Positions 1-56,656 of a stretch of DNA of 56,656 nt are shown piece by piece. How positions within the stretch are numbered: the first letter of the stretch is position 1; the number at the start of each line of letters is the position of its first letter. Below the pieces are notes generated by a model. It saw nothing but the letters and a program-made list of their open reading frames with translations. It did no database searches and was not told the origin of the DNA. Source of the DNA: Candidatus Syntrophosphaera sp. (GTDB lineage: Bacteria > Cloacimonadota > Cloacimonadia > Cloacimonadales > Cloacimonadaceae); assembly GCA_019429425.1 (NCBI GenBank), contig JAHYIU010000006.1, positions 1-56,656 of the forward strand, in the 5' to 3' direction. The position numbers were made by a program, and so were the translations under genes.

Positions 1-1
1 C

Positions 2-1195
2 CGGATCGAAACCCGCCACAGCCAGGGCTGGGTGGGCAGGGTATCTTCCGACCTGGCCGAGATCTTCGCTTGGGCCGATGAGTTCCGGCAGAGCGGAAAA
101 CCGCTATCCATAGCTTACAGCGGCAACATAGTCGATCTGCTGGAGTATATTGACAAATATGACATCAAAGCGGAACTGCTTTCCGACCAAACCTCCTGCC
201 ATGCCGTCTATGAGGGTGGATACACTCCGGCCGGGCTCAGTTTTGAGCAAGGGCGGGCATTGCTGTCCTCTGACCCTGAACTTTTCAGGCAGCACGTCGA
301 TGAGTCGCTGAAACGCCATTTCCACGTCATCCAGCGCCTCTGCGCCAAGGGGGCACGGTTTTGGGACTATGGCAACAGTTTCATGGCCTCGGTGTTTGAC
401 GCGGGCGAGCGCAGCATCGCGCGAAACGGGGTCAACACCAGCGAAGGCTTCATTTTCCCCTCCTATGTGGAGGATATCATGGGCCCACTCTGTTTCGACT
501 TTGGCTATGGGCCGTTCCGCTGGGTTTGCCTGAGCGGGAAAGACAGCGACCTGCAAAAGACCGACGCGGCCGCGCAAGCCTTGATCGATCCAAACCGCAA
601 CTCCATGGACCGGGACAACCACAACTGGATCGCCGGGGCCGGGGAAAACAAGCTCGTGGTGGGCACCAAGGCGCGCATACTCTATGCCGATGAAGAAGGC
701 AGGGTGCGCATCGCTTTGAAATTCAATCACATGGTCCGGTCAGGCGAGATCGGCCCCGTGATGCTGGGACGGGATCATCATGATACCTCGGGCACCGACT
801 CCCCCTTCCGGGAAACTGCCAACATCCGCGACGGAAGCAACGTCATGGCGGAAATGGCCACCCATTGTTTCGGGGGAAACATCGCCCGCGGCATGACCCT
901 GGTTGTGCTTTCCAATGGCGGCGGCGTGGGGATCGGCCGCTCCGTCAATGGCGGCAACGGCATAGTATTGGACGGCAGCGAGGCCATGGACAAGGTGGTT
1001 CGCTCAGGCCTTTCCTGGGATGTGATGGGTGGAGTCGCCCGGCGTGGCTGGGCCCGCAACCCCAACGCGGTCAGCACGGTGCAAGCCTGGAACGAGGCGC
1101 ATTCCGAAGCGGGGCACATCACAGTTCCCAGCGCCATGGATGATGGCCGGATCGACGCGCTGGTGAAGAAACTGCTGGCAAAAAACCAAGACTGA
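2..1195 (+). CDS. hutU: Urocanate hydratase, C-terminal part (5' end outside window)
   Basis: Urocanate hydratase adds water to urocanate to give imidazolonepropionate, the second step of histidine breakdown in the cytosol, using tightly bound NAD as electrophile. The frame is open from the first bases of the window (reading R-I-E-T-R-H upstream of the GTG at 32), so the gene starts outside; about 398 residues are visible. The family hallmarks seen are CFDFGYGPFRWVC (with the conserved active-region cysteine), GRDHHDTSGTDSPFRET and the glycine-rich SNGGGVGIGRSVNGG. The spacing matches the long (about 650-680 residue) form of urocanase, so some 270 residues should lie upstream. The UDP-glucose pyrophosphorylase gene follows after 9 bases, so the two may be cotranscribed although their functions are unrelated. 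Family assignment is firm; whether other hut genes lie upstream cannot be seen. Confidence 0.93.
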   Translation, partial: RIETRHSQGWVGRVSSDLAEIFAWADEFRQSGKPLSIAYSGNIVDLLEYIDKYDIKAELLSDQTSCHAVYEGGYTPAGLSFEQGRALLSSDPELFRQHVDESLKRHFHVIQRLCAKGARFWDYGNSFMASVFDAGERSIARNGVNTSEGFIFPSYVEDIMGPLCFDFGYGPFRWVCLSGKDSDLQKTDAAAQALIDPNRNSMDRDNHNWIAGAGENKLVVGTKARILYADEEGRVRIALKFNHMVRSGEIGPVMLGRDHHDTSGTDSPFRETANIRDGSNVMAEMATHCFGGNIARGMTLVVLSNGGGVGIGRSVNGGNGIVLDGSEAMDKVVRSGLSWDVMGGVARRGWARNPNAVSTVQAWNEAHSEAGHITVPSAMDDGRIDALVKKLLAKNQD

Positions 1196-1204
1196 GGAAA
1201 CAGG

Positions 1205-2572
1205 ATGTTGAATCAATTCGTCAAGCAAATGAAGGCAAATTCGCTCCCCGATAGCGTGATCAAAACATTTGGCGCCTATTACAGGATGTTGGCCAAGGGT
1301 GAAAAGGGAATGATCCCCGGGTCTGAGATCAAGGCCCCGTCGGAAACAAACCTGCTCAGCTACGAAGCGCTGCTATCCCAGCGGCGCGAGAATATCCTCA
1401 AAAGCGTCGCGGTGATCAAACTCAACGGAGGCTTGGGAACCAGCATGGGGCTGAGTTCTGCCAAAAGCCTGCTGCCGGTGAAAGGCAACATGAATTTTCT
1501 GGATATCATCACCCGCCAGGTGCTGACCCTCAGAGCAAGGACGGGATATCAGGCCCTGCTGATGTTCATGAACAGCTACAACACTGAATCCGACACCTTG
1601 GAATACCTGAAGAAATATCCTGACCTTGAGCGCCAGCCCCTGCCGATATCCTTTGTGCAAAACAAGTTTCCCCGCATTCGGCAGGACAATCTCAAACCCT
1701 ATGAGAATGAGGACAAGGCCAAAATGTGGAATCCCCCCGGCCATGGGGATATCTATGCCGCGCTCAGTTCATCCGGGCTCCTGGACAGGATGATCGACTC
1801 CGGCTATCGTTACGCCTTTGTTTCCAATTCGGACAACCTCGGCGCCACCGTCGACACCTGCATCCCGGCATACATGGAGGAAAATGGCATCCATTTCCTG
1901 ATGGAGGTCTGCCGGCGCACGGAAATCGACAACAAGGGCGGCCACCTCAGCGAGGACAAAGGCGGCCAGCTCCTGTTGCGCGAGATCGCGCAATGCCCGC
2001 CGGAAGAGCTCGAAGAATTCCAGAACATCCAGAAGTATCAATATTTCAACACCAACAACCTCTGGATCGATCTCAAGGCCTTGCAATGGAACCTGATCGC
2101 CGGAGAAGGGATCATGCTCCTGCCGCTGATCATCAATCCCAAGGTCGTGGACGGCACCCCTGTCTATCAGCTTGAAACGGCAATGGGAGCAGCGATCAGC
2201 GTCTTCAACGGCTCCCGGGCTTTGATCGTTCCCCGGTCCCGTTTCGCACCGGTCAAGAAAAACAACGATCTGCTGGCCATCTGGTCTGACCTCTATGAAC
2301 TGAACGACCAATACCAGGTCGTAATGCGGCGCGGCGTGGAATCCATACCCGCGATCGAGCTGGACGAGCGCCATTACGGCAGCATCGATCAGCTTCTGTC
2401 CCGCTTTAAAGAAGGAGTGCCGTCTCTGACGGGCTGCACCTCGCTCAAGGTCACAGGCGACATCAGCTTTGGCGAGGATGTGATCTGCGAAGGCAGGGTC
2501 AGCCTTTCCACCGACCATCCCGTCCATCTCAAAAGCCGCCTGCTCACCGGGGATATCGTCTTCAACCCGTAA
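1205..2572 (+). CDS. UTP--glucose-1-phosphate uridylyltransferase (UDPGP family)
   Basis: This cytosolic enzyme makes UDP-glucose from UTP and glucose-1-phosphate for glycan and glycogen metabolism. The 455-residue product belongs to the eukaryote-like UDPGP family, not the short bacterial GalU family. It has the nucleotide-binding motif KLNGGLGTSMG near residue 65, followed by AKSLLPVK, and the substrate loop FVQNKFPRI near residue 150. The C-terminal part, with alternating short hydrophobic strands (TSLKVTGDISFGEDV), fits the left-handed beta-helix tail of the family. The ATG at 1205 is preceded by GAGGAAAC at about the right distance. It lies 9 bases after hutU and 13 bases before the MCE gene. 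The length fits the family and no active-site oddity was noticed. A UDP-sugar pyrophosphorylase with wider substrate range is an alternative within the same family. Confidence 0.9.
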   Translation: MLNQFVKQMKANSLPDSVIKTFGAYYRMLAKGEKGMIPGSEIKAPSETNLLSYEALLSQRRENILKSVAVIKLNGGLGTSMGLSSAKSLLPVKGNMNFLDIITRQVLTLRARTGYQALLMFMNSYNTESDTLEYLKKYPDLERQPLPISFVQNKFPRIRQDNLKPYENEDKAKMWNPPGHGDIYAALSSSGLLDRMIDSGYRYAFVSNSDNLGATVDTCIPAYMEENGIHFLMEVCRRTEIDNKGGHLSEDKGGQLLLREIAQCPPEELEEFQNIQKYQYFNTNNLWIDLKALQWNLIAGEGIMLLPLIINPKVVDGTPVYQLETAMGAAISVFNGSRALIVPRSRFAPVKKNNDLLAIWSDLYELNDQYQVVMRRGVESIPAIELDERHYGSIDQLLSRFKEGVPSLTGCTSLKVTGDISFGEDVICEGRVSLSTDHPVHLKSRLLTGDIVFNP

Positions 2573-2585
2573 AAAGGAAGTTTAC

Positions 2586-3461
2586 ATGGTTTCAAAAACA
2601 GCAAAAACCAGATTGGGCATATTTGTGATCGCAGGTGGATTACTACTGCTCGGGTTTTTTATCGTGGTCGCCGGCAAGAGCATCATTGAAAGAGTCGACA
2701 CCTATTATATCGAGTTTGAGAATTATTCCGTGAGTGGGCTCCAAGAGGGCGGTGCCGTGAATTATCATGGCGTCCCGGTGGGCAGAATTGTTGATATCAA
2801 GATCAACCCCAAAGACGTGACCAAGGTGATCCTGACCATCAACATTGCCAAGGGGACTCCGGTGAAGGAAGACAGCGAAGCTGTTACGGTCATGATGGGG
2901 ATCACTGGAGTTAAGGCAGTGGAGATCCGCGGAGGAACGAACGAGTCCAGGCTACTTAAGCCAAAAAGCTATATTAAAAAAGGTACCACAGCGATTGAAG
3001 ACATCACCGACAGAGCAGTCTCGATCGCAGAAAAGATTGAGCAGATCGCTGTTAACATCCGTTCCATAACCGATGAGGCCAGCCTTGCCAATATCGGCGA
3101 AACCCTCCAAAACCTGAATGTAGTTGTAGCCAATACCGCAGAAATGAGCAGAAAGCTGAACCAGTCCATAGACAGGGTTAATTATGTACTGCAATCTGCT
3201 GAAATTGACTCCATGGTGGTGAATATTAATGCCATATCCGCTCAATTGAGGGACGCGAAGCTTGATGAACTGATCAAAGAGCTGAGCAAGACCACCACCA
3301 CAGCGGGATCCCTCATCACAAACCTTGACCGGGCATTGATCAGCAACCGCGCCAATCTTGCCGAGACCCTGGAATCCCTGCGTGAAGCGAGCGAAAACCT
3401 GAGCGATTTCACCAGGCAGATCTCGGAGCAACCCTCAATAATCTGGAGGGGGAACGAATGA
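2586..3461 (+). CDS. MCE-domain lipid-transport protein (MlaD-like)
   Basis: MlaD-type proteins are anchored in the inner membrane by one N-terminal helix and form a hexameric periplasmic ring that shuttles phospholipid between an ABC transporter and the outer membrane. The 291-residue product has a membrane helix at about residues 10-30 (LGIFVIAGGLLLLGFFIVV). One MCE domain follows at about 38-118, with YSVSGLQEGGAVNYHGVPVG and GITGVKAVEIRGG. The tail (about 130-291) is helical and probably coiled-coil. A tail this long is known in single-MCE proteins whose helices form a channel towards the outer membrane. RBS AAGGAAG precedes the ATG. Its stop overlaps the start of the lipoprotein gene (ATGA), and the permease and ATPase follow, so this is the periplasmic ring of one transporter. 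The direction of lipid transport cannot be told. Confidence 0.92.
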   Translation: MVSKTAKTRLGIFVIAGGLLLLGFFIVVAGKSIIERVDTYYIEFENYSVSGLQEGGAVNYHGVPVGRIVDIKINPKDVTKVILTINIAKGTPVKEDSEAVTVMMGITGVKAVEIRGGTNESRLLKPKSYIKKGTTAIEDITDRAVSIAEKIEQIAVNIRSITDEASLANIGETLQNLNVVVANTAEMSRKLNQSIDRVNYVLQSAEIDSMVVNINAISAQLRDAKLDELIKELSKTTTTAGSLITNLDRALISNRANLAETLESLREASENLSDFTRQISEQPSIIWRGNE

Positions 3462-5644
3462 GGAGACATCTTATGAGACTTAATAGACTAGTTTCAGGGT
3501 CGCTGGCCCTGCTTTCACTGCTCTTGTTGGGGGGTTGTTTCGGCAAGGTCACCCGTATGCCTACAAACTACTATGTGCTTGATTATCAGAGAGGCACGGA
3601 AAACCCATCCCTGCGGCAAAGCGAACCTTTCCCCAAAACCCTGGAAGTTTTGGACGCGGTCGTGAACCGAACCTATGCGCGCAACCAGATCGTGGTCAAG
3701 GATAATTTCACGCGGGTGCGCTATCTGCCCAATGACTTGTGGGCAAACCGACTCAGCGACTCGGTTCCGAACCTATTGGTGAGGCGTTTTCAGGCTTACA
3801 ATATCTTCCACCAGGTGGATCGCTCCACAGGTGATTTCAAGCCGGATTACTATCTGGAAACCAATATCCAGAATCTGGAAAGAGTTGAATCCGGCAAGCC
3901 CAGAGCGTATTTGCGGGCCGATTTCTACCTTCGCGACCCCAACCAAAACATCCTCATGACATATAAAGCGGAGCGCTATGCTGATCTTCCCGATGATTCC
4001 ACGGTGTTTCTGGTCCAGACCTACAACACCATGCTCATGCAGGAAGCTGATATCCTGGCCGGCAGGATAAGCTTGTTCCTCGCTGGCAAGGAGTTTTCCG
4101 CCGTGACGCCCGATTCGGAGCTGAGACCCTTGGAAGCTTTCCTCTATACTGAAGCCTCGGAATCAGCTCAAATGACGGCTGATGGCGAGCTCTTGCTGTT
4201 GCTGACCTCGCCCCAGGTGACCGAGATCCTGTATTCCATCGAGGGGACGGGACAAAATGACCGCCAGATATACAGGAATAACCTCGAATTCAACGAAATA
4301 GTGACTTTGAATCCGGGCAAGTATCGAGTCACGATCGGCGATAACCAGGAAATTCAGATCGACACTGAGATCAGATCCAAAATGAGGACGGTGATCCGCG
4401 GAGAGTGGTCTGAACTGGCGGTCAAGATCATCGACCAGAACCAGAACCGGGTGCGCCTCTCCTACGATATCTGGTATAAAAACCCAAATGAATACGATTA
4501 CACTCACTACGGCTCGGATATCAGCGTCGGTGACGACGACTTGGGGCAACCGGATAAATTGTGGATCCTCAGGCCCGGGACCTATATGATCAAACTCAGG
4601 GGCGGTTCCTGGAACGATCTCCGCGACTTCACAACTGTGAACGTCAACAAAGGCGACAGCGATATACTCACCGTGGTTGTCGATCCCTCCGGTGAAGGCA
4701 ATTTCCTGGTGGGGGCCGGCATTCTGGGTGAAGATCCCATCCTGCCGGGGCGCGCGATCGTGCATAGAGGAGCCGTTCACGGCTATCTCAACCTCTCCTC
4801 GAACAACAATGTGGATATGCACGAACCCACATACGGACTGAGCATTACGGGCCAACTGGATAACAAGGTGGATGCCAATTTCCCCAACTTGCATTACACT
4901 GGCCGCAGCTACTACGACTTGGGTATGAACCGTTTCACAAACTCCGATCTGAGGATCAGCACGGACTCCTATTCCCTCAAGAATGTGCAATTGTTCACCC
5001 CCTGGGAAAATTCAAACACCCTGAGAAATTTCTCATTCTATGGCCGCGGGGATATCTACTCCCATTTCTTTGATGAAAACCTGTATTTCTCAGCAGACAA
5101 AAACCTGATCCTCATATCGTCAGCTGGCGACACTCTGGATGTCCGGACCGGCCAGGACAGATTGAAAACCAAGATCGCCGGCTATCCGCTTCGCCTGAAG
5201 GAAGGCACCGGTCTCACCTACCGCTGGGCCATAAACCCCAAAGTCACGCTCAGCCTGCGCGGCGGTTATGGCTGGCAACAGGTTTACAATAAAAGCAGTT
5301 TCGTGTTCACCAAAAGCGGCGCGAGCCTGTCTGAGCCAGATGGCCTGGCATATGACGTCTATAGGGAAAGCAAGGATCAAAGCAACCATGGGCTGGAAAG
5401 CACTCTGGTCCTCACTGCCATCAATCTGCTTAATTTCCTGACGGTCAATTCCTCCTTTGACGTGCTCTTCCCTTTGAATAAAGCAGGCGGTGATCCCAGT
5501 TTCGACAGCGAGAACCGGGTCAATTTTCGCATCTACCGGAATGTTTCCCTGGATATGAAACTGAATTTTCATTATGACACATCCAAGAACGATTGGGTGG
5601 TCTACGATTTCGGCTCATACCTGCGTTTATCCCTCTACTATTGA
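3458..5644 (+). CDS. ABC-transport auxiliary lipoprotein fused to a probable outer-membrane beta-barrel
   Basis: No named family covers the whole 728-residue protein. Residues 1-27 are a lipoprotein signal with lipobox LLGGC (Cys27). About 28-215 resembles the ABC transport auxiliary domain of PqiC-type lipoproteins (YYVLDY near the start, then Asn-Leu-x-x-Arg-aromatic-rich strands). About 220-420 looks like two beta-sandwich modules. From about 430 to the end the sequence is alternating aromatic and polar strands with short turns, closing on an aromatic-rich strand (SYLRLSLYY), as in outer-membrane barrels. The gene overlaps the MCE gene by four bases and the permease by one, so it is translationally coupled to the transporter. 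Inference: it is the outer-membrane partner that docks the MCE ring. Start 3458 keeps the ATGA overlap; ATG at 3473, with AGGAG seven bases upstream, is an equally good start. The barrel is a pattern reading, not a proven homology. Confidence 0.8.
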   Translation: MRRHLMRLNRLVSGSLALLSLLLLGGCFGKVTRMPTNYYVLDYQRGTENPSLRQSEPFPKTLEVLDAVVNRTYARNQIVVKDNFTRVRYLPNDLWANRLSDSVPNLLVRRFQAYNIFHQVDRSTGDFKPDYYLETNIQNLERVESGKPRAYLRADFYLRDPNQNILMTYKAERYADLPDDSTVFLVQTYNTMLMQEADILAGRISLFLAGKEFSAVTPDSELRPLEAFLYTEASESAQMTADGELLLLLTSPQVTEILYSIEGTGQNDRQIYRNNLEFNEIVTLNPGKYRVTIGDNQEIQIDTEIRSKMRTVIRGEWSELAVKIIDQNQNRVRLSYDIWYKNPNEYDYTHYGSDISVGDDDLGQPDKLWILRPGTYMIKLRGGSWNDLRDFTTVNVNKGDSDILTVVVDPSGEGNFLVGAGILGEDPILPGRAIVHRGAVHGYLNLSSNNNVDMHEPTYGLSITGQLDNKVDANFPNLHYTGRSYYDLGMNRFTNSDLRISTDSYSLKNVQLFTPWENSNTLRNFSFYGRGDIYSHFFDENLYFSADKNLILISSAGDTLDVRTGQDRLKTKIAGYPLRLKEGTGLTYRWAINPKVTLSLRGGYGWQQVYNKSSFVFTKSGASLSEPDGLAYDVYRESKDQSNHGLESTLVLTAINLLNFLTVNSSFDVLFPLNKAGGDPSFDSENRVNFRIYRNVSLDMKLNFHYDTSKNDWVVYDFGSYLRLSLYY

Positions 5645-6726
5645 TGATCGCCAAAGTTGACTATTCCGAAGACGCGTTGGTCTTAAGCGGCACTTTCACT
5701 TCCCGGGAAGTCTCGCAGATACAGGACAAGATCACTGGCAAGATGCTGCACAACCGCATCTCCAGACTTGATTTCTCAGGGATAGAATCCATAGACAGCG
5801 CCGGAGTCGCTTTTCTGGAGGAGATCATCATCGATTGCTCACAGGAGGGCGAGCTTTCCATCATTCCTCCCAAACCTGAGATACAGGCTGTGATGGACAC
5901 TTTCCGCTCCCTTGAACTGCCAGAGCAGAAACCCTCACCGGAACCCGGTTTCTTTGAAAACTTGGGCGATTCGCTGGTCATCCGCTTTTCGAGCTTTTAC
6001 AATATCCTCCTGCTGGCTTCAGATATTTTTTTCTGGTCGCTCGTCGGGATTGTAGATTCCAAATCGCAGCGCAAGGGCGCCGTGATCCATCAGAGCCAGC
6101 TTTTGGGTTCCAATGCCCTGCCGATCGTTGCCCTGCTTTCCTTCATTATCGGATTCATCCTTTCTCTCCAGTCCGCGGTACAGTTGCGGGCTTTCGGAGC
6201 GGATATCTTTCTCGCCGATCTTCTGGCCGTCACCATGGTGCGTGAAATGTCTCCCCTCATCACTGCCATAATCGTTGCCGGAAGAAGCGGCTCAGCGATC
6301 GCTTCGGAGATTGGCACCATGAAGGTTTCCGAGGAATTGGACGCTTTGAAGATGATGGCTTTGAATCCTGTCCGTTACGTCGTGGTGCCAAAGTTTCACG
6401 CCATCACGCTGATGATGCCTCTCCTGGTATCCTTTTCCATTATCATGGGCGGGATCGGGGGTGCCGTGATCGCCTTCGGATATCTTGATCTCAGCGCCAC
6501 AACCTTTGTCGCTCGCTCCATAGACATCATTTCCCTCAAAGACCTGATCGTCACTTTCTCCAAAAGCACCGTGTTTGCCTGGTTGATCGTGATCATCGGC
6601 TCCCACTACGGCTTCCAGGTGAAGGGCGGGGCCGAAGGAGTGGGCAAGGCAACCACCTTTGCTGTGGTCACTTCCATCTTCGCGATCATCATCGCTGATT
6701 CTCTTTTCAGTCTGCTCTACCTATGA
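5644..6726 (+). CDS. STAS-MlaE fusion permease of the MCE lipid transporter
   Basis: This is the inner-membrane permease of the lipid ABC transporter, with its small STAS regulatory subunit (MlaB in Escherichia coli) joined to the front. The 360-residue protein starts at the ATG inside TGATG at 5644; an upstream in-frame start would only add residues that overlap the lipoprotein gene. Residues 1-90 form the STAS domain with LDFSGIESIDSAG, keeping the Ser52 expected in the DSAG motif. A proline-rich linker (PEQKPSPEP) lies near 100. The MlaE domain, about 110-360, has five or six membrane helices and the family signatures QLRAFGA, GRSGSAIASEIGTM and ELDALKMMALNPVRY. STAS-MlaE fusions are known in other bacteria. 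The ATPase gene overlaps its 3' end by four bases. Full domain set and good length; no defect seen. Confidence 0.93.
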   Translation: MIAKVDYSEDALVLSGTFTSREVSQIQDKITGKMLHNRISRLDFSGIESIDSAGVAFLEEIIIDCSQEGELSIIPPKPEIQAVMDTFRSLELPEQKPSPEPGFFENLGDSLVIRFSSFYNILLLASDIFFWSLVGIVDSKSQRKGAVIHQSQLLGSNALPIVALLSFIIGFILSLQSAVQLRAFGADIFLADLLAVTMVREMSPLITAIIVAGRSGSAIASEIGTMKVSEELDALKMMALNPVRYVVVPKFHAITLMMPLLVSFSIIMGGIGGAVIAFGYLDLSATTFVARSIDIISLKDLIVTFSKSTVFAWLIVIIGSHYGFQVKGGAEGVGKATTFAVVTSIFAIIIADSLFSLLYL

Positions 6727-7478
6727 AAAACGTGGAACCGATCATCAGCATCCGGGGGCTCGAAGCTCAATATGGTGAAACCACCATCCTCAGCGACATC
6801 GATCTGGATATCTACCCCAACGAGATCACAGTTATTCTGGGCAGCAGTGGTAGCGGCAAGACAACTCTCTTAAAGAACATCACCCGGCTCGTGGAACCAA
6901 CCCGGGGCAGTGTCAAATTCTGGGGCGAAGAGATCCTCGGCATGGATGAGGTTCGGTTCCAACAGGTCCTCAAGCGGGTCGGAATGCTCTTTCAGGGCGG
7001 AGCCTTGCTAAACTCGATCAGCGTGTTTGACAACATCTCCATTCCCCTCGAGCTACATACCAAGCTCTCCCCAAAAGTGATCGAGCGCATCATCCGGGTC
7101 AAGCTCAGCCTCGTAAAACTGGACAATGCCATCTATCTCCTGCCCGCGGAATTATCCGGCGGGATGGTCAAAAGAGCCGGCTTGGCAAGGGCTCTGGCAC
7201 TCGATCCCGAGATCCTGTTCTGTGACGAGCCTTCGGCCGGTATCGATCCTCTCACCTCTTCCCAGCTTGACGAACTGATCCTCGAACTGAAGCACAAACT
7301 CAACATGACCATCGTGGTCGTCACCCACGAATTGGCTTCCATCCACCGCATTGCCGATAAGTTGGTTTTCCTGGATAAGGGCAAATTGGTTTTCCACGGC
7401 ACTCTCGAAGATGCCAAAGCAGCCAATATCCCCAGTATAGACACTTTCTTCGAATCCGGAAAGTATGACTGGTCCTGA
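6723..7478 (+). CDS. ABC transporter ATPase, MlaF type
   Basis: This is the cytosolic ATPase that powers the MCE lipid transporter. The 251-residue protein has Walker A GSSGSGKTT at residues 40-48 and a Q-loop near LFQGGALLNSISVFDN, typical of the MlaF/Ttg2A branch. The signature is LSGGMVKRAGLARALALDP, with M-V-K in place of the usual Q-Q-R as in other MlaF proteins. It also has Walker B ILFCDEPSAGIDP and the switch histidine in VVTHEL. The start ATGA overlaps the permease stop, and its last codons overlap the dihydrofolate reductase start. Together with the two genes upstream it completes a four-gene transporter (MCE ring, outer-membrane lipoprotein-barrel, STAS-permease, ATPase). No separate MlaA or MlaC gene is present in the window. 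Confidence 0.94.
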   Translation: MKNVEPIISIRGLEAQYGETTILSDIDLDIYPNEITVILGSSGSGKTTLLKNITRLVEPTRGSVKFWGEEILGMDEVRFQQVLKRVGMLFQGGALLNSISVFDNISIPLELHTKLSPKVIERIIRVKLSLVKLDNAIYLLPAELSGGMVKRAGLARALALDPEILFCDEPSAGIDPLTSSQLDELILELKHKLNMTIVVVTHELASIHRIADKLVFLDKGKLVFHGTLEDAKAANIPSIDTFFESGKYDWS

Positions 7479-7965
7479 GCTGAACATCATCGCGGCCATG
7501 GACCGCAACCGCCTGATAGGAAAGGAAAACCGGATGCCCTGGAACATCCCGGAGGACCTGGCCTACTTTCGCCGTAAAACTCTGGGCCATACCGTCATCA
7601 TGGGCAAAAACACCTGGCTGTCCCTGGGCCGCACACTTGACCGGCGCACCAACATTATCCTCACCCGCGACAGGAAACTGTCCATACCGGGGTCGATAAT
7701 CTGCCACAGCCCTGATGAGTGCCTCGAGCATTGCGGTTCCGGAGAATGCTTCGTGATCGGCGGCGCCCAGGTCTTCCGCCTTTTCCTGCCCCTCGCTTCG
7801 GGCCTCTTCATCACGCGCATCGACGCGGAATTCGAAGGCGACTCCCATTTCCCGGAATTTGATACCGATGAGTGGGATACCGTTTTTTTCGAAGCGATCA
7901 CCTCAAAAACCGGCTATAAACTGACTTTCACGGAATACAAGCGCCGGGCCAGCCGCCAGAATTGA
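7465..7965 (+). CDS. folA: Dihydrofolate reductase
   Basis: This cytosolic enzyme reduces dihydrofolate to tetrahydrofolate with NADPH for thymidylate, purine and methionine synthesis. The 166-residue product has the whole DHFR pattern: IIAAMDRNRLIGKENRMPW at the N-terminus with the W-x-x-P/E-D-L active-site stretch (WNIPEDLAYFRR), HTVIMGKNTWLSLGR for NADPH binding, and VIGGAQVFRLFLP. Its ATG lies 14 bases inside the 3' end of the ATPase gene, so it is probably coupled to the transporter operon, though the functions are unrelated. No typical T-rich terminator follows; the next 300 bases hold a palindromic repeat. Confidence 0.95.
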   Translation: MTGPELNIIAAMDRNRLIGKENRMPWNIPEDLAYFRRKTLGHTVIMGKNTWLSLGRTLDRRTNIILTRDRKLSIPGSIICHSPDECLEHCGSGECFVIGGAQVFRLFLPLASGLFITRIDAEFEGDSHFPEFDTDEWDTVFFEAITSKTGYKLTFTEYKRRASRQN

Positions 7966-8048
7966 GCATAGCTCAGACTGGCTCTGAATGGCCGGCCGAA
8001 ACCCGCCAACCCATCTCACCTCTTATGCCTCCAAGCCATGCCTCTGCT

Positions 8049-8099
8049 ACATTCGCCCTACACATCCCGAACAATGTTGGGAATGTGTTCGTCAAATGT
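8049..8099. repeat. Palindromic intergenic element, copy 1
   Basis: This is the only structured part of the gene-free 298 bases between folA and the solute-binding gene. The inner arms CACATCCC (8061-8068) and GGGAATGTG (8079-8087) flank the loop GAACAATGTT. The outer left arm ACATTCGCCC (8049-8058) matches the right arm of copy 2 at 36984-36993 in reverse complement; its own right arm (TTCGTCAAATGT) has decayed. A further GGGCGAAT at 8135-8142 again complements the left arm. No T-tract follows, so it is not an obvious terminator. It may be a small dispersed repeat of the REP or MITE kind. Confidence 0.6.
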
Positions 8100-8263
8100 C
8101 CATGGGGCATGGGTTGCGGGCATGAGGGCCGAATGGGCGAATAGCCTTAAGCCATGGCATCAGTAGCACAGCGTTCGCAAAAAAAGATTGACCGCAAAAG
8201 CAAGGTTGAATATACTGGTTTAAACTGTAAAAACAGACGATCCCATTGACGAAGAGGAGAGAA

Positions 8264-9547
8264 ATGCGCCGCGTAATATTAGCCTTGATGCTATTGTCCC
8301 TATTGCTGGTCGGATGCGGAAAAGCTGCCAGGTCCGACAAGGTCCAGATCCGTTTCTGGCATGGCTTGAGCGGACCGCTGGGCGATGTGCTCAACGAAAT
8401 GATCGGGGAATTCAACCGCAGCCACACGGATATCGAGGTGATCACCAACCCCATCAGCAGTTACACCGCTCTCTCGCAGAAGCTTTCGGCCTCGCTGCAG
8501 GTGGGCAAGCAGCCTGATCTGGCGCAAGTTTTCGAATCCTGGGCGGCAACTTTCCAGAAAGACAACGTATTGGTGAGCATCGACGAACTGATCGCCAACG
8601 ACGAGGATTTCACCGATGAGGACATGGCGGATTTCTATCCTGTCTTCATGAGATCGATCACCTATCAGGGGAAAAAGTGGTCCTTCCCCTTTAATAAAAG
8701 CGTCCGGGCCTATTTCTACAACAAGGACGCCTTCTATCGGGCCGGGCTCGATCCCAACCACTTCCCCGAGACCTGGAAAGAGTTTGAAGACTATTGCCGG
8801 ATGCTGACCTCACCTCAGACCCAGACCTCTGCAGCGACCTGGGGCGCAAACTTCACGGTCAACGAATGGCAGTTCATCAATCTGCTTCACCAAGCCGGCG
8901 GAACCATCCTGAATGAAAACAACATACCCGTTTTGAACGGGCCGGAAGGCCTGGAAGCGCTCAATTACACATTGAATCTCGTCAATGGCGGCACAGCCCG
9001 CTCCACCCGCGAATACGACGGACAAAACGCTTTCCTTTCCGGCTCTGTCGCCATGTTCGAGGGTTCCAGCGTGTCCATCACCTACATGCGCCAGCAGCCG
9101 ATAAATTTCAACATTGGCTACGCCCCCCTGCCTACCTATAGGACCAATAGAAGCGCGATCAGCGGGGCCAATATCGTGATCTTCAAAAGCGGCGATCCCG
9201 CCCGGGAAAAAGCGGCCTGGGAATTCATCAAGTGGTTCACCGACACCGAACAGACTGCCAAATGGAGCGCCCGGACCTGCTATATGCCCCTGCGCAAGAG
9301 CGCGATGGAAACTGACGTCATCAAGCAGTTCCTGGATGACTTTCCCCAGTTTGCCAGCATCTACGCCCAATTGGACAACGCGGTCTTCGAACCGCAGCAT
9401 CCTGCCTGGTTTGTGGCGCGTGATGAACTGAAGAAGTTTCTGGAAAGGGCCAAGGAAGGCGTCCTGTCCCCGCAGGAAGCGCTGGACGGTGCCGCGGACA
9501 AATTCGCGGAACTGATCGCCAGGGAAAAAGGCCAGCTTCCGGAATGA
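8264..9547 (+). CDS. Sugar-type ABC transporter solute-binding lipoprotein
   Basis: The 427-residue product is a family 1 extracellular solute-binding protein (UgpB/MalE-like). Such proteins sit in the periplasm as lipoproteins and deliver sugars or glycerol-phosphate-like ligands to an ABC permease. The signal peptide ends in lipobox LLVGC (about residue 17). Family features are IRFWHGLSGPLG after the lipid anchor, GKQPDLAQVFESW, then WSFPFNKSVRAYFYNKDAF and KAAWEFIKWFTD. The start is the ATG at 8264 behind GAGGAGAG; a TTG six codons upstream would place that RBS inside the gene. No permease or ATPase for it lies in the window, so it must work with distant genes or have another role. Ligand unknown. 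Confidence 0.88.
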   Translation: MRRVILALMLLSLLLVGCGKAARSDKVQIRFWHGLSGPLGDVLNEMIGEFNRSHTDIEVITNPISSYTALSQKLSASLQVGKQPDLAQVFESWAATFQKDNVLVSIDELIANDEDFTDEDMADFYPVFMRSITYQGKKWSFPFNKSVRAYFYNKDAFYRAGLDPNHFPETWKEFEDYCRMLTSPQTQTSAATWGANFTVNEWQFINLLHQAGGTILNENNIPVLNGPEGLEALNYTLNLVNGGTARSTREYDGQNAFLSGSVAMFEGSSVSITYMRQQPINFNIGYAPLPTYRTNRSAISGANIVIFKSGDPAREKAAWEFIKWFTDTEQTAKWSARTCYMPLRKSAMETDVIKQFLDDFPQFASIYAQLDNAVFEPQHPAWFVARDELKKFLERAKEGVLSPQEALDGAADKFAELIAREKGQLPE

Positions 9548-9647
9548 GGTCCAAACCTGCAAACCATGACAATTGCTCCCGTAAACGGCATGCGGCGCGA
9601 TATTCTGCTTGACAAGGAAAGCACCGCGGCGAAAAGGGGTTAAATGT

Positions 9648-9735
9648 GCCGAAGTGGTGAAACAGGTAGACGCAGTGGACTCAAAATCCACCGGGATCAT
9701 ATCCCGTGCCGGTTCGATTCCGGCCTTCGGCACCA
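9648..9735 (+). tRNA. tRNA-Leu, anticodon CAA
   Basis: The 88-nt gene has acceptor stem GCCGAAG (9648-9654) pairing with CTTCGGC (9725-9731), discriminator A and an encoded CCA. The anticodon stem GTGGA/TCCAC encloses loop CTCAAAA, giving anticodon CAA (codon UUG). A long variable arm (CGGGATCATATCCCG) marks a class II tRNA and the T-loop is GGTTCGATTCC. It lies alone between the solute-binding gene and a PorV-like gene. Confidence 0.97.
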
Positions 9736-9817
9736 CGACCTTAAGGAGAATAAGGAACCGATATTTGCTAGCCAGCAGCATTTTCTGTAGAATAGCAGTG
9801 AAACGCAAACATTTGCA

Positions 9818-9845
9818 TTGGGTATTTTGCTCCCCTGATTATAAT
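9818..9845 (+). promoter_or_regulatory. Candidate promoter for the PorV-like gene
   Basis: A perfect -10 hexamer TATAAT lies at 9840-9845 with a weak -35 (TTGGGT, 9818-9823) 16 bases upstream. It sits in an AT-rich stretch between tRNA-Leu and the PorV-like gene, leaving a leader of about 60 bases before the start codon. Only the -10 is strong. Confidence 0.45.
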
Positions 9846-9911
9846 GTAATATTAAACCAGGCGGGGGATATTTAGCGCCCCGGCCCTATCTGATATCTCA
9901 ATGGAGGTATG

Positions 9912-10946
9912 ATGTCCAAAGATAAATTAGTGATCCTGGCAGCAGTAATTGCCATACTGAGCCTGCCTCTCGCCCTGGGAGCGATCTCCCAGGCCGGCCT
10001 CTTGTTCCTCACCTTTGAGCCCGGGGCCCGCGCCAATGGTATGGGCCGGGCCTATACTGCCGTGGCGGACGATGCCTTCGCGCCTTGGTGGAATCCCGGT
10101 GCGACCGCGTTCAACCGCAAAACCCAGATCGGCGGAAACCACATTCCCTGGCTGCAGGGAGCCGGAGCCGGTTTTGACGACATGTTCTATGAATATCTGG
10201 GCTTCAATCGTTATTTCGACGGGATCGGAAACATGAACGTGCATCTCCTTGTGGCCGACCTGGGAACCCAGATGCAGACTGACCCGAATGGGATTGAGAT
10301 CGGCGAATTCCACAGCTTCGACTTCGCCGGGGCCTTTGGCTACGCCTACGAGGTCGTTCCAGCCAAGCTGGGCGTGGGAGCGAATTTCAAGCTCATCTAC
10401 AGCTACCTGGGGCCGGGCACTGGCCAGACGGAGGATGAGGGCAAGGCCTTCGGATTTGCCTTTGATCTGGGGACCAAGTACAAAGACCTGTTCATCAGAG
10501 GCCTCGACACTTCCCTGGTGATCCAGAACATCGGCCCGAACGTCACTTACGTCGATCAGGCCCAGTCCGATCCCCTGCCCATGACCGTGCGCCTTGGAGC
10601 GGCCTATCAGATCCTGGATTCACCCCTGAACAAGTTCCTGATCTCGGCCGAAGCCAGCAAGATCCTGGCCAACGAGGATGGACTGCTCACCCGCTTTGTT
10701 TCGGGATGGGAGCACTTTGATGAGACCATCTATGGCTTTGGCGCCGAATACACCTATCTGGAACTGATCTCCCTGCGGGGCGGGTATTTCCTCGATCAAG
10801 CCGGAGAGATAGTGGGACCCAGCTTTGGCGCCGGGATCCAATACACCTTTGACAAACGCTACAAACTGACGGCTGATTTTGCCATGATCACCGCCGGCGA
10901 GCTCACGGACTATAACAAAGTCTTCTCCGTAGGCTTCGAATTCTAA
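9912..10946 (+). CDS. PorV/FadL-like outer-membrane barrel protein
   Basis: The 344-residue protein has a signal peptide (to about residue 22, ending LPLALGAIS). It is followed by the PorV/UPF0164-type opening FLTFEPGARANGMGRAYTAVADDAFAPWWNPGATAF, given here in two pieces: EPGARANGMGRAYTAVADDA and FAPWWNPGA. This opening is characteristic of a FadL-like 14-strand barrel family. In type IX secretion PorV carries cargo from the translocon to the cell surface, but many relatives have unknown roles. The rest is barrel-like, with alternating strands and final residues VGFEF. Two ATGs stand side by side at 9909 and 9912; GGAGG at 9903-9907 spaces better to 9912. The M6 protease with a sorting domain follows after a terminator, which fits a link to secretion, but that link is inference. 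Confidence 0.82.
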   Translation: MSKDKLVILAAVIAILSLPLALGAISQAGLLFLTFEPGARANGMGRAYTAVADDAFAPWWNPGATAFNRKTQIGGNHIPWLQGAGAGFDDMFYEYLGFNRYFDGIGNMNVHLLVADLGTQMQTDPNGIEIGEFHSFDFAGAFGYAYEVVPAKLGVGANFKLIYSYLGPGTGQTEDEGKAFGFAFDLGTKYKDLFIRGLDTSLVIQNIGPNVTYVDQAQSDPLPMTVRLGAAYQILDSPLNKFLISAEASKILANEDGLLTRFVSGWEHFDETIYGFGAEYTYLELISLRGGYFLDQAGEIVGPSFGAGIQYTFDKRYKLTADFAMITAGELTDYNKVFSVGFEF

Positions 10947-10968
10947 AGCACAACAAACGTTCTGGACA

Positions 10969-11008
10969 GACTCGCCCCGGAGTTTCGGCTCCGGGGAGTC
11001 TTTCCTTT
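10969..11008 (+). terminator. Rho-independent terminator after the PorV-like gene
   Basis: GACTCGCCCCGGAG pairs with CTCCGGGGAGTC around the loop TTTCGG, followed by TTTCCTTT. The stem is strong and GC-rich and lies 22 bases past the stop codon, just before the M6 protease gene. Confidence 0.8.
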
Positions 11009-11017
11009 GGTTTGGCA

Positions 11018-14000
11018 ATGAGATCAGGCTTCATCGCCCTCCTGCTTGTGGCATCCGGCATCCTGGGAGCCGTGAAGCTCACCCCCGGGAAGTTCTATCA
11101 AAACCAACCCCTGCGCCAGCATCCCCACACCCATCTCCTGAACAATAATCCCCAAACGCCGAAGGCCAGAAAGTCTGTCAACTTCAACAAACTGCTGGTG
11201 ATCCTGGTGGATTTCCAGGAAGAGGTTCCAGACGATCCCAACACCACTGGGAACGGGAAATTCCTGACCCAGGTGGACCTCAGCTATCCCCATCCCGTGG
11301 GCAGCCCACCCCATAACCGGTCCTATTTTCTGGACAATCTGGAAGCTCTCAGATATTATTACCTGGCCGCGTCCCACGGCTCTTATGACCTTGAATATGA
11401 GGTCTATCCCCAGACCGGTGCCTACACCCTGCCGCGGCAAATGGGCTATTACAATCCCCCGGGGGCCAGCGGAGACCTCTTTGTGGCAAGGATGGAGGAG
11501 TATTTCAAGGCTTCCTTTGAAATTGCCGACAGCCTTTCGCCCGAGATCGATTTCTCTGCCTATGGCCACTTCATGATCATCCACGCCGGTTCCGACTGGC
11601 AGCATGACATCTTTGGCGACACGCCCTCGGACATTCCGTCCTTCTTCATCAAGGTCGGCGAGGGCAAGGAAGCCGTGGTGGACGGCGGATCCGTGCTGAT
11701 CAGCCATGCCTCCAACGTGCCTTCCACCATCTCCCAGGATTTCTACGCACAGGAATCCGACGGGCAGGTCGTCCGGGGCGGATACGGCGCGCTCAATGCC
11801 GTGATTGCCCATGAATTCGGCCATTCCATCGGTTTGGTCGATCTCTACAATGTTTTCACGTTCCAGCCCATGGTGGGCGTGTTCGACATCATGGACAGCG
11901 GCGGCTCGGGTATCCTTGTGGACGAACTGAGCGACGGGTCCTACATCCTGATCGAAGGAGCCTTGCCGGCTTTGCCGGGTGCCTGGTCCCGCGCCTTGCT
12001 GTTTGAGGATTACTTGCTGGATAATGGTTATATGGTCGATCTTGCGCAGGCCAAGCTGTTCACTCCCATGCAGATCGCAGCCAGCAGCCTCAAGCAGAAC
12101 GGAAACCAGGCCATTCCCCAGATACTGCGCATCCCTCTTTCCGCCACCGAATACATCCTCGTGGAAAACCGCAGCGTCGATCCGGACGGGGATGGCGGCA
12201 CGGCGGTCTTCGCCACCGACGACCGGCGCGTGATCCTCTACCCCACTCCCTTCGCTGATCCCCAGAACAATCCCACCTATGAATACGATTACCTGCTGCC
12301 TTCCTTTCAGGCTGCGGACGGTGCCGCGATCGGCGGCGGTTTGCTGGTGTGGCGGATCAACGACGACGTGATCTACAACCAAGGCGCTACCGACAGCCAG
12401 GGAAACTGGTACTCCAACTTTGAGAACAATACCGTCAACACCCTGTACACCCAGCGTGGCGTGCAGGTCATCGAAGCTGACAACCTGGCAGACATAGGCC
12501 ATATCTGGTCATATTACTGGACCGGCACCCAGTACGAGTATTTTCACAGCAAAAAGCCCATCCTCGATGCATCTGGCTTCTTTGTCCAATGGTCTCAGGA
12601 AGACTGGAAACCTGTTTTAAACGGCGAAACCAGCCCTCCCCTGCAGGACAGCCGGGGGATCGGCTCCCAGTATTGGCTCAGCGATATCGGGCATCCCGCT
12701 GCCAATATGAGCCTCACCCTGCGCTCGGGATTCTTTGACCACACCCAGATCGAAACCTATCAAAGCCCCGGCCTGTATCCCGGACCAACCATCAATTCCA
12801 GCTACAGCGATCTGGACATCCCTTTGCTGAGCAATGATTCCGTCCGCCTCCTCAGTTACGATGGGAACGATTGGGTGGACCTGATGGGCGCCTTTCCCTG
12901 GAACGGCCAGCCCGTCGATCATCCTGTCATCAGAGCGGACCAAAACGGAAACGGCTATTATGAACTTGCCCTGGTCCATGGCAATTCCCTCGAATTGTTG
13001 GAATTTTCCACCGACAACCTGCACAGCATGTCCTTCAACTATCCTGATGACCTTTCCACCCCGCCATTGTATTTGGATGGCACGCTCATCGTGAGCACCG
13101 CCAGCAGCCTTAGTTCCATTCAAAACGATACCGTTAGCGGCTGCGTGCCGATCTCCGGAGTCAAGCGCCTGGGCTCTTATGGCAACGATCGGGCCGCCCT
13201 GGCTTCAGACATCCTGTATCTTATTGATCCCTCGGACCATTTGTTGTATGTCAAGTCGGAGATCGCATTGCCCGAGCCTTTCGGAAACTACGAACCGGTC
13301 TCCTTTTCCGCGTCGCTGGACAATGTCCGGATGCTCTTCCTGATGGCCGATAGCGGCAATATCTACAAATTTCAGGACGGGCTGCTTACGCAGATCTTTC
13401 ACAACGCTTCTGCCAACCGGCCCACCCAGATGGGATTGACCAATTGGTACACCTACTCCTCCCCTGCCATCAATCCAGTGCTGTTCTGGGCCTGCGGCAG
13501 CAAGATATACGCAGCAAAACACGACGGGACCTTGCTCTGGGGTTATCCCCACGAGGCTTTCCCGCTATCTTTCACTCCGCAAGAGCATGTCTACGCCATG
13601 CAAAACCATCCGCAGTTGTATCTGTATCTTCCCCTGGCGGGAAGGGGCCACGCGGCTTATTCCGTGGCTGACGAAACTATCATCTGGAACCAATCCCTGG
13701 CTCTGGATGGCGTGATGCGTGGTTCGCGACTCACGCTTGATCCGGTGGACCAGCTTTTTGGCAATCTGTTTTGGTATTACGCGGACCCCGAAGGAGACCT
13801 CTTCATCCACCGGACTGAAGTTCCTTTGAATGGGTTTGGCCTCTGGAACGGATTCAGGAATGGCGGCAGGGGAAGCTACGAAGGTTACCGGCTGCAAGAT
13901 ACAGAACAATCTGGCGCTGACTCGGAATTTTACGCCTATGTCTTCCCCAATCCCGTGACCGGGCCCCAGTTTCGCGTCCGGATCGGAAATTTCGACCAAA

Positions 14001-14182
14001 CCTGTAAGCTCGTTATTTATGACATAAACGGGTCTTTGCTGCAAAACCTGAACATTCCAGCCAACGGCATCCTGCGCCGGGACCTGATCCTGGACAGCGG
14101 CAAGCTCTCCTCCGGCGTGTACATTTTAAGCATCCAATGCGGCGAACAGCGCAAACGGCTGAAATTCGCCGTGGAGAAATAG
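11018..14182 (+). CDS. Secreted M6-family metalloprotease with C-terminal sorting domain
   Basis: The 1054-residue protein has a signal peptide (GFIALLLVASGILGAV). Its peptidase domain carries the zinc motif HEFGHSIGLVD at residues 265-275 (H-E-x-x-H-x-x-G-x-x-D), the form used by the immune-inhibitor-A-like M6 family; a downstream Met-turn candidate is FDIMDSGGSG. The long middle part (about 500-950) is beta-rich with no recognised domain. The last 80 residues, YVFPNPVTGPQFRVRIG to SSGVYILSI, are a Por/type IX C-terminal sorting domain (N-P...G-x-Y). It is probably exported through the PorV-type route to the surface or medium to degrade protein. ATG at 11018 is preferred over a TTG two codons upstream; the RBS is poor. 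It is followed 18 bases later by the first of three paralogous genes. Confidence 0.88.
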   Translation: MRSGFIALLLVASGILGAVKLTPGKFYQNQPLRQHPHTHLLNNNPQTPKARKSVNFNKLLVILVDFQEEVPDDPNTTGNGKFLTQVDLSYPHPVGSPPHNRSYFLDNLEALRYYYLAASHGSYDLEYEVYPQTGAYTLPRQMGYYNPPGASGDLFVARMEEYFKASFEIADSLSPEIDFSAYGHFMIIHAGSDWQHDIFGDTPSDIPSFFIKVGEGKEAVVDGGSVLISHASNVPSTISQDFYAQESDGQVVRGGYGALNAVIAHEFGHSIGLVDLYNVFTFQPMVGVFDIMDSGGSGILVDELSDGSYILIEGALPALPGAWSRALLFEDYLLDNGYMVDLAQAKLFTPMQIAASSLKQNGNQAIPQILRIPLSATEYILVENRSVDPDGDGGTAVFATDDRRVILYPTPFADPQNNPTYEYDYLLPSFQAADGAAIGGGLLVWRINDDVIYNQGATDSQGNWYSNFENNTVNTLYTQRGVQVIEADNLADIGHIWSYYWTGTQYEYFHSKKPILDASGFFVQWSQEDWKPVLNGETSPPLQDSRGIGSQYWLSDIGHPAANMSLTLRSGFFDHTQIETYQSPGLYPGPTINSSYSDLDIPLLSNDSVRLLSYDGNDWVDLMGAFPWNGQPVDHPVIRADQNGNGYYELALVHGNSLELLEFSTDNLHSMSFNYPDDLSTPPLYLDGTLIVSTASSLSSIQNDTVSGCVPISGVKRLGSYGNDRAALASDILYLIDPSDHLLYVKSEIALPEPFGNYEPVSFSASLDNVRMLFLMADSGNIYKFQDGLLTQIFHNASANRPTQMGLTNWYTYSSPAINPVLFWACGSKIYAAKHDGTLLWGYPHEAFPLSFTPQEHVYAMQNHPQLYLYLPLAGRGHAAYSVADETIIWNQSLALDGVMRGSRLTLDPVDQLFGNLFWYYADPEGDLFIHRTEVPLNGFGLWNGFRNGGRGSYEGYRLQDTEQSGADSEFYAYVFPNPVTGPQFRVRIGNFDQTCKLVIYDINGSLLQNLNIPANGILRRDLILDSGKLSSGVYILSIQCGEQRKRLKFAVEK

Positions 14183-14200
14183 ACTTATCAGGAGGTTCGC

Positions 14201-15163
14201 ATGAAGAAGCTGATCCTTATAATCTTGAGTCTGGGCTTGCTCAGCTTCGCCTTTGCCCAAACCATCGATGACCTCATCTTCGAGGAGGAGGCCCCTCCCA
14301 GCGATCTCGTAAGAGTGAATTTCCAGAAGAAGGACGCGCGGCTGGCCATGCTCTTTTCTTCCATCCTGCCAGGCTCGGGGCAATTCTATGCCTCCAAATC
14401 CGCCTTCACGGCCTATCTCTTTCCTGTCATCGAATTGGGCATGATAGCCGGGATACTCTATTTCTCGGATCAAGGTAATAAAAGGACTGAAGATTTCGAG
14501 TACTACGCCAACGGCGAGATCATCACCCACACGTTCAACTATCAGGTGTATGGAGTGGATTACAGCTACACCTACACCGGCCCCCGCTATCAGAGAAGCT
14601 TCCAAAACCAGGTCCAGGCGATTTTGGCCGATGTCAGCGCCCTCGATGTCTACGACGGCAGCTTCTTCCGCCTGGATGAAAACAACTCCCAGCATTTCTA
14701 CGAAGACATCGGCAAATACAACAAATACATCTTTGGCTGGGCGGATTGGTACCACACCTTTGCCATCGACCCCACTTCCACCAATGCCACCTTTATCCTG
14801 GGCGATCCGGCTTACGCCGATGTCTGGATCTTCGACGACCTCACCTGGATCAAGAACCGCACAATTGAAGACCTGATGAACGGGATCACCAGCAACCATA
14901 TCTCCCCCTCCAGTGACGAGGCTTCGCCCTTCCGGACCGAGTATATCCAGATGCGCAAGGATGCCAATCAACAGTATGCTTATTCCCGCTACTTCACTTT
15001 CGGGCTGGCCTTCAACCACATTGCCTCGGCCATCGACGCGGTGCTCGTCACCAACCGGGTCAACCGGACCGCGATCACCCAAAGCAACTTCAAACTCCAT
15101 TACTACACCGATCTGAGGAACGACAGGCTCACACCCAGCCTCGGCCTCAGCTACCGTTTTTGA
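14201..15163 (+). CDS. Exported protein with PGSGQ motif (tandem paralogue 1 of 3)
   Basis: Function unknown. The 320-residue product has a signal peptide (LSLGLLSFAFAQ). An acidic linker (DDLIFEEEAPP) follows, and then a hydrophobic segment carrying SSILPGSGQFYASKS at about residues 60-75. This segment is reminiscent of DUF5683-type proteins, in which a PGxGQ turn connects two membrane helices. The central part is rich in Tyr, Asn and Asp, and the C-terminus (LTPSLGLSYRF) looks like an outer-membrane strand. AGGAGG precedes the ATG. Both downstream genes share the layout signal, P-G-x-x-Q turn, aromatic middle, hydrophobic near-C-terminal segment (FNHIASAIDAV here), so the three arose by duplication. 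Confidence 0.7.
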   Translation: MKKLILIILSLGLLSFAFAQTIDDLIFEEEAPPSDLVRVNFQKKDARLAMLFSSILPGSGQFYASKSAFTAYLFPVIELGMIAGILYFSDQGNKRTEDFEYYANGEIITHTFNYQVYGVDYSYTYTGPRYQRSFQNQVQAILADVSALDVYDGSFFRLDENNSQHFYEDIGKYNKYIFGWADWYHTFAIDPTSTNATFILGDPAYADVWIFDDLTWIKNRTIEDLMNGITSNHISPSSDEASPFRTEYIQMRKDANQQYAYSRYFTFGLAFNHIASAIDAVLVTNRVNRTAITQSNFKLHYYTDLRNDRLTPSLGLSYRF

Positions 15164-15166
15164 GGC

Positions 15167-15826
15167 TTGAGTCTGGTGAAGCCTTCCCTGCTCTTCATAT
15201 CCCTGCTGCTTATCGCTCTGCCCCTGGCGGCCCTGCCCAAGGTAGCCTTCATGGGCATGTCGGCCCTGGTTCCCGGAACCGGCCAGATCGCCCTGGGCCA
15301 AACGAACCGGGGCGCCGCCCTGCTGGGTCTGGACATTCTGGCCCTTTCCTCCTACTGGGCGACAGGCAGGCAAAAGAACGACCTGATCGATTCCTACACC
15401 CGCTATGCCCAGGTCTATGCCGGCATTCCCGAAGATATGGGCGAAAGATACTATCAGCATGTCCAGGAATATCTTAGCAGTGATGAGTTCAACCAAAGCG
15501 TGGAACTTGCCGCCCGTAATTATTATTTGATATACATATATGACCCTGATGGCTTCGCCCAGTATATGCTCGAGAACACCTATTCGGAAGAGGAGGCCTG
15601 GGCCTGGCAAAGCACTCTGCAGCAGGACCATTACCGCAAGCTGCGGCGCAAGACGCAGACTACCAAGATGTATCAGAACCTGAGCCTGGGGGTGGTCATC
15701 CTCAACCGGGTGATCAGCATCATCGACGTTGCCCTGATCTCCCGCGATCCCTCAAAAAGCACAGCCCTCTACTTCACTCCTCTGGAAACAGACGGATTGA
15801 TGTTGAATTACCGACTGGAGTTTTAA
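15167..15826 (+). CDS. Exported protein with PGTGQ motif (tandem paralogue 2 of 3)
   Basis: Function unknown; 219 residues. Signal peptide LLFISLLLIALPLAALP, then the family turn SALVPGTGQIALGQTNRG, a membrane-like segment (LLGLDILALSSYWA), an aromatic and acidic middle, and a conserved hydrophobic patch LSLGVVILNRVISIIDVALI near the end. That patch corresponds to NHIASAIDAV in paralogue 1 and NHLISGIDVL in paralogue 3. There is no ATG near the front: TTG at 15167 or GTG at 15176 must be used, and GTG gives the better hydrophobic core. It begins 3 bases after paralogue 1 and ends directly at the start of paralogue 3. Confidence 0.7.
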   Translation: MSLVKPSLLFISLLLIALPLAALPKVAFMGMSALVPGTGQIALGQTNRGAALLGLDILALSSYWATGRQKNDLIDSYTRYAQVYAGIPEDMGERYYQHVQEYLSSDEFNQSVELAARNYYLIYIYDPDGFAQYMLENTYSEEEAWAWQSTLQQDHYRKLRRKTQTTKMYQNLSLGVVILNRVISIIDVALISRDPSKSTALYFTPLETDGLMLNYRLEF

Positions 15827-16486
15827 ATGCGATCCCTACCCAAGATCCTTGTCCTGACAGTCCTCATCCTTGTCATATCATCTTTGCTGGCGGCCGAAAG
15901 CAAAGGCTGGCAGTTGGTCCAATCCCTCGCGGTTCCTGGTTTGAGCCAGGTCCGGGCCGGCAGGAACTACGGTTACGCCATGCTGGCCGCGGAAGCGGGG
16001 ATAATTTCCACCCTGCTCTACCTGAATGCCGAGAAGGTCCTCAAAACCCAGGAATACTACGAATACGCGCTGAAATACGCCCACATCCAACCAGGAGACT
16101 ACCCGGACCAATATTGGCGCGACCTGAGCCGCTATAGCAGCAGCGGCTACGACGCCGGAGGTTACAACGCCGGAGTGCTCCAGGACGCGGTCCAGCTTTA
16201 CCCCAACGACCCCGTTCTCCAGCAGGCCTACATCGATGCCAATATCTACACCGACGCATATGCCTGGAATTGGGACAGCGTGGACAACCGCGCAGCCTAC
16301 AGCAAAGTCCGCATCCGCACCCAGGACCTGCGCGATTACGCGTCCATGACGGTGGGCGTGCTGATCGTCAACCACCTGATCAGCGGGATAGACGTTCTGC
16401 GCTTCGTTTCAGAGAAAAGCGGTTCGCAGGTCTACATGGATGTCAAAGACAAGAGCCCGATGCTGATGCTCAAAGTCGATTGGTAA
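15827..16486 (+). CDS. Exported protein with P-G-L-S-Q motif (tandem paralogue 3 of 3)
   Basis: Function unknown; 219 residues, start codon directly after the stop of paralogue 2 (TAAATG). Signal peptide ILVLTVLILVISSLLAAES, then VQSLAVPGLSQVRAGRNYGY, the counterpart of PGSGQ and PGTGQ in its neighbours, and a membrane-like segment AMLAAEAGIISTLLYL. A Tyr, Asp and Asn-rich middle (SSSGYDAGGYNAG) precedes VGVLIVNHLISGIDVLRFV. It is the last gene of the rightward operon that begins with the M6 protease or paralogue 1. The convergent glycosyltransferase gene ends 165 bases away. Confidence 0.7.
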   Translation: MRSLPKILVLTVLILVISSLLAAESKGWQLVQSLAVPGLSQVRAGRNYGYAMLAAEAGIISTLLYLNAEKVLKTQEYYEYALKYAHIQPGDYPDQYWRDLSRYSSSGYDAGGYNAGVLQDAVQLYPNDPVLQQAYIDANIYTDAYAWNWDSVDNRAAYSKVRIRTQDLRDYASMTVGVLIVNHLISGIDVLRFVSEKSGSQVYMDVKDKSPMLMLKVDW

Positions 16487-16548
16487 ACAGGGTTTGAGGG
16501 CATCTTCTCCCCCTTTTGGCTGACGCGCTTACCTCCCTTATGCCTCCC

Positions 16549-16581
16549 GCCGAGTTCCCGCCGATTTGGCGGGTAGTCGGC
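16549..16581. repeat. Two-part GC-rich hairpin between convergent genes
   Basis: Outer arms GCCGA/TCGGC enclose inner arms CCCGCC/GGCGGG around GATTT. It lies between two convergent genes but has no T-tract on either side, so a terminator role is uncertain. The upstream string ACCTCCCTTATGCCTCC (16531-16547) nearly repeats ACCTCTTATGCCTCC just before repeat copy 1 (8021-8035), which suggests a shared repeat family. Confidence 0.5.
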
Positions 16582-16651
16582 AGGTGGCGGACAAGAGGCG
16601 GACGGGCTGGGAAAAAGGAGGAAAAGAGCTAAAGAGGGTCAGAGATACGGA

Positions 16652-17626
16652 TCAGGACCGCAACAAAGCGTTCAGGGCGTCAGCCAGGCGGCTGGGCGTA
16701 ATCTCCTTCATGCAATTGAAATGCCCTTGGGGGCAGCTTTCCAGACCGTGCAGTGAGCAGGGCTGGCAATCCAGATCGGCGGATAGTGTCCTGGCTTTGT
16801 GATTCAGGGGGGCGAACCCGAGGCGCGGATGAGTGCCTCCGAAGATGGCGATCTGGGGCTTGCTTAAAGCAGCCGCGATGTGCATCGGACCGCTGTCTCC
16901 GCTGATGATGGCATCACAGAGTTGGATCTCCCGCGTCAATTCCAGCAGATCCAGGCTGCCGCATAAATCTTTCAACTCTGGAAACTCCCGGCAAAGATCC
17001 TTTGCCAGGATCCCGTCAGCCTTGTTCCCGTAAAGCCGGAATTCATGTCTATCCCCGGACAGGCGCAGAAACTCCCTCCATTGCTCCACAGGATAGGCTT
17101 TGGTGGCATGCGCCGCTCCCAAAAACAGCCCGATCCGCTTTTTTCCGCCGCCTTGACCTGATTCAACTGGTTCAGCCAATTCCAGAGCCGGAAACCGGAT
17201 CGGGGTCCGGCTGTTGAAAGCATCAGGATACAGGCGTTCCAGGGCTGAGTAGTAAAGGCGGACAGTGGCTTCGATCGTGGCGTTCCTGTCCCCTCGTACG
17301 ATGGCCCGCCGCAATTTCCGCTGTTTGGCATAGGCCACTTTCTGTTTGGCCCGCACCAGCCTGCTGACCAGCCAGGTGGAAAACTTGGAGTGCAGATCGA
17401 TCACGAGGTCATACTTGTGCCCCGCCAGCCTCAGATGCCAGCCCAGGTTTTTGCTATATTCGATGACCTTCAGGTCCAGCCCGAACAGGCCTGGCAACGT
17501 CGCGTATTCCGGTTTGCAGAGGAAATCGATCTCCGCTTCGGGATGGAGCTGCCTCAGTTCCGCAACCACGGGCTGCGTGAGGATGATATCCCCCAGCGAA
17601 CTGAGCCTCAGGACCAGGATGCGCAT
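16652..17626 (-). CDS. Glycosyltransferase family 9 (heptosyltransferase-like)
   Basis: GT9 enzymes move heptose or related sugars from ADP- or nucleotide-sugars to lipopolysaccharide core at the inner face of the cytoplasmic membrane. The 324-residue product starts RILVLRLSSLGDIILTQPV, the standard GT9 N-terminus. It has VIDLHSKFSTWL in the first domain and the donor-site motif ISGDSGPMHIAAAL with FGGTHPRLGFAP in the second. A C-terminal Cys set (C-QPCSLHGLESCPQGHFNC) is common in the family. ATG at 17626 lies inside the alaS stop (TGATG). It ends the operon trxB-alaS-GT9. Presence of this family suggests an LPS-like core; the exact sugar is unknown. Confidence 0.88.
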   Translation of the reverse strand: MRILVLRLSSLGDIILTQPVVAELRQLHPEAEIDFLCKPEYATLPGLFGLDLKVIEYSKNLGWHLRLAGHKYDLVIDLHSKFSTWLVSRLVRAKQKVAYAKQRKLRRAIVRGDRNATIEATVRLYYSALERLYPDAFNSRTPIRFPALELAEPVESGQGGGKKRIGLFLGAAHATKAYPVEQWREFLRLSGDRHEFRLYGNKADGILAKDLCREFPELKDLCGSLDLLELTREIQLCDAIISGDSGPMHIAAALSKPQIAIFGGTHPRLGFAPLNHKARTLSADLDCQPCSLHGLESCPQGHFNCMKEITPSRLADALNALLRS

Positions 17627-20235
17627 CACAGGGTGCTTTTGATGATCGCGGGCAGGTCTTCCAGCACCGCGGGCAGCCTGTCTGGACCACTCCCTCCGGC
17701 CATGGCGGAATCGGGCCGGCCGCCACCCTTGCCGTCAAATCTTGCAGCCACGGCGCTGACGATCCTGCCGGCGTGAAATCTGGATTGCAGGTCTGAGCCG
17801 ACCACGCAGAGGATGGTGACCTTGTCGCCTGAAAGCGAAAACAGCAGGGATATGGCGTCTTTGGCCCTGTCCTTCAGAGAATCCCCCAGTTCGCGCAATT
17901 TGCCGCCCTCGGCGGAAACCTGCGCCTTGAGCAGTTTGAATCCGTCCAGGGACTCGATCCGGTCAAGCAATTCCCCGGCCTCAGAACTGCTCTTTTGCGC
18001 TTCACTCTGTTTGAGGCGCTGCTCCAGTTCGTGGATCCGTGCGGTCAAAGCTTCGGCCTTGGCCTCGAGCTGTTTTTCCGGCACGTGCAGGCTGGCGGCC
18101 AGACGCGCCAGGGTCTCCTGCAGCGAGGAAACGAATTCCAATGCGCCACGACCCGTGACGGCCTCGATGCGCCTGATCCCGGCGGCTGAAGAGCTCTCGG
18201 ACACAATCTTGAACAGCCCGATCTCTCCGCTGGCCTGAACGTGGATTCCGCCGCAAAGTTCCTGGGAAAAGTCCTGCACGCTCACCACGCGCACCTGCTC
18301 GGCGTATTTTTCGCCAAAGAGGGCAATGGCGCCGTCCTTTCTTGCCTCAGCCAGGGATTTGATCCCGACCAAAACCTGCCGGTTGTCCCGGATGGCGGAA
18401 TTGACGGCAGCTTCGATCGCTGCCAGTTCCTGGCGGGTCAGCGCTTTCATATGCGTGAAATCAAAGCGCAGGTAATCGGGATCCACCAACGAACCCTTTT
18501 GCTGCACGTGTTCGCCCAAGACCGTACGCAGAGCTTTGTGCAAAAGATGGGTGGCGGTGTGGTTTCTGGCGATGTCCTTGCGGCGCGCCAGATCTATCTC
18601 AGCGGTCACGGGATGGGGAGAAACCGTTCCCCGCGCCAGTTCCCCGCTGTGGATGAATGCCTCGCCATTCTTTTTCACGTCATTGACCCGCAGTTCAAAC
18701 TCCTCGTTATGGATCCTGCCCGTGTCCGCGATCTGGCCTCCGGATTCGGCATAGAAGGGAGTCCGGTCAAGCTGAAGCTGAAGGGACCCGTCCTCCGCGA
18801 TCCGGTAGCGCTGGATCCTGGCCTCGGCCTTGTCCTGTTCGTAGCCGAGAAACTCAGTTGGGGTGGTCGGTTCCAGTTCGACCCACTCCGCCTCGTCCCT
18901 GGCATAGGTGAATTTTGAGCTCTTGCGGGCGCGTTCGCGCTGGGCAACCATTTCGGTCTCAAAGCCTTGCGTATCCACCCTGAGGTTCCTCTCAGAAGCC
19001 AGGATCAGAGTGAGGTCGAGCGGAAAACCGTAGGTGTCGTATAGCATGAAGGCGTCTTTACCGGGAATGATGTCCCCCTCCAGATTGGAGCAGATCTCGT
19101 CGAGCTGCTCGAGCCCCCGGTCCAGGGTCTGGTTGAAGCGCTCCTCCTCGGCTTTGACCACCATCCGGATGTAGGCTTCCTTGCCCTTCAGCTCCGGAAA
19201 GTGGTGTCCCATGATCCTGATGACTTCGTCCACCAGATGGAACATGAAGGGTTCCGCGAAACCGAGCAGCCGTCCATGCCTGGCCGCCCGGCGCAGGATG
19301 CGGCGCATCACGTAGCCGCGGCCTTCATTGGAGGGAAATCCACCGTCGGCGAGGGCGAAACAGAGGCAACGGACGTGATCCGCGATAACCCTGTGGGAAA
19401 CGCTCTGCAGGGGATTGTAGGGAATCCCGCTCAAGGCGGCGATCTTGTCAATGATCGGCAGGAACAGGTCGGTCTCGTAGTTGCTGTGCTTGTCCTGCAG
19501 CACCTGGACGAGGCGTTCGAAACCAGCTCCGGTATCCACAAATTTGCTTTTCAAGGGAATCAGCGAGCCGTCCGCCTCCCGCTTGTATTGGATGAAAACA
19601 AGGTTCCAGAGCTCGATGTAGCGGGCGCAATCTCCATTAACCGCGCAGACGTGGCCTGCGACGCCCTGTTTCTCGCAATGCGCGGGACCCCGGTCGATGT
19701 GGATCTCGCTACAGGGCCCGCAGGGGCCGGTTTCCCCCATCTCCCAGAAATTATCCTTGTCCCCCTGATAGGAAATGTGCTCCGGATCGATGTCGGTGTG
19801 CTTTTCCCATAGTTCGAAGGCCTCGGAATCGCTGTCGTGGACCGTGGCGTAAAGCTTGTCAGGCGGCAGTTTCCAGATCCCGGTGAGCAGTTCCCACGCC
19901 CACCCTATCGCCTCTTTCTTGTAATAATCCCCGAACGACCAGTTGCCCAGCATCTCAAAAAAGGTGTGGTGATATCCGTCTTTGCCCACTTCCTCGAGGT
20001 CGTTGTGCTTGCCGCCGGCGCGGATGCATTTCTGGCTGTTCACGGCCCTCTTAACTTCAGGTTCCCGCAGGCCGAGGAAGATGTCCTTGAACTGGTTCAT
20101 GCCCGCGTTGGCGAACAGCAGGGTGGGATCATCGCCCGGCACAACCGGCGAGGAAGGCACGAAGGCGTGATCGCGAGCCAGAAAGAAATCCAGGAATTGC
20201 TGCCGGATCTCTTTGCTGCTAAGCTTTGGGCACAT
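17626..20235 (-). CDS. alaS: Alanine--tRNA ligase
   Basis: The enzyme charges tRNA-Ala in the cytosol and edits misacylated Ser or Gly. The 869 residues match the normal bacterial length. The aminoacylation domain opens IRQQFLDFFLARDHAFVPSS with LLFANAGMNQFKDIFLG; the tRNA-recognition part contains GRGYVMRRILRRAARHGRLLG. The editing domain has the zinc motif HTATHLLHKAL with CGGIHV downstream. A C-terminal C-Ala domain ends in a glycine-rich stretch (DGKGGGRPDSAMAGG). The start at 20235 overlaps the last 17 bases of trxB, and its stop overlaps the glycosyltransferase start, so all three are coupled. Confidence 0.97.
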   Translation of the reverse strand: MCPKLSSKEIRQQFLDFFLARDHAFVPSSPVVPGDDPTLLFANAGMNQFKDIFLGLREPEVKRAVNSQKCIRAGGKHNDLEEVGKDGYHHTFFEMLGNWSFGDYYKKEAIGWAWELLTGIWKLPPDKLYATVHDSDSEAFELWEKHTDIDPEHISYQGDKDNFWEMGETGPCGPCSEIHIDRGPAHCEKQGVAGHVCAVNGDCARYIELWNLVFIQYKREADGSLIPLKSKFVDTGAGFERLVQVLQDKHSNYETDLFLPIIDKIAALSGIPYNPLQSVSHRVIADHVRCLCFALADGGFPSNEGRGYVMRRILRRAARHGRLLGFAEPFMFHLVDEVIRIMGHHFPELKGKEAYIRMVVKAEEERFNQTLDRGLEQLDEICSNLEGDIIPGKDAFMLYDTYGFPLDLTLILASERNLRVDTQGFETEMVAQRERARKSSKFTYARDEAEWVELEPTTPTEFLGYEQDKAEARIQRYRIAEDGSLQLQLDRTPFYAESGGQIADTGRIHNEEFELRVNDVKKNGEAFIHSGELARGTVSPHPVTAEIDLARRKDIARNHTATHLLHKALRTVLGEHVQQKGSLVDPDYLRFDFTHMKALTRQELAAIEAAVNSAIRDNRQVLVGIKSLAEARKDGAIALFGEKYAEQVRVVSVQDFSQELCGGIHVQASGEIGLFKIVSESSSAAGIRRIEAVTGRGALEFVSSLQETLARLAASLHVPEKQLEAKAEALTARIHELEQRLKQSEAQKSSSEAGELLDRIESLDGFKLLKAQVSAEGGKLRELGDSLKDRAKDAISLLFSLSGDKVTILCVVGSDLQSRFHAGRIVSAVAARFDGKGGGRPDSAMAGGSGPDRLPAVLEDLPAIIKSTL

Positions 20236-21172
20236 GCACTATCCCTTCGATCGAGTCGTAGTTTTCCATGATCCATTTCTCCGCGCTCCAGGCCGCGATC
20301 GCGCCGTCGCTGGTGGCCGTGACGACCTGGCGCAGCACGGTGTGGCGGATATCGCCGGCGGCATAGATGCCCGGAACGTTGGTGTGCATGAATTCATCGG
20401 TGAGGGCGAATCCCGCGCTGTCCAGTTCGATCCTGGATTCCAGCAGCTCGTTGTTGGGCAGGATGCCCACATAGATGAACACGCCGTCCAATTCTATGAA
20501 AGTGATCTGCTGGGTCTTGCGGTTGAAGATCTCAAGCTTTTCGATCTTGGTGTTGCCGAGAATTTCCTGCACCACCGTGTCCCAGATGAATTCCATCTTG
20601 GGATTCCGGAAAGCCCGTTCCTGGATGATCTTTTGCGCCCTCAGCTCGTCCCGGCGGTGGATGACGATCACTTTTTTGGCAAAGCGGGTGAGAAAGATCG
20701 CTTCCTCGATCGCGGAATCGCCGCCACCGACCACCGCCACGATTTTATCCCGGTAAAGCGCTCCGTCGCAGGTGGCGCAATAGGAAACCCCGCGTCCCGT
20801 GAAATGTTCTTCGCCGGGCACGTTGAGCAGCCGGGGATGCGCGCCGGTGCAAAAGATCAGAGATTTGGCGCGGTACTTGTTCTGGGTGGTCTCCACGATC
20901 TTGCAGAGACCTTCCATGCCGATGGCGGTCACCTCTTCGTCGATGAAGTGGGCTTGGAACCGCTCCGCCTGCTGTTTCATCTTGTCCGTCAGCTCAAATC
21001 CGGAGATGGGTTCAATGAAGCCCGGATAGTTCTCAACCTCGTCAGTCACGGTTATCTGTCCGCCCACAATGCCTTTCTCAAACACGCCGGTCTTCAATCC
21101 GCCCCTGGCACTGTAGATGGCAGCGCTCAGCCCGGCGGGGCCCGCGCCCACGATCATCACGTCATAATTCAT
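20219..21172 (-). CDS. trxB: Thioredoxin reductase
   Basis: This flavoprotein reduces thioredoxin with NADPH in the cytosol. The 317-residue product has the FAD motif VGAGPAGLSAAIYSARGG at the N-terminus, the redox centre YCATCDGALYRD (C-A-T-C) and the NADPH-fold VVGGGDSAIEEA. The C-terminal FAD motif is GIYAAGDIRH. The start is the ATG at 21172 behind GAGG; a TTG two codons upstream is less likely. The central HRRDELRAQK motif supports NADPH use. It overlaps alaS by 17 bases and is the first gene of a leftward operon; a candidate -35 TTGACG lies about 60 bases upstream but no clear -10 was found. Confidence 0.94.
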   Translation of the reverse strand: MNYDVMIVGAGPAGLSAAIYSARGGLKTGVFEKGIVGGQITVTDEVENYPGFIEPISGFELTDKMKQQAERFQAHFIDEEVTAIGMEGLCKIVETTQNKYRAKSLIFCTGAHPRLLNVPGEEHFTGRGVSYCATCDGALYRDKIVAVVGGGDSAIEEAIFLTRFAKKVIVIHRRDELRAQKIIQERAFRNPKMEFIWDTVVQEILGNTKIEKLEIFNRKTQQITFIELDGVFIYVGILPNNELLESRIELDSAGFALTDEFMHTNVPGIYAAGDIRHTVLRQVVTATSDGAIAAWSAEKWIMENYDSIEGIVHVPKA

Positions 21173-21869
21173 GTTCAACCTCGCAAAAAATCAGATATGG
21201 ATATTTACGTATCTTTTAAAGCCCCTCTCCCCGTCAAGCAATTTGTGTTTCCGCGCCCCTGCTGCGTTTGCCCGCGCGGTATGTATTCTCACCTATTTAG
21301 TCAAATCGGATCATCATTATTCAGTTTCAGGATTTCGGATTCCCTCATGAGTTTGGGGCATGGCCTCCTGGGTATCAGCTTGCGTAAGCCTCAATGGGGT
21401 TCCGTCTGGCTTGGCCACCTGCCTTTTCTCAAAGCTGGAGGCGGTGAGCAGTTCTTTTCCGCCCATAGCTCGCAAATGTTCTTCTAATTTTTTATATGCC
21501 TGGTAATGGGGATGCTTGGGCTCGTCGATCCCGAAATGATGGGAAAGGTTTTCTACGAAGTATTCTCCGGGGTTAAAATTCCTGAGTCTGGGTCTCTGTT
21601 TTGATCGTCAACTTGGAAAAGGCAAAATGGGTTGAAATAGTGACAAAATAGTGGGGAATCCAGGGACTTTTCATCGATCGGGACGATGAATCTCCGGATG
21701 TTGTAGATAACTTTCCGAATCATGCCCTGTCATGCCAGTATAAAGCAATTACGCAAAGGTCTTACCGTATTGATAAGGGGAGCCAGAAGATGGAGGCGGA
21801 AGCCGGAAAGATGTAATTTCTTGTTAGACCGACGGATAAGGATTACATCCGGGGTAAAGGGCGTCCGCT
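21173..21869. other. Gene-poor region between trxB and the M1 peptidase
   Basis: About 700 bases hold no confident gene. On the minus strand 21317-21607 is a possible decayed coding fragment, listed separately. The part next to trxB (21180-21300) is AT-rich and should hold its promoter. From 21610 to 21869 I see only a small inverted repeat, TCATCG/CGATGA at about 21677-21692, and no tRNA, terminator or repeat. Confidence 0.6.
21317..21607 (-). pseudogene. Possible remnant of a coding sequence
   Basis: An open frame of 96 codons runs between an upstream TGA and the stop at 21317 but has no start codon near its beginning. The translation looks protein-like rather than random: NFNPGEYFVENLSHHFG, then HPHYQAYKKLEEHLRAM and a Thr/Glu-rich tail. 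No family was recognised. It could be the 3' end of a gene cut by deletion, a small gene using a rare start, or chance. Its isolation in an otherwise gene-free stretch favours a remnant. Confidence 0.3.
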
Positions 21870-24764
21870 TTACTTGATCAAACTGACCTTTTTGCTGATG
21901 GATTTGCCGCCGGAATCCATCCTAATGATGTAAATGCCGGAGGCCAGGGGCGAGCCTTTGCCATCCCTGCCATCGAAAGCGATATCGTAGGTTCCATGGC
22001 TTTTCTCTCCAAAGAGGAGTTCGCGGACAAGCTGGCCCTTGAGGTTGTAGATCCCGAGGCGGGCGGATCCTTTCTCCGCCAGGGTGAAGCGCAATATGGT
22101 GCGCGACTGGAAGGGATTGGGTGAAACGCTCAGGCTGAGAGAGATTGGAGGCACGGCGGGATCGTGGTTGGCGACGGGGGAGAGCAGGTCCGGAATGATG
22201 GCCTGCAAGAAGCCGCGCACACCATCGGCTTGCATGAAATAGAGCGGCAGGCCGAGGAGGACGAATTCGGACCCGCTTGCCGGAAGCGAACGGCGAAAGG
22301 CGATGCTGTTTCCGTTGCCCAGGCTGGTGGTGCTCATATTGGCCGTGTAGAGAGAATTTGAGGTCCCCAGAAAGGTGTAGATATAAGGCAGCATTTGGTT
22401 CCAGGTGGGAATGGTTTTGAGCGGATCGACCAGCAGTTCCGGATACTGGGTGGACTCTGCGCCGATCAAGCCGGCGGAGTTGTCGTAAACCAGGTCGACG
22501 TTTCCTCCAAAGCGCTGCAGGAAGGTGTCTGACAGCACCGAGGTGGTTTTCCAGCCCGAGAGGAGGACCTTTCCGCCGCCCAGCAGATAGCCGCCAAGCA
22601 CGTTCAGATGGTCGATCAGCAGGTTTTGGGCAAAGTCGTCGGCATGCCAGAGGATCAAACGATACTGGCCCAGAATGTCAAGCCCCGGCAGGCCTTGGGT
22701 GGCCACATCCCAATCCTCGTATACGATGGGGGAGAGGGCGGCCGCATAGAAAGCATCCACCATCGCGTCGTCGGGATTGATGTTGGCGCCTGTTCCGTCG
22801 CGGGTTTCATCCACCACCAGAAGGTCGTTGGCAAAGCTGAAGGCCACGGGGGTGGCGGCCATGAAATTGGACATCTCGCTCAGATAGCCGCTGGCATCGA
22901 TGGCGCGGACCGCGTATTGATAGGCAGTGCCGTTCTCCGCGCTGGAATCCAGGAAGGAGAGCTCGTTCAGTGCTTCAGGATTGATCTGCTGCCATTCCGG
23001 CACGCCCTGCAAGGGACGGCGGTAAACATAATAGGCGAGGTTCTGGTTGTCCAGGAAAGGCTCCCAGGAGAGCAGTACGGCGGAGTTTGAGGGCAGGCAT
23101 TCCGTTAGGGCGGGTTTGAGTTCCGTGACATTGCGCAACAGGGCCCAGTGGTTGTGGTTCGGTTCCAGGACCGAGGCTGAATCATAGTTCAGGCTGAAGC
23201 TATTGCAAACCCCGTTGGGGAAAGCGTTTACGAGCAGCGAGTCGGAATCGGCGCCATTGACAAAACGGAAAGGTACTTGGATTTCAAAGTTGGTGGGGGT
23301 GTTGGATCTCGTCCTGGCTTCGATCCGGAGCGGCTGATCGCTGTTGGAATTGTTCCAGACGCTGTATTCCAGCTCCGGTGTTCCCGATCCGTAGATCCAT
23401 TGCTGGAAGAATTGGTTCAGGTCCTGGCCGCTGATCTGTTCCGCCAGGGCCTGGAATTCGGATGTGACCGCGTTTCCACCGCTCCAGGCGGAAAACCAAT
23501 CCTGCAGCAGCTGGAAGAAGTTGGCGTTGCCGATCTTGAGCCTCAGCATATGCAGCACGGAGGCTGCTTTCTCGTATGACGGGGGCGCGAAATAGTAGTT
23601 AAAGGCAGGATCGTAGATGGTTTGGGGGCCCGCGCCGGCGGCCCAGTTCAGATAGTATTGGTGGTAACTGGTATAGATGTAATCCGCGGCGGCTTGCCAG
23701 CCCAGGGTATGGTCGACCCAGAGATGCTCTGAATAGGTGGCAAAGCCCTCGGAGAGCCAGACATCCTTGAACGTGAGGAAGGAAACGGCGTTGCCATACC
23801 ATTGGTGCGCGAGTTCGTGGGCGATGATCAGTTCATAGGTCCCGTTGCCCGTGATGATGAAGTTTCCCAGGGTCGTCATGGTTTGGTGTTCCATGGCGCC
23901 ATAGGTGCTCATGCTCACGACTGCGTGACCGTATTTCTCAAAGGGATAAGGGCCAAAGACCTGGGAAAAATAGTTGATCATGGCGGGCACGTTGGCAAAA
24001 TCCACCAGGGCGTTGTTGTACTGGTTTTGCGTAACGAAGCTCTGGATGGGGATGTCTCCCGCGGTCTGGTTGATCTCAACGTAAGGTCCGGCCGTGATGC
24101 AGACCAGATACGTGGTCATGGGATGTTCTCCGATCCAGTGGGTGGTGGAAGTTCCGTCGCCATTATCCACGATTGAGGTCCGGATGCCGTTCGCGGCCAC
24201 CTTCCAGTCGCCGCGCAGGGTGATGTGCAGATCCACGACGGCCTTGTCCCAGGGATGGTCGTAACAAGGCCACCAATAGCGGCCGGCGTCGGGGTCCGAA
24301 ATGGTGAAGACCGTGTTGGCGCTGAAGATCATGCCAATGTTGTAGGGCGCTCCGGAAAGCTGGGGGACCCCGGAATAGAAGACCTGGGTGCTGAAAGTCT
24401 GGCCGGAGGGGATGTTCAGGCTGATATTGATGATCCCGCCGGTGTGGGTATAGGCGGCAGCAACGCCATTGACCAGGACGCTGCTGACAGTCAGGCCCAC
24501 GAGATTGTATTGGATCGAGCTGAGGTTATCTTCAGCCAAAACGGTGGCCAGCACATTTCCGGCGATCTGATGGGTCTGATGGTTGATGTCCAGGGTGATC
24601 TCGTATTTCTGGATGTCGAATCCGGTCAGGGAATCGGCCCTGGCTTCAATCTGGCGGGCGAAAAAATCCCCGTAGGGCTTGCGCGGATGGCTTTCCACCG
24701 CGGACCAGGCAGCGGCGGCCAGGAATGATCCCAGCAGGACGAGCAGGCCAATCTTATGTTTCAT
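21870..24764 (-). CDS. Secreted M1-family aminopeptidase with C-terminal sorting domain
   Basis: M1 peptidases remove N-terminal residues from peptides with a single zinc ion. The 964-residue product begins MKHKIGLLVLLGSFLAAAAW, a signal peptide. The peptidase part has YGAMEHQTMTTLG (the exopeptidase G-x-M-E motif), the zinc site HELAHQWYG with His316 and His320, and WLSEGFATYSEHLW, which supplies the third zinc ligand. A fibronectin-like segment lies near 570-660 (YYVYRRPLQG, YQYAVRAIDASGYLS). A stretch of unknown role follows, and the last 85 residues (LSVSPNPFQSRTILRFTLAE to ASGIYIIRM) are a FlgD/type IX-like sorting domain. ATG at 24764 sits 8 bases behind GGGAG. The probable role is peptide digestion outside the cell, fitting an amino-acid-using organism. 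Confidence 0.9.
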   Translation of the reverse strand: MKHKIGLLVLLGSFLAAAAWSAVESHPRKPYGDFFARQIEARADSLTGFDIQKYEITLDINHQTHQIAGNVLATVLAEDNLSSIQYNLVGLTVSSVLVNGVAAAYTHTGGIINISLNIPSGQTFSTQVFYSGVPQLSGAPYNIGMIFSANTVFTISDPDAGRYWWPCYDHPWDKAVVDLHITLRGDWKVAANGIRTSIVDNGDGTSTTHWIGEHPMTTYLVCITAGPYVEINQTAGDIPIQSFVTQNQYNNALVDFANVPAMINYFSQVFGPYPFEKYGHAVVSMSTYGAMEHQTMTTLGNFIITGNGTYELIIAHELAHQWYGNAVSFLTFKDVWLSEGFATYSEHLWVDHTLGWQAAADYIYTSYHQYYLNWAAGAGPQTIYDPAFNYYFAPPSYEKAASVLHMLRLKIGNANFFQLLQDWFSAWSGGNAVTSEFQALAEQISGQDLNQFFQQWIYGSGTPELEYSVWNNSNSDQPLRIEARTRSNTPTNFEIQVPFRFVNGADSDSLLVNAFPNGVCNSFSLNYDSASVLEPNHNHWALLRNVTELKPALTECLPSNSAVLLSWEPFLDNQNLAYYVYRRPLQGVPEWQQINPEALNELSFLDSSAENGTAYQYAVRAIDASGYLSEMSNFMAATPVAFSFANDLLVVDETRDGTGANINPDDAMVDAFYAAALSPIVYEDWDVATQGLPGLDILGQYRLILWHADDFAQNLLIDHLNVLGGYLLGGGKVLLSGWKTTSVLSDTFLQRFGGNVDLVYDNSAGLIGAESTQYPELLVDPLKTIPTWNQMLPYIYTFLGTSNSLYTANMSTTSLGNGNSIAFRRSLPASGSEFVLLGLPLYFMQADGVRGFLQAIIPDLLSPVANHDPAVPPISLSLSVSPNPFQSRTILRFTLAEKGSARLGIYNLKGQLVRELLFGEKSHGTYDIAFDGRDGKGSPLASGIYIIRMDSGGKSISKKVSLIK

Positions 24765-24976
24765 GATCATGGCTCCCAATGATTTATGGATGGTCAGATT
24801 ATTTTCTGCAATTCTAATATGCAATTAAGGTTCCCAAGGGCAAGCTAAGTTTGCGCGGACGATGGGGGCAGGGGTTCAGGAAGCCGGGTTGGCTTTAGAT
24901 ACAGAACCGGGTAAAAAAACACTTTACGAAAAACGGGGATTGGCAGATTTAGTCATCAACTCTATATGGAGGAGAA

Positions 24977-27229
24977 ATGCACAGATTTGAACGGTGCCTA
25001 ATGCTATGCCTGATGCTGGTCTTCAGCTTGGGCAGCCTGTTTGCGGCAGGCCAGACGATATATGAGATCCGCGTCGACGGGGCCAGAACGGTTTCCAGGG
25101 AACTGGTGACGTCGTCGATCAGTTTGCGCATTGGCGACGACCTCGATCCTGAGGAAGTGGCCAAATCGATCAAACAGCTCTATAAGATGGGCGTGTTTTC
25201 CGATATCCGGGTGAGCACGGAGCCCTATCAGAACGGGGTGAACCTGATCTTCCAGGTGGCCGAGAATCCCGTCCTTACCCAGATCAGCTATGACGGGATG
25301 AGCGTGGTCAAACCGAGCCGCTTGGATGAGTTGGTCACGGTCCGGATCGGCACTTTCTGGTCGCAGCAGCAGAAACAGGAGCTGATCAGAAAACTCAGGG
25401 ACGAGTATCACAGCAAGGGTTTCAGCAACGCCAAGGTGGACGTGACCGAGGAATTTCCTGAGGAAGGCAAGGTGCGGGTGACGGTCAAGGTGGACGAAGG
25501 GCACCGCCTGGCGATCAACAGCGTTACTTTCGTGGGCAACCTGAATTTTGACGACAAGACCCTCCTAAAGAGAATGAAGACCAAACCGAAGAACCTGCTG
25601 CGGTCCGGACGTTTCGAGCAGGCCAAATTCGATCAGGACCTGGTCAACCTGGCCGCGTACTACAAGAAAAACGGCTTCATCGACGTTCGGGTGGGCCCCT
25701 ATGAGCTGAAACAGATCGGCGAGAGGGATCTGGAACTGGTGATCACCATCCAGGAAGGGATCAAGTATATGCTTGGCAGCATCAGCATCAGCGGGAATGA
25801 AAATTTCACCAGCGAAGCCCTCCAAAGCGTTTTTACCCTCAAGTATGGAGAACCCTTCGACCAGGAAAAGTTTGACCGCCAACTGGCAGGGGTTTATTCC
25901 AAATATTTCGACGAGGGCTACATCTACACTGAGATCAAGCCGGACATCAAGAAAGAGGGCGACCAGCTGAACATAGAACTGCAGGTGAGTGAAGGCAACC
26001 GCGCCCGCATCCGGCAGATCCAGATAACCGGCAACCAGCGCACCAAGGAAAAGGTGATTAGGCGCCAACTGGATATCGCGCCCGGGGATTATTTCCGGCA
26101 GTTGCAGGTGATCCGCACCCAGCAGAATATCTACAATCTGGGTTTCTTTGAGCCGGACATCAAGCTGGATTACTCCCAGATCAATGAAAACGGCGATATC
26201 GACCTGATTTTCGACGTGATCGACAAATCTTCCGGCTCGGCCAACGGCGGTATCGGCTATAACAGCGCGGATGGAGTCGTGGGGCAGCTTTCCGTTTCGC
26301 AAAACAACCTCTTTGGCAATAACTGGTCCAGCAGTTTGATGTGGGAATTCGGCGGCAGCACGCAAAACTTTGAATTCAGCTTCACCAATCCCAATCTGCT
26401 GGATTCGGACCTGCTGCTGGGCAGTTCCCTGTATTACACCAAAAAGACCTGGAGCTCTTTCTACTACGAGATCTACAACCGCGGCGGCAGCGTCCGCCTG
26501 GGGCAATACATTCCCTGGGTCGACCGCACCAGGCTGGTTGGCGGATACTCCTTGTACGCGAAGAAATACCGCATCACAAACATGGACAGGTTTCTGGAGA
26601 CCATGGATCCGGGCAGCCCGCTGATCGAACTGGATTCATTGGATTGGCGCTACACCAGTGCCCTCAGCGCCACGGTCAGCCGCGACACGCGCGACAGCAT
26701 TTTCTTTCCCACGCGGGGCACGCAGCTAACCCTGTTCTCTGAGCTTGCCGGCGGTCTCCTGGGCGGGGATTTCGACTATTTCAAGCAGATCGCCCAAGTC
26801 AACTGGTACATGGAGACCTGGTATAAGATCACCCTGCGCACCAAATGGCGCTTCGGCTATATCACGCCCTACGGTTCATCTGAAGACGCGCCTCCGGACG
26901 AGAAATTCTATCTGGGGGGCACTGGCGTGGACGGAGTCCGCGGCTACGCTGACCGTTCCATAGGTCCAAAGGGCGGCGGATCCAGGGCAGTGATCTTTTC
27001 CAGCGAAATCGGTTATCCGATCGGGGGCGATCAGATCATCGCCATCGGATTCTTCGACGCGGGGGACAGCTACAATCACCTGCGGGAGTTCAATTTCCTC
27101 AAACTCAAAAAGGGCGTTGGTGCCGGGATCCGCATCCGCAGCCCCTTTGGCCTGATCGGATTTGACTATGCCTACAACCTGGAAGACGGGCATTGGGAAC
27201 CGCATCTGCAGTTTGGCACCACCTTCTAG
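24977..27229 (+). CDS. bamA: Outer-membrane protein assembly factor BamA
   Basis: BamA folds and inserts beta-barrel proteins into the outer membrane. The 750-residue product has a signal peptide (FSLGSLFAAGQ). Five POTRA domains follow to about residue 370 (first EIRVDGARTVSRELV; fifth IRQIQITGNQRTKEKVIRR), then an Omp85 barrel. The conserved lid-loop motif is present as VRGY (GGTGVDGVRGYADRS), where most BamA proteins have VRGF. The last strand ends HLQFGTTF with a terminal Phe as expected. GGAGG lies in front of the ATG. It heads a rightward operon that includes radical SAM, ispD and the GlmS-like gene. Presence of BamA confirms a diderm cell. Confidence 0.95.
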   Translation: MHRFERCLMLCLMLVFSLGSLFAAGQTIYEIRVDGARTVSRELVTSSISLRIGDDLDPEEVAKSIKQLYKMGVFSDIRVSTEPYQNGVNLIFQVAENPVLTQISYDGMSVVKPSRLDELVTVRIGTFWSQQQKQELIRKLRDEYHSKGFSNAKVDVTEEFPEEGKVRVTVKVDEGHRLAINSVTFVGNLNFDDKTLLKRMKTKPKNLLRSGRFEQAKFDQDLVNLAAYYKKNGFIDVRVGPYELKQIGERDLELVITIQEGIKYMLGSISISGNENFTSEALQSVFTLKYGEPFDQEKFDRQLAGVYSKYFDEGYIYTEIKPDIKKEGDQLNIELQVSEGNRARIRQIQITGNQRTKEKVIRRQLDIAPGDYFRQLQVIRTQQNIYNLGFFEPDIKLDYSQINENGDIDLIFDVIDKSSGSANGGIGYNSADGVVGQLSVSQNNLFGNNWSSSLMWEFGGSTQNFEFSFTNPNLLDSDLLLGSSLYYTKKTWSSFYYEIYNRGGSVRLGQYIPWVDRTRLVGGYSLYAKKYRITNMDRFLETMDPGSPLIELDSLDWRYTSALSATVSRDTRDSIFFPTRGTQLTLFSELAGGLLGGDFDYFKQIAQVNWYMETWYKITLRTKWRFGYITPYGSSEDAPPDEKFYLGGTGVDGVRGYADRSIGPKGGGSRAVIFSSEIGYPIGGDQIIAIGFFDAGDSYNHLREFNFLKLKKGVGAGIRIRSPFGLIGFDYAYNLEDGHWEPHLQFGTTF

Positions 27230-28177
27230 ATGAAGTATGAACACCTTTTTGGGCCCGTTCATTCCCGCCGGTTGGGATTGTCGCTTGGCGTGGACCTGGT
27301 CCCCTACAAATATTGCCCGCTGAACTGCGTTTATTGCGAAGTTCAGCGCACCACGCACCTCACCCTGCGCCGCAGGGAATTCTTTCCCCTGGAGGAGATC
27401 ACCTCTGAGCTGGCCGATTTCCTGTCCGCCAGGCCGGAACTTGATTACATCACCTTTTCCGGAGCAGGCGAGCCGACCCTGTATAGCAGGATCGGAGAGG
27501 TCATATCCTTCATTAAAAGCCATTATCCTGAATACAAACTGGCTGTGCTCACCAATGGCACTCTGCTCCATAACGCCACCATCAGAAAGGAGATCCTGCC
27601 CTGCGACCTGATCCTGCCCTCCCTCGATGCCTGCAATCAGGAGACCTACAGAAGGATAAACAGGCCCCACCAGGCATTGAGGGCTGAAGATCTTGTATTG
27701 GGATTGGCCACACTGCGCCAAGAATACAAAGGCCAGATCTGGCTGGAAGTGTTCATCATCGCCGGCATCAATGACACTGAGACTGAACTGGACTGCCTGA
27801 GCGAGGCCATAGCCAGGATCGCTCCGGACAAGGTGCAGATCAATTCCCTGGACCGGCCGGGCGCGGAAGAATGGGTCAAGGCTGCGGGCAACGCGGCGTT
27901 AAACAGAGTCAAGCAGCACTTTGAGGCGAAGCTGGCTATGCCGGTGGAGATCATAGCCAAAGTCCAGGCGGAGCAGTTCGAGACGATCGTGCCGGAGGAT
28001 GTGGAGCGTTCGATCTCCGCCACCCTGCAAAGGCGTCCTTCGACCGCGGAAGACCTGGCCGCCTCGCTGGGCCTGCATATCAATGAGGTGAGCAAATATC
28101 TGCGCCAGCTCCATGGCGAGCAGAAGATCAGCGTCAAACGAGAAAAGAGAGGAGTTTTTTACGCATGGATTCACTGA
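27230..28177 (+). CDS. Radical SAM protein with C-terminal winged-helix-like domain
   Basis: The 315-residue protein has the radical SAM cluster motif Y-C-P-L-N-C-V-Y-C at residues 29-36 (C-x3-C-x2-C), then FSGAGEPTLYSRIG for SAM binding and LPSLDACNQETYRRINRP. It resembles the COG0731-type Fe-S oxidoreductases, related to wyosine-forming Taw1, whose bacterial members have no agreed role. From about residue 245 to the end it has a helix-turn-helix shape (RRPSTAEDLAASLGLHINEV, then VSKYLRQLHGEQKISV), typical of a winged helix that could bind nucleic acid or partner protein. Its ATG directly follows the bamA stop and its last codons overlap ispD by 13 bases. RNA modification is a guess. Confidence 0.85.
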   Translation: MKYEHLFGPVHSRRLGLSLGVDLVPYKYCPLNCVYCEVQRTTHLTLRRREFFPLEEITSELADFLSARPELDYITFSGAGEPTLYSRIGEVISFIKSHYPEYKLAVLTNGTLLHNATIRKEILPCDLILPSLDACNQETYRRINRPHQALRAEDLVLGLATLRQEYKGQIWLEVFIIAGINDTETELDCLSEAIARIAPDKVQINSLDRPGAEEWVKAAGNAALNRVKQHFEAKLAMPVEIIAKVQAEQFETIVPEDVERSISATLQRRPSTAEDLAASLGLHINEVSKYLRQLHGEQKISVKREKRGVFYAWIH

Positions 28178-28863
28178 ACACGGCGATCATAACCGCCGCT
28201 GGATCGGGCAGCCGGATGGGAGGCACGGTCAAGAAGCAATTTCTGGAACTGGGCGGCATCCCCATTCTGGTCCATACCCTGGAGAAGTTCTTCAACTCCG
28301 CGTTTATCGACAATATTATCATCACCGCCCCGGAAGAACAACTGGCCTATACCGAAGAACTGGTGACCAGGTTTTTCGAAGATAGCGCCAAACCCTGGCT
28401 GGTAATGCCGGGCGGGATCGAGAGGCAGGACAGCATTTTCGGGGCCCTGCAGAACTGCCCGCCCTCGGTGCAGTATGTGTTCATCCACGACGCGGTGCGG
28501 CCATTCATCACGGAAGACCTTTTGGGCGAGCTGTATGAGATCGTGAAAAAAGAGAAGGCCGTGGTACCGGTGGCCAGGCTGAAAAACACGATCAAGCGCA
28601 TCGAGGCGGACTGGATCGCGGAAACGATCCCCCGGCACAATCTGGTCCAGGCTTTCACGCCCCAGGTCTTTTCCCATGAGCTGATCATGGCCGCCTACGA
28701 CAAGGCCTATCAGGAAGGCTACGTCAGCACGGATGATGCGGCGCTGGTGGAGCATTACGGCGGCAAGGTCCGCTATCAGTTCTGTTCCGACCTGAATCTC
28801 AAGATCACCGACGAGCTGGACCTGTTCTTCGCCCGGCAGATCATCGACAACGCTTTGGTGTAA
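28165..28863 (+). CDS. ispD: 2-C-methyl-D-erythritol 4-phosphate cytidylyltransferase
   Basis: IspD is the third enzyme of the non-mevalonate isoprenoid pathway, joining CTP and methylerythritol phosphate in the cytosol. The 232-residue protein has the CTP-binding loop ITAAGSGSRMGGTVKKQF, PGGIERQDSIFGAL, FIHDAVRPFI and VPVARLKNTIKRI, all family signatures, and a length typical of the family. The RBS GAGGAG lies inside the radical SAM gene. ispF is found 2.8 kb downstream, separated by the GlmS-like gene. Confidence 0.96.
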   Translation: MDSLNTAIITAAGSGSRMGGTVKKQFLELGGIPILVHTLEKFFNSAFIDNIIITAPEEQLAYTEELVTRFFEDSAKPWLVMPGGIERQDSIFGALQNCPPSVQYVFIHDAVRPFITEDLLGELYEIVKKEKAVVPVARLKNTIKRIEADWIAETIPRHNLVQAFTPQVFSHELIMAAYDKAYQEGYVSTDDAALVEHYGGKVRYQFCSDLNLKITDELDLFFARQIIDNALV

Positions 28864-28877
28864 AGGACTTTGCCAAT

Positions 28878-31625
28878 ATGCGCGGATTTTTGGATGGATA
28901 CAATGGTTGGCTGAGGAAACTGGCCGACCGCGTGAACGGCTTGCGCTTGTTTCTGCCTGTTCCGGGGATCGGATGCGGCGTATTGGGACTCGCCCTGCCC
29001 AAGGTTTCGGTCAATATGGGCCAATACGCTTCCCGCCTGCTCAAGGCCCTTGAATACAGGGGCTATGATTCCACGGGGGCCGCATTCCAGGGAGAAGATC
29101 AGAACATCGTCCTGCTCAAGGATGTGGGAGCGCCAAGCACTCTGGTCAAGACCCTGGGGATCGAGAAACAGAGCGGGAAACTCTTCTGCGGGCAGGTGCG
29201 CTGGGCCACTTTCGGCTTTGTGAACAAGGCCAACGCCCAACCCCACGAAGTGAAATGCAAGCGCCATATCTACGGCGCTCATAACGGCAATATCACCAAC
29301 ACCCGCGAGCTCAAGGTTTTCCTTACCAAAGAAGGACACACAGTGCTTTCCGACAACGACGGCGAGATGCTCGTGCACACGGTCGAGCACTATTTCGACG
29401 TTGAAATGGACAAGGCCGGCAACCCTCAGGAAACAGAGGAACGCAAAGCCTGTATGCGGCGCGCCATCATCAATACGGCCGATCAGACCATCGGCTCCTA
29501 CGCGGCCGTGATCGTCGATCCAGCCACCCAGACCATGTGGGCGATCAAAGCCGGGAGCAGCCTCTATTTCGGAGTGGGCGAACTGGACGGGGAACCTTTC
29601 GCGCTGGCTTCATCGGACCTCACGGCGGTTTTGCGTTTTACCAAGCTGCTGGTTAATCTGCGGGAAGGTGAATTCATTGAATACGATTCCAGCCACTACC
29701 AGATCTTTGCCCAGAAGAATCTGCGGTTCAAGCGTTTGAACCAGCCTCCGGAAATCTATGACAAAGGTGACAGGATCGACACCAAACCGGTGTTTTCCAA
29801 GCTGCGGGCCGAGGATGTGGAACTGCTTCCGGAGTTTGAATACTTCATGGAGCAGGAGATCTATGCCCAGGTGGAATCGACCGGCAAACTGATCAAGCTT
29901 TTCCAGGGTGGCTCCAATACCGGCAAACGCATGCTTGACCTGATCGAGCAGGAACAGATGCGAGATCTGCTCTGCCAGAAGATGGCCCGGATTCTGGAAA
30001 CTGAGGATTTTGTCCCCAAACAGGCCCTGTTTGACGCTCTGATCGATTCCGAGGAGTTTTCCCAGTTCTTCATCAATGCCAAAAAGTCGTATCGGGAGAT
30101 CTTCGACGTTGCCGTCCAGGAAGATTTTGAGAAGAAATATTTCTTCTCGACCGAGAAAAACATCTTCATCGACCTGCTGGGAAAAGAGTTCGACGTCCGC
30201 AGGCTTTTGCTGGCCAAAGCTTTCGATTCCCTCTCCGAAGCCCACAGTGTGGAAGATTTTGAGATCAGCGTCCAAGCTTTTCTCTCTCAGGTTAAAAACA
30301 CCCTGCAGAACAACCGCGTGGCCTATTCCATTGCCTGCGGGACCAGTTTTCACGCCACCAAGATCGGCGCCCTGTTCTTCAACGAGATCGCCGGTGTGGA
30401 GATCATTCCCATCCTGCCGGGAGATTTCCGGGGCGAATATTCACACTGCATCAAGGACAACGACCTCATCATCGGTGTTTCCCAATCCGGCGAGACCAAA
30501 GACTTGATCGATATCTTCAATGACATTGAAAGCAGCAACGTGAACGTCAGCAAAGTGGTATTGGTCAACAACCTCAATTCCACGCTGGGCCAGGAAAAAG
30601 GCGACCTGGCGATCCAGATCCTCTGCGGGCCGGAGATCGCCGTTCCCGCAACCAAGAGCTTCATGAACCAGATCACCCTCTTCTACTATCTGGCCATCCG
30701 CACAGCCCGCATGAAGCTTCAGGAACTGGCTGACGGGGAAGATGCGGATCTCGTGCGAAAAAAACTGGAGATCCTGGAGCAGCGTGAGCAAACCCTTGCC
30801 AATATTCCTTCACTGATCAGGGAAACTCTGGAAAACAACGCGGACGAGATTGATTCCATCGCCGCCAAGATCTACATGGAGCCTTCGCTGCATATCCTGG
30901 CCACCAAGATCAGCGGCGTGGCGATGGAGGGAGCCCTCAAGATCCGCGAAACCGTGCTCAACCACGCTGAAGGACGCGAGGCCTCCGAATTCAAGCACGG
31001 GCCGAACACTATCCTGGGCAAGAACACGGTCTTTGGGATCAAGCATGTGCGCAGCTTTGTGCGCGCCTTTGGGAACCAGATCAACCGCATCGATACCGAA
31101 TCCCAAAATCGCGACATCTCCCGGTGGGAAACCCGGGACATCTATAAAGCCATGGTGGACTACATCTTCACCCGGGTCAGGCCTTTCAACCTTTCTCCCG
31201 AAGCCGACCGACTCTTCCGCGAAACGGTTGAGGAGCACGATTTCTTCTCCTCCCTATACAGGAATTATCCCCTCATATATGTGACGGGCCCGGACCAGAG
31301 GGACGTGAACCTCACCATATCCCAGATCAACACCCACAAGATCCGCGGCGCCAATACCTATGTGATCGCCGAAGAGGACGACAAGCTGCTGAAGAACGCC
31401 AGCGCCAATCCCCGCGAGGGAGAATACTATGGCTGGGGCTATGTGATGCTGCCCAAGACCGGGGACAGCCTGCTCACCTGTTTTTCCGCAACGGTCGCCT
31501 TGCAGCTATTGGCCCTGCGGATGAGCATCCGCAAGATGAAGAAGCTGGATAAGCTGAACATGCTCGACCACGGCGTCCATCCCGACGTTCCCAAAAACGT
31601 GTCCAAGTCGATAACGGTGGATTAG
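28878..31625 (+). CDS. Large GlmS-like glutamine amidotransferase/SIS-domain protein
   Basis: GlmS makes glucosamine-6-phosphate from fructose-6-phosphate and glutamine for cell-wall and LPS precursors. The 915-residue product is about 300 longer than usual. The class II amidotransferase domain (33-270) has CGVLG, LEYRGYDSTGAAFQ, QVRWATFGFVNKANAQPH, YGAHNGNITN and SDNDGEMLVH. A region without match (about 270-470) follows. Two SIS domains then carry ACGTSFHATK, GVSQSGETKDL, VPATKSFMNQI, MEGALKIRE and EFKHGPN, as in the isomerase. The nucleophile should be the first residue, but here it is Cys33: the residue before it is Gly and no in-frame start lies there. A 32-residue propeptide would have to be removed, as in PurF. 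The RWAT-H-G motif reads RWAT-F-G. GlmS is the best guess; another sugar-phosphate aminating role is possible. Confidence 0.8.
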   Translation: MRGFLDGYNGWLRKLADRVNGLRLFLPVPGIGCGVLGLALPKVSVNMGQYASRLLKALEYRGYDSTGAAFQGEDQNIVLLKDVGAPSTLVKTLGIEKQSGKLFCGQVRWATFGFVNKANAQPHEVKCKRHIYGAHNGNITNTRELKVFLTKEGHTVLSDNDGEMLVHTVEHYFDVEMDKAGNPQETEERKACMRRAIINTADQTIGSYAAVIVDPATQTMWAIKAGSSLYFGVGELDGEPFALASSDLTAVLRFTKLLVNLREGEFIEYDSSHYQIFAQKNLRFKRLNQPPEIYDKGDRIDTKPVFSKLRAEDVELLPEFEYFMEQEIYAQVESTGKLIKLFQGGSNTGKRMLDLIEQEQMRDLLCQKMARILETEDFVPKQALFDALIDSEEFSQFFINAKKSYREIFDVAVQEDFEKKYFFSTEKNIFIDLLGKEFDVRRLLLAKAFDSLSEAHSVEDFEISVQAFLSQVKNTLQNNRVAYSIACGTSFHATKIGALFFNEIAGVEIIPILPGDFRGEYSHCIKDNDLIIGVSQSGETKDLIDIFNDIESSNVNVSKVVLVNNLNSTLGQEKGDLAIQILCGPEIAVPATKSFMNQITLFYYLAIRTARMKLQELADGEDADLVRKKLEILEQREQTLANIPSLIRETLENNADEIDSIAAKIYMEPSLHILATKISGVAMEGALKIRETVLNHAEGREASEFKHGPNTILGKNTVFGIKHVRSFVRAFGNQINRIDTESQNRDISRWETRDIYKAMVDYIFTRVRPFNLSPEADRLFRETVEEHDFFSSLYRNYPLIYVTGPDQRDVNLTISQINTHKIRGANTYVIAEEDDKLLKNASANPREGEYYGWGYVMLPKTGDSLLTCFSATVALQLLALRMSIRKMKKLDKLNMLDHGVHPDVPKNVSKSITVD

Positions 31626-31628
31626 CCT

Positions 31629-32105
31629 ATGTTGCGCATAGGTTTAGGTTACGATGTCCACCGCCTGGTCCCGGACCGGAAGTTGGTCCTGGGAGGGGTG
31701 GAGATCCCCTATGAACGGGGTCTTGAGGGCCATTCAGATGCCGATGTGCTGATTCACAGCGTGATCGACGCCCTGCTCGGAGCGCTCTCATTGGGCGACA
31801 TTGGCAGCCACTTTCCCGACAACGACCCAGCCTATAAGGATATAGACAGCCGGTTCCTGCTCCGCAGGGCTTTTTCGCTTATTGCGGCCAGGCAATTCAA
31901 GCTGAATAACCTGGATTGCACGGTCTGCGCCTCAGCGCCGAAATTGCAGCCCTTCATTGGGCAAATGCGCGCCAATCTGGCCGAAGATCTTAAGTGCCCG
32001 GTTGGCCTCATCTCCGTGAAAGCCACCACCGAGGAAGGTTTGGGCGTTTCCGGCAATGGGGAGGGGATCTCCTGCTATTGCGTGGTGCTGGTGGAGCAGA
32101 CATGA
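31629..32105 (+). CDS. ispF: 2-C-methyl-D-erythritol 2,4-cyclodiphosphate synthase
   Basis: IspF cyclises the CDP-methylerythritol phosphate product to the cyclodiphosphate in the isoprenoid pathway. The 158-residue protein shows the zinc ligands in GYDVHRL near the start, LEGHSDADVLIHSVIDALLG and GDIGSHFPDNDP, and the substrate motif KATTEEGLGVSGNGEGISC. Length and motifs are normal. It begins 3 bases after the GlmS-like gene and its stop overlaps the next start (ATGA). Confidence 0.97.
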   Translation: MLRIGLGYDVHRLVPDRKLVLGGVEIPYERGLEGHSDADVLIHSVIDALLGALSLGDIGSHFPDNDPAYKDIDSRFLLRRAFSLIAARQFKLNNLDCTVCASAPKLQPFIGQMRANLAEDLKCPVGLISVKATTEEGLGVSGNGEGISCYCVVLVEQT

Positions 32106-32851
32106 AAGCGCTGGGGATCATAGGCTATCACCACACCGGCAAGACCACCCTGGCCACGCAGCTGATCTCGGCATTGTCCGGCCAGGGATTCAAGGTTGCC
32201 TCGATCAAGGACATTCACAATGAAAACTATCACGCGGACAGCGAGGGTTCCAACTCCTGGAAGCATGCCAGGGCCGGAGCAACGCAGGTTTTTGCCCGCG
32301 GATTACATGATGCCGCCCTGATCCTGACCCCGGCGCCAGAACTGACAAACATGCTGGCCTTGCTTCAGGCCGATTGGCTGGTCATCGAAGGCTTGAAGAG
32401 CGCTGCAGTGCCCAAGATCATTTGCGCGGACACCACTGAGCAGGTGGATGAACTGATCGATGATACAGTCTTTGCCCTTAGTGGCAGGATTTCTGACCAG
32501 ATGGATTCCTATCGGGGCCTGCCGGTGTTCTGCCTGCAAAGGTCAGCTCCGCAATTGCTTGAGGCTATACTGCAAAAGAGTTTTGCCATCCTGCCCCAGA
32601 GCGATCCCGCTTGCTGCAGCGCCTGCGGCAGATCCTGCTGGCAGCTGGCGGCGGACATTGTGCAAGGCAGGGCCACCCGCGATGATTGCGTGCTGGACGG
32701 GCAAAACTCCCTTGTTCTGGAAGTGGGCGGAAAACAGGCCACGATCGTCCCCTTTGTCCAAAATCTATTGCGGGACTGTGTCCTGGCCTTTGTGGACAAC
32801 CTGAAGGGCATTGACTCTCGAGGGGACATCTCCATTCAGATCAAGAGATGA
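32102..32851 (+). CDS. MobB-like GTP-binding protein fused to an Fe-S domain
   Basis: MobB proteins bind GTP and help attach a nucleotide to molybdopterin for molybdenum or tungsten enzymes. The 249-residue product has the P-loop GYHHTGKTTLATQL at about residues 8-21, then VASIKDIHNENYHAD and DWLVIEGLK as in MobB. The C-terminal part carries Cys171, 172, 175, 179 and 196 in a C-x2-C-x3-C-x16-C layout (CCSACGRSCWQLAADIVQG). That resembles the 4Fe-4S domain of RnfB and corrinoid proteins (PF04060), so it probably holds an Fe-S cluster. The start is the ATG at 32102, which overlaps the ispF stop by four bases. It is followed by ThiF- and ThiS-like genes, so the trio may serve a sulfur- and metal-cofactor pathway. 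Confidence 0.8.
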   Translation: MKALGIIGYHHTGKTTLATQLISALSGQGFKVASIKDIHNENYHADSEGSNSWKHARAGATQVFARGLHDAALILTPAPELTNMLALLQADWLVIEGLKSAAVPKIICADTTEQVDELIDDTVFALSGRISDQMDSYRGLPVFCLQRSAPQLLEAILQKSFAILPQSDPACCSACGRSCWQLAADIVQGRATRDDCVLDGQNSLVLEVGGKQATIVPFVQNLLRDCVLAFVDNLKGIDSRGDISIQIKR

Positions 32852-32854
32852 CGC

Positions 32855-33472
32855 ATGGACAAGCTTTACACTGAGTTCTTTTCCGGGCATGACCCTGCCC
32901 AACTTGAAAAATGGCGCCAGGCGACAGTCGGCATCGCCGGGGCGGGCGGATTGGGTTCAAACGCGGCCCTGGCCCTGACCCGGGCTGGGATCGGGAACCT
33001 GATCATCGCTGACCACGACTCGGTTTCCGCCGCGAATCTCAATCGCCAGCAGTTTTTCCTCAATCAGGTGGGATTGCCCAAGGTATCCGCGCTGCAGGAC
33101 ACTCTGCGCCGCATCAGCCCCTATACCAAAGTTTCCGTATATAATGTGCGGATCACCCCGGTCAATCTGGAGAGCGTCTTTGGCAAGGCGGACATCCTGA
33201 TCGAGGCTTTTGACGATGCCGGTCAAAAGGAGATGCTGATCGAAACCTGGCAGAGCCTGTATCCGGAGCGCTATATAATCGCCGCTTCGGGTCTCGCGGG
33301 AGTGGGCAAAAACGAGCTGATCCACACCGAGCGGCTGGGGACTCTATTCATTGTGGGCGATGGAGTCAGCGAACTGCAGGAGGGTGTCAGCCCGGTCTCG
33401 GCCCGCGTGGCGGTGGTGGCCAACATGCAGGCAAATCTCTGTCTGGAACTGCTTTTGGGGCAAAAGGACTGA
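32855..33472 (+). CDS. ThiF-family sulfur carrier protein adenylyltransferase
   Basis: ThiF/MoeB-type E1-like enzymes use ATP to adenylate the C-terminal glycine of a small sulfur carrier. The 205-residue protein has the nucleotide motif VGIAGAGGLGSNAALALTRAG, then ADHDSVSAANLNRQQFF with the conserved Arg, and VGLPKVSALQDTLRRISP. The short form lacks the C-terminal zinc-binding cysteines of classical ThiF/MoeB and fits the thiF family 2 subgroup. It starts 3 bases after the MobB-like gene, and the carrier-protein gene follows 2 bases after it, so their products surely act together. No thiamine or molybdopterin ring genes lie in the window, so the end product is unknown. Confidence 0.87.
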   Translation: MDKLYTEFFSGHDPAQLEKWRQATVGIAGAGGLGSNAALALTRAGIGNLIIADHDSVSAANLNRQQFFLNQVGLPKVSALQDTLRRISPYTKVSVYNVRITPVNLESVFGKADILIEAFDDAGQKEMLIETWQSLYPERYIIAASGLAGVGKNELIHTERLGTLFIVGDGVSELQEGVSPVSARVAVVANMQANLCLELLLGQKD

Positions 33473-33474
33473 CC

Positions 33475-33678
33475 ATGCCCAGCATCAAGGTCAACGGACA
33501 CGATCTGGAATGGGAGGAGGGCATGACGGTGCGCCGCGTCCTGGCCAAAATGAACTACACTTTTCCCATGCTGGTGATCAAGATCGATGGCCGGCTGGTC
33601 AAAAAAGAGGATTGGGAAACGGCTGAAGTCCCTTCCGGAGCGGATGTAAGCGTCTATCACCTGATCAGCGGCGGCTGA
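33475..33678 (+). CDS. ThiS/MoaD-like sulfur carrier protein
   Basis: The 67-residue beta-grasp protein begins PSIKVNGHDLEWEEGMTV and ends in YHLISGG. The terminal Gly-Gly is the site that is adenylated and thiocarboxylated to carry sulfur for thiazole or molybdopterin synthesis. Size and C-terminus fit ThiS better than the longer MoaD. It is the last gene of the bamA-to-thiS rightward set and lies 45 bases before a strong terminator. Its partner is the ThiF-like enzyme just upstream. Confidence 0.85.
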   Translation: MPSIKVNGHDLEWEEGMTVRRVLAKMNYTFPMLVIKIDGRLVKKEDWETAEVPSGADVSVYHLISGG

Positions 33679-33723
33679 ACAAACACCCATCCAGATACGC
33701 ATCGGTTTTCAAGGAACAAGAAA

Positions 33724-33754
33724 AACCCCGGAGCAGAAACTCCGGGGTTCATTT
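33724..33754. terminator. Bidirectional rho-independent terminator
   Basis: AACCCCGGAG (33724-33733) pairs with CTCCGGGGTT (33740-33749). On the plus strand TTCATTT follows; on the minus strand TTTTTCTTG follows, the better tract. It serves the convergent ThiS gene and the secreted-protein gene. A second palindrome, CCGGGACCTC/GAGGCCCGG (33761-33782), lies between it and the minus-strand stop. Confidence 0.85.
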
Positions 33755-33788
33755 ATTGTCCGGGACCTCTTAGAGGCCCGGGTTATGA

Positions 33789-36584
33789 TCACTTGACGAG
33801 CATCATCTTCCGGGTCTGGCTGACAGATGGAGTGCTCAGTTTGTAGAAGTAGATCCCGCTTCCGCAGGCCTGGCCATTGGCATCTCTTCCGTTCCAGTTA
33901 AGGTTGTGATAGCCTTCCGTGACGGAATAGCTTCTCACCACCTGGCCGGCGACGTTATAGATGGTCACGGTTCCGGTCTCGCCGGCTTTGAGCGCGACCT
34001 CGATGACAGTGTTGGCCCTGAAGGGGTTGGGATAGGCATTCTTCATCGATGTGACATTAGGCAGGACCGGCGGCACGTTGCCTTCCACGATCACGCTGAC
34101 GGGGCCGTGGAAATCGCTGTTCTGGTAGTCGACCGATTCCAGCCAGTAGTAGTAGGTATTTCCGATCTCGACTTCGGCATCGACCACACTGTAGGTTTGC
34201 GTCGTGCTGGTGTTGGTTGCCGGGATCAGAGAATTGCTGATCAGGCTGGAAACGGCTTGGTCGTTACTGGTGCCGCGATACACGCGATAGCCCACCATCT
34301 GGCTTTCGGACTGGCTCGTCCAGGAAATCTGGACATAGTTCTGGGCCGTCAGAGTCGCCGTGAAGCTGCTCAGTTCCACGGGTGTGGGAGGTTCCTGGGC
34401 TGCGGCGATATAGACATTGTCAATCATCAGGTCGTTATCGCCATTGCTGACAGTCGATTCTCCATAGAAGGCGAGGTATTTGATGCCAGTCACGCCATTG
34501 ATCGGGATGGTGAAGGTCGCGCCTGTAGCGGGGATTTCATTGAACACCCAGGCAGAGCCGGTGTTGTTCCATTCCCTCAGGATAACGGCATCGGCCATCA
34601 TGGGATCGTCACTGATGAACACGATGAACCTGTCGTCGTCCTGGGTGCCTGTGGGAGGCGTGGTTTGATTCCAAGCAACCAGGCCAGCGTCAAACACGAG
34701 TTCAAAATCGCCTCTGGTGCCGAAATCGATGGGAGGAGTGATCAGCCAGCCGTGGCGCGTGGTTCCGTAGATGTTGATCTTGGCGGCTTTATTGAGGGGA
34801 TCTGTTACGTTCAACCAGTCATCCTGAAACCATTGGGTTCCGGTGGCTGGGGGATCACCGTAAAAGAAGCTGAGTTGCGTCCAGTCCGGTACAGGCCAAA
34901 TTGCAAAATCAACTGCATAAGGCGGGTAAACTGTGGCATCGTAGCCAGTTCCCGTGATGGGGACGTCATGAGCCACCTTGGCCAGGTCGTCCGTTACAGT
35001 CAAGGTAACTGCGAAATCGCCAATCATTGTGGGAGCAAATTGGACGTCAAAGGTGAAGCTTTCATTAAATCCCAGGGGCGCGGTATAGGTGTTGTTGAGA
35101 ATGGAGAAGTATCCAGTGTCACCGGCAGTGAGATCAATGGATGTGATTCCCAAAGCTCCTTGCCCCGTATTTGTCACAGTGAATGTTTGAGAAGCGGTTG
35201 ATCCCACAAACACAATGCCAAAATCCTTGCTGGTGGGCGTGATGCTGAATTCTGGATCAGTTGGCAGAGGCACCGCGCTCAAGTTCAGGCTGAACTGGAA
35301 GGACTGCGGAGAGGGCCAGGTGGAAAGGATCACGAAATATGATCCCGCGGCAAGATCGACGGGGGTCATCGTCAAACTTGTGCTTGAGGTTGTAGCGCTT
35401 CTGAGCACAGGGGCGGGAGTGTCAGGATCGGGGCAGCTATCCAGGATAAACATACCGATCCAGCTTCCGGTTAGGGCGGTGAGGTCTCCGCTCAAGGTGC
35501 TGGCTTCGGTCAGAGTGAACTGCAGCACCATATCATCTCCATTTAGGTATGAGGAGCTTGGTGTGATCCAAGTGCTGCTGTAGTCATCGCCATAAAGAGC
35601 TGTGTCATCCACAAAGTCAACCAGGGGCAGAGTTATCGGATAAGGATTGCCACAGGTAGATCCGGGTGGACGGACATAGCCTTCGCCAGTCAGGTCAACA
35701 GTTGCTGTACCCAGGTTATGTACGATTGTGACCGTGCCCAAATGGGTTCCAACTATTGTTGGGGCAAATTCGACAGTGAAACTTGTGGATTCGTATTCCG
35801 CCAAATTCATGTCAGTTGGCGGGATGGTTATGCTGTAATAATCCCCAGCTATGGTCACACTGGTAAGGTCGAGGCTGCCACCGCCGTTGTTGGTGATGGT
35901 GAATTCCTTGGTGGCTGCCAGGCCCAATTCAACCTGCCCGAAATCCCAACTGAGGGGCGCAATGCTGAAGATCGGATCAGTCGAAGGAGTGATGAAGGCG
36001 ATATTGGCGCGATTATATGTCAGGGTGCCGGCAGTGACGGGGAAAGTGACGTCTGCGTATTTGTATACGGCCTTGTAGACTGGGGTTGTCGATGTGTAGC
36101 GGAAGTTAGGTCCGCTGGCCCAGACGCCGTCCCAGTTTTCCCAAAGGATCTCGACTCCGTCGGTGCCGTTCCAATTGAACGCGCTGCTGAATATGACATT
36201 ATGCCATCCTTCACCGTTCCAGGTATAGTCACCTTGAAATACCTGCCCAAACGCAGTGTTGTCGGGGTAGGTGTTGTCTGTTGAGGCATACTCCACGGCA
36301 GTTGTGTGGCGCATGTAGACGCGTTGGTCCACACTGACGTAGTTGACAGGAGTGTTGCCGACGTAATAGCCGATGCCGTTGATATCCCCGGCAGTCATGC
36401 CAGCCGCGGCCATTTCAGCGGCGGTGTAGATAACCTTGCTCCAGCTGTAATCATAATACCCGTAGAAGGGGATGTAACTTTGGGTCGAAGTGCCGTCCCC
36501 AATAATGAATGTGGCCGCCTGGGCGGTGAAACTCATTCCCAGCATCATGGCCAGGAACACGATAAACAGAACTGTCCTTTTCAT
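33789..36584 (-). CDS. Secreted choice-of-anchor repeat protein with sorting domain
   Basis: The 931-residue protein has no catalytic motif and is probably a surface or matrix component. ATG at 36584 (RBS AGGAG) begins the signal peptide KRTVLFIVFLAMMLGMSFT; further upstream in-frame starts would put a charged stretch before it. An N-terminal beta domain (about 25-200, GYYVGNTPVNYVSVDQRVYM) is followed by two Ig-like choice-of-anchor D repeats (FSIAPLSWDFGQVELG near 210 and FSITPTSKDFGIVFVG near 435). A concanavalin-like segment follows (about 560-740), then a fibronectin-like module (YRVYRGTSNDQAVSS). The last 80 residues (AYPNPFRANTVIEVALKAGE, CGSGIYFYKL) are a type IX/FlgD-like sorting domain. 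Its partners are unknown. Confidence 0.85.
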   Translation of the reverse strand: MKRTVLFIVFLAMMLGMSFTAQAATFIIGDGTSTQSYIPFYGYYDYSWSKVIYTAAEMAAAGMTAGDINGIGYYVGNTPVNYVSVDQRVYMRHTTAVEYASTDNTYPDNTAFGQVFQGDYTWNGEGWHNVIFSSAFNWNGTDGVEILWENWDGVWASGPNFRYTSTTPVYKAVYKYADVTFPVTAGTLTYNRANIAFITPSTDPIFSIAPLSWDFGQVELGLAATKEFTITNNGGGSLDLTSVTIAGDYYSITIPPTDMNLAEYESTSFTVEFAPTIVGTHLGTVTIVHNLGTATVDLTGEGYVRPPGSTCGNPYPITLPLVDFVDDTALYGDDYSSTWITPSSSYLNGDDMVLQFTLTEASTLSGDLTALTGSWIGMFILDSCPDPDTPAPVLRSATTSSTSLTMTPVDLAAGSYFVILSTWPSPQSFQFSLNLSAVPLPTDPEFSITPTSKDFGIVFVGSTASQTFTVTNTGQGALGITSIDLTAGDTGYFSILNNTYTAPLGFNESFTFDVQFAPTMIGDFAVTLTVTDDLAKVAHDVPITGTGYDATVYPPYAVDFAIWPVPDWTQLSFFYGDPPATGTQWFQDDWLNVTDPLNKAAKINIYGTTRHGWLITPPIDFGTRGDFELVFDAGLVAWNQTTPPTGTQDDDRFIVFISDDPMMADAVILREWNNTGSAWVFNEIPATGATFTIPINGVTGIKYLAFYGESTVSNGDNDLMIDNVYIAAAQEPPTPVELSSFTATLTAQNYVQISWTSQSESQMVGYRVYRGTSNDQAVSSLISNSLIPATNTSTTQTYSVVDAEVEIGNTYYYWLESVDYQNSDFHGPVSVIVEGNVPPVLPNVTSMKNAYPNPFRANTVIEVALKAGETGTVTIYNVAGQVVRSYSVTEGYHNLNWNGRDANGQACGSGIYFYKLSTPSVSQTRKMMLVK

Positions 36585-36754
36585 AAGTATCTCCTTATGT
36601 TGATTTTGCTTGTTTTGATTGCGGTATTGAACCTTGAGGTTGACTGCTTTTGGCAGTTCCATCATAGAACGACGTTTGTAAAAACCAAAAAAGTTCCGGA
36701 TGCCGGGCATCCAATCGGGCCATAAACATATACAAATCCTTGTCTAATATCTTC

Positions 36755-36777
36755 AATGCGCATAATGAAAGCGCATT
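36755..36777. promoter_or_regulatory. Inverted repeat AATGCGC-N9-GCGCATT
   Basis: A perfect 7-base inverted repeat lies downstream of the candidate promoter and about 170 bases ahead of the start codon of the leftward secreted-protein gene. In that position it could be an operator or a leader hairpin in the mRNA. No regulator is known. Confidence 0.35.
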
Positions 36778-36793
36778 AAACCTCTGTCTATCC

Positions 36794-36823
36794 TAAATAA
36801 AATCTTCTGCAATATTCTGTCAA
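36794..36823 (-). promoter_or_regulatory. Candidate promoter of the secreted choice-of-anchor gene
   Basis: On the minus strand a perfect -35 TTGACA (36818-36823) is followed after 18 bases by TATTTA (36794-36799), a poor -10. The position 210 bases upstream of the start codon would give a long leader. Support is mainly the -35. Confidence 0.35.
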
Positions 36824-36953
36824 GCAGAATCTTACAATTTTGGGCCTGATCTTGGCGAAATAAATCCACACACAGCACAACATCCATATATCACAGCCTT
36901 TTAGCCCATCTCGCCCTCTTCCTCTCTTCTCATCCCGATTGGATGCTCAGCGT

Positions 36954-36993
36954 ACACATCCCGAACAACATTGGGGATGTGTTGGGCGAATGT
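36954..36993. repeat. Palindromic intergenic element, copy 2
   Basis: CACATCCC (36955-36962) and GGGATGTG (36974-36981) form a perfect 8-bp stem around GAACAACATTG. The right arm continues GTTGGGCGAATGT, the reverse complement of the intact left arm of copy 1 (ACATTCGCCC). The left outer arm here has decayed. The two copies together reconstruct a palindrome of about 20-bp arms with loop GAACAAYRTT. Confidence 0.6.
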
Positions 36994-37139
36994 AGCCTGG
37001 GAATGAGATGTGATCCTGGGGCCGGATAGGGCGGGAACGGCGAATGAGAAAGAATTTCAGAGAACCGGCTTGGTTTTGCGGACAATGTACTTTACCAGTC
37101 TGACGTATCCGCCTGGAACAATGCGCATAGGGAAGCGGG

Positions 37140-37176
37140 TGATAAGAAGAACCCCCGGAATCTTGGTTCCGGGGGC
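37140..37176 (-). terminator. Rho-independent terminator of the Sel1-repeat gene
   Basis: Read leftward, CCCCCGGAA (37167-37175 on the plus strand) pairs with TTCCGGGGG (37152-37160) around a 6-base loop, followed by TTCTTCTTAT. It lies 60 bases after the Sel1-repeat stop codon. Confidence 0.8.
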
Positions 37177-37236
37177 CAAAGGAGCTGGGTAAAGATACTG
37201 GAAAATCAGGTACTGAGCCTGTTCAAGGCTGATGAC

Positions 37237-38424
37237 TCATTCGGTGTAATGATCGCCGAACCAGACCTCGATCCGCTCGAGGATGTTGTCGATGTCCTTG
37301 GCGGAAAACTCCGAGGCGAGCAGATCACGTGCGCTGACGGCATCCTCTTCACCTTTCGCGGCAGCCAGGGAAAGCCAGAAGAAGGCTTCATAGGCGTTTT
37401 CCGGAACGCCGTCGCCAAAGGCGTAGCTAAGCCCGATCTCGTATTGGGCGGTGGAGTGGCCTTGGTCGGCGGCCCGCAGGAACCACTTTGCGGCTTCGGC
37501 GTGGTTTTTGGCAAGGTTGGCGCCAGTGTAATACTCTTTGCCCAGGGCATACTGGGCTTCGGCGAAATTCAGGTTGGCAGAGGAAAGCAGCCATTTTTCG
37601 GCTTCAGTGGCGTTTTTGGCGGTTCCCTCTCCGTTCAGATGGGCCAGGCCGAGGCTGTAGTGGGCTGCGGGATGGTTCTTTTCGGCGGCTGAAAGATACC
37701 AGCTCAGGGCTTCGGATTTGTTTTGGTTCATACCCTCGCCGCTGGCGTAGGCGAGCCCGAGATTGTATTGGGAGTGGGCGTCACCCAGTTCCGCCCCGCG
37801 GCGGTACCAGCGCACAGCCTCTTTTGGGTCCGGAGCGGTCCCTTCGCCATATTTATAGCAATAGGCCAGGTCGTTTATGGCCTCGATCTCATTCTGGGCT
37901 GCAGCCAGGCGGAACCATTTTATGGCCTCAAATTTGTCTTGATCCACTCCACCGCCGTTACAATAGAGCCTGCCCAGAAAATATTGGGCCCGGGCATGGC
38001 CCTGGTCAGCGGCCATTTCATACCACTTCAGGGCTTCCTTTTTGTTTTTGACTATGCCCTCGCCGGTTTCATAACACATTCCCAGGCTGAATTGGGCGGC
38101 GGCAAGACCCTTGTTAGCGGCCTGGCGGTACCATTTGACGGCTTCTTTCTTGTCCTGCGCCACGCCCTCGCCATTGAAATAGCAATAGCCCAGGTTGTTC
38201 TGGGCACCGGGATGGCCTTGCTCGGCTGCGAGGCCGTACCATTGATAGGCTATCATCATATCCTGTTGAACTCCCAGCCCGTCCTGATAGCAGATCCCCA
38301 GTTGGAACTGCGCTTCCGCCCCACCTTTCTGGGCCGCTGAGAGCAGCTCGTTGGTGAAAGTGAGCTGTCCATATATTACGGCTGCCAAAGCCAGCCAAAG
38401 CAAAATAAATATTAGCTTGCGCAT
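37237..38424 (-). CDS. Exported Sel1-like repeat protein
   Basis: The 395-residue protein has a signal peptide (LIFILLWLALAAVIYG) and then about nine 36-residue Sel1/TPR-like repeats of the pattern A-x-A-Q-x-x-L-G-x-x-Y-x-x-G-x-G-V (for example AEAQFQLGICYQDGLGVQQD), ending with a short acidic tail. Such helical solenoids hold protein partners together, often in envelope signalling or cell-wall assembly; no partner is obvious. The RBS GGAGG lies before the ATG. The gene is set apart by 44 bases from the aldolase upstream and has its own terminator. Repeats are regular and show no frameshift. Confidence 0.9.
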   Translation of the reverse strand: MRKLIFILLWLALAAVIYGQLTFTNELLSAAQKGGAEAQFQLGICYQDGLGVQQDMMIAYQWYGLAAEQGHPGAQNNLGYCYFNGEGVAQDKKEAVKWYRQAANKGLAAAQFSLGMCYETGEGIVKNKKEALKWYEMAADQGHARAQYFLGRLYCNGGGVDQDKFEAIKWFRLAAAQNEIEAINDLAYCYKYGEGTAPDPKEAVRWYRRGAELGDAHSQYNLGLAYASGEGMNQNKSEALSWYLSAAEKNHPAAHYSLGLAHLNGEGTAKNATEAEKWLLSSANLNFAEAQYALGKEYYTGANLAKNHAEAAKWFLRAADQGHSTAQYEIGLSYAFGDGVPENAYEAFFWLSLAAAKGEEDAVSARDLLASEFSAKDIDNILERIEVWFGDHYTE

Positions 38425-38468
38425 CTCACACCTCCTATAAAGGTAAGGACATAAATATCCTGCCGCGC

Positions 38469-39185
38469 TTATTTCGTCAAGCTAAATTTGCGGAGCAGGA
38501 CCTGGGCGGCTTTTTCCGCGACCTCCATAAAGTCCAGGGCCTCGTCTGGATCCAGGCCGGTGCTGACGATCCCGTGGCCCTGCCAGACCAGAACCTTGCG
38601 GGAGCCGATAGCCCGTAGGCTGCATTCGGCTAATTCTTTTGAGCCGGGTGGGGATGTCGGGGTTGTGGCCACTCCCTGAGGCAAATACAGGTGAAGTTCC
38701 GGCAGGGCATCATCCAGCGCCTGATTGAGCAGGCCCTCGTTTTGATAGAGTTCCAAACCGCCAAGCACGATCACGCTGGCGGGATGGGAATGCAGGACGA
38801 CCCTGTCGTCCCGGTTCTCTGAGAGGAAATGCTGCTGCAGAGAGAGGTGGCAGAGCCATTCGGATGTGGGTTTTCCCCCTTGGGGATGGATGTGTTCCAG
38901 GCCGTTTTGGATCGAGATCAAGACCAGGTTGCAAAGCGGATCGACGGCCAAATCGCGATAACGGCTGCCCGTGCGGGAAACGATGAACCACTGTGCGGTG
39001 TCGCCAATGATTGAGTTCAGTTCAGGGCTGACGTTGACGGAGATGTTGCCAGCGTTGGCTTCGCACCAGCCGCGCAGATTGATCTGCGCCGCGACCGCCC
39101 TGATCCTGCCCATCAATTCTTGTAGCCAAGCGGAATTTGCAACCAGATCGCCAAGATCTAAAGAGTCTCTAATCCTTATCTCCAT
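38469..39185 (-). CDS. Class II aldolase/adducin family protein (RhaD-like)
   Basis: Zinc-dependent class II aldolases of this family cleave sugar phosphates such as rhamnulose- or fuculose-1-phosphate. The 238-residue protein has GWCEANAGNISVNV (phosphate-binding Asn-rich loop), FIVSRTGSRYRDL, the zinc ligands in VVLHSHPASVIVL, and LVWQGHGIVS with the third His. The layout and the long spacing resemble RhaD more than the shorter FucA. No rhamnose or fucose genes lie nearby; its start overlaps the acyl synthetase by 17 bases, so the two are translated together. The substrate is therefore open. Confidence 0.85.
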   Translation of the reverse strand: MEIRIRDSLDLGDLVANSAWLQELMGRIRAVAAQINLRGWCEANAGNISVNVSPELNSIIGDTAQWFIVSRTGSRYRDLAVDPLCNLVLISIQNGLEHIHPQGGKPTSEWLCHLSLQQHFLSENRDDRVVLHSHPASVIVLGGLELYQNEGLLNQALDDALPELHLYLPQGVATTPTSPPGSKELAECSLRAIGSRKVLVWQGHGIVSTGLDPDEALDFMEVAEKAAQVLLRKFSLTK

Positions 39186-40704
39186 TTGTATTGCGTTCGC
39201 GGCAGATCTTTTCCACGGCGCGGAAATTGACTTTGCCGCTGGCCATCATCGGGATGTCCTCGATCACGTAGAACTGGCGCGGCACGGCAATGGACGGCAA
39301 TTCCTTCTTGAGTTGTTTGAGCACCTTGTGCATGTCGAAATTGCCATTGGCGACCGCGGCCACGACATCCGCGCCCTTGGTTGGATTGGGAACGTCGACC
39401 ACGCAGCAGATCACATCCTCGGGCAGCAGGCGGCTGAGCACTTCCTCCACCCTGACCAGGGAAACCATTTCCCCGCCCACTTTCACGAAACGTTTGAGCC
39501 TGCCCTTATGCCAAAGATAGCCGTCGTCATCGATCAGGCCGATATCGCCGGTGTCGTACCAGCCATTGTGGATGCGGAGTGAGGTCTCTTCAATATCGCC
39601 CAGGTATCCTTCCATGACCATGTCGCCTTTGACGAGGACCTTTCCTTCCTGATTGGGTCCCAGAACCTTATCGGTATTGATGTCCTGGATGCGGACCTGG
39701 ACTCCGGGCAGGGGTGGGCCGACGCTGCCGAGTTTGTGTACCCCAGGATAGGTCGTGGATATGACCGGCGAGGTCTCGGTCGTGCCGTAGCCCTCAAACA
39801 CCGTGATCCCGTGTTTCCTGATGAATCCCTCATATACCTTGTTGGGAAGCTTGTCCGCTCCGGCTATGGCTAAACGGATGCTGGCGAAATCTCCCGGTTC
39901 GGATTTTTGCAAGTAACCGTAGAAAAATGAGGGCGTGGCTGTCATGAAAGTCACCTTGTATTGGCGCACCAATTCGCTGATCGTTTTATACTCAAGCGGG
40001 TTGGGGTGCGTGACCATGGTCGAGCCCAATAGCAGGGGGAGCCAGAAATTGGTGGTGAGGCCAAAGACGTGGAACAGGGGCAGCATGGCCATGAAAACGT
40101 CGGTGTGGTCCAGCCTGACCAATTGGGGCACGGCATCCACGTTGTGCAGGATGTTGCGGTGGGAAAGCTGCACGGCCTTGGGCTCCTTTTCGCTGCCGCT
40201 GGTGAAGAGGATCACGCTGATCTCGTTTTCGCTGCCGCTGTGGACCATTCCTTTGAGGACGGCAAAGGGAAGCTTGGAGATCGCGGCGGCCTTGAGTTTG
40301 GCCACAATGGTGACCTTGGCGAGGATATCCTCGACAAAGATCATGTGGTCAATTGCCGGGAGATTCAGCTTATCGAGCAGTTTCTTGCTGGTGATGATCG
40401 TCTTGAATCCGCATTTTTCCCTGGCGTAGCGGCAGTTTTCGATCGCGCCCGTGGAATAGTTGATCATCACGGGGATCTTGCCGTTCATCAGGCTCCCGAT
40501 GATGCCCAGCATGCATCCGGTCGAGGTGGGAAGAAGGATTCCCACGTATTTTCCCTTGATCTTGCCAATGTGTTCTTTGAGGATCAGCGAGGCGATCAGC
40601 AATCTGCCATAGGTGTAGTCTTTGTCGGTGGCTTTGTCATGGACCGCGATATGTCCCGGCCTTTTCTTTGCCACCTGCATGAAGCGCTGATGCAATTGTA
40701 ACAT
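39169..40704 (-). CDS. AMP-forming acyl-CoA/acyl-ACP synthetase
   Basis: The 511-residue enzyme activates a fatty acid with ATP to an acyl-AMP and passes it to CoA or ACP. Motifs are ILFTSGSEKEPKAVQLSHRN (the phosphate loop, S-G-S-E as in Aas-type synthetases rather than S-G-T-T), LPLFHVFGL, EGYGTTETSPVIS, WYDTGDIG and GRLKRFVKVGGE. A C-terminal lysine lies in the typical position (MASGKVNFRAVE). The P-loop and opening resemble the synthetase half of Aas, which recycles lysophospholipid acyl chains, but no acyltransferase domain is present. The RBS is AAAGGAG. It sits 18 bases after a five-gene membrane cluster, suggesting a link to membrane lipid. Confidence 0.9.
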   Translation of the reverse strand: MLQLHQRFMQVAKKRPGHIAVHDKATDKDYTYGRLLIASLILKEHIGKIKGKYVGILLPTSTGCMLGIIGSLMNGKIPVMINYSTGAIENCRYAREKCGFKTIITSKKLLDKLNLPAIDHMIFVEDILAKVTIVAKLKAAAISKLPFAVLKGMVHSGSENEISVILFTSGSEKEPKAVQLSHRNILHNVDAVPQLVRLDHTDVFMAMLPLFHVFGLTTNFWLPLLLGSTMVTHPNPLEYKTISELVRQYKVTFMTATPSFFYGYLQKSEPGDFASIRLAIAGADKLPNKVYEGFIRKHGITVFEGYGTTETSPVISTTYPGVHKLGSVGPPLPGVQVRIQDINTDKVLGPNQEGKVLVKGDMVMEGYLGDIEETSLRIHNGWYDTGDIGLIDDDGYLWHKGRLKRFVKVGGEMVSLVRVEEVLSRLLPEDVICCVVDVPNPTKGADVVAAVANGNFDMHKVLKQLKKELPSIAVPRQFYVIEDIPMMASGKVNFRAVEKICRERNTNGDKD

Positions 40705-40722
40705 AACAAACTCCTTTGAGGT

Positions 40723-41361
40723 TTATCGGATGATATGCAGCCAATCCCGCAACAAGAAATCCAACCTTCCGATGAGCAGGGATATACGGGCCATGACGGT
40801 GTAGCCGAAGGAAGCGCCGAAGCTGACCATCAAAAACCAGATTCCGATCTTGGAGGGAACGGCAAAGACGCCTTCTTTCTTCCTGCTGAAATAGAAGAAA
40901 TAAACCCCGCAAAGGGTCCCGATGATCAGCAGGATGGTACCCACGACATCCACCGCGGAAGTGAATTTGAAGGGATTGATCATGGTGGCGGCGATCTGGC
41001 TGAGGAAATCGGCCTTGAAACTCAGCAGCATATAGATCGCGGCCGTCGTTCCCACCATGATGGCGATCGGATAGCGGCTTACCCATTGCAGGGAGGGGAT
41101 CATGCGCAACAGCATCATCAGGCCGAGGGCAAAGGGTATGAGCAGCAGCCAGTTGTTGGCAAAATCGGTGAGCAGCAGGTTGAACAGGTTGGGCACCAGG
41201 ATATTGTAGATCGTGTAGATCAGCCAATAACCCGCGGAGAGGCCGACGAAGATCTGCTCTGACAGTTTGTAGAAAGGATTGTCCTTATACAGGAAACTGA
41301 AGATGCTGAGGGTGAAGAAAGCACCCAGCCAGATACCGAGGACCGTCATCAGGTCAGCCAT
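40723..41361 (-). CDS. Unassigned integral membrane protein (cluster gene 5)
   Basis: The 212-residue protein has about six predicted membrane helices (LGIWLGAFFTLSIFSFLY, WLIYTIYNILV, WLLLIPFALGLMMLL, AIMVGTTAAIYMLL, VVGTILLIIGTLCGVYFF and GIWFLMVSFGASFGYTVM) and no catalytic motif I recognise. Basic residues stand at the cytosolic ends (FSRKKEGVF, ISLLIGRLDFLLR). GGAGGTGAAAA precedes the ATG; its start overlaps the preceding gene by 8 bases. It is the last of five coupled envelope genes and the acyl synthetase follows. The family is unknown to me; shared operon structure suggests a subunit of one membrane complex. Confidence 0.72.
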   Translation of the reverse strand: MADLMTVLGIWLGAFFTLSIFSFLYKDNPFYKLSEQIFVGLSAGYWLIYTIYNILVPNLFNLLLTDFANNWLLLIPFALGLMMLLRMIPSLQWVSRYPIAIMVGTTAAIYMLLSFKADFLSQIAATMINPFKFTSAVDVVGTILLIIGTLCGVYFFYFSRKKEGVFAVPSKIGIWFLMVSFGASFGYTVMARISLLIGRLDFLLRDWLHIIR

Positions 41362-42208
41362 TTTTCACCTCCCCTTGCTTGGCGTCGGCTTTTCTTTTGC
41401 GCCAGGCCTTGACATTGCCGATGGCGATGAGGATCAGGATCAGGATGTGGGCCACTGACTGGGGATTCATGTTCAGGCTGGCAGAGCCTTCATAGCCCAG
41501 CAGCAGTTCATACTCGGCCGCGGCCTTCATTCCTCCCATCAATCCGTAGAGTTGGTTTTGGTCATTCACGTAGGGCAGGAAACCCGGAGCGCTGACGGCT
41601 GTGGTGCCGCCGGCCACGGGAACGTCGTACTTGCCCTTGGCCGTCATGATCCAGTCTCTGAGGCCGGGGTCCCCGGCGGAGAGGGAAACCACGTATTTGA
41701 TGTCCCGCAGGGATTTGACCGGCCTGAGGAGTTCGATGTCCTCATAGTCCAGGCCGGAGGTGTCTTTGGGAAAAACAGTCTTGAAATTACGGCCCATGCC
41801 CTGGATCACGACCATCCCGCCGACCTTGTAGCCGAGGTTAACGTAATCCAGCCCATAGACCTTCTCATTGTTGAATTTCTTCTGCACTTCAGCAAAGGCC
41901 AGGTCCGCCATTTTTGAGCCCTGGGGCCACATTGCCGTGGCGATCACCCTGTGCTCCTTTTTCCAGGCATGCTCGATCACGGCCAGGGCCATGGGCTGCA
42001 GTTCCGTAACTGTGGAGGGGTCATAATCGAAGGAAATGATCACCACCGACTTGGGGGGTGTGTTTTCCACCAGGTCGTAGGCTTTTTTGGTGAGGGGGGT
42101 TCCATAGGTTTTCATGCCAAGGGGAAAAATCAGCGGCAAGGCCACAGCTATGACCAGCACCAGGAAGACGATCCGGCGTTCGATCTGGGTTCTGTCCAGC
42201 TTGCTCAT
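41354..42208 (-). CDS. Unassigned membrane-anchored protein (cluster gene 4)
   Basis: The 284-residue protein has an N-terminal membrane helix (IVFLVLVIAVALPLIFPLG). A soluble domain of about 220 residues on the far side of the membrane follows (KSVVIISFDYDPSTVTELQP, HRVIATAMWPQGSKMADL, VSLSAGDPGLRDWIMTAKG). A C-terminal helix (VAHILILILIAIGNVKAW) with a basic tail (RKRKADAKQG) closes it. The alternating beta and alpha pattern is Rossmann-like, but no cofactor motif or known family was recognised. ATG at 42208 is chosen because GGAGG precedes it and the ATGA overlaps gene 3; an upstream start would enter gene 3. Function unknown. Confidence 0.72.
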   Translation of the reverse strand: MSKLDRTQIERRIVFLVLVIAVALPLIFPLGMKTYGTPLTKKAYDLVENTPPKSVVIISFDYDPSTVTELQPMALAVIEHAWKKEHRVIATAMWPQGSKMADLAFAEVQKKFNNEKVYGLDYVNLGYKVGGMVVIQGMGRNFKTVFPKDTSGLDYEDIELLRPVKSLRDIKYVVSLSAGDPGLRDWIMTAKGKYDVPVAGGTTAVSAPGFLPYVNDQNQLYGLMGGMKAAAEYELLLGYEGSASLNMNPQSVAHILILILIAIGNVKAWRKRKADAKQGEVKNG

Positions 42209-42903
42209 TTGCCACCTCCCAGGTAGGACCTTTCGATTCCCAGGATGATCCTCAAGGAAGCTCCGACAATGCCCAGCGAGGCACTGATCAGGATCGCCCT
42301 CTGGGCCGCGGTATTGGGATACTGCATGATGAAATCCGTAATCTCGGGCAGGCGCAGGAAGCTCCAACTCTGGGGTATCCAACTAGTGAGCAGGGTGGCG
42401 AAGCTTGTTCTGCCCAGCATGACGATCACGGCTGTGATCATCAGCAGATTGGATTCGAAGCTGCGGATGATGAAGGCCCTGTAAGCCGCGGAGGCGATAT
42501 AGAAAGCCAGCAGGGCAAACATGGTCGCGGACAGGGGCATGTAGGCGTATTCAAAAACGTAATCGAAGGGTTTGATACCCAGATTGCGGACCACGGCCTC
42601 TCCATGGCCAAATATTCCAGGCGTGTGCTCCATTCCCCACAGCAAACCGAAGGCCACCATCAGGCCGAAACTGATCAGGCCGGCGAGGTGATATTGCCAA
42701 TTGGGGCTGCGGCGCGCCACACGGGTGACGTTTGCCTGGATCAGGCTGCTTTGGCCAAGCAGGATGGCGAAGCTGGAGATGATCATGAACCAATTGGTGA
42801 GAGTTTCTTCCAGCATGGCAAACGGATAATGGGGAATGAAGCCGGCCACGAGGATCAGCATGCCGGAGATGAAAGCCAGGATCAGGGGTACATTCTTTTT
42901 CAT
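42205..42903 (-). CDS. Unassigned integral membrane protein (cluster gene 3)
   Basis: The 232-residue protein is almost wholly hydrophobic, with six or seven membrane helices starting with VPLILAFISGMLILVAGFIP and including WFMIISSFAILLGQSSLI, YHLAGLISFGLMVAFGLLWG and LMITAVIVMLGRTSFATLL. Between helices lies ARRSPNWQYHL, a basic cytosolic loop. No enzyme or transporter motif was recognised. Its start overlaps gene 2 by one base (TAATG) with GGAGG upstream, and its stop overlaps gene 4 (ATGA). Tight coupling argues for a fixed stoichiometric complex with genes 2, 4 and 5. Confidence 0.72.
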   Translation of the reverse strand: MKKNVPLILAFISGMLILVAGFIPHYPFAMLEETLTNWFMIISSFAILLGQSSLIQANVTRVARRSPNWQYHLAGLISFGLMVAFGLLWGMEHTPGIFGHGEAVVRNLGIKPFDYVFEYAYMPLSATMFALLAFYIASAAYRAFIIRSFESNLLMITAVIVMLGRTSFATLLTSWIPQSWSFLRLPEITDFIMQYPNTAAQRAILISASLGIVGASLRIILGIERSYLGGGK

Positions 42904-44048
42904 TATCCGTTTCCTCCCGCCAGAAATTCTTTAAACCAGCCCCAGCCGGCGATCTCCATCACGATGCCCACCAAGACCAGAACGATGACCATCAGCTTGC
43001 CGAAGTCGTGGCCTTTGAGGCTTCCAAGCTGTTGCGGATCGCGCGAAAGGTAAGCCGAGGCTGCATACAGCTCCTCGCCGATCAGGGTGTAATCGCAGGA
43101 AACCACGAAAAAGGGGATCTGGTGGGGCTGCCCGGTTCCCGCGGTCTGGATCGCGCCTGTGCCGAAACCCGTTTCCGTCAGGATCAGGGATTCAGCCCAG
43201 AAGGCACCCAGGAAGAAATTGGCCGCCGGCTGCTCCCGCAGCATGATTCCGTCCACACCGGCGACAAATCCGAATTGGTCGTCGGTGACGTAAAAGATGT
43301 TTTCCTCGCGATAGGCGTCGGGCCGGCCGGCTTTCATGAAGGCTTCCTTGACCGTTTCCCGGGCAGCGGAGAGCACCATGGAAAAGCGGCAGGGCACGAG
43401 AAGTTCCGCTCCGTATTCCGCTGATTTGACGGCCAGGTGGTTCAAAATGTTCAGCGCCGCGATGGTCTGAATGTCGCCCAGATCGCTGATGCCGGGAACA
43501 AAGAGGATCGGCTTGCCCTTTTCCGTGGCCCGGCCGACCGCCTCATCCATGCTGTCCAAACCACCGATGCGCCTTATGAATAGCTCTTTACCGCGCCTTG
43601 CAGAGAAAATATAGTAGAGAATGGCCGCGCAGATGAGCGTCAGCAGGATGAGCATGGATAGCTTTTCCATGGCGAACCATTGCTGGCGGGTGACAGTTTC
43701 GGCCAGGAAACTCACGCTGTCGGCCCGGTCCCGGCTATAGGCCACCAACCTGTATTTATAGGCTGTGTCGGGACTGAGGCTGGAATCCTTGTATTGGCCG
43801 ACAACGGCAAATTCGTTCGACTGCAGGCTGAGGTCAAACTCGTTGTAGAACTCCTGGTAGACTCCCAGGGAATCCGCTTTCTGCAGGCTGAGGGAATCAC
43901 GCTGGCCGCCCAGGTCCCACTTGAGCAGGACAGCCGTGCCGTCATCCCAGGGATGGTCTTCTGCAGAGAACTTCTCAGCCTGCGCTTCCTGCCCGCCCAA
44001 GGAGAGCGATAGGAGGGAGAGCAAAATGGCAAGAAAAAAAATCTTCAT
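42903..44048 (-). CDS. Fibronectin-like, membrane-spanning protein of unknown role (cluster gene 2)
   Basis: The 381-residue protein starts with a signal peptide (FFLAILLSLLSLSLGG). A fibronectin-type III-like domain follows (about 25-120, DGTAVLLKWDLGGQRDSL and TAYKYRLVAYSRD), then a membrane helix (LSMLILLTLICAAILYYIF). A cytosolic domain (about 155-345, GKPILFVPGISDLGDIQTI) and a last helix (VIVLVLVGIVMEIAGWGWF) complete it. The part after the first helix recalls the domain of unknown function I know as DUF6754, seen in several anaerobic phyla; this is memory and needs a check. It lies 13 bases after the lipoprotein gene and overlaps gene 3. Function unknown. Confidence 0.7.
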   Translation of the reverse strand: MKIFFLAILLSLLSLSLGGQEAQAEKFSAEDHPWDDGTAVLLKWDLGGQRDSLSLQKADSLGVYQEFYNEFDLSLQSNEFAVVGQYKDSSLSPDTAYKYRLVAYSRDRADSVSFLAETVTRQQWFAMEKLSMLILLTLICAAILYYIFSARRGKELFIRRIGGLDSMDEAVGRATEKGKPILFVPGISDLGDIQTIAALNILNHLAVKSAEYGAELLVPCRFSMVLSAARETVKEAFMKAGRPDAYREENIFYVTDDQFGFVAGVDGIMLREQPAANFFLGAFWAESLILTETGFGTGAIQTAGTGQPHQIPFFVVSCDYTLIGEELYAASAYLSRDPQQLGSLKGHDFGKLMVIVLVLVGIVMEIAGWGWFKEFLAGGNG

Positions 44049-44061
44049 GTATACCCCAATT

Positions 44062-44862
44062 CTATGGTTTGGCTTTGACGAAGGCAGCTTTGATGGCTGA
44101 CGTTGAGCTGATGATCGAGCCTATTTCTTCCCCGGTCAGAAATTCCTCGGGAGGCTTTTCCATCAATTTCACCAATGACTTGAGCTCTTTAAGGGCTGTT
44201 TGGAAAGCGGGTGACGCAGTGTATTGCTTGTCACTGATCAGACGAAAGTTATCCAACAGGCTTTGCCAGGTTTCCGGATGCAGAAGCAATCTGGAGCTGT
44301 CTGCGTTGCGAGCATCCCCCATTCTCCGGGCAAATTGGTTTGTGGCTTCTGTCCAGCTTCCCAGGGACATGACAGTGTACATTTCATAACGTTCTTTGTC
44401 GAACAAAGTCTGCTCCACGGAGTACTGCATGTTGTACAGAGTGTTTTCCAGGATCGGCCAGTCTTCTGAGTCCAGCATCGGTTTGACACTGTCTCTGAGC
44501 TTTGCTGAGATGTCCTCCAGACCCAGTTTGGGCCCCAAGCCAATGATCTGGGCCAGCAGCGCGTCCAATTGACGGCCATTCCGGTTTAACACAGCCAATT
44601 GGAGGTCCGTGGTCAGAACGCCCCAGGCAAAAGCGTTGTGCAGCGTATCCTGGGCGGAAGGGGCGATCATGCCTATCGAGAAACTTTCTTGTGTTTTGCC
44701 CAGGCCGTCAAGGGCGAGAAACATCGACTTGAACGAACCTATGGGAGCGAATTGGGTGACCCTGTTGCGAGCGTCCGGAAACTTGCTCTTGTCGTTGTTC
44801 TTGCAGGAAGCCACAAACAAGGACCCGATCAGGATCGCCAGAATTAGATGCTTAATTTTCAT
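44062..44862 (-). CDS. Unassigned lipoprotein (cluster gene 1)
   Basis: The 266-residue product begins with a lipoprotein signal and lipobox LFVASC (cysteine about residue 20). A charged linker (KNNDKSKFPDARN) and a mostly helical domain follow (LNRNGRQLDALLAQIIGLG, LYNMQYSVEQTLFDKERYEM, ALKELKSLVKLMEKPP). No known family was recognised. AAAGGA stands before the ATG. It heads the five-gene cluster. The 150-base gap upstream (44863-45012) is AT-rich and has an inverted repeat CTTGAA/TTCAAG, but no convincing promoter. Confidence 0.72.
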   Translation of the reverse strand: MKIKHLILAILIGSLFVASCKNNDKSKFPDARNRVTQFAPIGSFKSMFLALDGLGKTQESFSIGMIAPSAQDTLHNAFAWGVLTTDLQLAVLNRNGRQLDALLAQIIGLGPKLGLEDISAKLRDSVKPMLDSEDWPILENTLYNMQYSVEQTLFDKERYEMYTVMSLGSWTEATNQFARRMGDARNADSSRLLLHPETWQSLLDNFRLISDKQYTASPAFQTALKELKSLVKLMEKPPEEFLTGEEIGSIISSTSAIKAAFVKAKP

Positions 44863-45012
44863 ATAGTTCCTTTTAACAGTATGCAGGTCATTGGCAGCTT
44901 GAACACCAAAGTCGCTTCAAGGGCAGTTTTCTTGGAATAGGAAGAATAAAATTCACGCTAGAAATGCCGGCCAGGGCGTCAAGTTTTTTTCGCGGGCAGA
45001 ACCGAAGCTCGA

Positions 45013-46323
45013 TCATGGGCGAGGCGCTTCCTCGGTGATTGAATTCACGCACTCCGCACACAGGTGATAATGGCAGAAACGGTGGAAGATCTCGATCAAG
45101 CCTTGCTGGTATATCGTCTTGGAGTTAGCGAGCTTGCTGTGCGTGGCACTCATGTATCTGCCCATGAAGCGGGTGATGTGGTTTTCCTGCAGGGCGGGGA
45201 AATCGGCATACACAGCCATCACGCGTTGCTGGGAAGCGGCATCGCCATGCTTGTCATAATACATGTAACTGATCGGCAGGAAAATATTGACGAAGATGCT
45301 GCTGATCAGGCCCTGCCCGAGTTTGGGCAGCTTTTCAGCTCCAGGCAAGGTACTTTGGGCAAAGCTCCTGGCAAAAGAGGAGCGGGATTTCCCGCCTTGG
45401 AAACTGCCGGTTTCAAATTGGTCCAGAAAGTAATTCAGAAAGCTTTGCTCAGAAGTTCTGGCGATCAGGCTGCCCATGGCAAAGATGCGGTAAATTGGAT
45501 GGTTACCAGGACGGATGCGGAACAATTGCCAGGGCAGATCAAGTTTTCTGGCGTAGAACTTTTGGCGCTCATAAGTTTGCCGGAGAAGTTCGAGCAGCGA
45601 CCCTTCCAGGCGATTTTGGCTTTTATCCAGGAGCCCGGAAGCGCAGCAGAAGATCGCGACCAGTTCCAGCGGCGTCATGCCCTGCTCTTGCCAGGAGCGG
45701 ATGCTTTTAAGGTGGACCGTTTGGGCCAGGCTGAGCATGTTTTGCTTGTTTTTGTCATAGCCCAGGGCCTCCATCACGCCCTCATAAAAAACCTGGTCAA
45801 AATCGCTTAGCAGCAGCGAAGCGTTGAAGCGGCGCACTTTGTTTTTAAACCGGCGCAATCCCCAATTGGCAAGGATACTCAGCAGCCGGTCGTTGTCAAT
45901 TGCTGAAAGGAGCTCGCAATAGGTCGACCGGTCCTCGCCGGAGGGGACAAGCGGAGATTCCAGCAGCTTGCGGATGTCTTCGCTGAGTTGGTCCTTGAGT
46001 TCCAGGATCTCGGCAGTTTCCCCGTTTTGCTTGATCGTGATTTGCTGCTTGCCGGCATTCATTACCACATGCAGGATCACATTGTTGAAATGGGGATCCT
46101 CGTGATGCTCGTGGGCGTTCCAATCGTAGCTGTTGATATGGATTTCCACGTCGCCCCTTAGTATCTCACCGTCCAGGGAAACGATCACGTTGCGGAAATC
46201 CGGGCCCCGGTTGGTGTTGTATTGGCCCTGGTAACTCACTTGCAGGGTTTTTCCGCTCACAGTTTTGAGCGGAGTGAGCAGATGCCCGGCGTCCCAGATA
46301 TGGTAGAGGAATTTCTCTTCCAT
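45013..46323 (-). CDS. DUF2851 family protein
   Basis: The 436-residue protein has the DUF2851 hallmark near the N-terminus: EKFLYHIWDAGHLLTPLKTV, QGQYNTNRGPDFRNVIVSLD, LRGDVEIHINSYDWNAHEHHEDPHF in two parts (LRGDVEIHINSYDWNAH and EHHEDPHF), then VILHVVMN. The His-rich stretch and the GDVEIH element are conserved in the family and suggest a metal or nucleic-acid role, but none is established. The C-terminus has FCHYHLCAECV, a possible zinc site. It is followed leftward by the unassigned lipoprotein cluster after 150 bases. The start codon lacks a clear RBS and lies 13 bases from the mtgA stop. Confidence 0.88.
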   Translation of the reverse strand: MEEKFLYHIWDAGHLLTPLKTVSGKTLQVSYQGQYNTNRGPDFRNVIVSLDGEILRGDVEIHINSYDWNAHEHHEDPHFNNVILHVVMNAGKQQITIKQNGETAEILELKDQLSEDIRKLLESPLVPSGEDRSTYCELLSAIDNDRLLSILANWGLRRFKNKVRRFNASLLLSDFDQVFYEGVMEALGYDKNKQNMLSLAQTVHLKSIRSWQEQGMTPLELVAIFCCASGLLDKSQNRLEGSLLELLRQTYERQKFYARKLDLPWQLFRIRPGNHPIYRIFAMGSLIARTSEQSFLNYFLDQFETGSFQGGKSRSSFARSFAQSTLPGAEKLPKLGQGLISSIFVNIFLPISYMYYDKHGDAASQQRVMAVYADFPALQENHITRFMGRYMSATHSKLANSKTIYQQGLIEIFHRFCHYHLCAECVNSITEEAPRP

Positions 46324-46336
46324 CGGCGAAAACGAA

Positions 46337-47008
46337 CTAATAGTATCTCTGCAGCATGGTGTAGCGCTGCCTGGCTGAGCGTGATTGATAGTAGGTTTGG
46401 GGAGAATGTTTGATCGGACTGCTGAGGATCGAGATCAGCTTCATTGATCGGTCACGGCCCAGGTTTTGGCATCCGGTTCCATAATAGTGGAGAGACGCGG
46501 TTTGGATGCCGTAAATTCCCTTGCCCCATTCGACATAGTTCAGATAGAGTTCCAGCATGCGGTCTTTGCTCATGAGCAGTTCCATGATCAGGGTCACCTG
46601 AACTTCCAGGTATTTGCGCAGCAGATTTCTGTCCGTGGTCAAAAAGATCGTCCGAGCCACCTGGTTGCTGATGGTGCTGGCCCCAAACCTTATTTTGCCT
46701 GATTTCTGGTTCCGCTGCCAGGCTTGCTTGATCATCTCCCATTCGAACCCAAAATGCTTGTAGTAGTTGCCGTCCTCGATCGTGACGGTCATGTTGACCG
46801 TGCTGCGGGGGATATGCTCCAGCTTGATGTACTCGCGTTTATGCCAGTCATAGCCTCTGACCAGGTATCTTTGCAGCATCAGAGGCGTCACGGGTGGGTT
46901 CACAAAGCTGTAAAGGAGGCTAAGCGCGGCAATGATCGCCCAAAACCAGAGATGCAGGCCCAGGATGAAACGCAAGATCCGTGCAACCAGGCTGCGCTTA
47001 CGTTTCAT
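46337..47008 (-). CDS. mtgA: Monofunctional peptidoglycan glycosyltransferase
   Basis: GT51 enzymes polymerise lipid II into glycan strands on the outer face of the inner membrane. The 223-residue protein has an N-terminal anchor (LHLWFWAIIAALSLLYSFV), then the catalytic motif VTIEDGNYYKHFGFEW with the conserved Glu-Asp, GASTISNQVARTIFL, RKYLEVQVTLIMELLMSKD and LELYLNYVEWG. No transpeptidase domain is present, so it is the monofunctional form. The start is the ATG at 47008; a TTG two codons upstream is less likely. A -10/-35 pair just upstream supports its own promoter. Confidence 0.92.
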   Translation of the reverse strand: MKRKRSLVARILRFILGLHLWFWAIIAALSLLYSFVNPPVTPLMLQRYLVRGYDWHKREYIKLEHIPRSTVNMTVTIEDGNYYKHFGFEWEMIKQAWQRNQKSGKIRFGASTISNQVARTIFLTTDRNLLRKYLEVQVTLIMELLMSKDRMLELYLNYVEWGKGIYGIQTASLHYYGTGCQNLGRDRSMKLISILSSPIKHSPQTYYQSRSARQRYTMLQRYY

Positions 47009-47056
47009 ATGCAATCTTCATTTTGCCAATGGGGTGAGTAGGCAAGCGAAAGCAGG

Positions 47057-47086
47057 ATTATAATCGGACAGCCAGGAGCTTTTGAA
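47057..47086 (-). promoter_or_regulatory. Candidate promoter of mtgA
   Basis: On the minus strand TTCAAA (-35, 47081-47086) and a perfect TATAAT (-10, 47057-47062) are separated by 18 bases, about 50 bases upstream of the mtgA start. A CCAGGA/TCCTGG hairpin (47071-47098) overlaps it and may instead end rpsT transcription. Confidence 0.45.
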
Positions 47087-47116
47087 CTCTCCATCCTGGT
47101 GCCTGAAAAACTTGTC

Positions 47117-47380
47117 TCAGGCCTTTTCCTGTTCTTTGTTCATGAAAGCGGCCACCCGGGCTTTGCGGCGGGACGCTGTGCGTTTGTGGATAACACCTTT
47201 CTTGGCGGCTTTATCCAGCTCGGAGTAGATCCTATCCAACATGGCCTTCTTCTCTTCAGCGGGCATGTCGGTTCTGATCTGCTTGTCCAGAGTCCGGAGA
47301 GTGTGTTTGACATAGTTGTTGCGGGCCTGGCGCTTGGCGTCCGTCTTCATTCTTTTTAGCGGTGACTTGTGTTGGGGCAT
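47117..47380 (-). CDS. rpsT: 30S ribosomal protein S20
   Basis: S20 binds 16S rRNA early in small-subunit assembly. The 87-residue, strongly basic protein shows the family pattern: HKSPLKRMKTDAKRQARNN at the start, a long helix with charged repeats, and KAAKKGVIHKRTASRRKARV near the end. An AGAGGA RBS precedes the ATG. It stands between mtgA and a glycosyltransferase gene, with a hairpin after the stop (GCCTGA/TCAGGC). Length is normal. Confidence 0.96.
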   Translation of the reverse strand: MPQHKSPLKRMKTDAKRQARNNYVKHTLRTLDKQIRTDMPAEEKKAMLDRIYSELDKAAKKGVIHKRTASRRKARVAAFMNKEQEKA

Positions 47381-47437
47381 GGTTATCCTCTTATATTCTT
47401 AATCATTTGTCACAAAGATAAATGGGGTCAGTTTCTG

Positions 47438-48721
47438 TCAACCCCTTTTTATACCCTCGAGTTGTTTGATCAGCTTAAGTGCCTGATTCTGTGAGCTTAA
47501 GGCAGAAACATCCCTGTGATTCTCGATATCCTCTTTCCGCTCCCAGGCCTTGAACAGCTTTCTCAGGTAATCCTGGCCGTTTTTGGTGTCTTCCGCATCC
47601 AGGAATGCCCCTGCATCGTAGCCAAGAATGAGCTTTTCCGCTTCCCCGCCTTTGGGGCCAAGGCAGAAGATCTTGGTTCCTGAGGCCAGGTATTCAAATA
47701 GTTTGGTGGTTAGCATGCCTTCCGAGCCCTCATAATAGTTGATCAACAGCAGTAAAACTTCGGAATCGACCATTTCCGCCAAGGCTTCCTGGTGCGGTAC
47801 GAAGTCTCTGGCCAAATGGCTTCCGGGCATCAAATCCCGCAGCAATTCTCTCTGCTCATCACTCAGGCGCGTACCAATGAAAACCAGCTGATACCTCTCA
47901 CCCTGCAGCGCTTCGGCTATCATCCGGATAAGGAGCCCAATTTCCTGGCCTTCCGTGATGTTTCCCACATACTTCAACCTGAAGGTGGTCCCGTTTTCAT
48001 TGCCAAAGGTCTGATCTCTCAAGGAATCAAACTTGCGAGCATCAAAACCGTTGTAGACCACACTTGAGTTAACACTTGGCAGTTGTTTTGCCAGGTACTC
48101 AGAGACGACGGTATTCAGATCGGCACCCAGGGCCACTTTGCGTTCCAGATGCCGGTGGATGCGCATGCTCAGGGCTGAGGGCGGATTCAGTTTCAGGTAG
48201 TAGATCGAGGTCCAGGGATCCCGCCAATCCGCCACCCATCTGAGTTTGTGCCTTTGTTTGAGTTTCAGGCCCAGCAAATGGGTGGAGTGGGGCGGTCCGG
48301 TTGTGATCACGATATCGGTGGGGTTGTGGCGCAAATGCTCAACCGCAGTTTTGTATGCACTGGGGTTCCATGCTTTGCGCAGATCCGGTATGACCAGGTT
48401 CAAGCGGAGCCAGACTATGATCTTGTGCCTCAACCCCGCGTTTTTCATGGAACCGAGGTTTCCGTGGGGAAGGGAGCTATTCCTGCCCATCAACAATTTC
48501 CAGATCTTTCCGGAACTGGGTGCGTGGGAGCGCAGGACCTTGACTTCAGGCGGTATTTCTGCCAGCAGGCTATCATCCAGATAGGGATAATCCCCGGACC
48601 GAGTCGTGAGAACGGTAACCTCAAACCCCCTTTGCACAAGGTCTGGCAGCCATTTCAACCATCGTTGCACGGAAGCGCCGCCGCAGGGCGGAAAATAATA
48701 GGTGATCAAAAGCAGGCGCAT
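47438..48721 (-). CDS. Glycosyltransferase family 4 (second of two)
   Basis: The 427-residue GT-B enzyme begins LLLITYYFPPCGGASVQRW, typical of GT4 enzymes that build surface polysaccharide from nucleotide sugars. It has VADWRDPWTSIYYLKLNPPS in the first domain, and a donor site with SEGMLTTKLFEYLASGTKIF, including the E-x7-E-like pair, in the second. Substrate cannot be told. Its ATG directly abuts the stop of the upstream glycosyltransferase, so the two form a unit. The 57 bases between its stop and rpsT hold TTGACA on the minus strand, a possible rpsT -35. Confidence 0.86.
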   Translation of the reverse strand: MRLLLITYYFPPCGGASVQRWLKWLPDLVQRGFEVTVLTTRSGDYPYLDDSLLAEIPPEVKVLRSHAPSSGKIWKLLMGRNSSLPHGNLGSMKNAGLRHKIIVWLRLNLVIPDLRKAWNPSAYKTAVEHLRHNPTDIVITTGPPHSTHLLGLKLKQRHKLRWVADWRDPWTSIYYLKLNPPSALSMRIHRHLERKVALGADLNTVVSEYLAKQLPSVNSSVVYNGFDARKFDSLRDQTFGNENGTTFRLKYVGNITEGQEIGLLIRMIAEALQGERYQLVFIGTRLSDEQRELLRDLMPGSHLARDFVPHQEALAEMVDSEVLLLLINYYEGSEGMLTTKLFEYLASGTKIFCLGPKGGEAEKLILGYDAGAFLDAEDTKNGQDYLRKLFKAWERKEDIENHRDVSALSSQNQALKLIKQLEGIKRG

Positions 48722-49843
48722 TCAGGCTTCCAGGATCATGTCGGCCAGAGTCTGCCAGGAATAGCGTTCTTTGAAGGCCGGGATGTTCGCGCTCATGGGC
48801 TGGAACAAGCCCTCATTGAAGAAACGAATGATCGCCCGTGCCAAAGCATCAGGATCATTGGGAGGGACCAACAATCCAGTTTCGTTTGCCAGCACATACT
48901 CGCTCAAACCGCCCACGTCTGAACAGATCACAGGCACGTTGAAACTGTAGGATGTGGCGATAACGCCGCTTTGCGTGGCGCTTTTATAAGGCAGTACGCA
49001 AGCATGGCTGCTGCGGAAAAATCCTCCGATCTCCAGGTCGGTAACGTAACGGAAATGCGCTTCCACGCGGTCTTCGAGCCCCAATTCCCGGATCATTTTC
49101 CGATATTGGGCTGGATTGCCGTAGACCTCGCCCGCAACTATGAGCCTCAATCCGGAAACCTTGCCGGCCGCCTTTTTCATTGCTTTGAGCAAGACATCCA
49201 GCCCCTTGTATTCCTTGATCAGGCCAAAAAACAACAGGGTGGGGTCTCCAGGCTGTTTGTTTCCGTCAGAAGCCGCAACTTCACCATAACAATCATAAAT
49301 GGGATGAAAAGCCTGCAGGCCTCGGGAGGAGACCGCCGCAGGCATTTTGCGCTGGAGGTCTCTGAAGCTGGCCCCGGATAAGACCACGATCCTGTTGCAA
49401 TGCTTGAAAAAGGCTTTGGTCAAGACATCCGCCCCAGGCCACTTTTCATGAAAATCAACATTATGCGCCAGACAGATGATCTTGATACCCCGCAAGCGCT
49501 TGCAGATCCAGGCATAGGAGGGGGCGAACCAGGGCAAAAAATAGGAAACGATCACGACGTCGGGTTCAAAATTCCGGATCTCTTGTACGGCCCTATTCCA
49601 GGTTCCGCAAAGATAGGGCGTGAACACCGGTTCGATGTCCAGGTCTGGCTGGGAACTGAACTCTGTGGTCTGGGAATCGCCCGGGAAAAGGATCTGGGGA
49701 TATTGCCTGATAAAATTGAACATTTTGACATTGTATCCCCGCCTTTGATACTCTGTGGCGAGCATCAGGGCGAATTGCGATATCCCGCCCCGAAAAGGAG
49801 GCGCGGGCCCCAGCATGGCTATTTTCCAAATTTCCTGTCGCAT
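48722..49843 (-). CDS. Glycosyltransferase family 4 (first of two)
   Basis: The 373-residue GT-B enzyme begins IAMLGPAPPFRGGISQFALM and has LLFFGLIKEYKGLDVLLKAM, the start of the donor-sugar domain, and SYSFNVPVICSDVGGLSEYV with NETGLLVPPNDPDALARAI. These are standard GT4 signatures. The acceptor is unknown; the pair of GT4 genes suggests consecutive steps in one glycan. GGAGG precedes the ATG. The stop is immediately followed by the start of the second glycosyltransferase, and the asparaginase gene ends 14 bases upstream. Confidence 0.88.
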   Translation of the reverse strand: MRQEIWKIAMLGPAPPFRGGISQFALMLATEYQRRGYNVKMFNFIRQYPQILFPGDSQTTEFSSQPDLDIEPVFTPYLCGTWNRAVQEIRNFEPDVVIVSYFLPWFAPSYAWICKRLRGIKIICLAHNVDFHEKWPGADVLTKAFFKHCNRIVVLSGASFRDLQRKMPAAVSSRGLQAFHPIYDCYGEVAASDGNKQPGDPTLLFFGLIKEYKGLDVLLKAMKKAAGKVSGLRLIVAGEVYGNPAQYRKMIRELGLEDRVEAHFRYVTDLEIGGFFRSSHACVLPYKSATQSGVIATSYSFNVPVICSDVGGLSEYVLANETGLLVPPNDPDALARAIIRFFNEGLFQPMSANIPAFKERYSWQTLADMILEA

Positions 49844-49857
49844 CGATCCTCCTGCCT

Positions 49858-50835
49858 CTAGTTCCTGCTCTGCAGAAAGAAACGCCTCACCACCTCGGAA
49901 TCCTGGTATTTTCCGAACAGTGCCATCAGCTTGAGACGAACCTTGACGCCTTTCAGATCACCCGCCAGGATGCAGCCCAGATCGGAGAGATGTTTTCCGC
50001 CGCCTTCGTATCCATATTCTGAGAGCACTCTGCCAGTGTAGGTGCGTGAACTGATCACCACCAGAATATTCCTGGCCAGCGCGTCCTGGATGTCAGGAAT
50101 GAGGCTTCGGGGCACGTTGCCTCTGCCGAAAGCTTCGATCACTATGGCTTTGGCGCCGTTTGCCAGGGAGCTTTGGATGTATCTTCCATCCATGCCGGCC
50201 ACTGCCTTGATCAGGTCAACGGCGGTGTCGAGCTTGTCGGTCCAGACGTTTTCCCGGTATAAAGCAGAACGGTGATATACGATGGCATCCGGATCGACGC
50301 TGCCCAAGGGCCCGTATCCGATGGAGCGAAAGGCGTCCACCTTGCCGGTATCGGATTTTACGACATCCCTGGCTGTGTGGATCTCATCGTTCATCACGAC
50401 CAATACGCCCTTGTCGGCAGAATCGTGGTGGCTGGCAACCCTCACCGCTCCGATGATGTTGCGTGGCCCGTCCAAGCCGATGTCACTGCCGCTGCGCATG
50501 GCCGCTGTGAAAACCACCGGTTTGCGGGTAGTCAGGACCAGATCACAAAGAAACGCAGATTCTTCCAAAGTATCGGTACCATGAGTGATCACCACTCCAT
50601 CATAATCAATGATCTTCAGATCGATCAATTGTGCCAGTTCGAGCATCATCTCCGGTGTGATGTAAGGACTGGGGAGATTCAAATGATCGAGCACCTCCAC
50701 ATTGGCAACGCTTTCCAATTGCGGAAATTCGTGTAATATCCCCGCCAGTTCCGAGCTGGGAACCACGCCCAGCGAACCTTTGGAGGTCATGGATATCGTT
50801 CCGCCGGTCAGGATGATCAGTATGTTCTTTTTCAT
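49858..50835 (-). CDS. L-asparaginase (type I-like)
   Basis: Asparaginases hydrolyse asparagine to aspartate and ammonia. The 325-residue protein has ILIILTGGTISM with the first catalytic threonine (Thr13 in TGGTI) and VVITHGTDTLEESAF with the second Thr-Asp-Lys-type triad element. It continues with FTAAMRSGSDIGLDGPRN and IEAFGRGNVP. No signal peptide is seen, so it should act in the cytosol. A larger amidotransferase role (GatD-like) is unlikely at this length. It ends 14 bases before the GT4 pair and follows queC by 12 bases, so it may be in one operon with them. Confidence 0.93.
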   Translation of the reverse strand: MKKNILIILTGGTISMTSKGSLGVVPSSELAGILHEFPQLESVANVEVLDHLNLPSPYITPEMMLELAQLIDLKIIDYDGVVITHGTDTLEESAFLCDLVLTTRKPVVFTAAMRSGSDIGLDGPRNIIGAVRVASHHDSADKGVLVVMNDEIHTARDVVKSDTGKVDAFRSIGYGPLGSVDPDAIVYHRSALYRENVWTDKLDTAVDLIKAVAGMDGRYIQSSLANGAKAIVIEAFGRGNVPRSLIPDIQDALARNILVVISSRTYTGRVLSEYGYEGGGKHLSDLGCILAGDLKGVKVRLKLMALFGKYQDSEVVRRFFLQSRN

Positions 50836-50847
50836 CGCAGGTCTTCT

Positions 50848-51531
50848 TTATCTCTTGTTGCGGTATGGGATCGGATCTTCAACCCCCGCCAGTTCAAATG
50901 CTTTCCGGCGCAGCCGGCAGCTGTCGCATTCGCCACAGGCAGTTTCATTGCCAACATAGCAGCTCCAGGAAAGCTCAAAGGGTGCTTTTAGTTCCCTGCC
51001 CAGTTTCACTATCTCTGTTTTTCTCAGGTGCAAAACGGGAGTGGCCAAGCGGATTTCCCAGTCGTTCCGGGTGCCGGCCGTGATAGTTTCCTGGAAGGCA
51101 CGGAAAAACACTTCCCGGCAGTCGGGATAACCGCTGCTGTCTTCTTCCACGGCCCCAATATAGATGTAGCTGGCCTTGATGACCTCAGCCCAGGCCACTG
51201 CGGCGCAAAGCAAATTGGCGTTGCGGAAGGGCACATATGTCATCGGAATCCCTTGGCTGTGGCCATGAACAGGAACTTCCATGGCTTGATCGGTCAGGGC
51301 CGATCCGCCGATCCTCTCAAACCAATCCCAGTTCAGGACCTCGCTGCGCCGGGGTTTGTAGTGCTCGCTCATGGCCTGGAAACTTGCCAATTCTCTGGCC
51401 TGGGTGCGTTGGCCATAGCTGGCATGCAGAAAGTTTAGCTCGTCGCAGTCACGGTTTGCGACCGCGGCGGTGACCAAGCTGTCCATTCCTCCGCTCAGGA
51501 GGACTATTGCTCTTTTATGCTCTGTTTTCAT
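50848..51531 (-). CDS. queC: 7-cyano-7-deazaguanine synthase
   Basis: QueC uses ATP and ammonia to turn 7-carboxy-7-deazaguanine into preQ0 for queuosine in tRNA. The 227-residue protein begins with the ATP-pyrophosphatase loop AIVLLSGGMDSLVTAAVA, has HASYGQRTQARE, VPFRNANLLCAAVAWAE and the zinc cysteines in SCYVGNETACGECDSCRLRR. No other queuosine genes are visible. GGGAGAAGA precedes the ATG at 51531. It is divergent from the rRNA operon, and both promoters must lie in the 363 bases between. Confidence 0.95.
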   Translation of the reverse strand: MKTEHKRAIVLLSGGMDSLVTAAVANRDCDELNFLHASYGQRTQARELASFQAMSEHYKPRRSEVLNWDWFERIGGSALTDQAMEVPVHGHSQGIPMTYVPFRNANLLCAAVAWAEVIKASYIYIGAVEEDSSGYPDCREVFFRAFQETITAGTRNDWEIRLATPVLHLRKTEIVKLGRELKAPFELSWSCYVGNETACGECDSCRLRRKAFELAGVEDPIPYRNKR

Positions 51532-51758
51532 TCTTCTCCCATCCAGTTTATCATTTATTGGACCAGCCTGTTTGTGTCAAGTGCGGAATTTTCGCTGGAG
51601 AAAATCCAAGTCCGCAATCCAATGAAAGCTGTCAACCACCTTGATCTCAGATCCTGGAAGGGGACTGCCAGAATTATTTCGTTGATCTTTATTGCCATGC
51701 CCTACAATCAGTTGCGCGTCCTAAAATAAAATAAATGCGGCTCGGTGCAATTTTTCCA

Positions 51759-51789
51759 TTGACAAAAATACGGCCCTGAAAAGTTATGA
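51759..51789 (+). promoter_or_regulatory. Candidate rRNA operon promoter
   Basis: A perfect -35 TTGACA (51759-51764) is followed after 17 bases by AGTTAT (51782-51787); TTATGA at 51784-51789 is an alternative -10. An A/T-rich stretch (AAAATAAAATAAAT, 51722-51735) upstream could be an UP element. It lies about 105 bases before the 16S 5' end. The rest of the 363-base queC-16S gap has no gene that I can support. Confidence 0.5.
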
Positions 51790-51827
51790 CTAAACGTGCG
51801 TTTGATGATCGCAAGATTTGAGAACGC

Positions 51828-51854
51828 TTAGATCTTTAACAGTTTATAGAGTGG
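51828..51854 (+). promoter_or_regulatory. boxA-like antitermination element in the 16S leader
   Basis: GATCTTTAACAGTTTATA closely follows the enterobacterial rrn boxA pattern (TGCTCTTTAACAATTTAT). The same 27-base element recurs before the 23S gene at 53608-53634 with 24 of 27 identities. rrn operons use NusB/NusE bound to boxA to prevent early termination. Confidence 0.65.
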
Positions 51855-51894
51855 GAATGAGAGGAAAAGCTCTTGTCAATTCAATCATTATAAA

Positions 51895-53445
<1,551 letters not shown>

Positions 53446-53499
53446 TAAGGTGCAAAAAGGCAAGAAGCCTTCCTCCATTCCTACCTCTATAATGATAAA

Positions 53500-53575
53500 G
53501 GGGAATTAGCTCAGCTGGGAGAGCGCCGCTTTTGCAAGGCGGAGGCCGTCGGTTCGAATCCGTCATTCTCCACCA
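53500..53575 (+). tRNA. tRNA-Ala, anticodon UGC
   Basis: The 76-nt gene lies in the 16S-23S spacer. Acceptor GGGGAAT pairs with ATTCTCC (one G-U), anticodon stem CCGCT/GGCGG encloses TTTGCAA (anticodon TGC), and CCA is encoded. The T stem GTCGG/CCGTC has a U-U mismatch at its second pair. No tRNA-Ile is present in the spacer. Confidence 0.96.
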
Positions 53576-53607
53576 TCAATAAACATTTTTATACATACAA
53601 GTTTAGA

Positions 53608-53634
53608 TTAGATCTTTACCAGAATATAGAGTGG
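53608..53634 (+). promoter_or_regulatory. boxA-like element in the 16S-23S spacer
   Basis: GATCTTTACCAGAATATAGAG repeats the 16S-leader boxA-like element (24 of 27 bases over the full element). A second boxA in the spacer, ahead of 23S, is the normal layout of antiterminated rrn operons. A GA-repeat (53642-53654) lies between it and the 23S start. Confidence 0.6.
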
Positions 53635-54290
53635 ATCCGCGGTGAGAGAGAGAGTATAACACACAAGGATACATTGGTGAAAGCACAAAGGGCGTATGGT
53701 GGATGCCTACGCACCAAATGGCGAAGAAGGACGTGGCGAACTGCGATAAGCCCCGGGAAGCTGTAAGCGAGCTTTGATCCGGGGATTTCCGAATGGGGCA
53801 ACCCGGCAGGTTGAAGACCTGTCATCCGGCACCGATTGACCATCCCTGTTTCCTGATAATGGGAAGCGGAATGGGGTGTTCAATCGGTGCTGGAGGCGAA
53901 CGGCGTGAACTGAAACATCTTAGTAGCGCCAGGAAGAGAAAGTAAAAACGATTCCCTCAGTAGTGGCGAACGAACGGGGAAGAGCCTAAACCGGCCTTTT
54001 GGCCGGGGTTGTGGGACGGCGACATCTGATCTCAACTTATAGACGAACCGATCTGGAAAGTTCGACCGCAGGGGGTGAAAGTCCCGTAGTCGAAATGGGT
54101 TGATATTGGTAGCCGGATCCCGAGTAGCCCGGGACACGAGAAATCCTGGGTGAATCCGCGAGGACCATCTCGTAAGGCTAAATACATTTGGTGACTGATA
54201 GCGTAGCAGTACCGTGAGGGAAAGGTGAAAAGCACCCCGGGAGGGGAGTGAAATAGAACCTGAAACCGTATGCCTACAAGCGGTCAGAGC

Positions 54291-54423
54291 TGGCGCCAAC
54301 AATGTTCGTGAAAACGTGCAAGCGTGAAAGGGTGTAACCCGGGTTCAAGCCTTCGATGCGAGGTTTGGCCGGATGTTACACGTTTCCACTGCTCCACGAT
54401 TTTCACGGATATCGTTGGCGCTG
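54291..54423 (+). other. Intervening sequence in 23S helix 25
   Basis: TGGCGCCAAC (54291-54300) pairs with GTTGGCGCTG (54414-54423), extending helix 25. Inside, CGTGAAAACGTGCAAGCGTG runs on one arm and its imperfect complement (CGTTTCCACTGCTCCACGAT then TTTTCACG) on the other, giving a hairpin of about 36 bp. Helix 25 is a known insertion site for 23S intervening sequences, which RNase III often removes without rejoining. No open reading frame lies inside. Confidence 0.85.
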
Positions 54424-55735
54424 GTGATGGCGTGCCTTTTGCATAATGAGCCGACGAGTTAATGTCATAAGCGAGGTTAAGTGTTACAGGCACGGAGCCG
54501 TAGCGAAAGCGAGTCTTAACAGGGCGTGAAGTTTATGGTATTAGACCCGAAACCGGGTGATCTACCCATGGTCAGGTTGAAGGTTGGGTAAAACCAACTG
54601 GAGGACCGCACCAACCGTTGTTGAAAAAGCGGTGGATGAACTGTGGGTAGGGGTGAAAGGCCAAACAAACCCGGAGATAGCTGGTTCTCTCCGAAACATA
54701 TTTAGGTATGGCCTCAGGTGGACATTAACGGAGGTAGAGCACTGAATGGGCTAGGGGGCTCACAAGCTTACTGAACCCAATCAAACTCCGAATGCCGTTA
54801 ATCAATACCTGGGAGACAGGGCGTGAGGGATAAGCTTCACGTGCGAGAGGGGAACAACCCAGACTGTCAGCTAAGGTCCTCAAATAGATGCTTAGTGCGT
54901 AAGGATGTTCAATTGCCCAGACAGCCAGGATCTTGGCTCAGAAGCAGCCATGATTTAAAGAGTGCGTAACAGCTCACTGGTCGAGTGGTAGAGCACCGAA
55001 GATAATCGGGACTATAAGCATCTTACCGAAGCTGCGGAGCAGCGCGCTTGCGCGTTGCTGGTAGGAGAGCATTGTGCCTGCGCCGAAGGTGTATTGTAAG
55101 ATATGCTGGAGCGAGCACAAGAGACCATGTCGGCATGAGTAACGACAATGCGGGTGAGAAACCCGCACACCACAAGCCCGAGGATTCCTGAGTAAAGTTA
55201 ATCTTCTCAGGGTTAGTCGGCCCCTAAGGTGTAGCGAATAGCGAAGCTGATGGGAATCAGGTTAATATTCCTGAACCTGTGTATGATGCGATGGAGTGAC
55301 GCGACGGTGCAGCGGGGACTGCTGTTGGAATAGCAGTTGAACGCGTGTAGGAGGTGATCCAGGCAAATCCGGGTCACGCATACTCCGAGGCGTGGGACGA
55401 GGCGCAAGCCGCAAAGCCCGTGTACAGACGTCGCCGAGAAATAGCTTCTAAGCTTCAGTCATGCACAGACCGTACCGCAAACCGACTCAGGTGGGCGAGG
55501 AGAATATCCTAAGGTGTTCGAGCGAACTCTGGTTAAGGAACTAGGCAAAATAACCCCGTAACTTCGGGAGAAGGGGTGCCCCGTTATCGTGAAGGAGAAC
55601 ATCCCAAGCGAGAGGGGGCCGCAGTGAAGAGGCCCAAGCGACTGTTTATCAAAAACACAGGTCTATGCGAAGGGGAAACCCACGGTATATAGACTGACAC
55701 CTGCCCGGTGCCGGAAGGTTAAATGGAGAGGTCAT

Positions 55736-55923
55736 CCCTCTTTTACCGAGCGCAGAGGTTCGTGACAAGGTGAAACAGATCGTGAAAACGTGAAATATGC
55801 CGTGAAAACGTGCAACCAAGGCCGGGACTTGTGATCGCAAGTCCATAGCAAGGTTACATGCTTCCACCCTTCCACGCTTCCACGTCTGCACGCATCCACG
55901 ATCCTGCACTCCGTAAAAGAGGG
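55736..55923 (+). other. Intervening sequence in 23S helix 68
   Basis: CCCTCTTTTAC (55736-55746) pairs perfectly with GTAAAAGAGGG (55913-55923). The 5' arm carries CGTGAAAACGTG twice (55781 and 55801) and the 3' arm carries CTTCCACGCTTCCACG-type complements, so the insert folds as a long hairpin. Its tip is GGACTTG/CAAGTCC with a 6-base loop. The flanks (GGAAGGTTAA before, GAAGCCCCGGTAAACGGC after) place it in helix 68, which is about 30 nt in Escherichia coli. The 15-mer CGTGAAAACGTGCAA is identical to one in the helix 25 insert. Confidence 0.82.
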
Positions 55924-55937
55924 AGAAGCTTCGAAAT

Positions 55938-56031
<94 letters not shown>

Positions 56032-56101
56032 TTTGGGCGCTGTCTCAACCAGGGGCTCGGTGAAATTGAAGTAGCGGTGAAGATGCCGCTTACCCGCGAA
56101 C

Positions 56102-56132
<31 letters not shown>

Positions 56133-56271
56133 GCTTGGTATTGTAAATTGGTGCAGTATGTGTAGGATAGGTGGGAGGCTATGAAGCGTGCACGCTAGTG
56201 TGTGTGGAGCCGACGTTGAAATACCACCCTTATTGTATTGATTTACTAACGATCGTAAAGCGATCGGACAT

Positions 56272-56307
<36 letters not shown>

Positions 56308-56470
56308 GAAAGAGTAACGGAGGCTTGCCAAGGTTCCCTCCGGCTGGTTGGTAATCAGCCACAGAGCATAAAGGTATAAGGGAGCTTGACTGCGAGACTG
56401 ACGGGTCGAGCAGGTGGGAAACCAGGTCTTAGTGATCCGGCGGTCCTGAATGGAAGGGCCGTTGCTCAAA

Positions 56471-56503
<33 letters not shown>

Positions 56504-56559
56504 ACCGCCCAAGCGTCCATAGCGACGGCGGTGTTTGGCACCTCGATGTCGGCTCAACT

Positions 56560-56610
<51 letters not shown>

Positions 56611-56613
56611 AGT

Positions 56614-56656
<43 letters not shown>

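Follow-up and report, generated by a model that had tools for sequence, protein, structure and literature searches.

Four adjacent membrane-protein genes of the cloacimonadote “Candidatus Syntrophosphaera sp.,” referred to below as g2 to g5, constitute a conserved unit that recurs in one order across many bacterial phyla and is partnered by a MutL-type ATPase and a protein designated here mutC. That this is a real unit of g2 to g5, and not of five genes, and that it has a partnership with MutL-mutC are both well supported. Its function is a matter of more tentative judgment: the best explanation, in which we place somewhat less than even confidence, is that the g2-g5 proteins form a membrane complex that exists in multiple paralogues, probably takes up solutes, and draws on a common MutL-mutC ATPase module.

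The genes are located in a 56,656-nucleotide stretch of DNA (the window; contig JAHYIU010000006.1, positions 1 to 56,656), in a run of seven open reading frames that are all on the minus strand:

g1, 44862-44062, minus strand: lipoprotein of 266 aa with the lipobox LFVASC
g2, 44048-42903, minus strand: 381 aa, with a signal peptide, an FN3-like domain, a transmembrane segment (TM), the cytosolic DUF6754 domain, and a second TM
DUF6754 domain (PF20539) of g2, residues 121-375, 43688-42924, minus strand
g3, 42903-42205, minus strand: 232 aa, 6-TM subunit with its N terminus inside, judged from hydropathy and charge
g4, 42208-41354, minus strand: 284 aa, bitopic protein with a periplasmic domain of alternating beta/alpha elements (Rossmann-like) between two TMs
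g5, 41361-40723, minus strand: 212 aa, subunit with about six TMs and apparently with its N terminus outside
g6, 40704-39169, minus strand: 511 aa, Aas-like AMP-binding enzyme (PF00501, E=1.5e-65)
g7, 39185-38469, minus strand: 238 aa, class II aldolase (PF00596, E=6.7e-25)

Overlaps of 1, 4, and 8 bases connect g2 to g3, g3 to g4, and g4 to g5, respectively, and g6 overlaps g7 by 17 bases; gaps of 13 and 18 bases separate g1 from g2 and g5 from g6. The coordinates and overlaps of the seven coupled genes thus agree with those in the preliminary description, which had been made from the DNA letters and which had also assigned the two enzymes properly: the g6 product is an AMP-binding protein closest to the synthetase half of the Aas-type proteins, and the g7 product is most similar to rhamnulose-1-phosphate aldolase. 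The suggestion that g2 is a DUF6754 protein was correct as well, its PF20539 match having an E value of 6e-121 and a score of 402.8 bits (gathering score, 27) and extending over positions 2-256 of the 257-position profile. For the products of g1, g3, g4, and g5, neither Pfam nor NCBIfam yielded a family match exceeding the cut-off.

In all 16 loci of the compact form from relatives, g2, g3, g4, and g5 are found together and in the same order. Complete 2-3-4-5 units number 149 in the 190 loci examined; they are co-directional, with a single gene order and median gaps of 10, 3, and 0 bp, and the seven apparent violations of this order among the 190 loci look like artefacts of ORF extension or fragmentation. 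The reach of the unit was assessed by scanning a genome collection with a DNA pattern that encoded the invariant YTLIGEE motif in GC-ending codons only; this pattern favours GC-rich genomes, and the at least 117 stretches that it retrieved do not estimate the frequency of the unit across phyla. Profiles of g2 found DUF6754 in 111 of the 117 foreign stretches listed, and all of these stretches of sufficient length continue with g3 to g5 in that order. The unit spans Cloacimonadota, Planctomycetota, Nitrospirota, Zixibacteria, Eisenbacteria, Elusimicrobiota, and Bacillota. It is found in records named Fermentibacter, Stahlbacteria/WOR-3, Zixiibacteriota, Eisenbacteria, Coatesbacteria, Elusimicrobia, and Nitrospira, as well as Planctomycetota, Acidobacteria, Binatia, Gemmatimonadota, Kofleriaceae, Latescibacterota, Symbiobacterium, Fermentithermobacillus, and others. 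Among the genomes of Cloacimonadota, 115 of 118 encode DUF6754, usually in two or three copies. Because the same order recurs across phyla, the coupling of g2 to g5 is not due to chance; here the homologues are not scattered, and this very strong conservation of the neighborhood supports the earlier view of one membrane machine of an unknown family. No relatives of DUF6754 were detected in viral, phage, or plasmid collections, and the unit is therefore not a feature of mobile elements.

The remaining genes of the locus have a much narrower association with this core. In the same-family loci, g1 and g7 adjoin it in all 10 cases and g6 in 6 of 10, whereas none of the three is found beside it in seven order-level relatives, and neither g6 nor g7 was found beside it in the loci of other phyla. 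Accordingly, g1, g6, and g7 are lineage-specific neighbours, and the g1 product is probably an accessory protein in same-family genomes; the proposed five-gene unit coupled to an acyl synthetase was not supported. The preliminary description had envisaged an envelope machine for the handling or export of lipids or lipid-linked sugars, supplied by the Aas-like synthetase. That g6 and g7 lie next to the core here would agree with that, as would the likeness of g6 to the models of acyl-ACP phospholipid acyltransferase/synthetase. However, this reading had rested on the synthetase coupling and loses its main support, since the Aas-like gene is only a local neighbour, absent from beside the core even in 4 of the 10 same-family loci; a Pfam profile search of the locus proteins returned no lipid-transfer family, and we consider a lipid role very improbable.

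Beyond these seven genes, the unit is accompanied, in many cases within one operon, by a trio of genes for cytosolic proteins, namely a small helical protein (∼120 aa), a MutL/GlmL-type ATPase of the ASKHA class (PF13941), and the 375-aa barrel-sandwich protein mutC. In many phyla, MutL and mutC are encoded immediately upstream of the unit, preceded by the small helical protein: about half of the loci with enough flanking sequence have these genes on the upstream side (35 of 73 for mutC, 24 of 49 for MutL). Symbiobacterium encodes the trio downstream of the unit, and in Cloacimonadota the trio forms a separate operon elsewhere in the genome (loci L149-L156 and L158). In this genome it is on another contig (L158), so the trio was invisible in the preliminary description. 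The MutL domain is recognized with E values down to 1e-128, and both phosphate motifs of the ASKHA DxGxxTT type are seen in the MutL sequences. Of 39 genomes with DUF6754, 36 have the gene for mutC, compared with none of 6 genomes retrieved by chance pattern matches (p=1e-5, a value that ignores shared ancestry). In Bacillota, where the system is sporadic, DUF6754 is found in 16 of 199 genomes, mutC in 15, and both in 14 (p=1.6e-18, again ignoring shared ancestry). Counting against the best explanation, two rather complete genomes (G030 and G034) encode MutL and mutC but lack DUF6754. Cloacimonadota also have a fused MutL-mutC protein, which in one genome (G027) is encoded directly upstream of a unit of a second type, type B. 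We rejected a one-to-one pairing between this fusion and the type B units, as the type B units of the single-contig cloacimonadote genome G021 coexist with separate MutL and mutC only.

A type B unit is also present in the genome studied here, on contig C4 (locus L009). It consists of a DUF6754 protein of ∼1,050 aa whose N-terminal part is long, followed by g3', g4', and g5' and then by a different DUF6754 protein of 956 aa; named Cloacimonadota records contain g3 and g5 proteins that share 84-86% identity with those of this unit. Because this unit encodes two different DUF6754 proteins, its gene content suggests that the complex contains at least two copies of g2. Units can be far more numerous, reaching 10-14 in some Bacillota versus 3-5 ATPase sets. 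The 2.3-Mb genome of Fermentithermobacillus has 14 DUF6754 matches, 12 of them full-length, and five MutL-mutC sets; two further genomes have ten DUF6754 matches each, and G021 combines three DUF6754 genes with a single MutL and a single mutC. Given that genomes hold 2-14 units and fewer MutL-mutC sets, one set may serve several units. In the multi-copy genomes, each unit is alone at its own locus. Paralogues in three such genomes are best conserved in g2 (42-47% identity, versus 34-39% in g3, g4, and g5), a pattern weakly compatible with a common inner docking part and variable parts for transport or binding.

In the AlphaFold (AF2) models, mean pLDDT is 95.1 for g4, in which the alternating beta/alpha domain is flanked by the two TMs, and 89.6 for g2. 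The N-terminal domain of g2, a protein earlier described as fibronectin-like, is FN3-like both by structure (Foldseek TMt of 0.76 to FN3tt) and by profile matches to FN3 chains; Foldseek matched no other part of g2, and sequence searches of the PDB with g2, g4, mutC, and MutL yielded nothing apart from FN3 domains. With g4, Foldseek gave no PDB fold match at E<=0.001; the eIF2B subunits were the best-shaped of its generic, high-rmsd matches of the Rossmann type (rmsd 4.4-5.0), and homology to them was not accepted. Charge statistics over more than 100 sequences place DUF6754 in the cytosol (4.5 Lys/Arg residues after TM1 versus 1.0 before it) and the g4 domain in the periplasm. The N-out orientation of g5, read from the charge table together with the sequence, has weaker evidence than the N-in orientation of g3. 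The DUF6754 and g4 domains have the same order of beta/alpha elements between two TMs, but no sequence homology was detected between the trimmed domains (hhalign P value of 0.078) or in profile comparisons among g1 to g5. Near-invariant residues include R173, E176, R271, E286, E292, Q310, and the motif DYTLIGEE in g2 and N28, E35, Q122, and G173 in g5.

From these observations we infer a physical complex, a shared role of the ATPase, uptake, and a class of substrate. In the proposed mechanism, g3 and g5 would form the membrane path, the periplasmic Rossmann-like domain of g4 and the FN3 domain of g2 would face outside, and the cytosolic DUF6754 domain would be the docking or gating element for MutL-mutC. 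The g2-g5 proteins would give specificity, the ATP cycle of MutL would energise or gate the complex, and one MutL-mutC set would serve several units. The cargo would most likely be peptide- or amide-type nutrients. Uptake is the preferred guess owing to the many copies of the unit next to genes for nutrient breakdown. Counting against it, no similarity of the unit proteins to a known transporter was found. A stronger claim, that this is a new class of primary transporters driven by an ASKHA (Hsp70/actin-fold) ATPase, in which MutL-mutC energises many substrate-specific g2-g5 units of inverted pseudo-symmetric architecture, appears rather unlikely. Such inverted pseudo-symmetry could arise from the bitopic alpha/beta proteins g2 and g4 and the 6-TM proteins g3 and g5 being in opposite orientations.

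Bacillota units are found next to genes for D-aminoacylase-like and other amidohydrolases, M20 and C26 peptidases, and creatininase, and also for threonine dehydrogenase with KBL, indolepyruvate oxidoreductase, and RpiR/IclR-type regulators; a number of these assignments were made by eye from the sequence. Compared with control proteins of the same genomes (126 proteins in each set after manual removal of the worst spurious GC-rich ORFs), the enrichment in catabolic neighbours is modest: Amidohydro_3 is found in 10 of 126 neighbours versus 2 of 126 controls (nominal p=0.017) and Amidohydro_1 in 9 versus 2 (nominal p=0.03), both families having been picked after inspection, and M20 in 7 versus 4, which is not significant. 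A lysine-fermenting lifestyle has been proposed for “Ca. Cloacamonas acidaminovorans” (PMC3149608), which is compatible with uptake but is no test of it. Against uptake, the units of most phyla number only one or two and lack obvious catabolic neighbours, and the near-universality of the system in Cloacimonadota also fits a housekeeping role.

The presence of many paralogues next to catabolic genes and regulators, together with outer domains and an inner ASKHA ATPase, could alternatively indicate a signal-transducing assembly, in which g4 and the FN3 domain sense an extracytoplasmic ligand and g3/g5 and DUF6754 relay the signal to a MutL-mutC switch. We regard this as unlikely: two 6-TM subunits exceed the needs of a sensor, and no fixed histidine kinase, cyclase, or other output domain was found in the system. 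The identity of the ATPase raises the prospect that the complex acts in cobamide import, remodelling, or delivery, with MutL as a relative of the reactivases of B12 enzymes. The GlmL family, of which MutL is a member, comprises accessory proteins of B12-dependent mutases, and the fused MutL-mutC is encoded close to methylmalonyl-CoA mutase and a MeaB-like GTPase, as far as seen in same-family genomes only. However, the scores with the GlmL models are far below the cut-offs (229 versus 475 bits for the equivalog model with the L080 MutL), no mutase recurs among the neighbour clusters of the unit, and such a role would not readily explain the presence of 10-14 paralogues in one genome, all of which makes a cobamide system quite unlikely.

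Just as improbable, in our estimation, is a membrane enzyme or ion pump with catalytic DUF6754 and g4 domains and with mutC as an RnfC/NqrA-like subunit for cofactor or electron transfer. The near-invariant charged DYTLIGEE motif and Arg and Glu residues of DUF6754 would suit an enzyme too and in this respect count against uptake. One stretch of mutC weakly resembles the barrel-sandwich domain RnfC_N/NQRA_N (E values of 8e-5 to 0.02), but every such match is under the curated cut-offs (at best 23.1 versus 25.6 bits). The rest of mutC matches no family, and no Rnf/Nqr neighbours or redox partner subunits recur in the clusters beside it.

In solute uptake by g2-g5 units sharing an ATPase, the division of labour would resemble that in ECF transporters and importers sharing the MsmK ATPase, except that the ATPase is of the ASKHA and not the ABC type; the likeness is hypothetical and consists in specific membrane units outnumbering the ATPase modules. 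No Pfam match to an ABC ATPase, permease, or S-component was found in g2-g5, MutL, or mutC. Although g2 carries the full PF20539 domain, that entry names a domain of unknown function and does not describe the four-gene unit or its MutL-mutC partners. Similarly, the partner ATPase has the MutL domain and both ASKHA motifs of the GlmL/MutL family (PF13941, TIGR01319, NF040745, and NF040744) but falls below the GlmL and Or-4 cut-offs and goes with mutC and membrane units instead of the subunits of glutamate or ornithine mutase. The open-access papers searched do not name DUF6754, PF20539, or PF13941. To our knowledge, the combination of these seven components (the four membrane proteins and the trio) matches no described system, and it appears distinct from ABC/ECF transporters, Rnf/Nqr complexes, and GlmL-mutase systems; its function in transport is a proposal.

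This seven-component system, in which three of the four membrane subunits have no family model, is found in many phyla and is nearly universal in Cloacimonadota without an assigned function, and it reaches a dozen or more copies in a 2.3-Mb genome. Should it prove to act in uptake, it would represent a new type of transporter linked to ATP and would go some way toward explaining how amino-acid-fermenting bacteria that are poorly cultivated obtain their nutrients. Otherwise, scattered hypothetical proteins still become one testable complex, and the MutL family gains a role beyond the B12 mutases.

In the window, the four-gene unit (g2 to g5) and its neighbours, the lipoprotein gene g1 and the class II aldolase gene g7, lie among the following features, the first two of which were assigned by eye:

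37237-38424, putative Sel1-type repeat protein, encoded downstream of g7
45013-46323, putative DUF2851-like protein, upstream of g1
51895-56656, plus strand, rRNA operon (16S, tRNA-Ala(tgc) and 23S, the last extending past the contig end)

The same genome encodes a second DUF6754 unit (type B):

L009:7311-15897 (contig C4), type B unit

Here, a single set of g3 to g5 counterparts lies between two distinct DUF6754 proteins, one of 1,049 aa and one of 956 aa, both with long N-terminal parts in which FN3-like stretches were seen by eye; the first of them carries a lipoprotein-type signal. Tandem duplications of entire g2-g3-g4-g5 units were observed in L047, L073, L094, L115 and L123; in L123, an 8-kb stretch contains portions of three units.

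In Nitrospira and its relatives, a recurrent neighbour of the unit is a Memo-like protein (L059, L060, L083, L086, L118 and L122), which matches PF01875 in L060. A lipoate-ligase-like protein is encoded near the unit in 7 loci (L046, L058, L061, L070, L096, L110 and L130), with the LplA-B_cat domain in L096 and L130. The cytosolic partner protein mutC shows weak similarity to biotin/lipoyl domains, but a conserved motif with a lysine for modification was not seen in it.

On another contig of this genome, mutC is fused to the ATPase MutL:

L157:190-10986 (contig C59), fused MutL-mutC gene and divergent block

The 967-aa fusion is encoded divergently from a block of genes for the two subunits of methylmalonyl-CoA mutase, a MeaB-like GTPase and phosphoglycerate kinase, an arrangement also found in L159 and L160.
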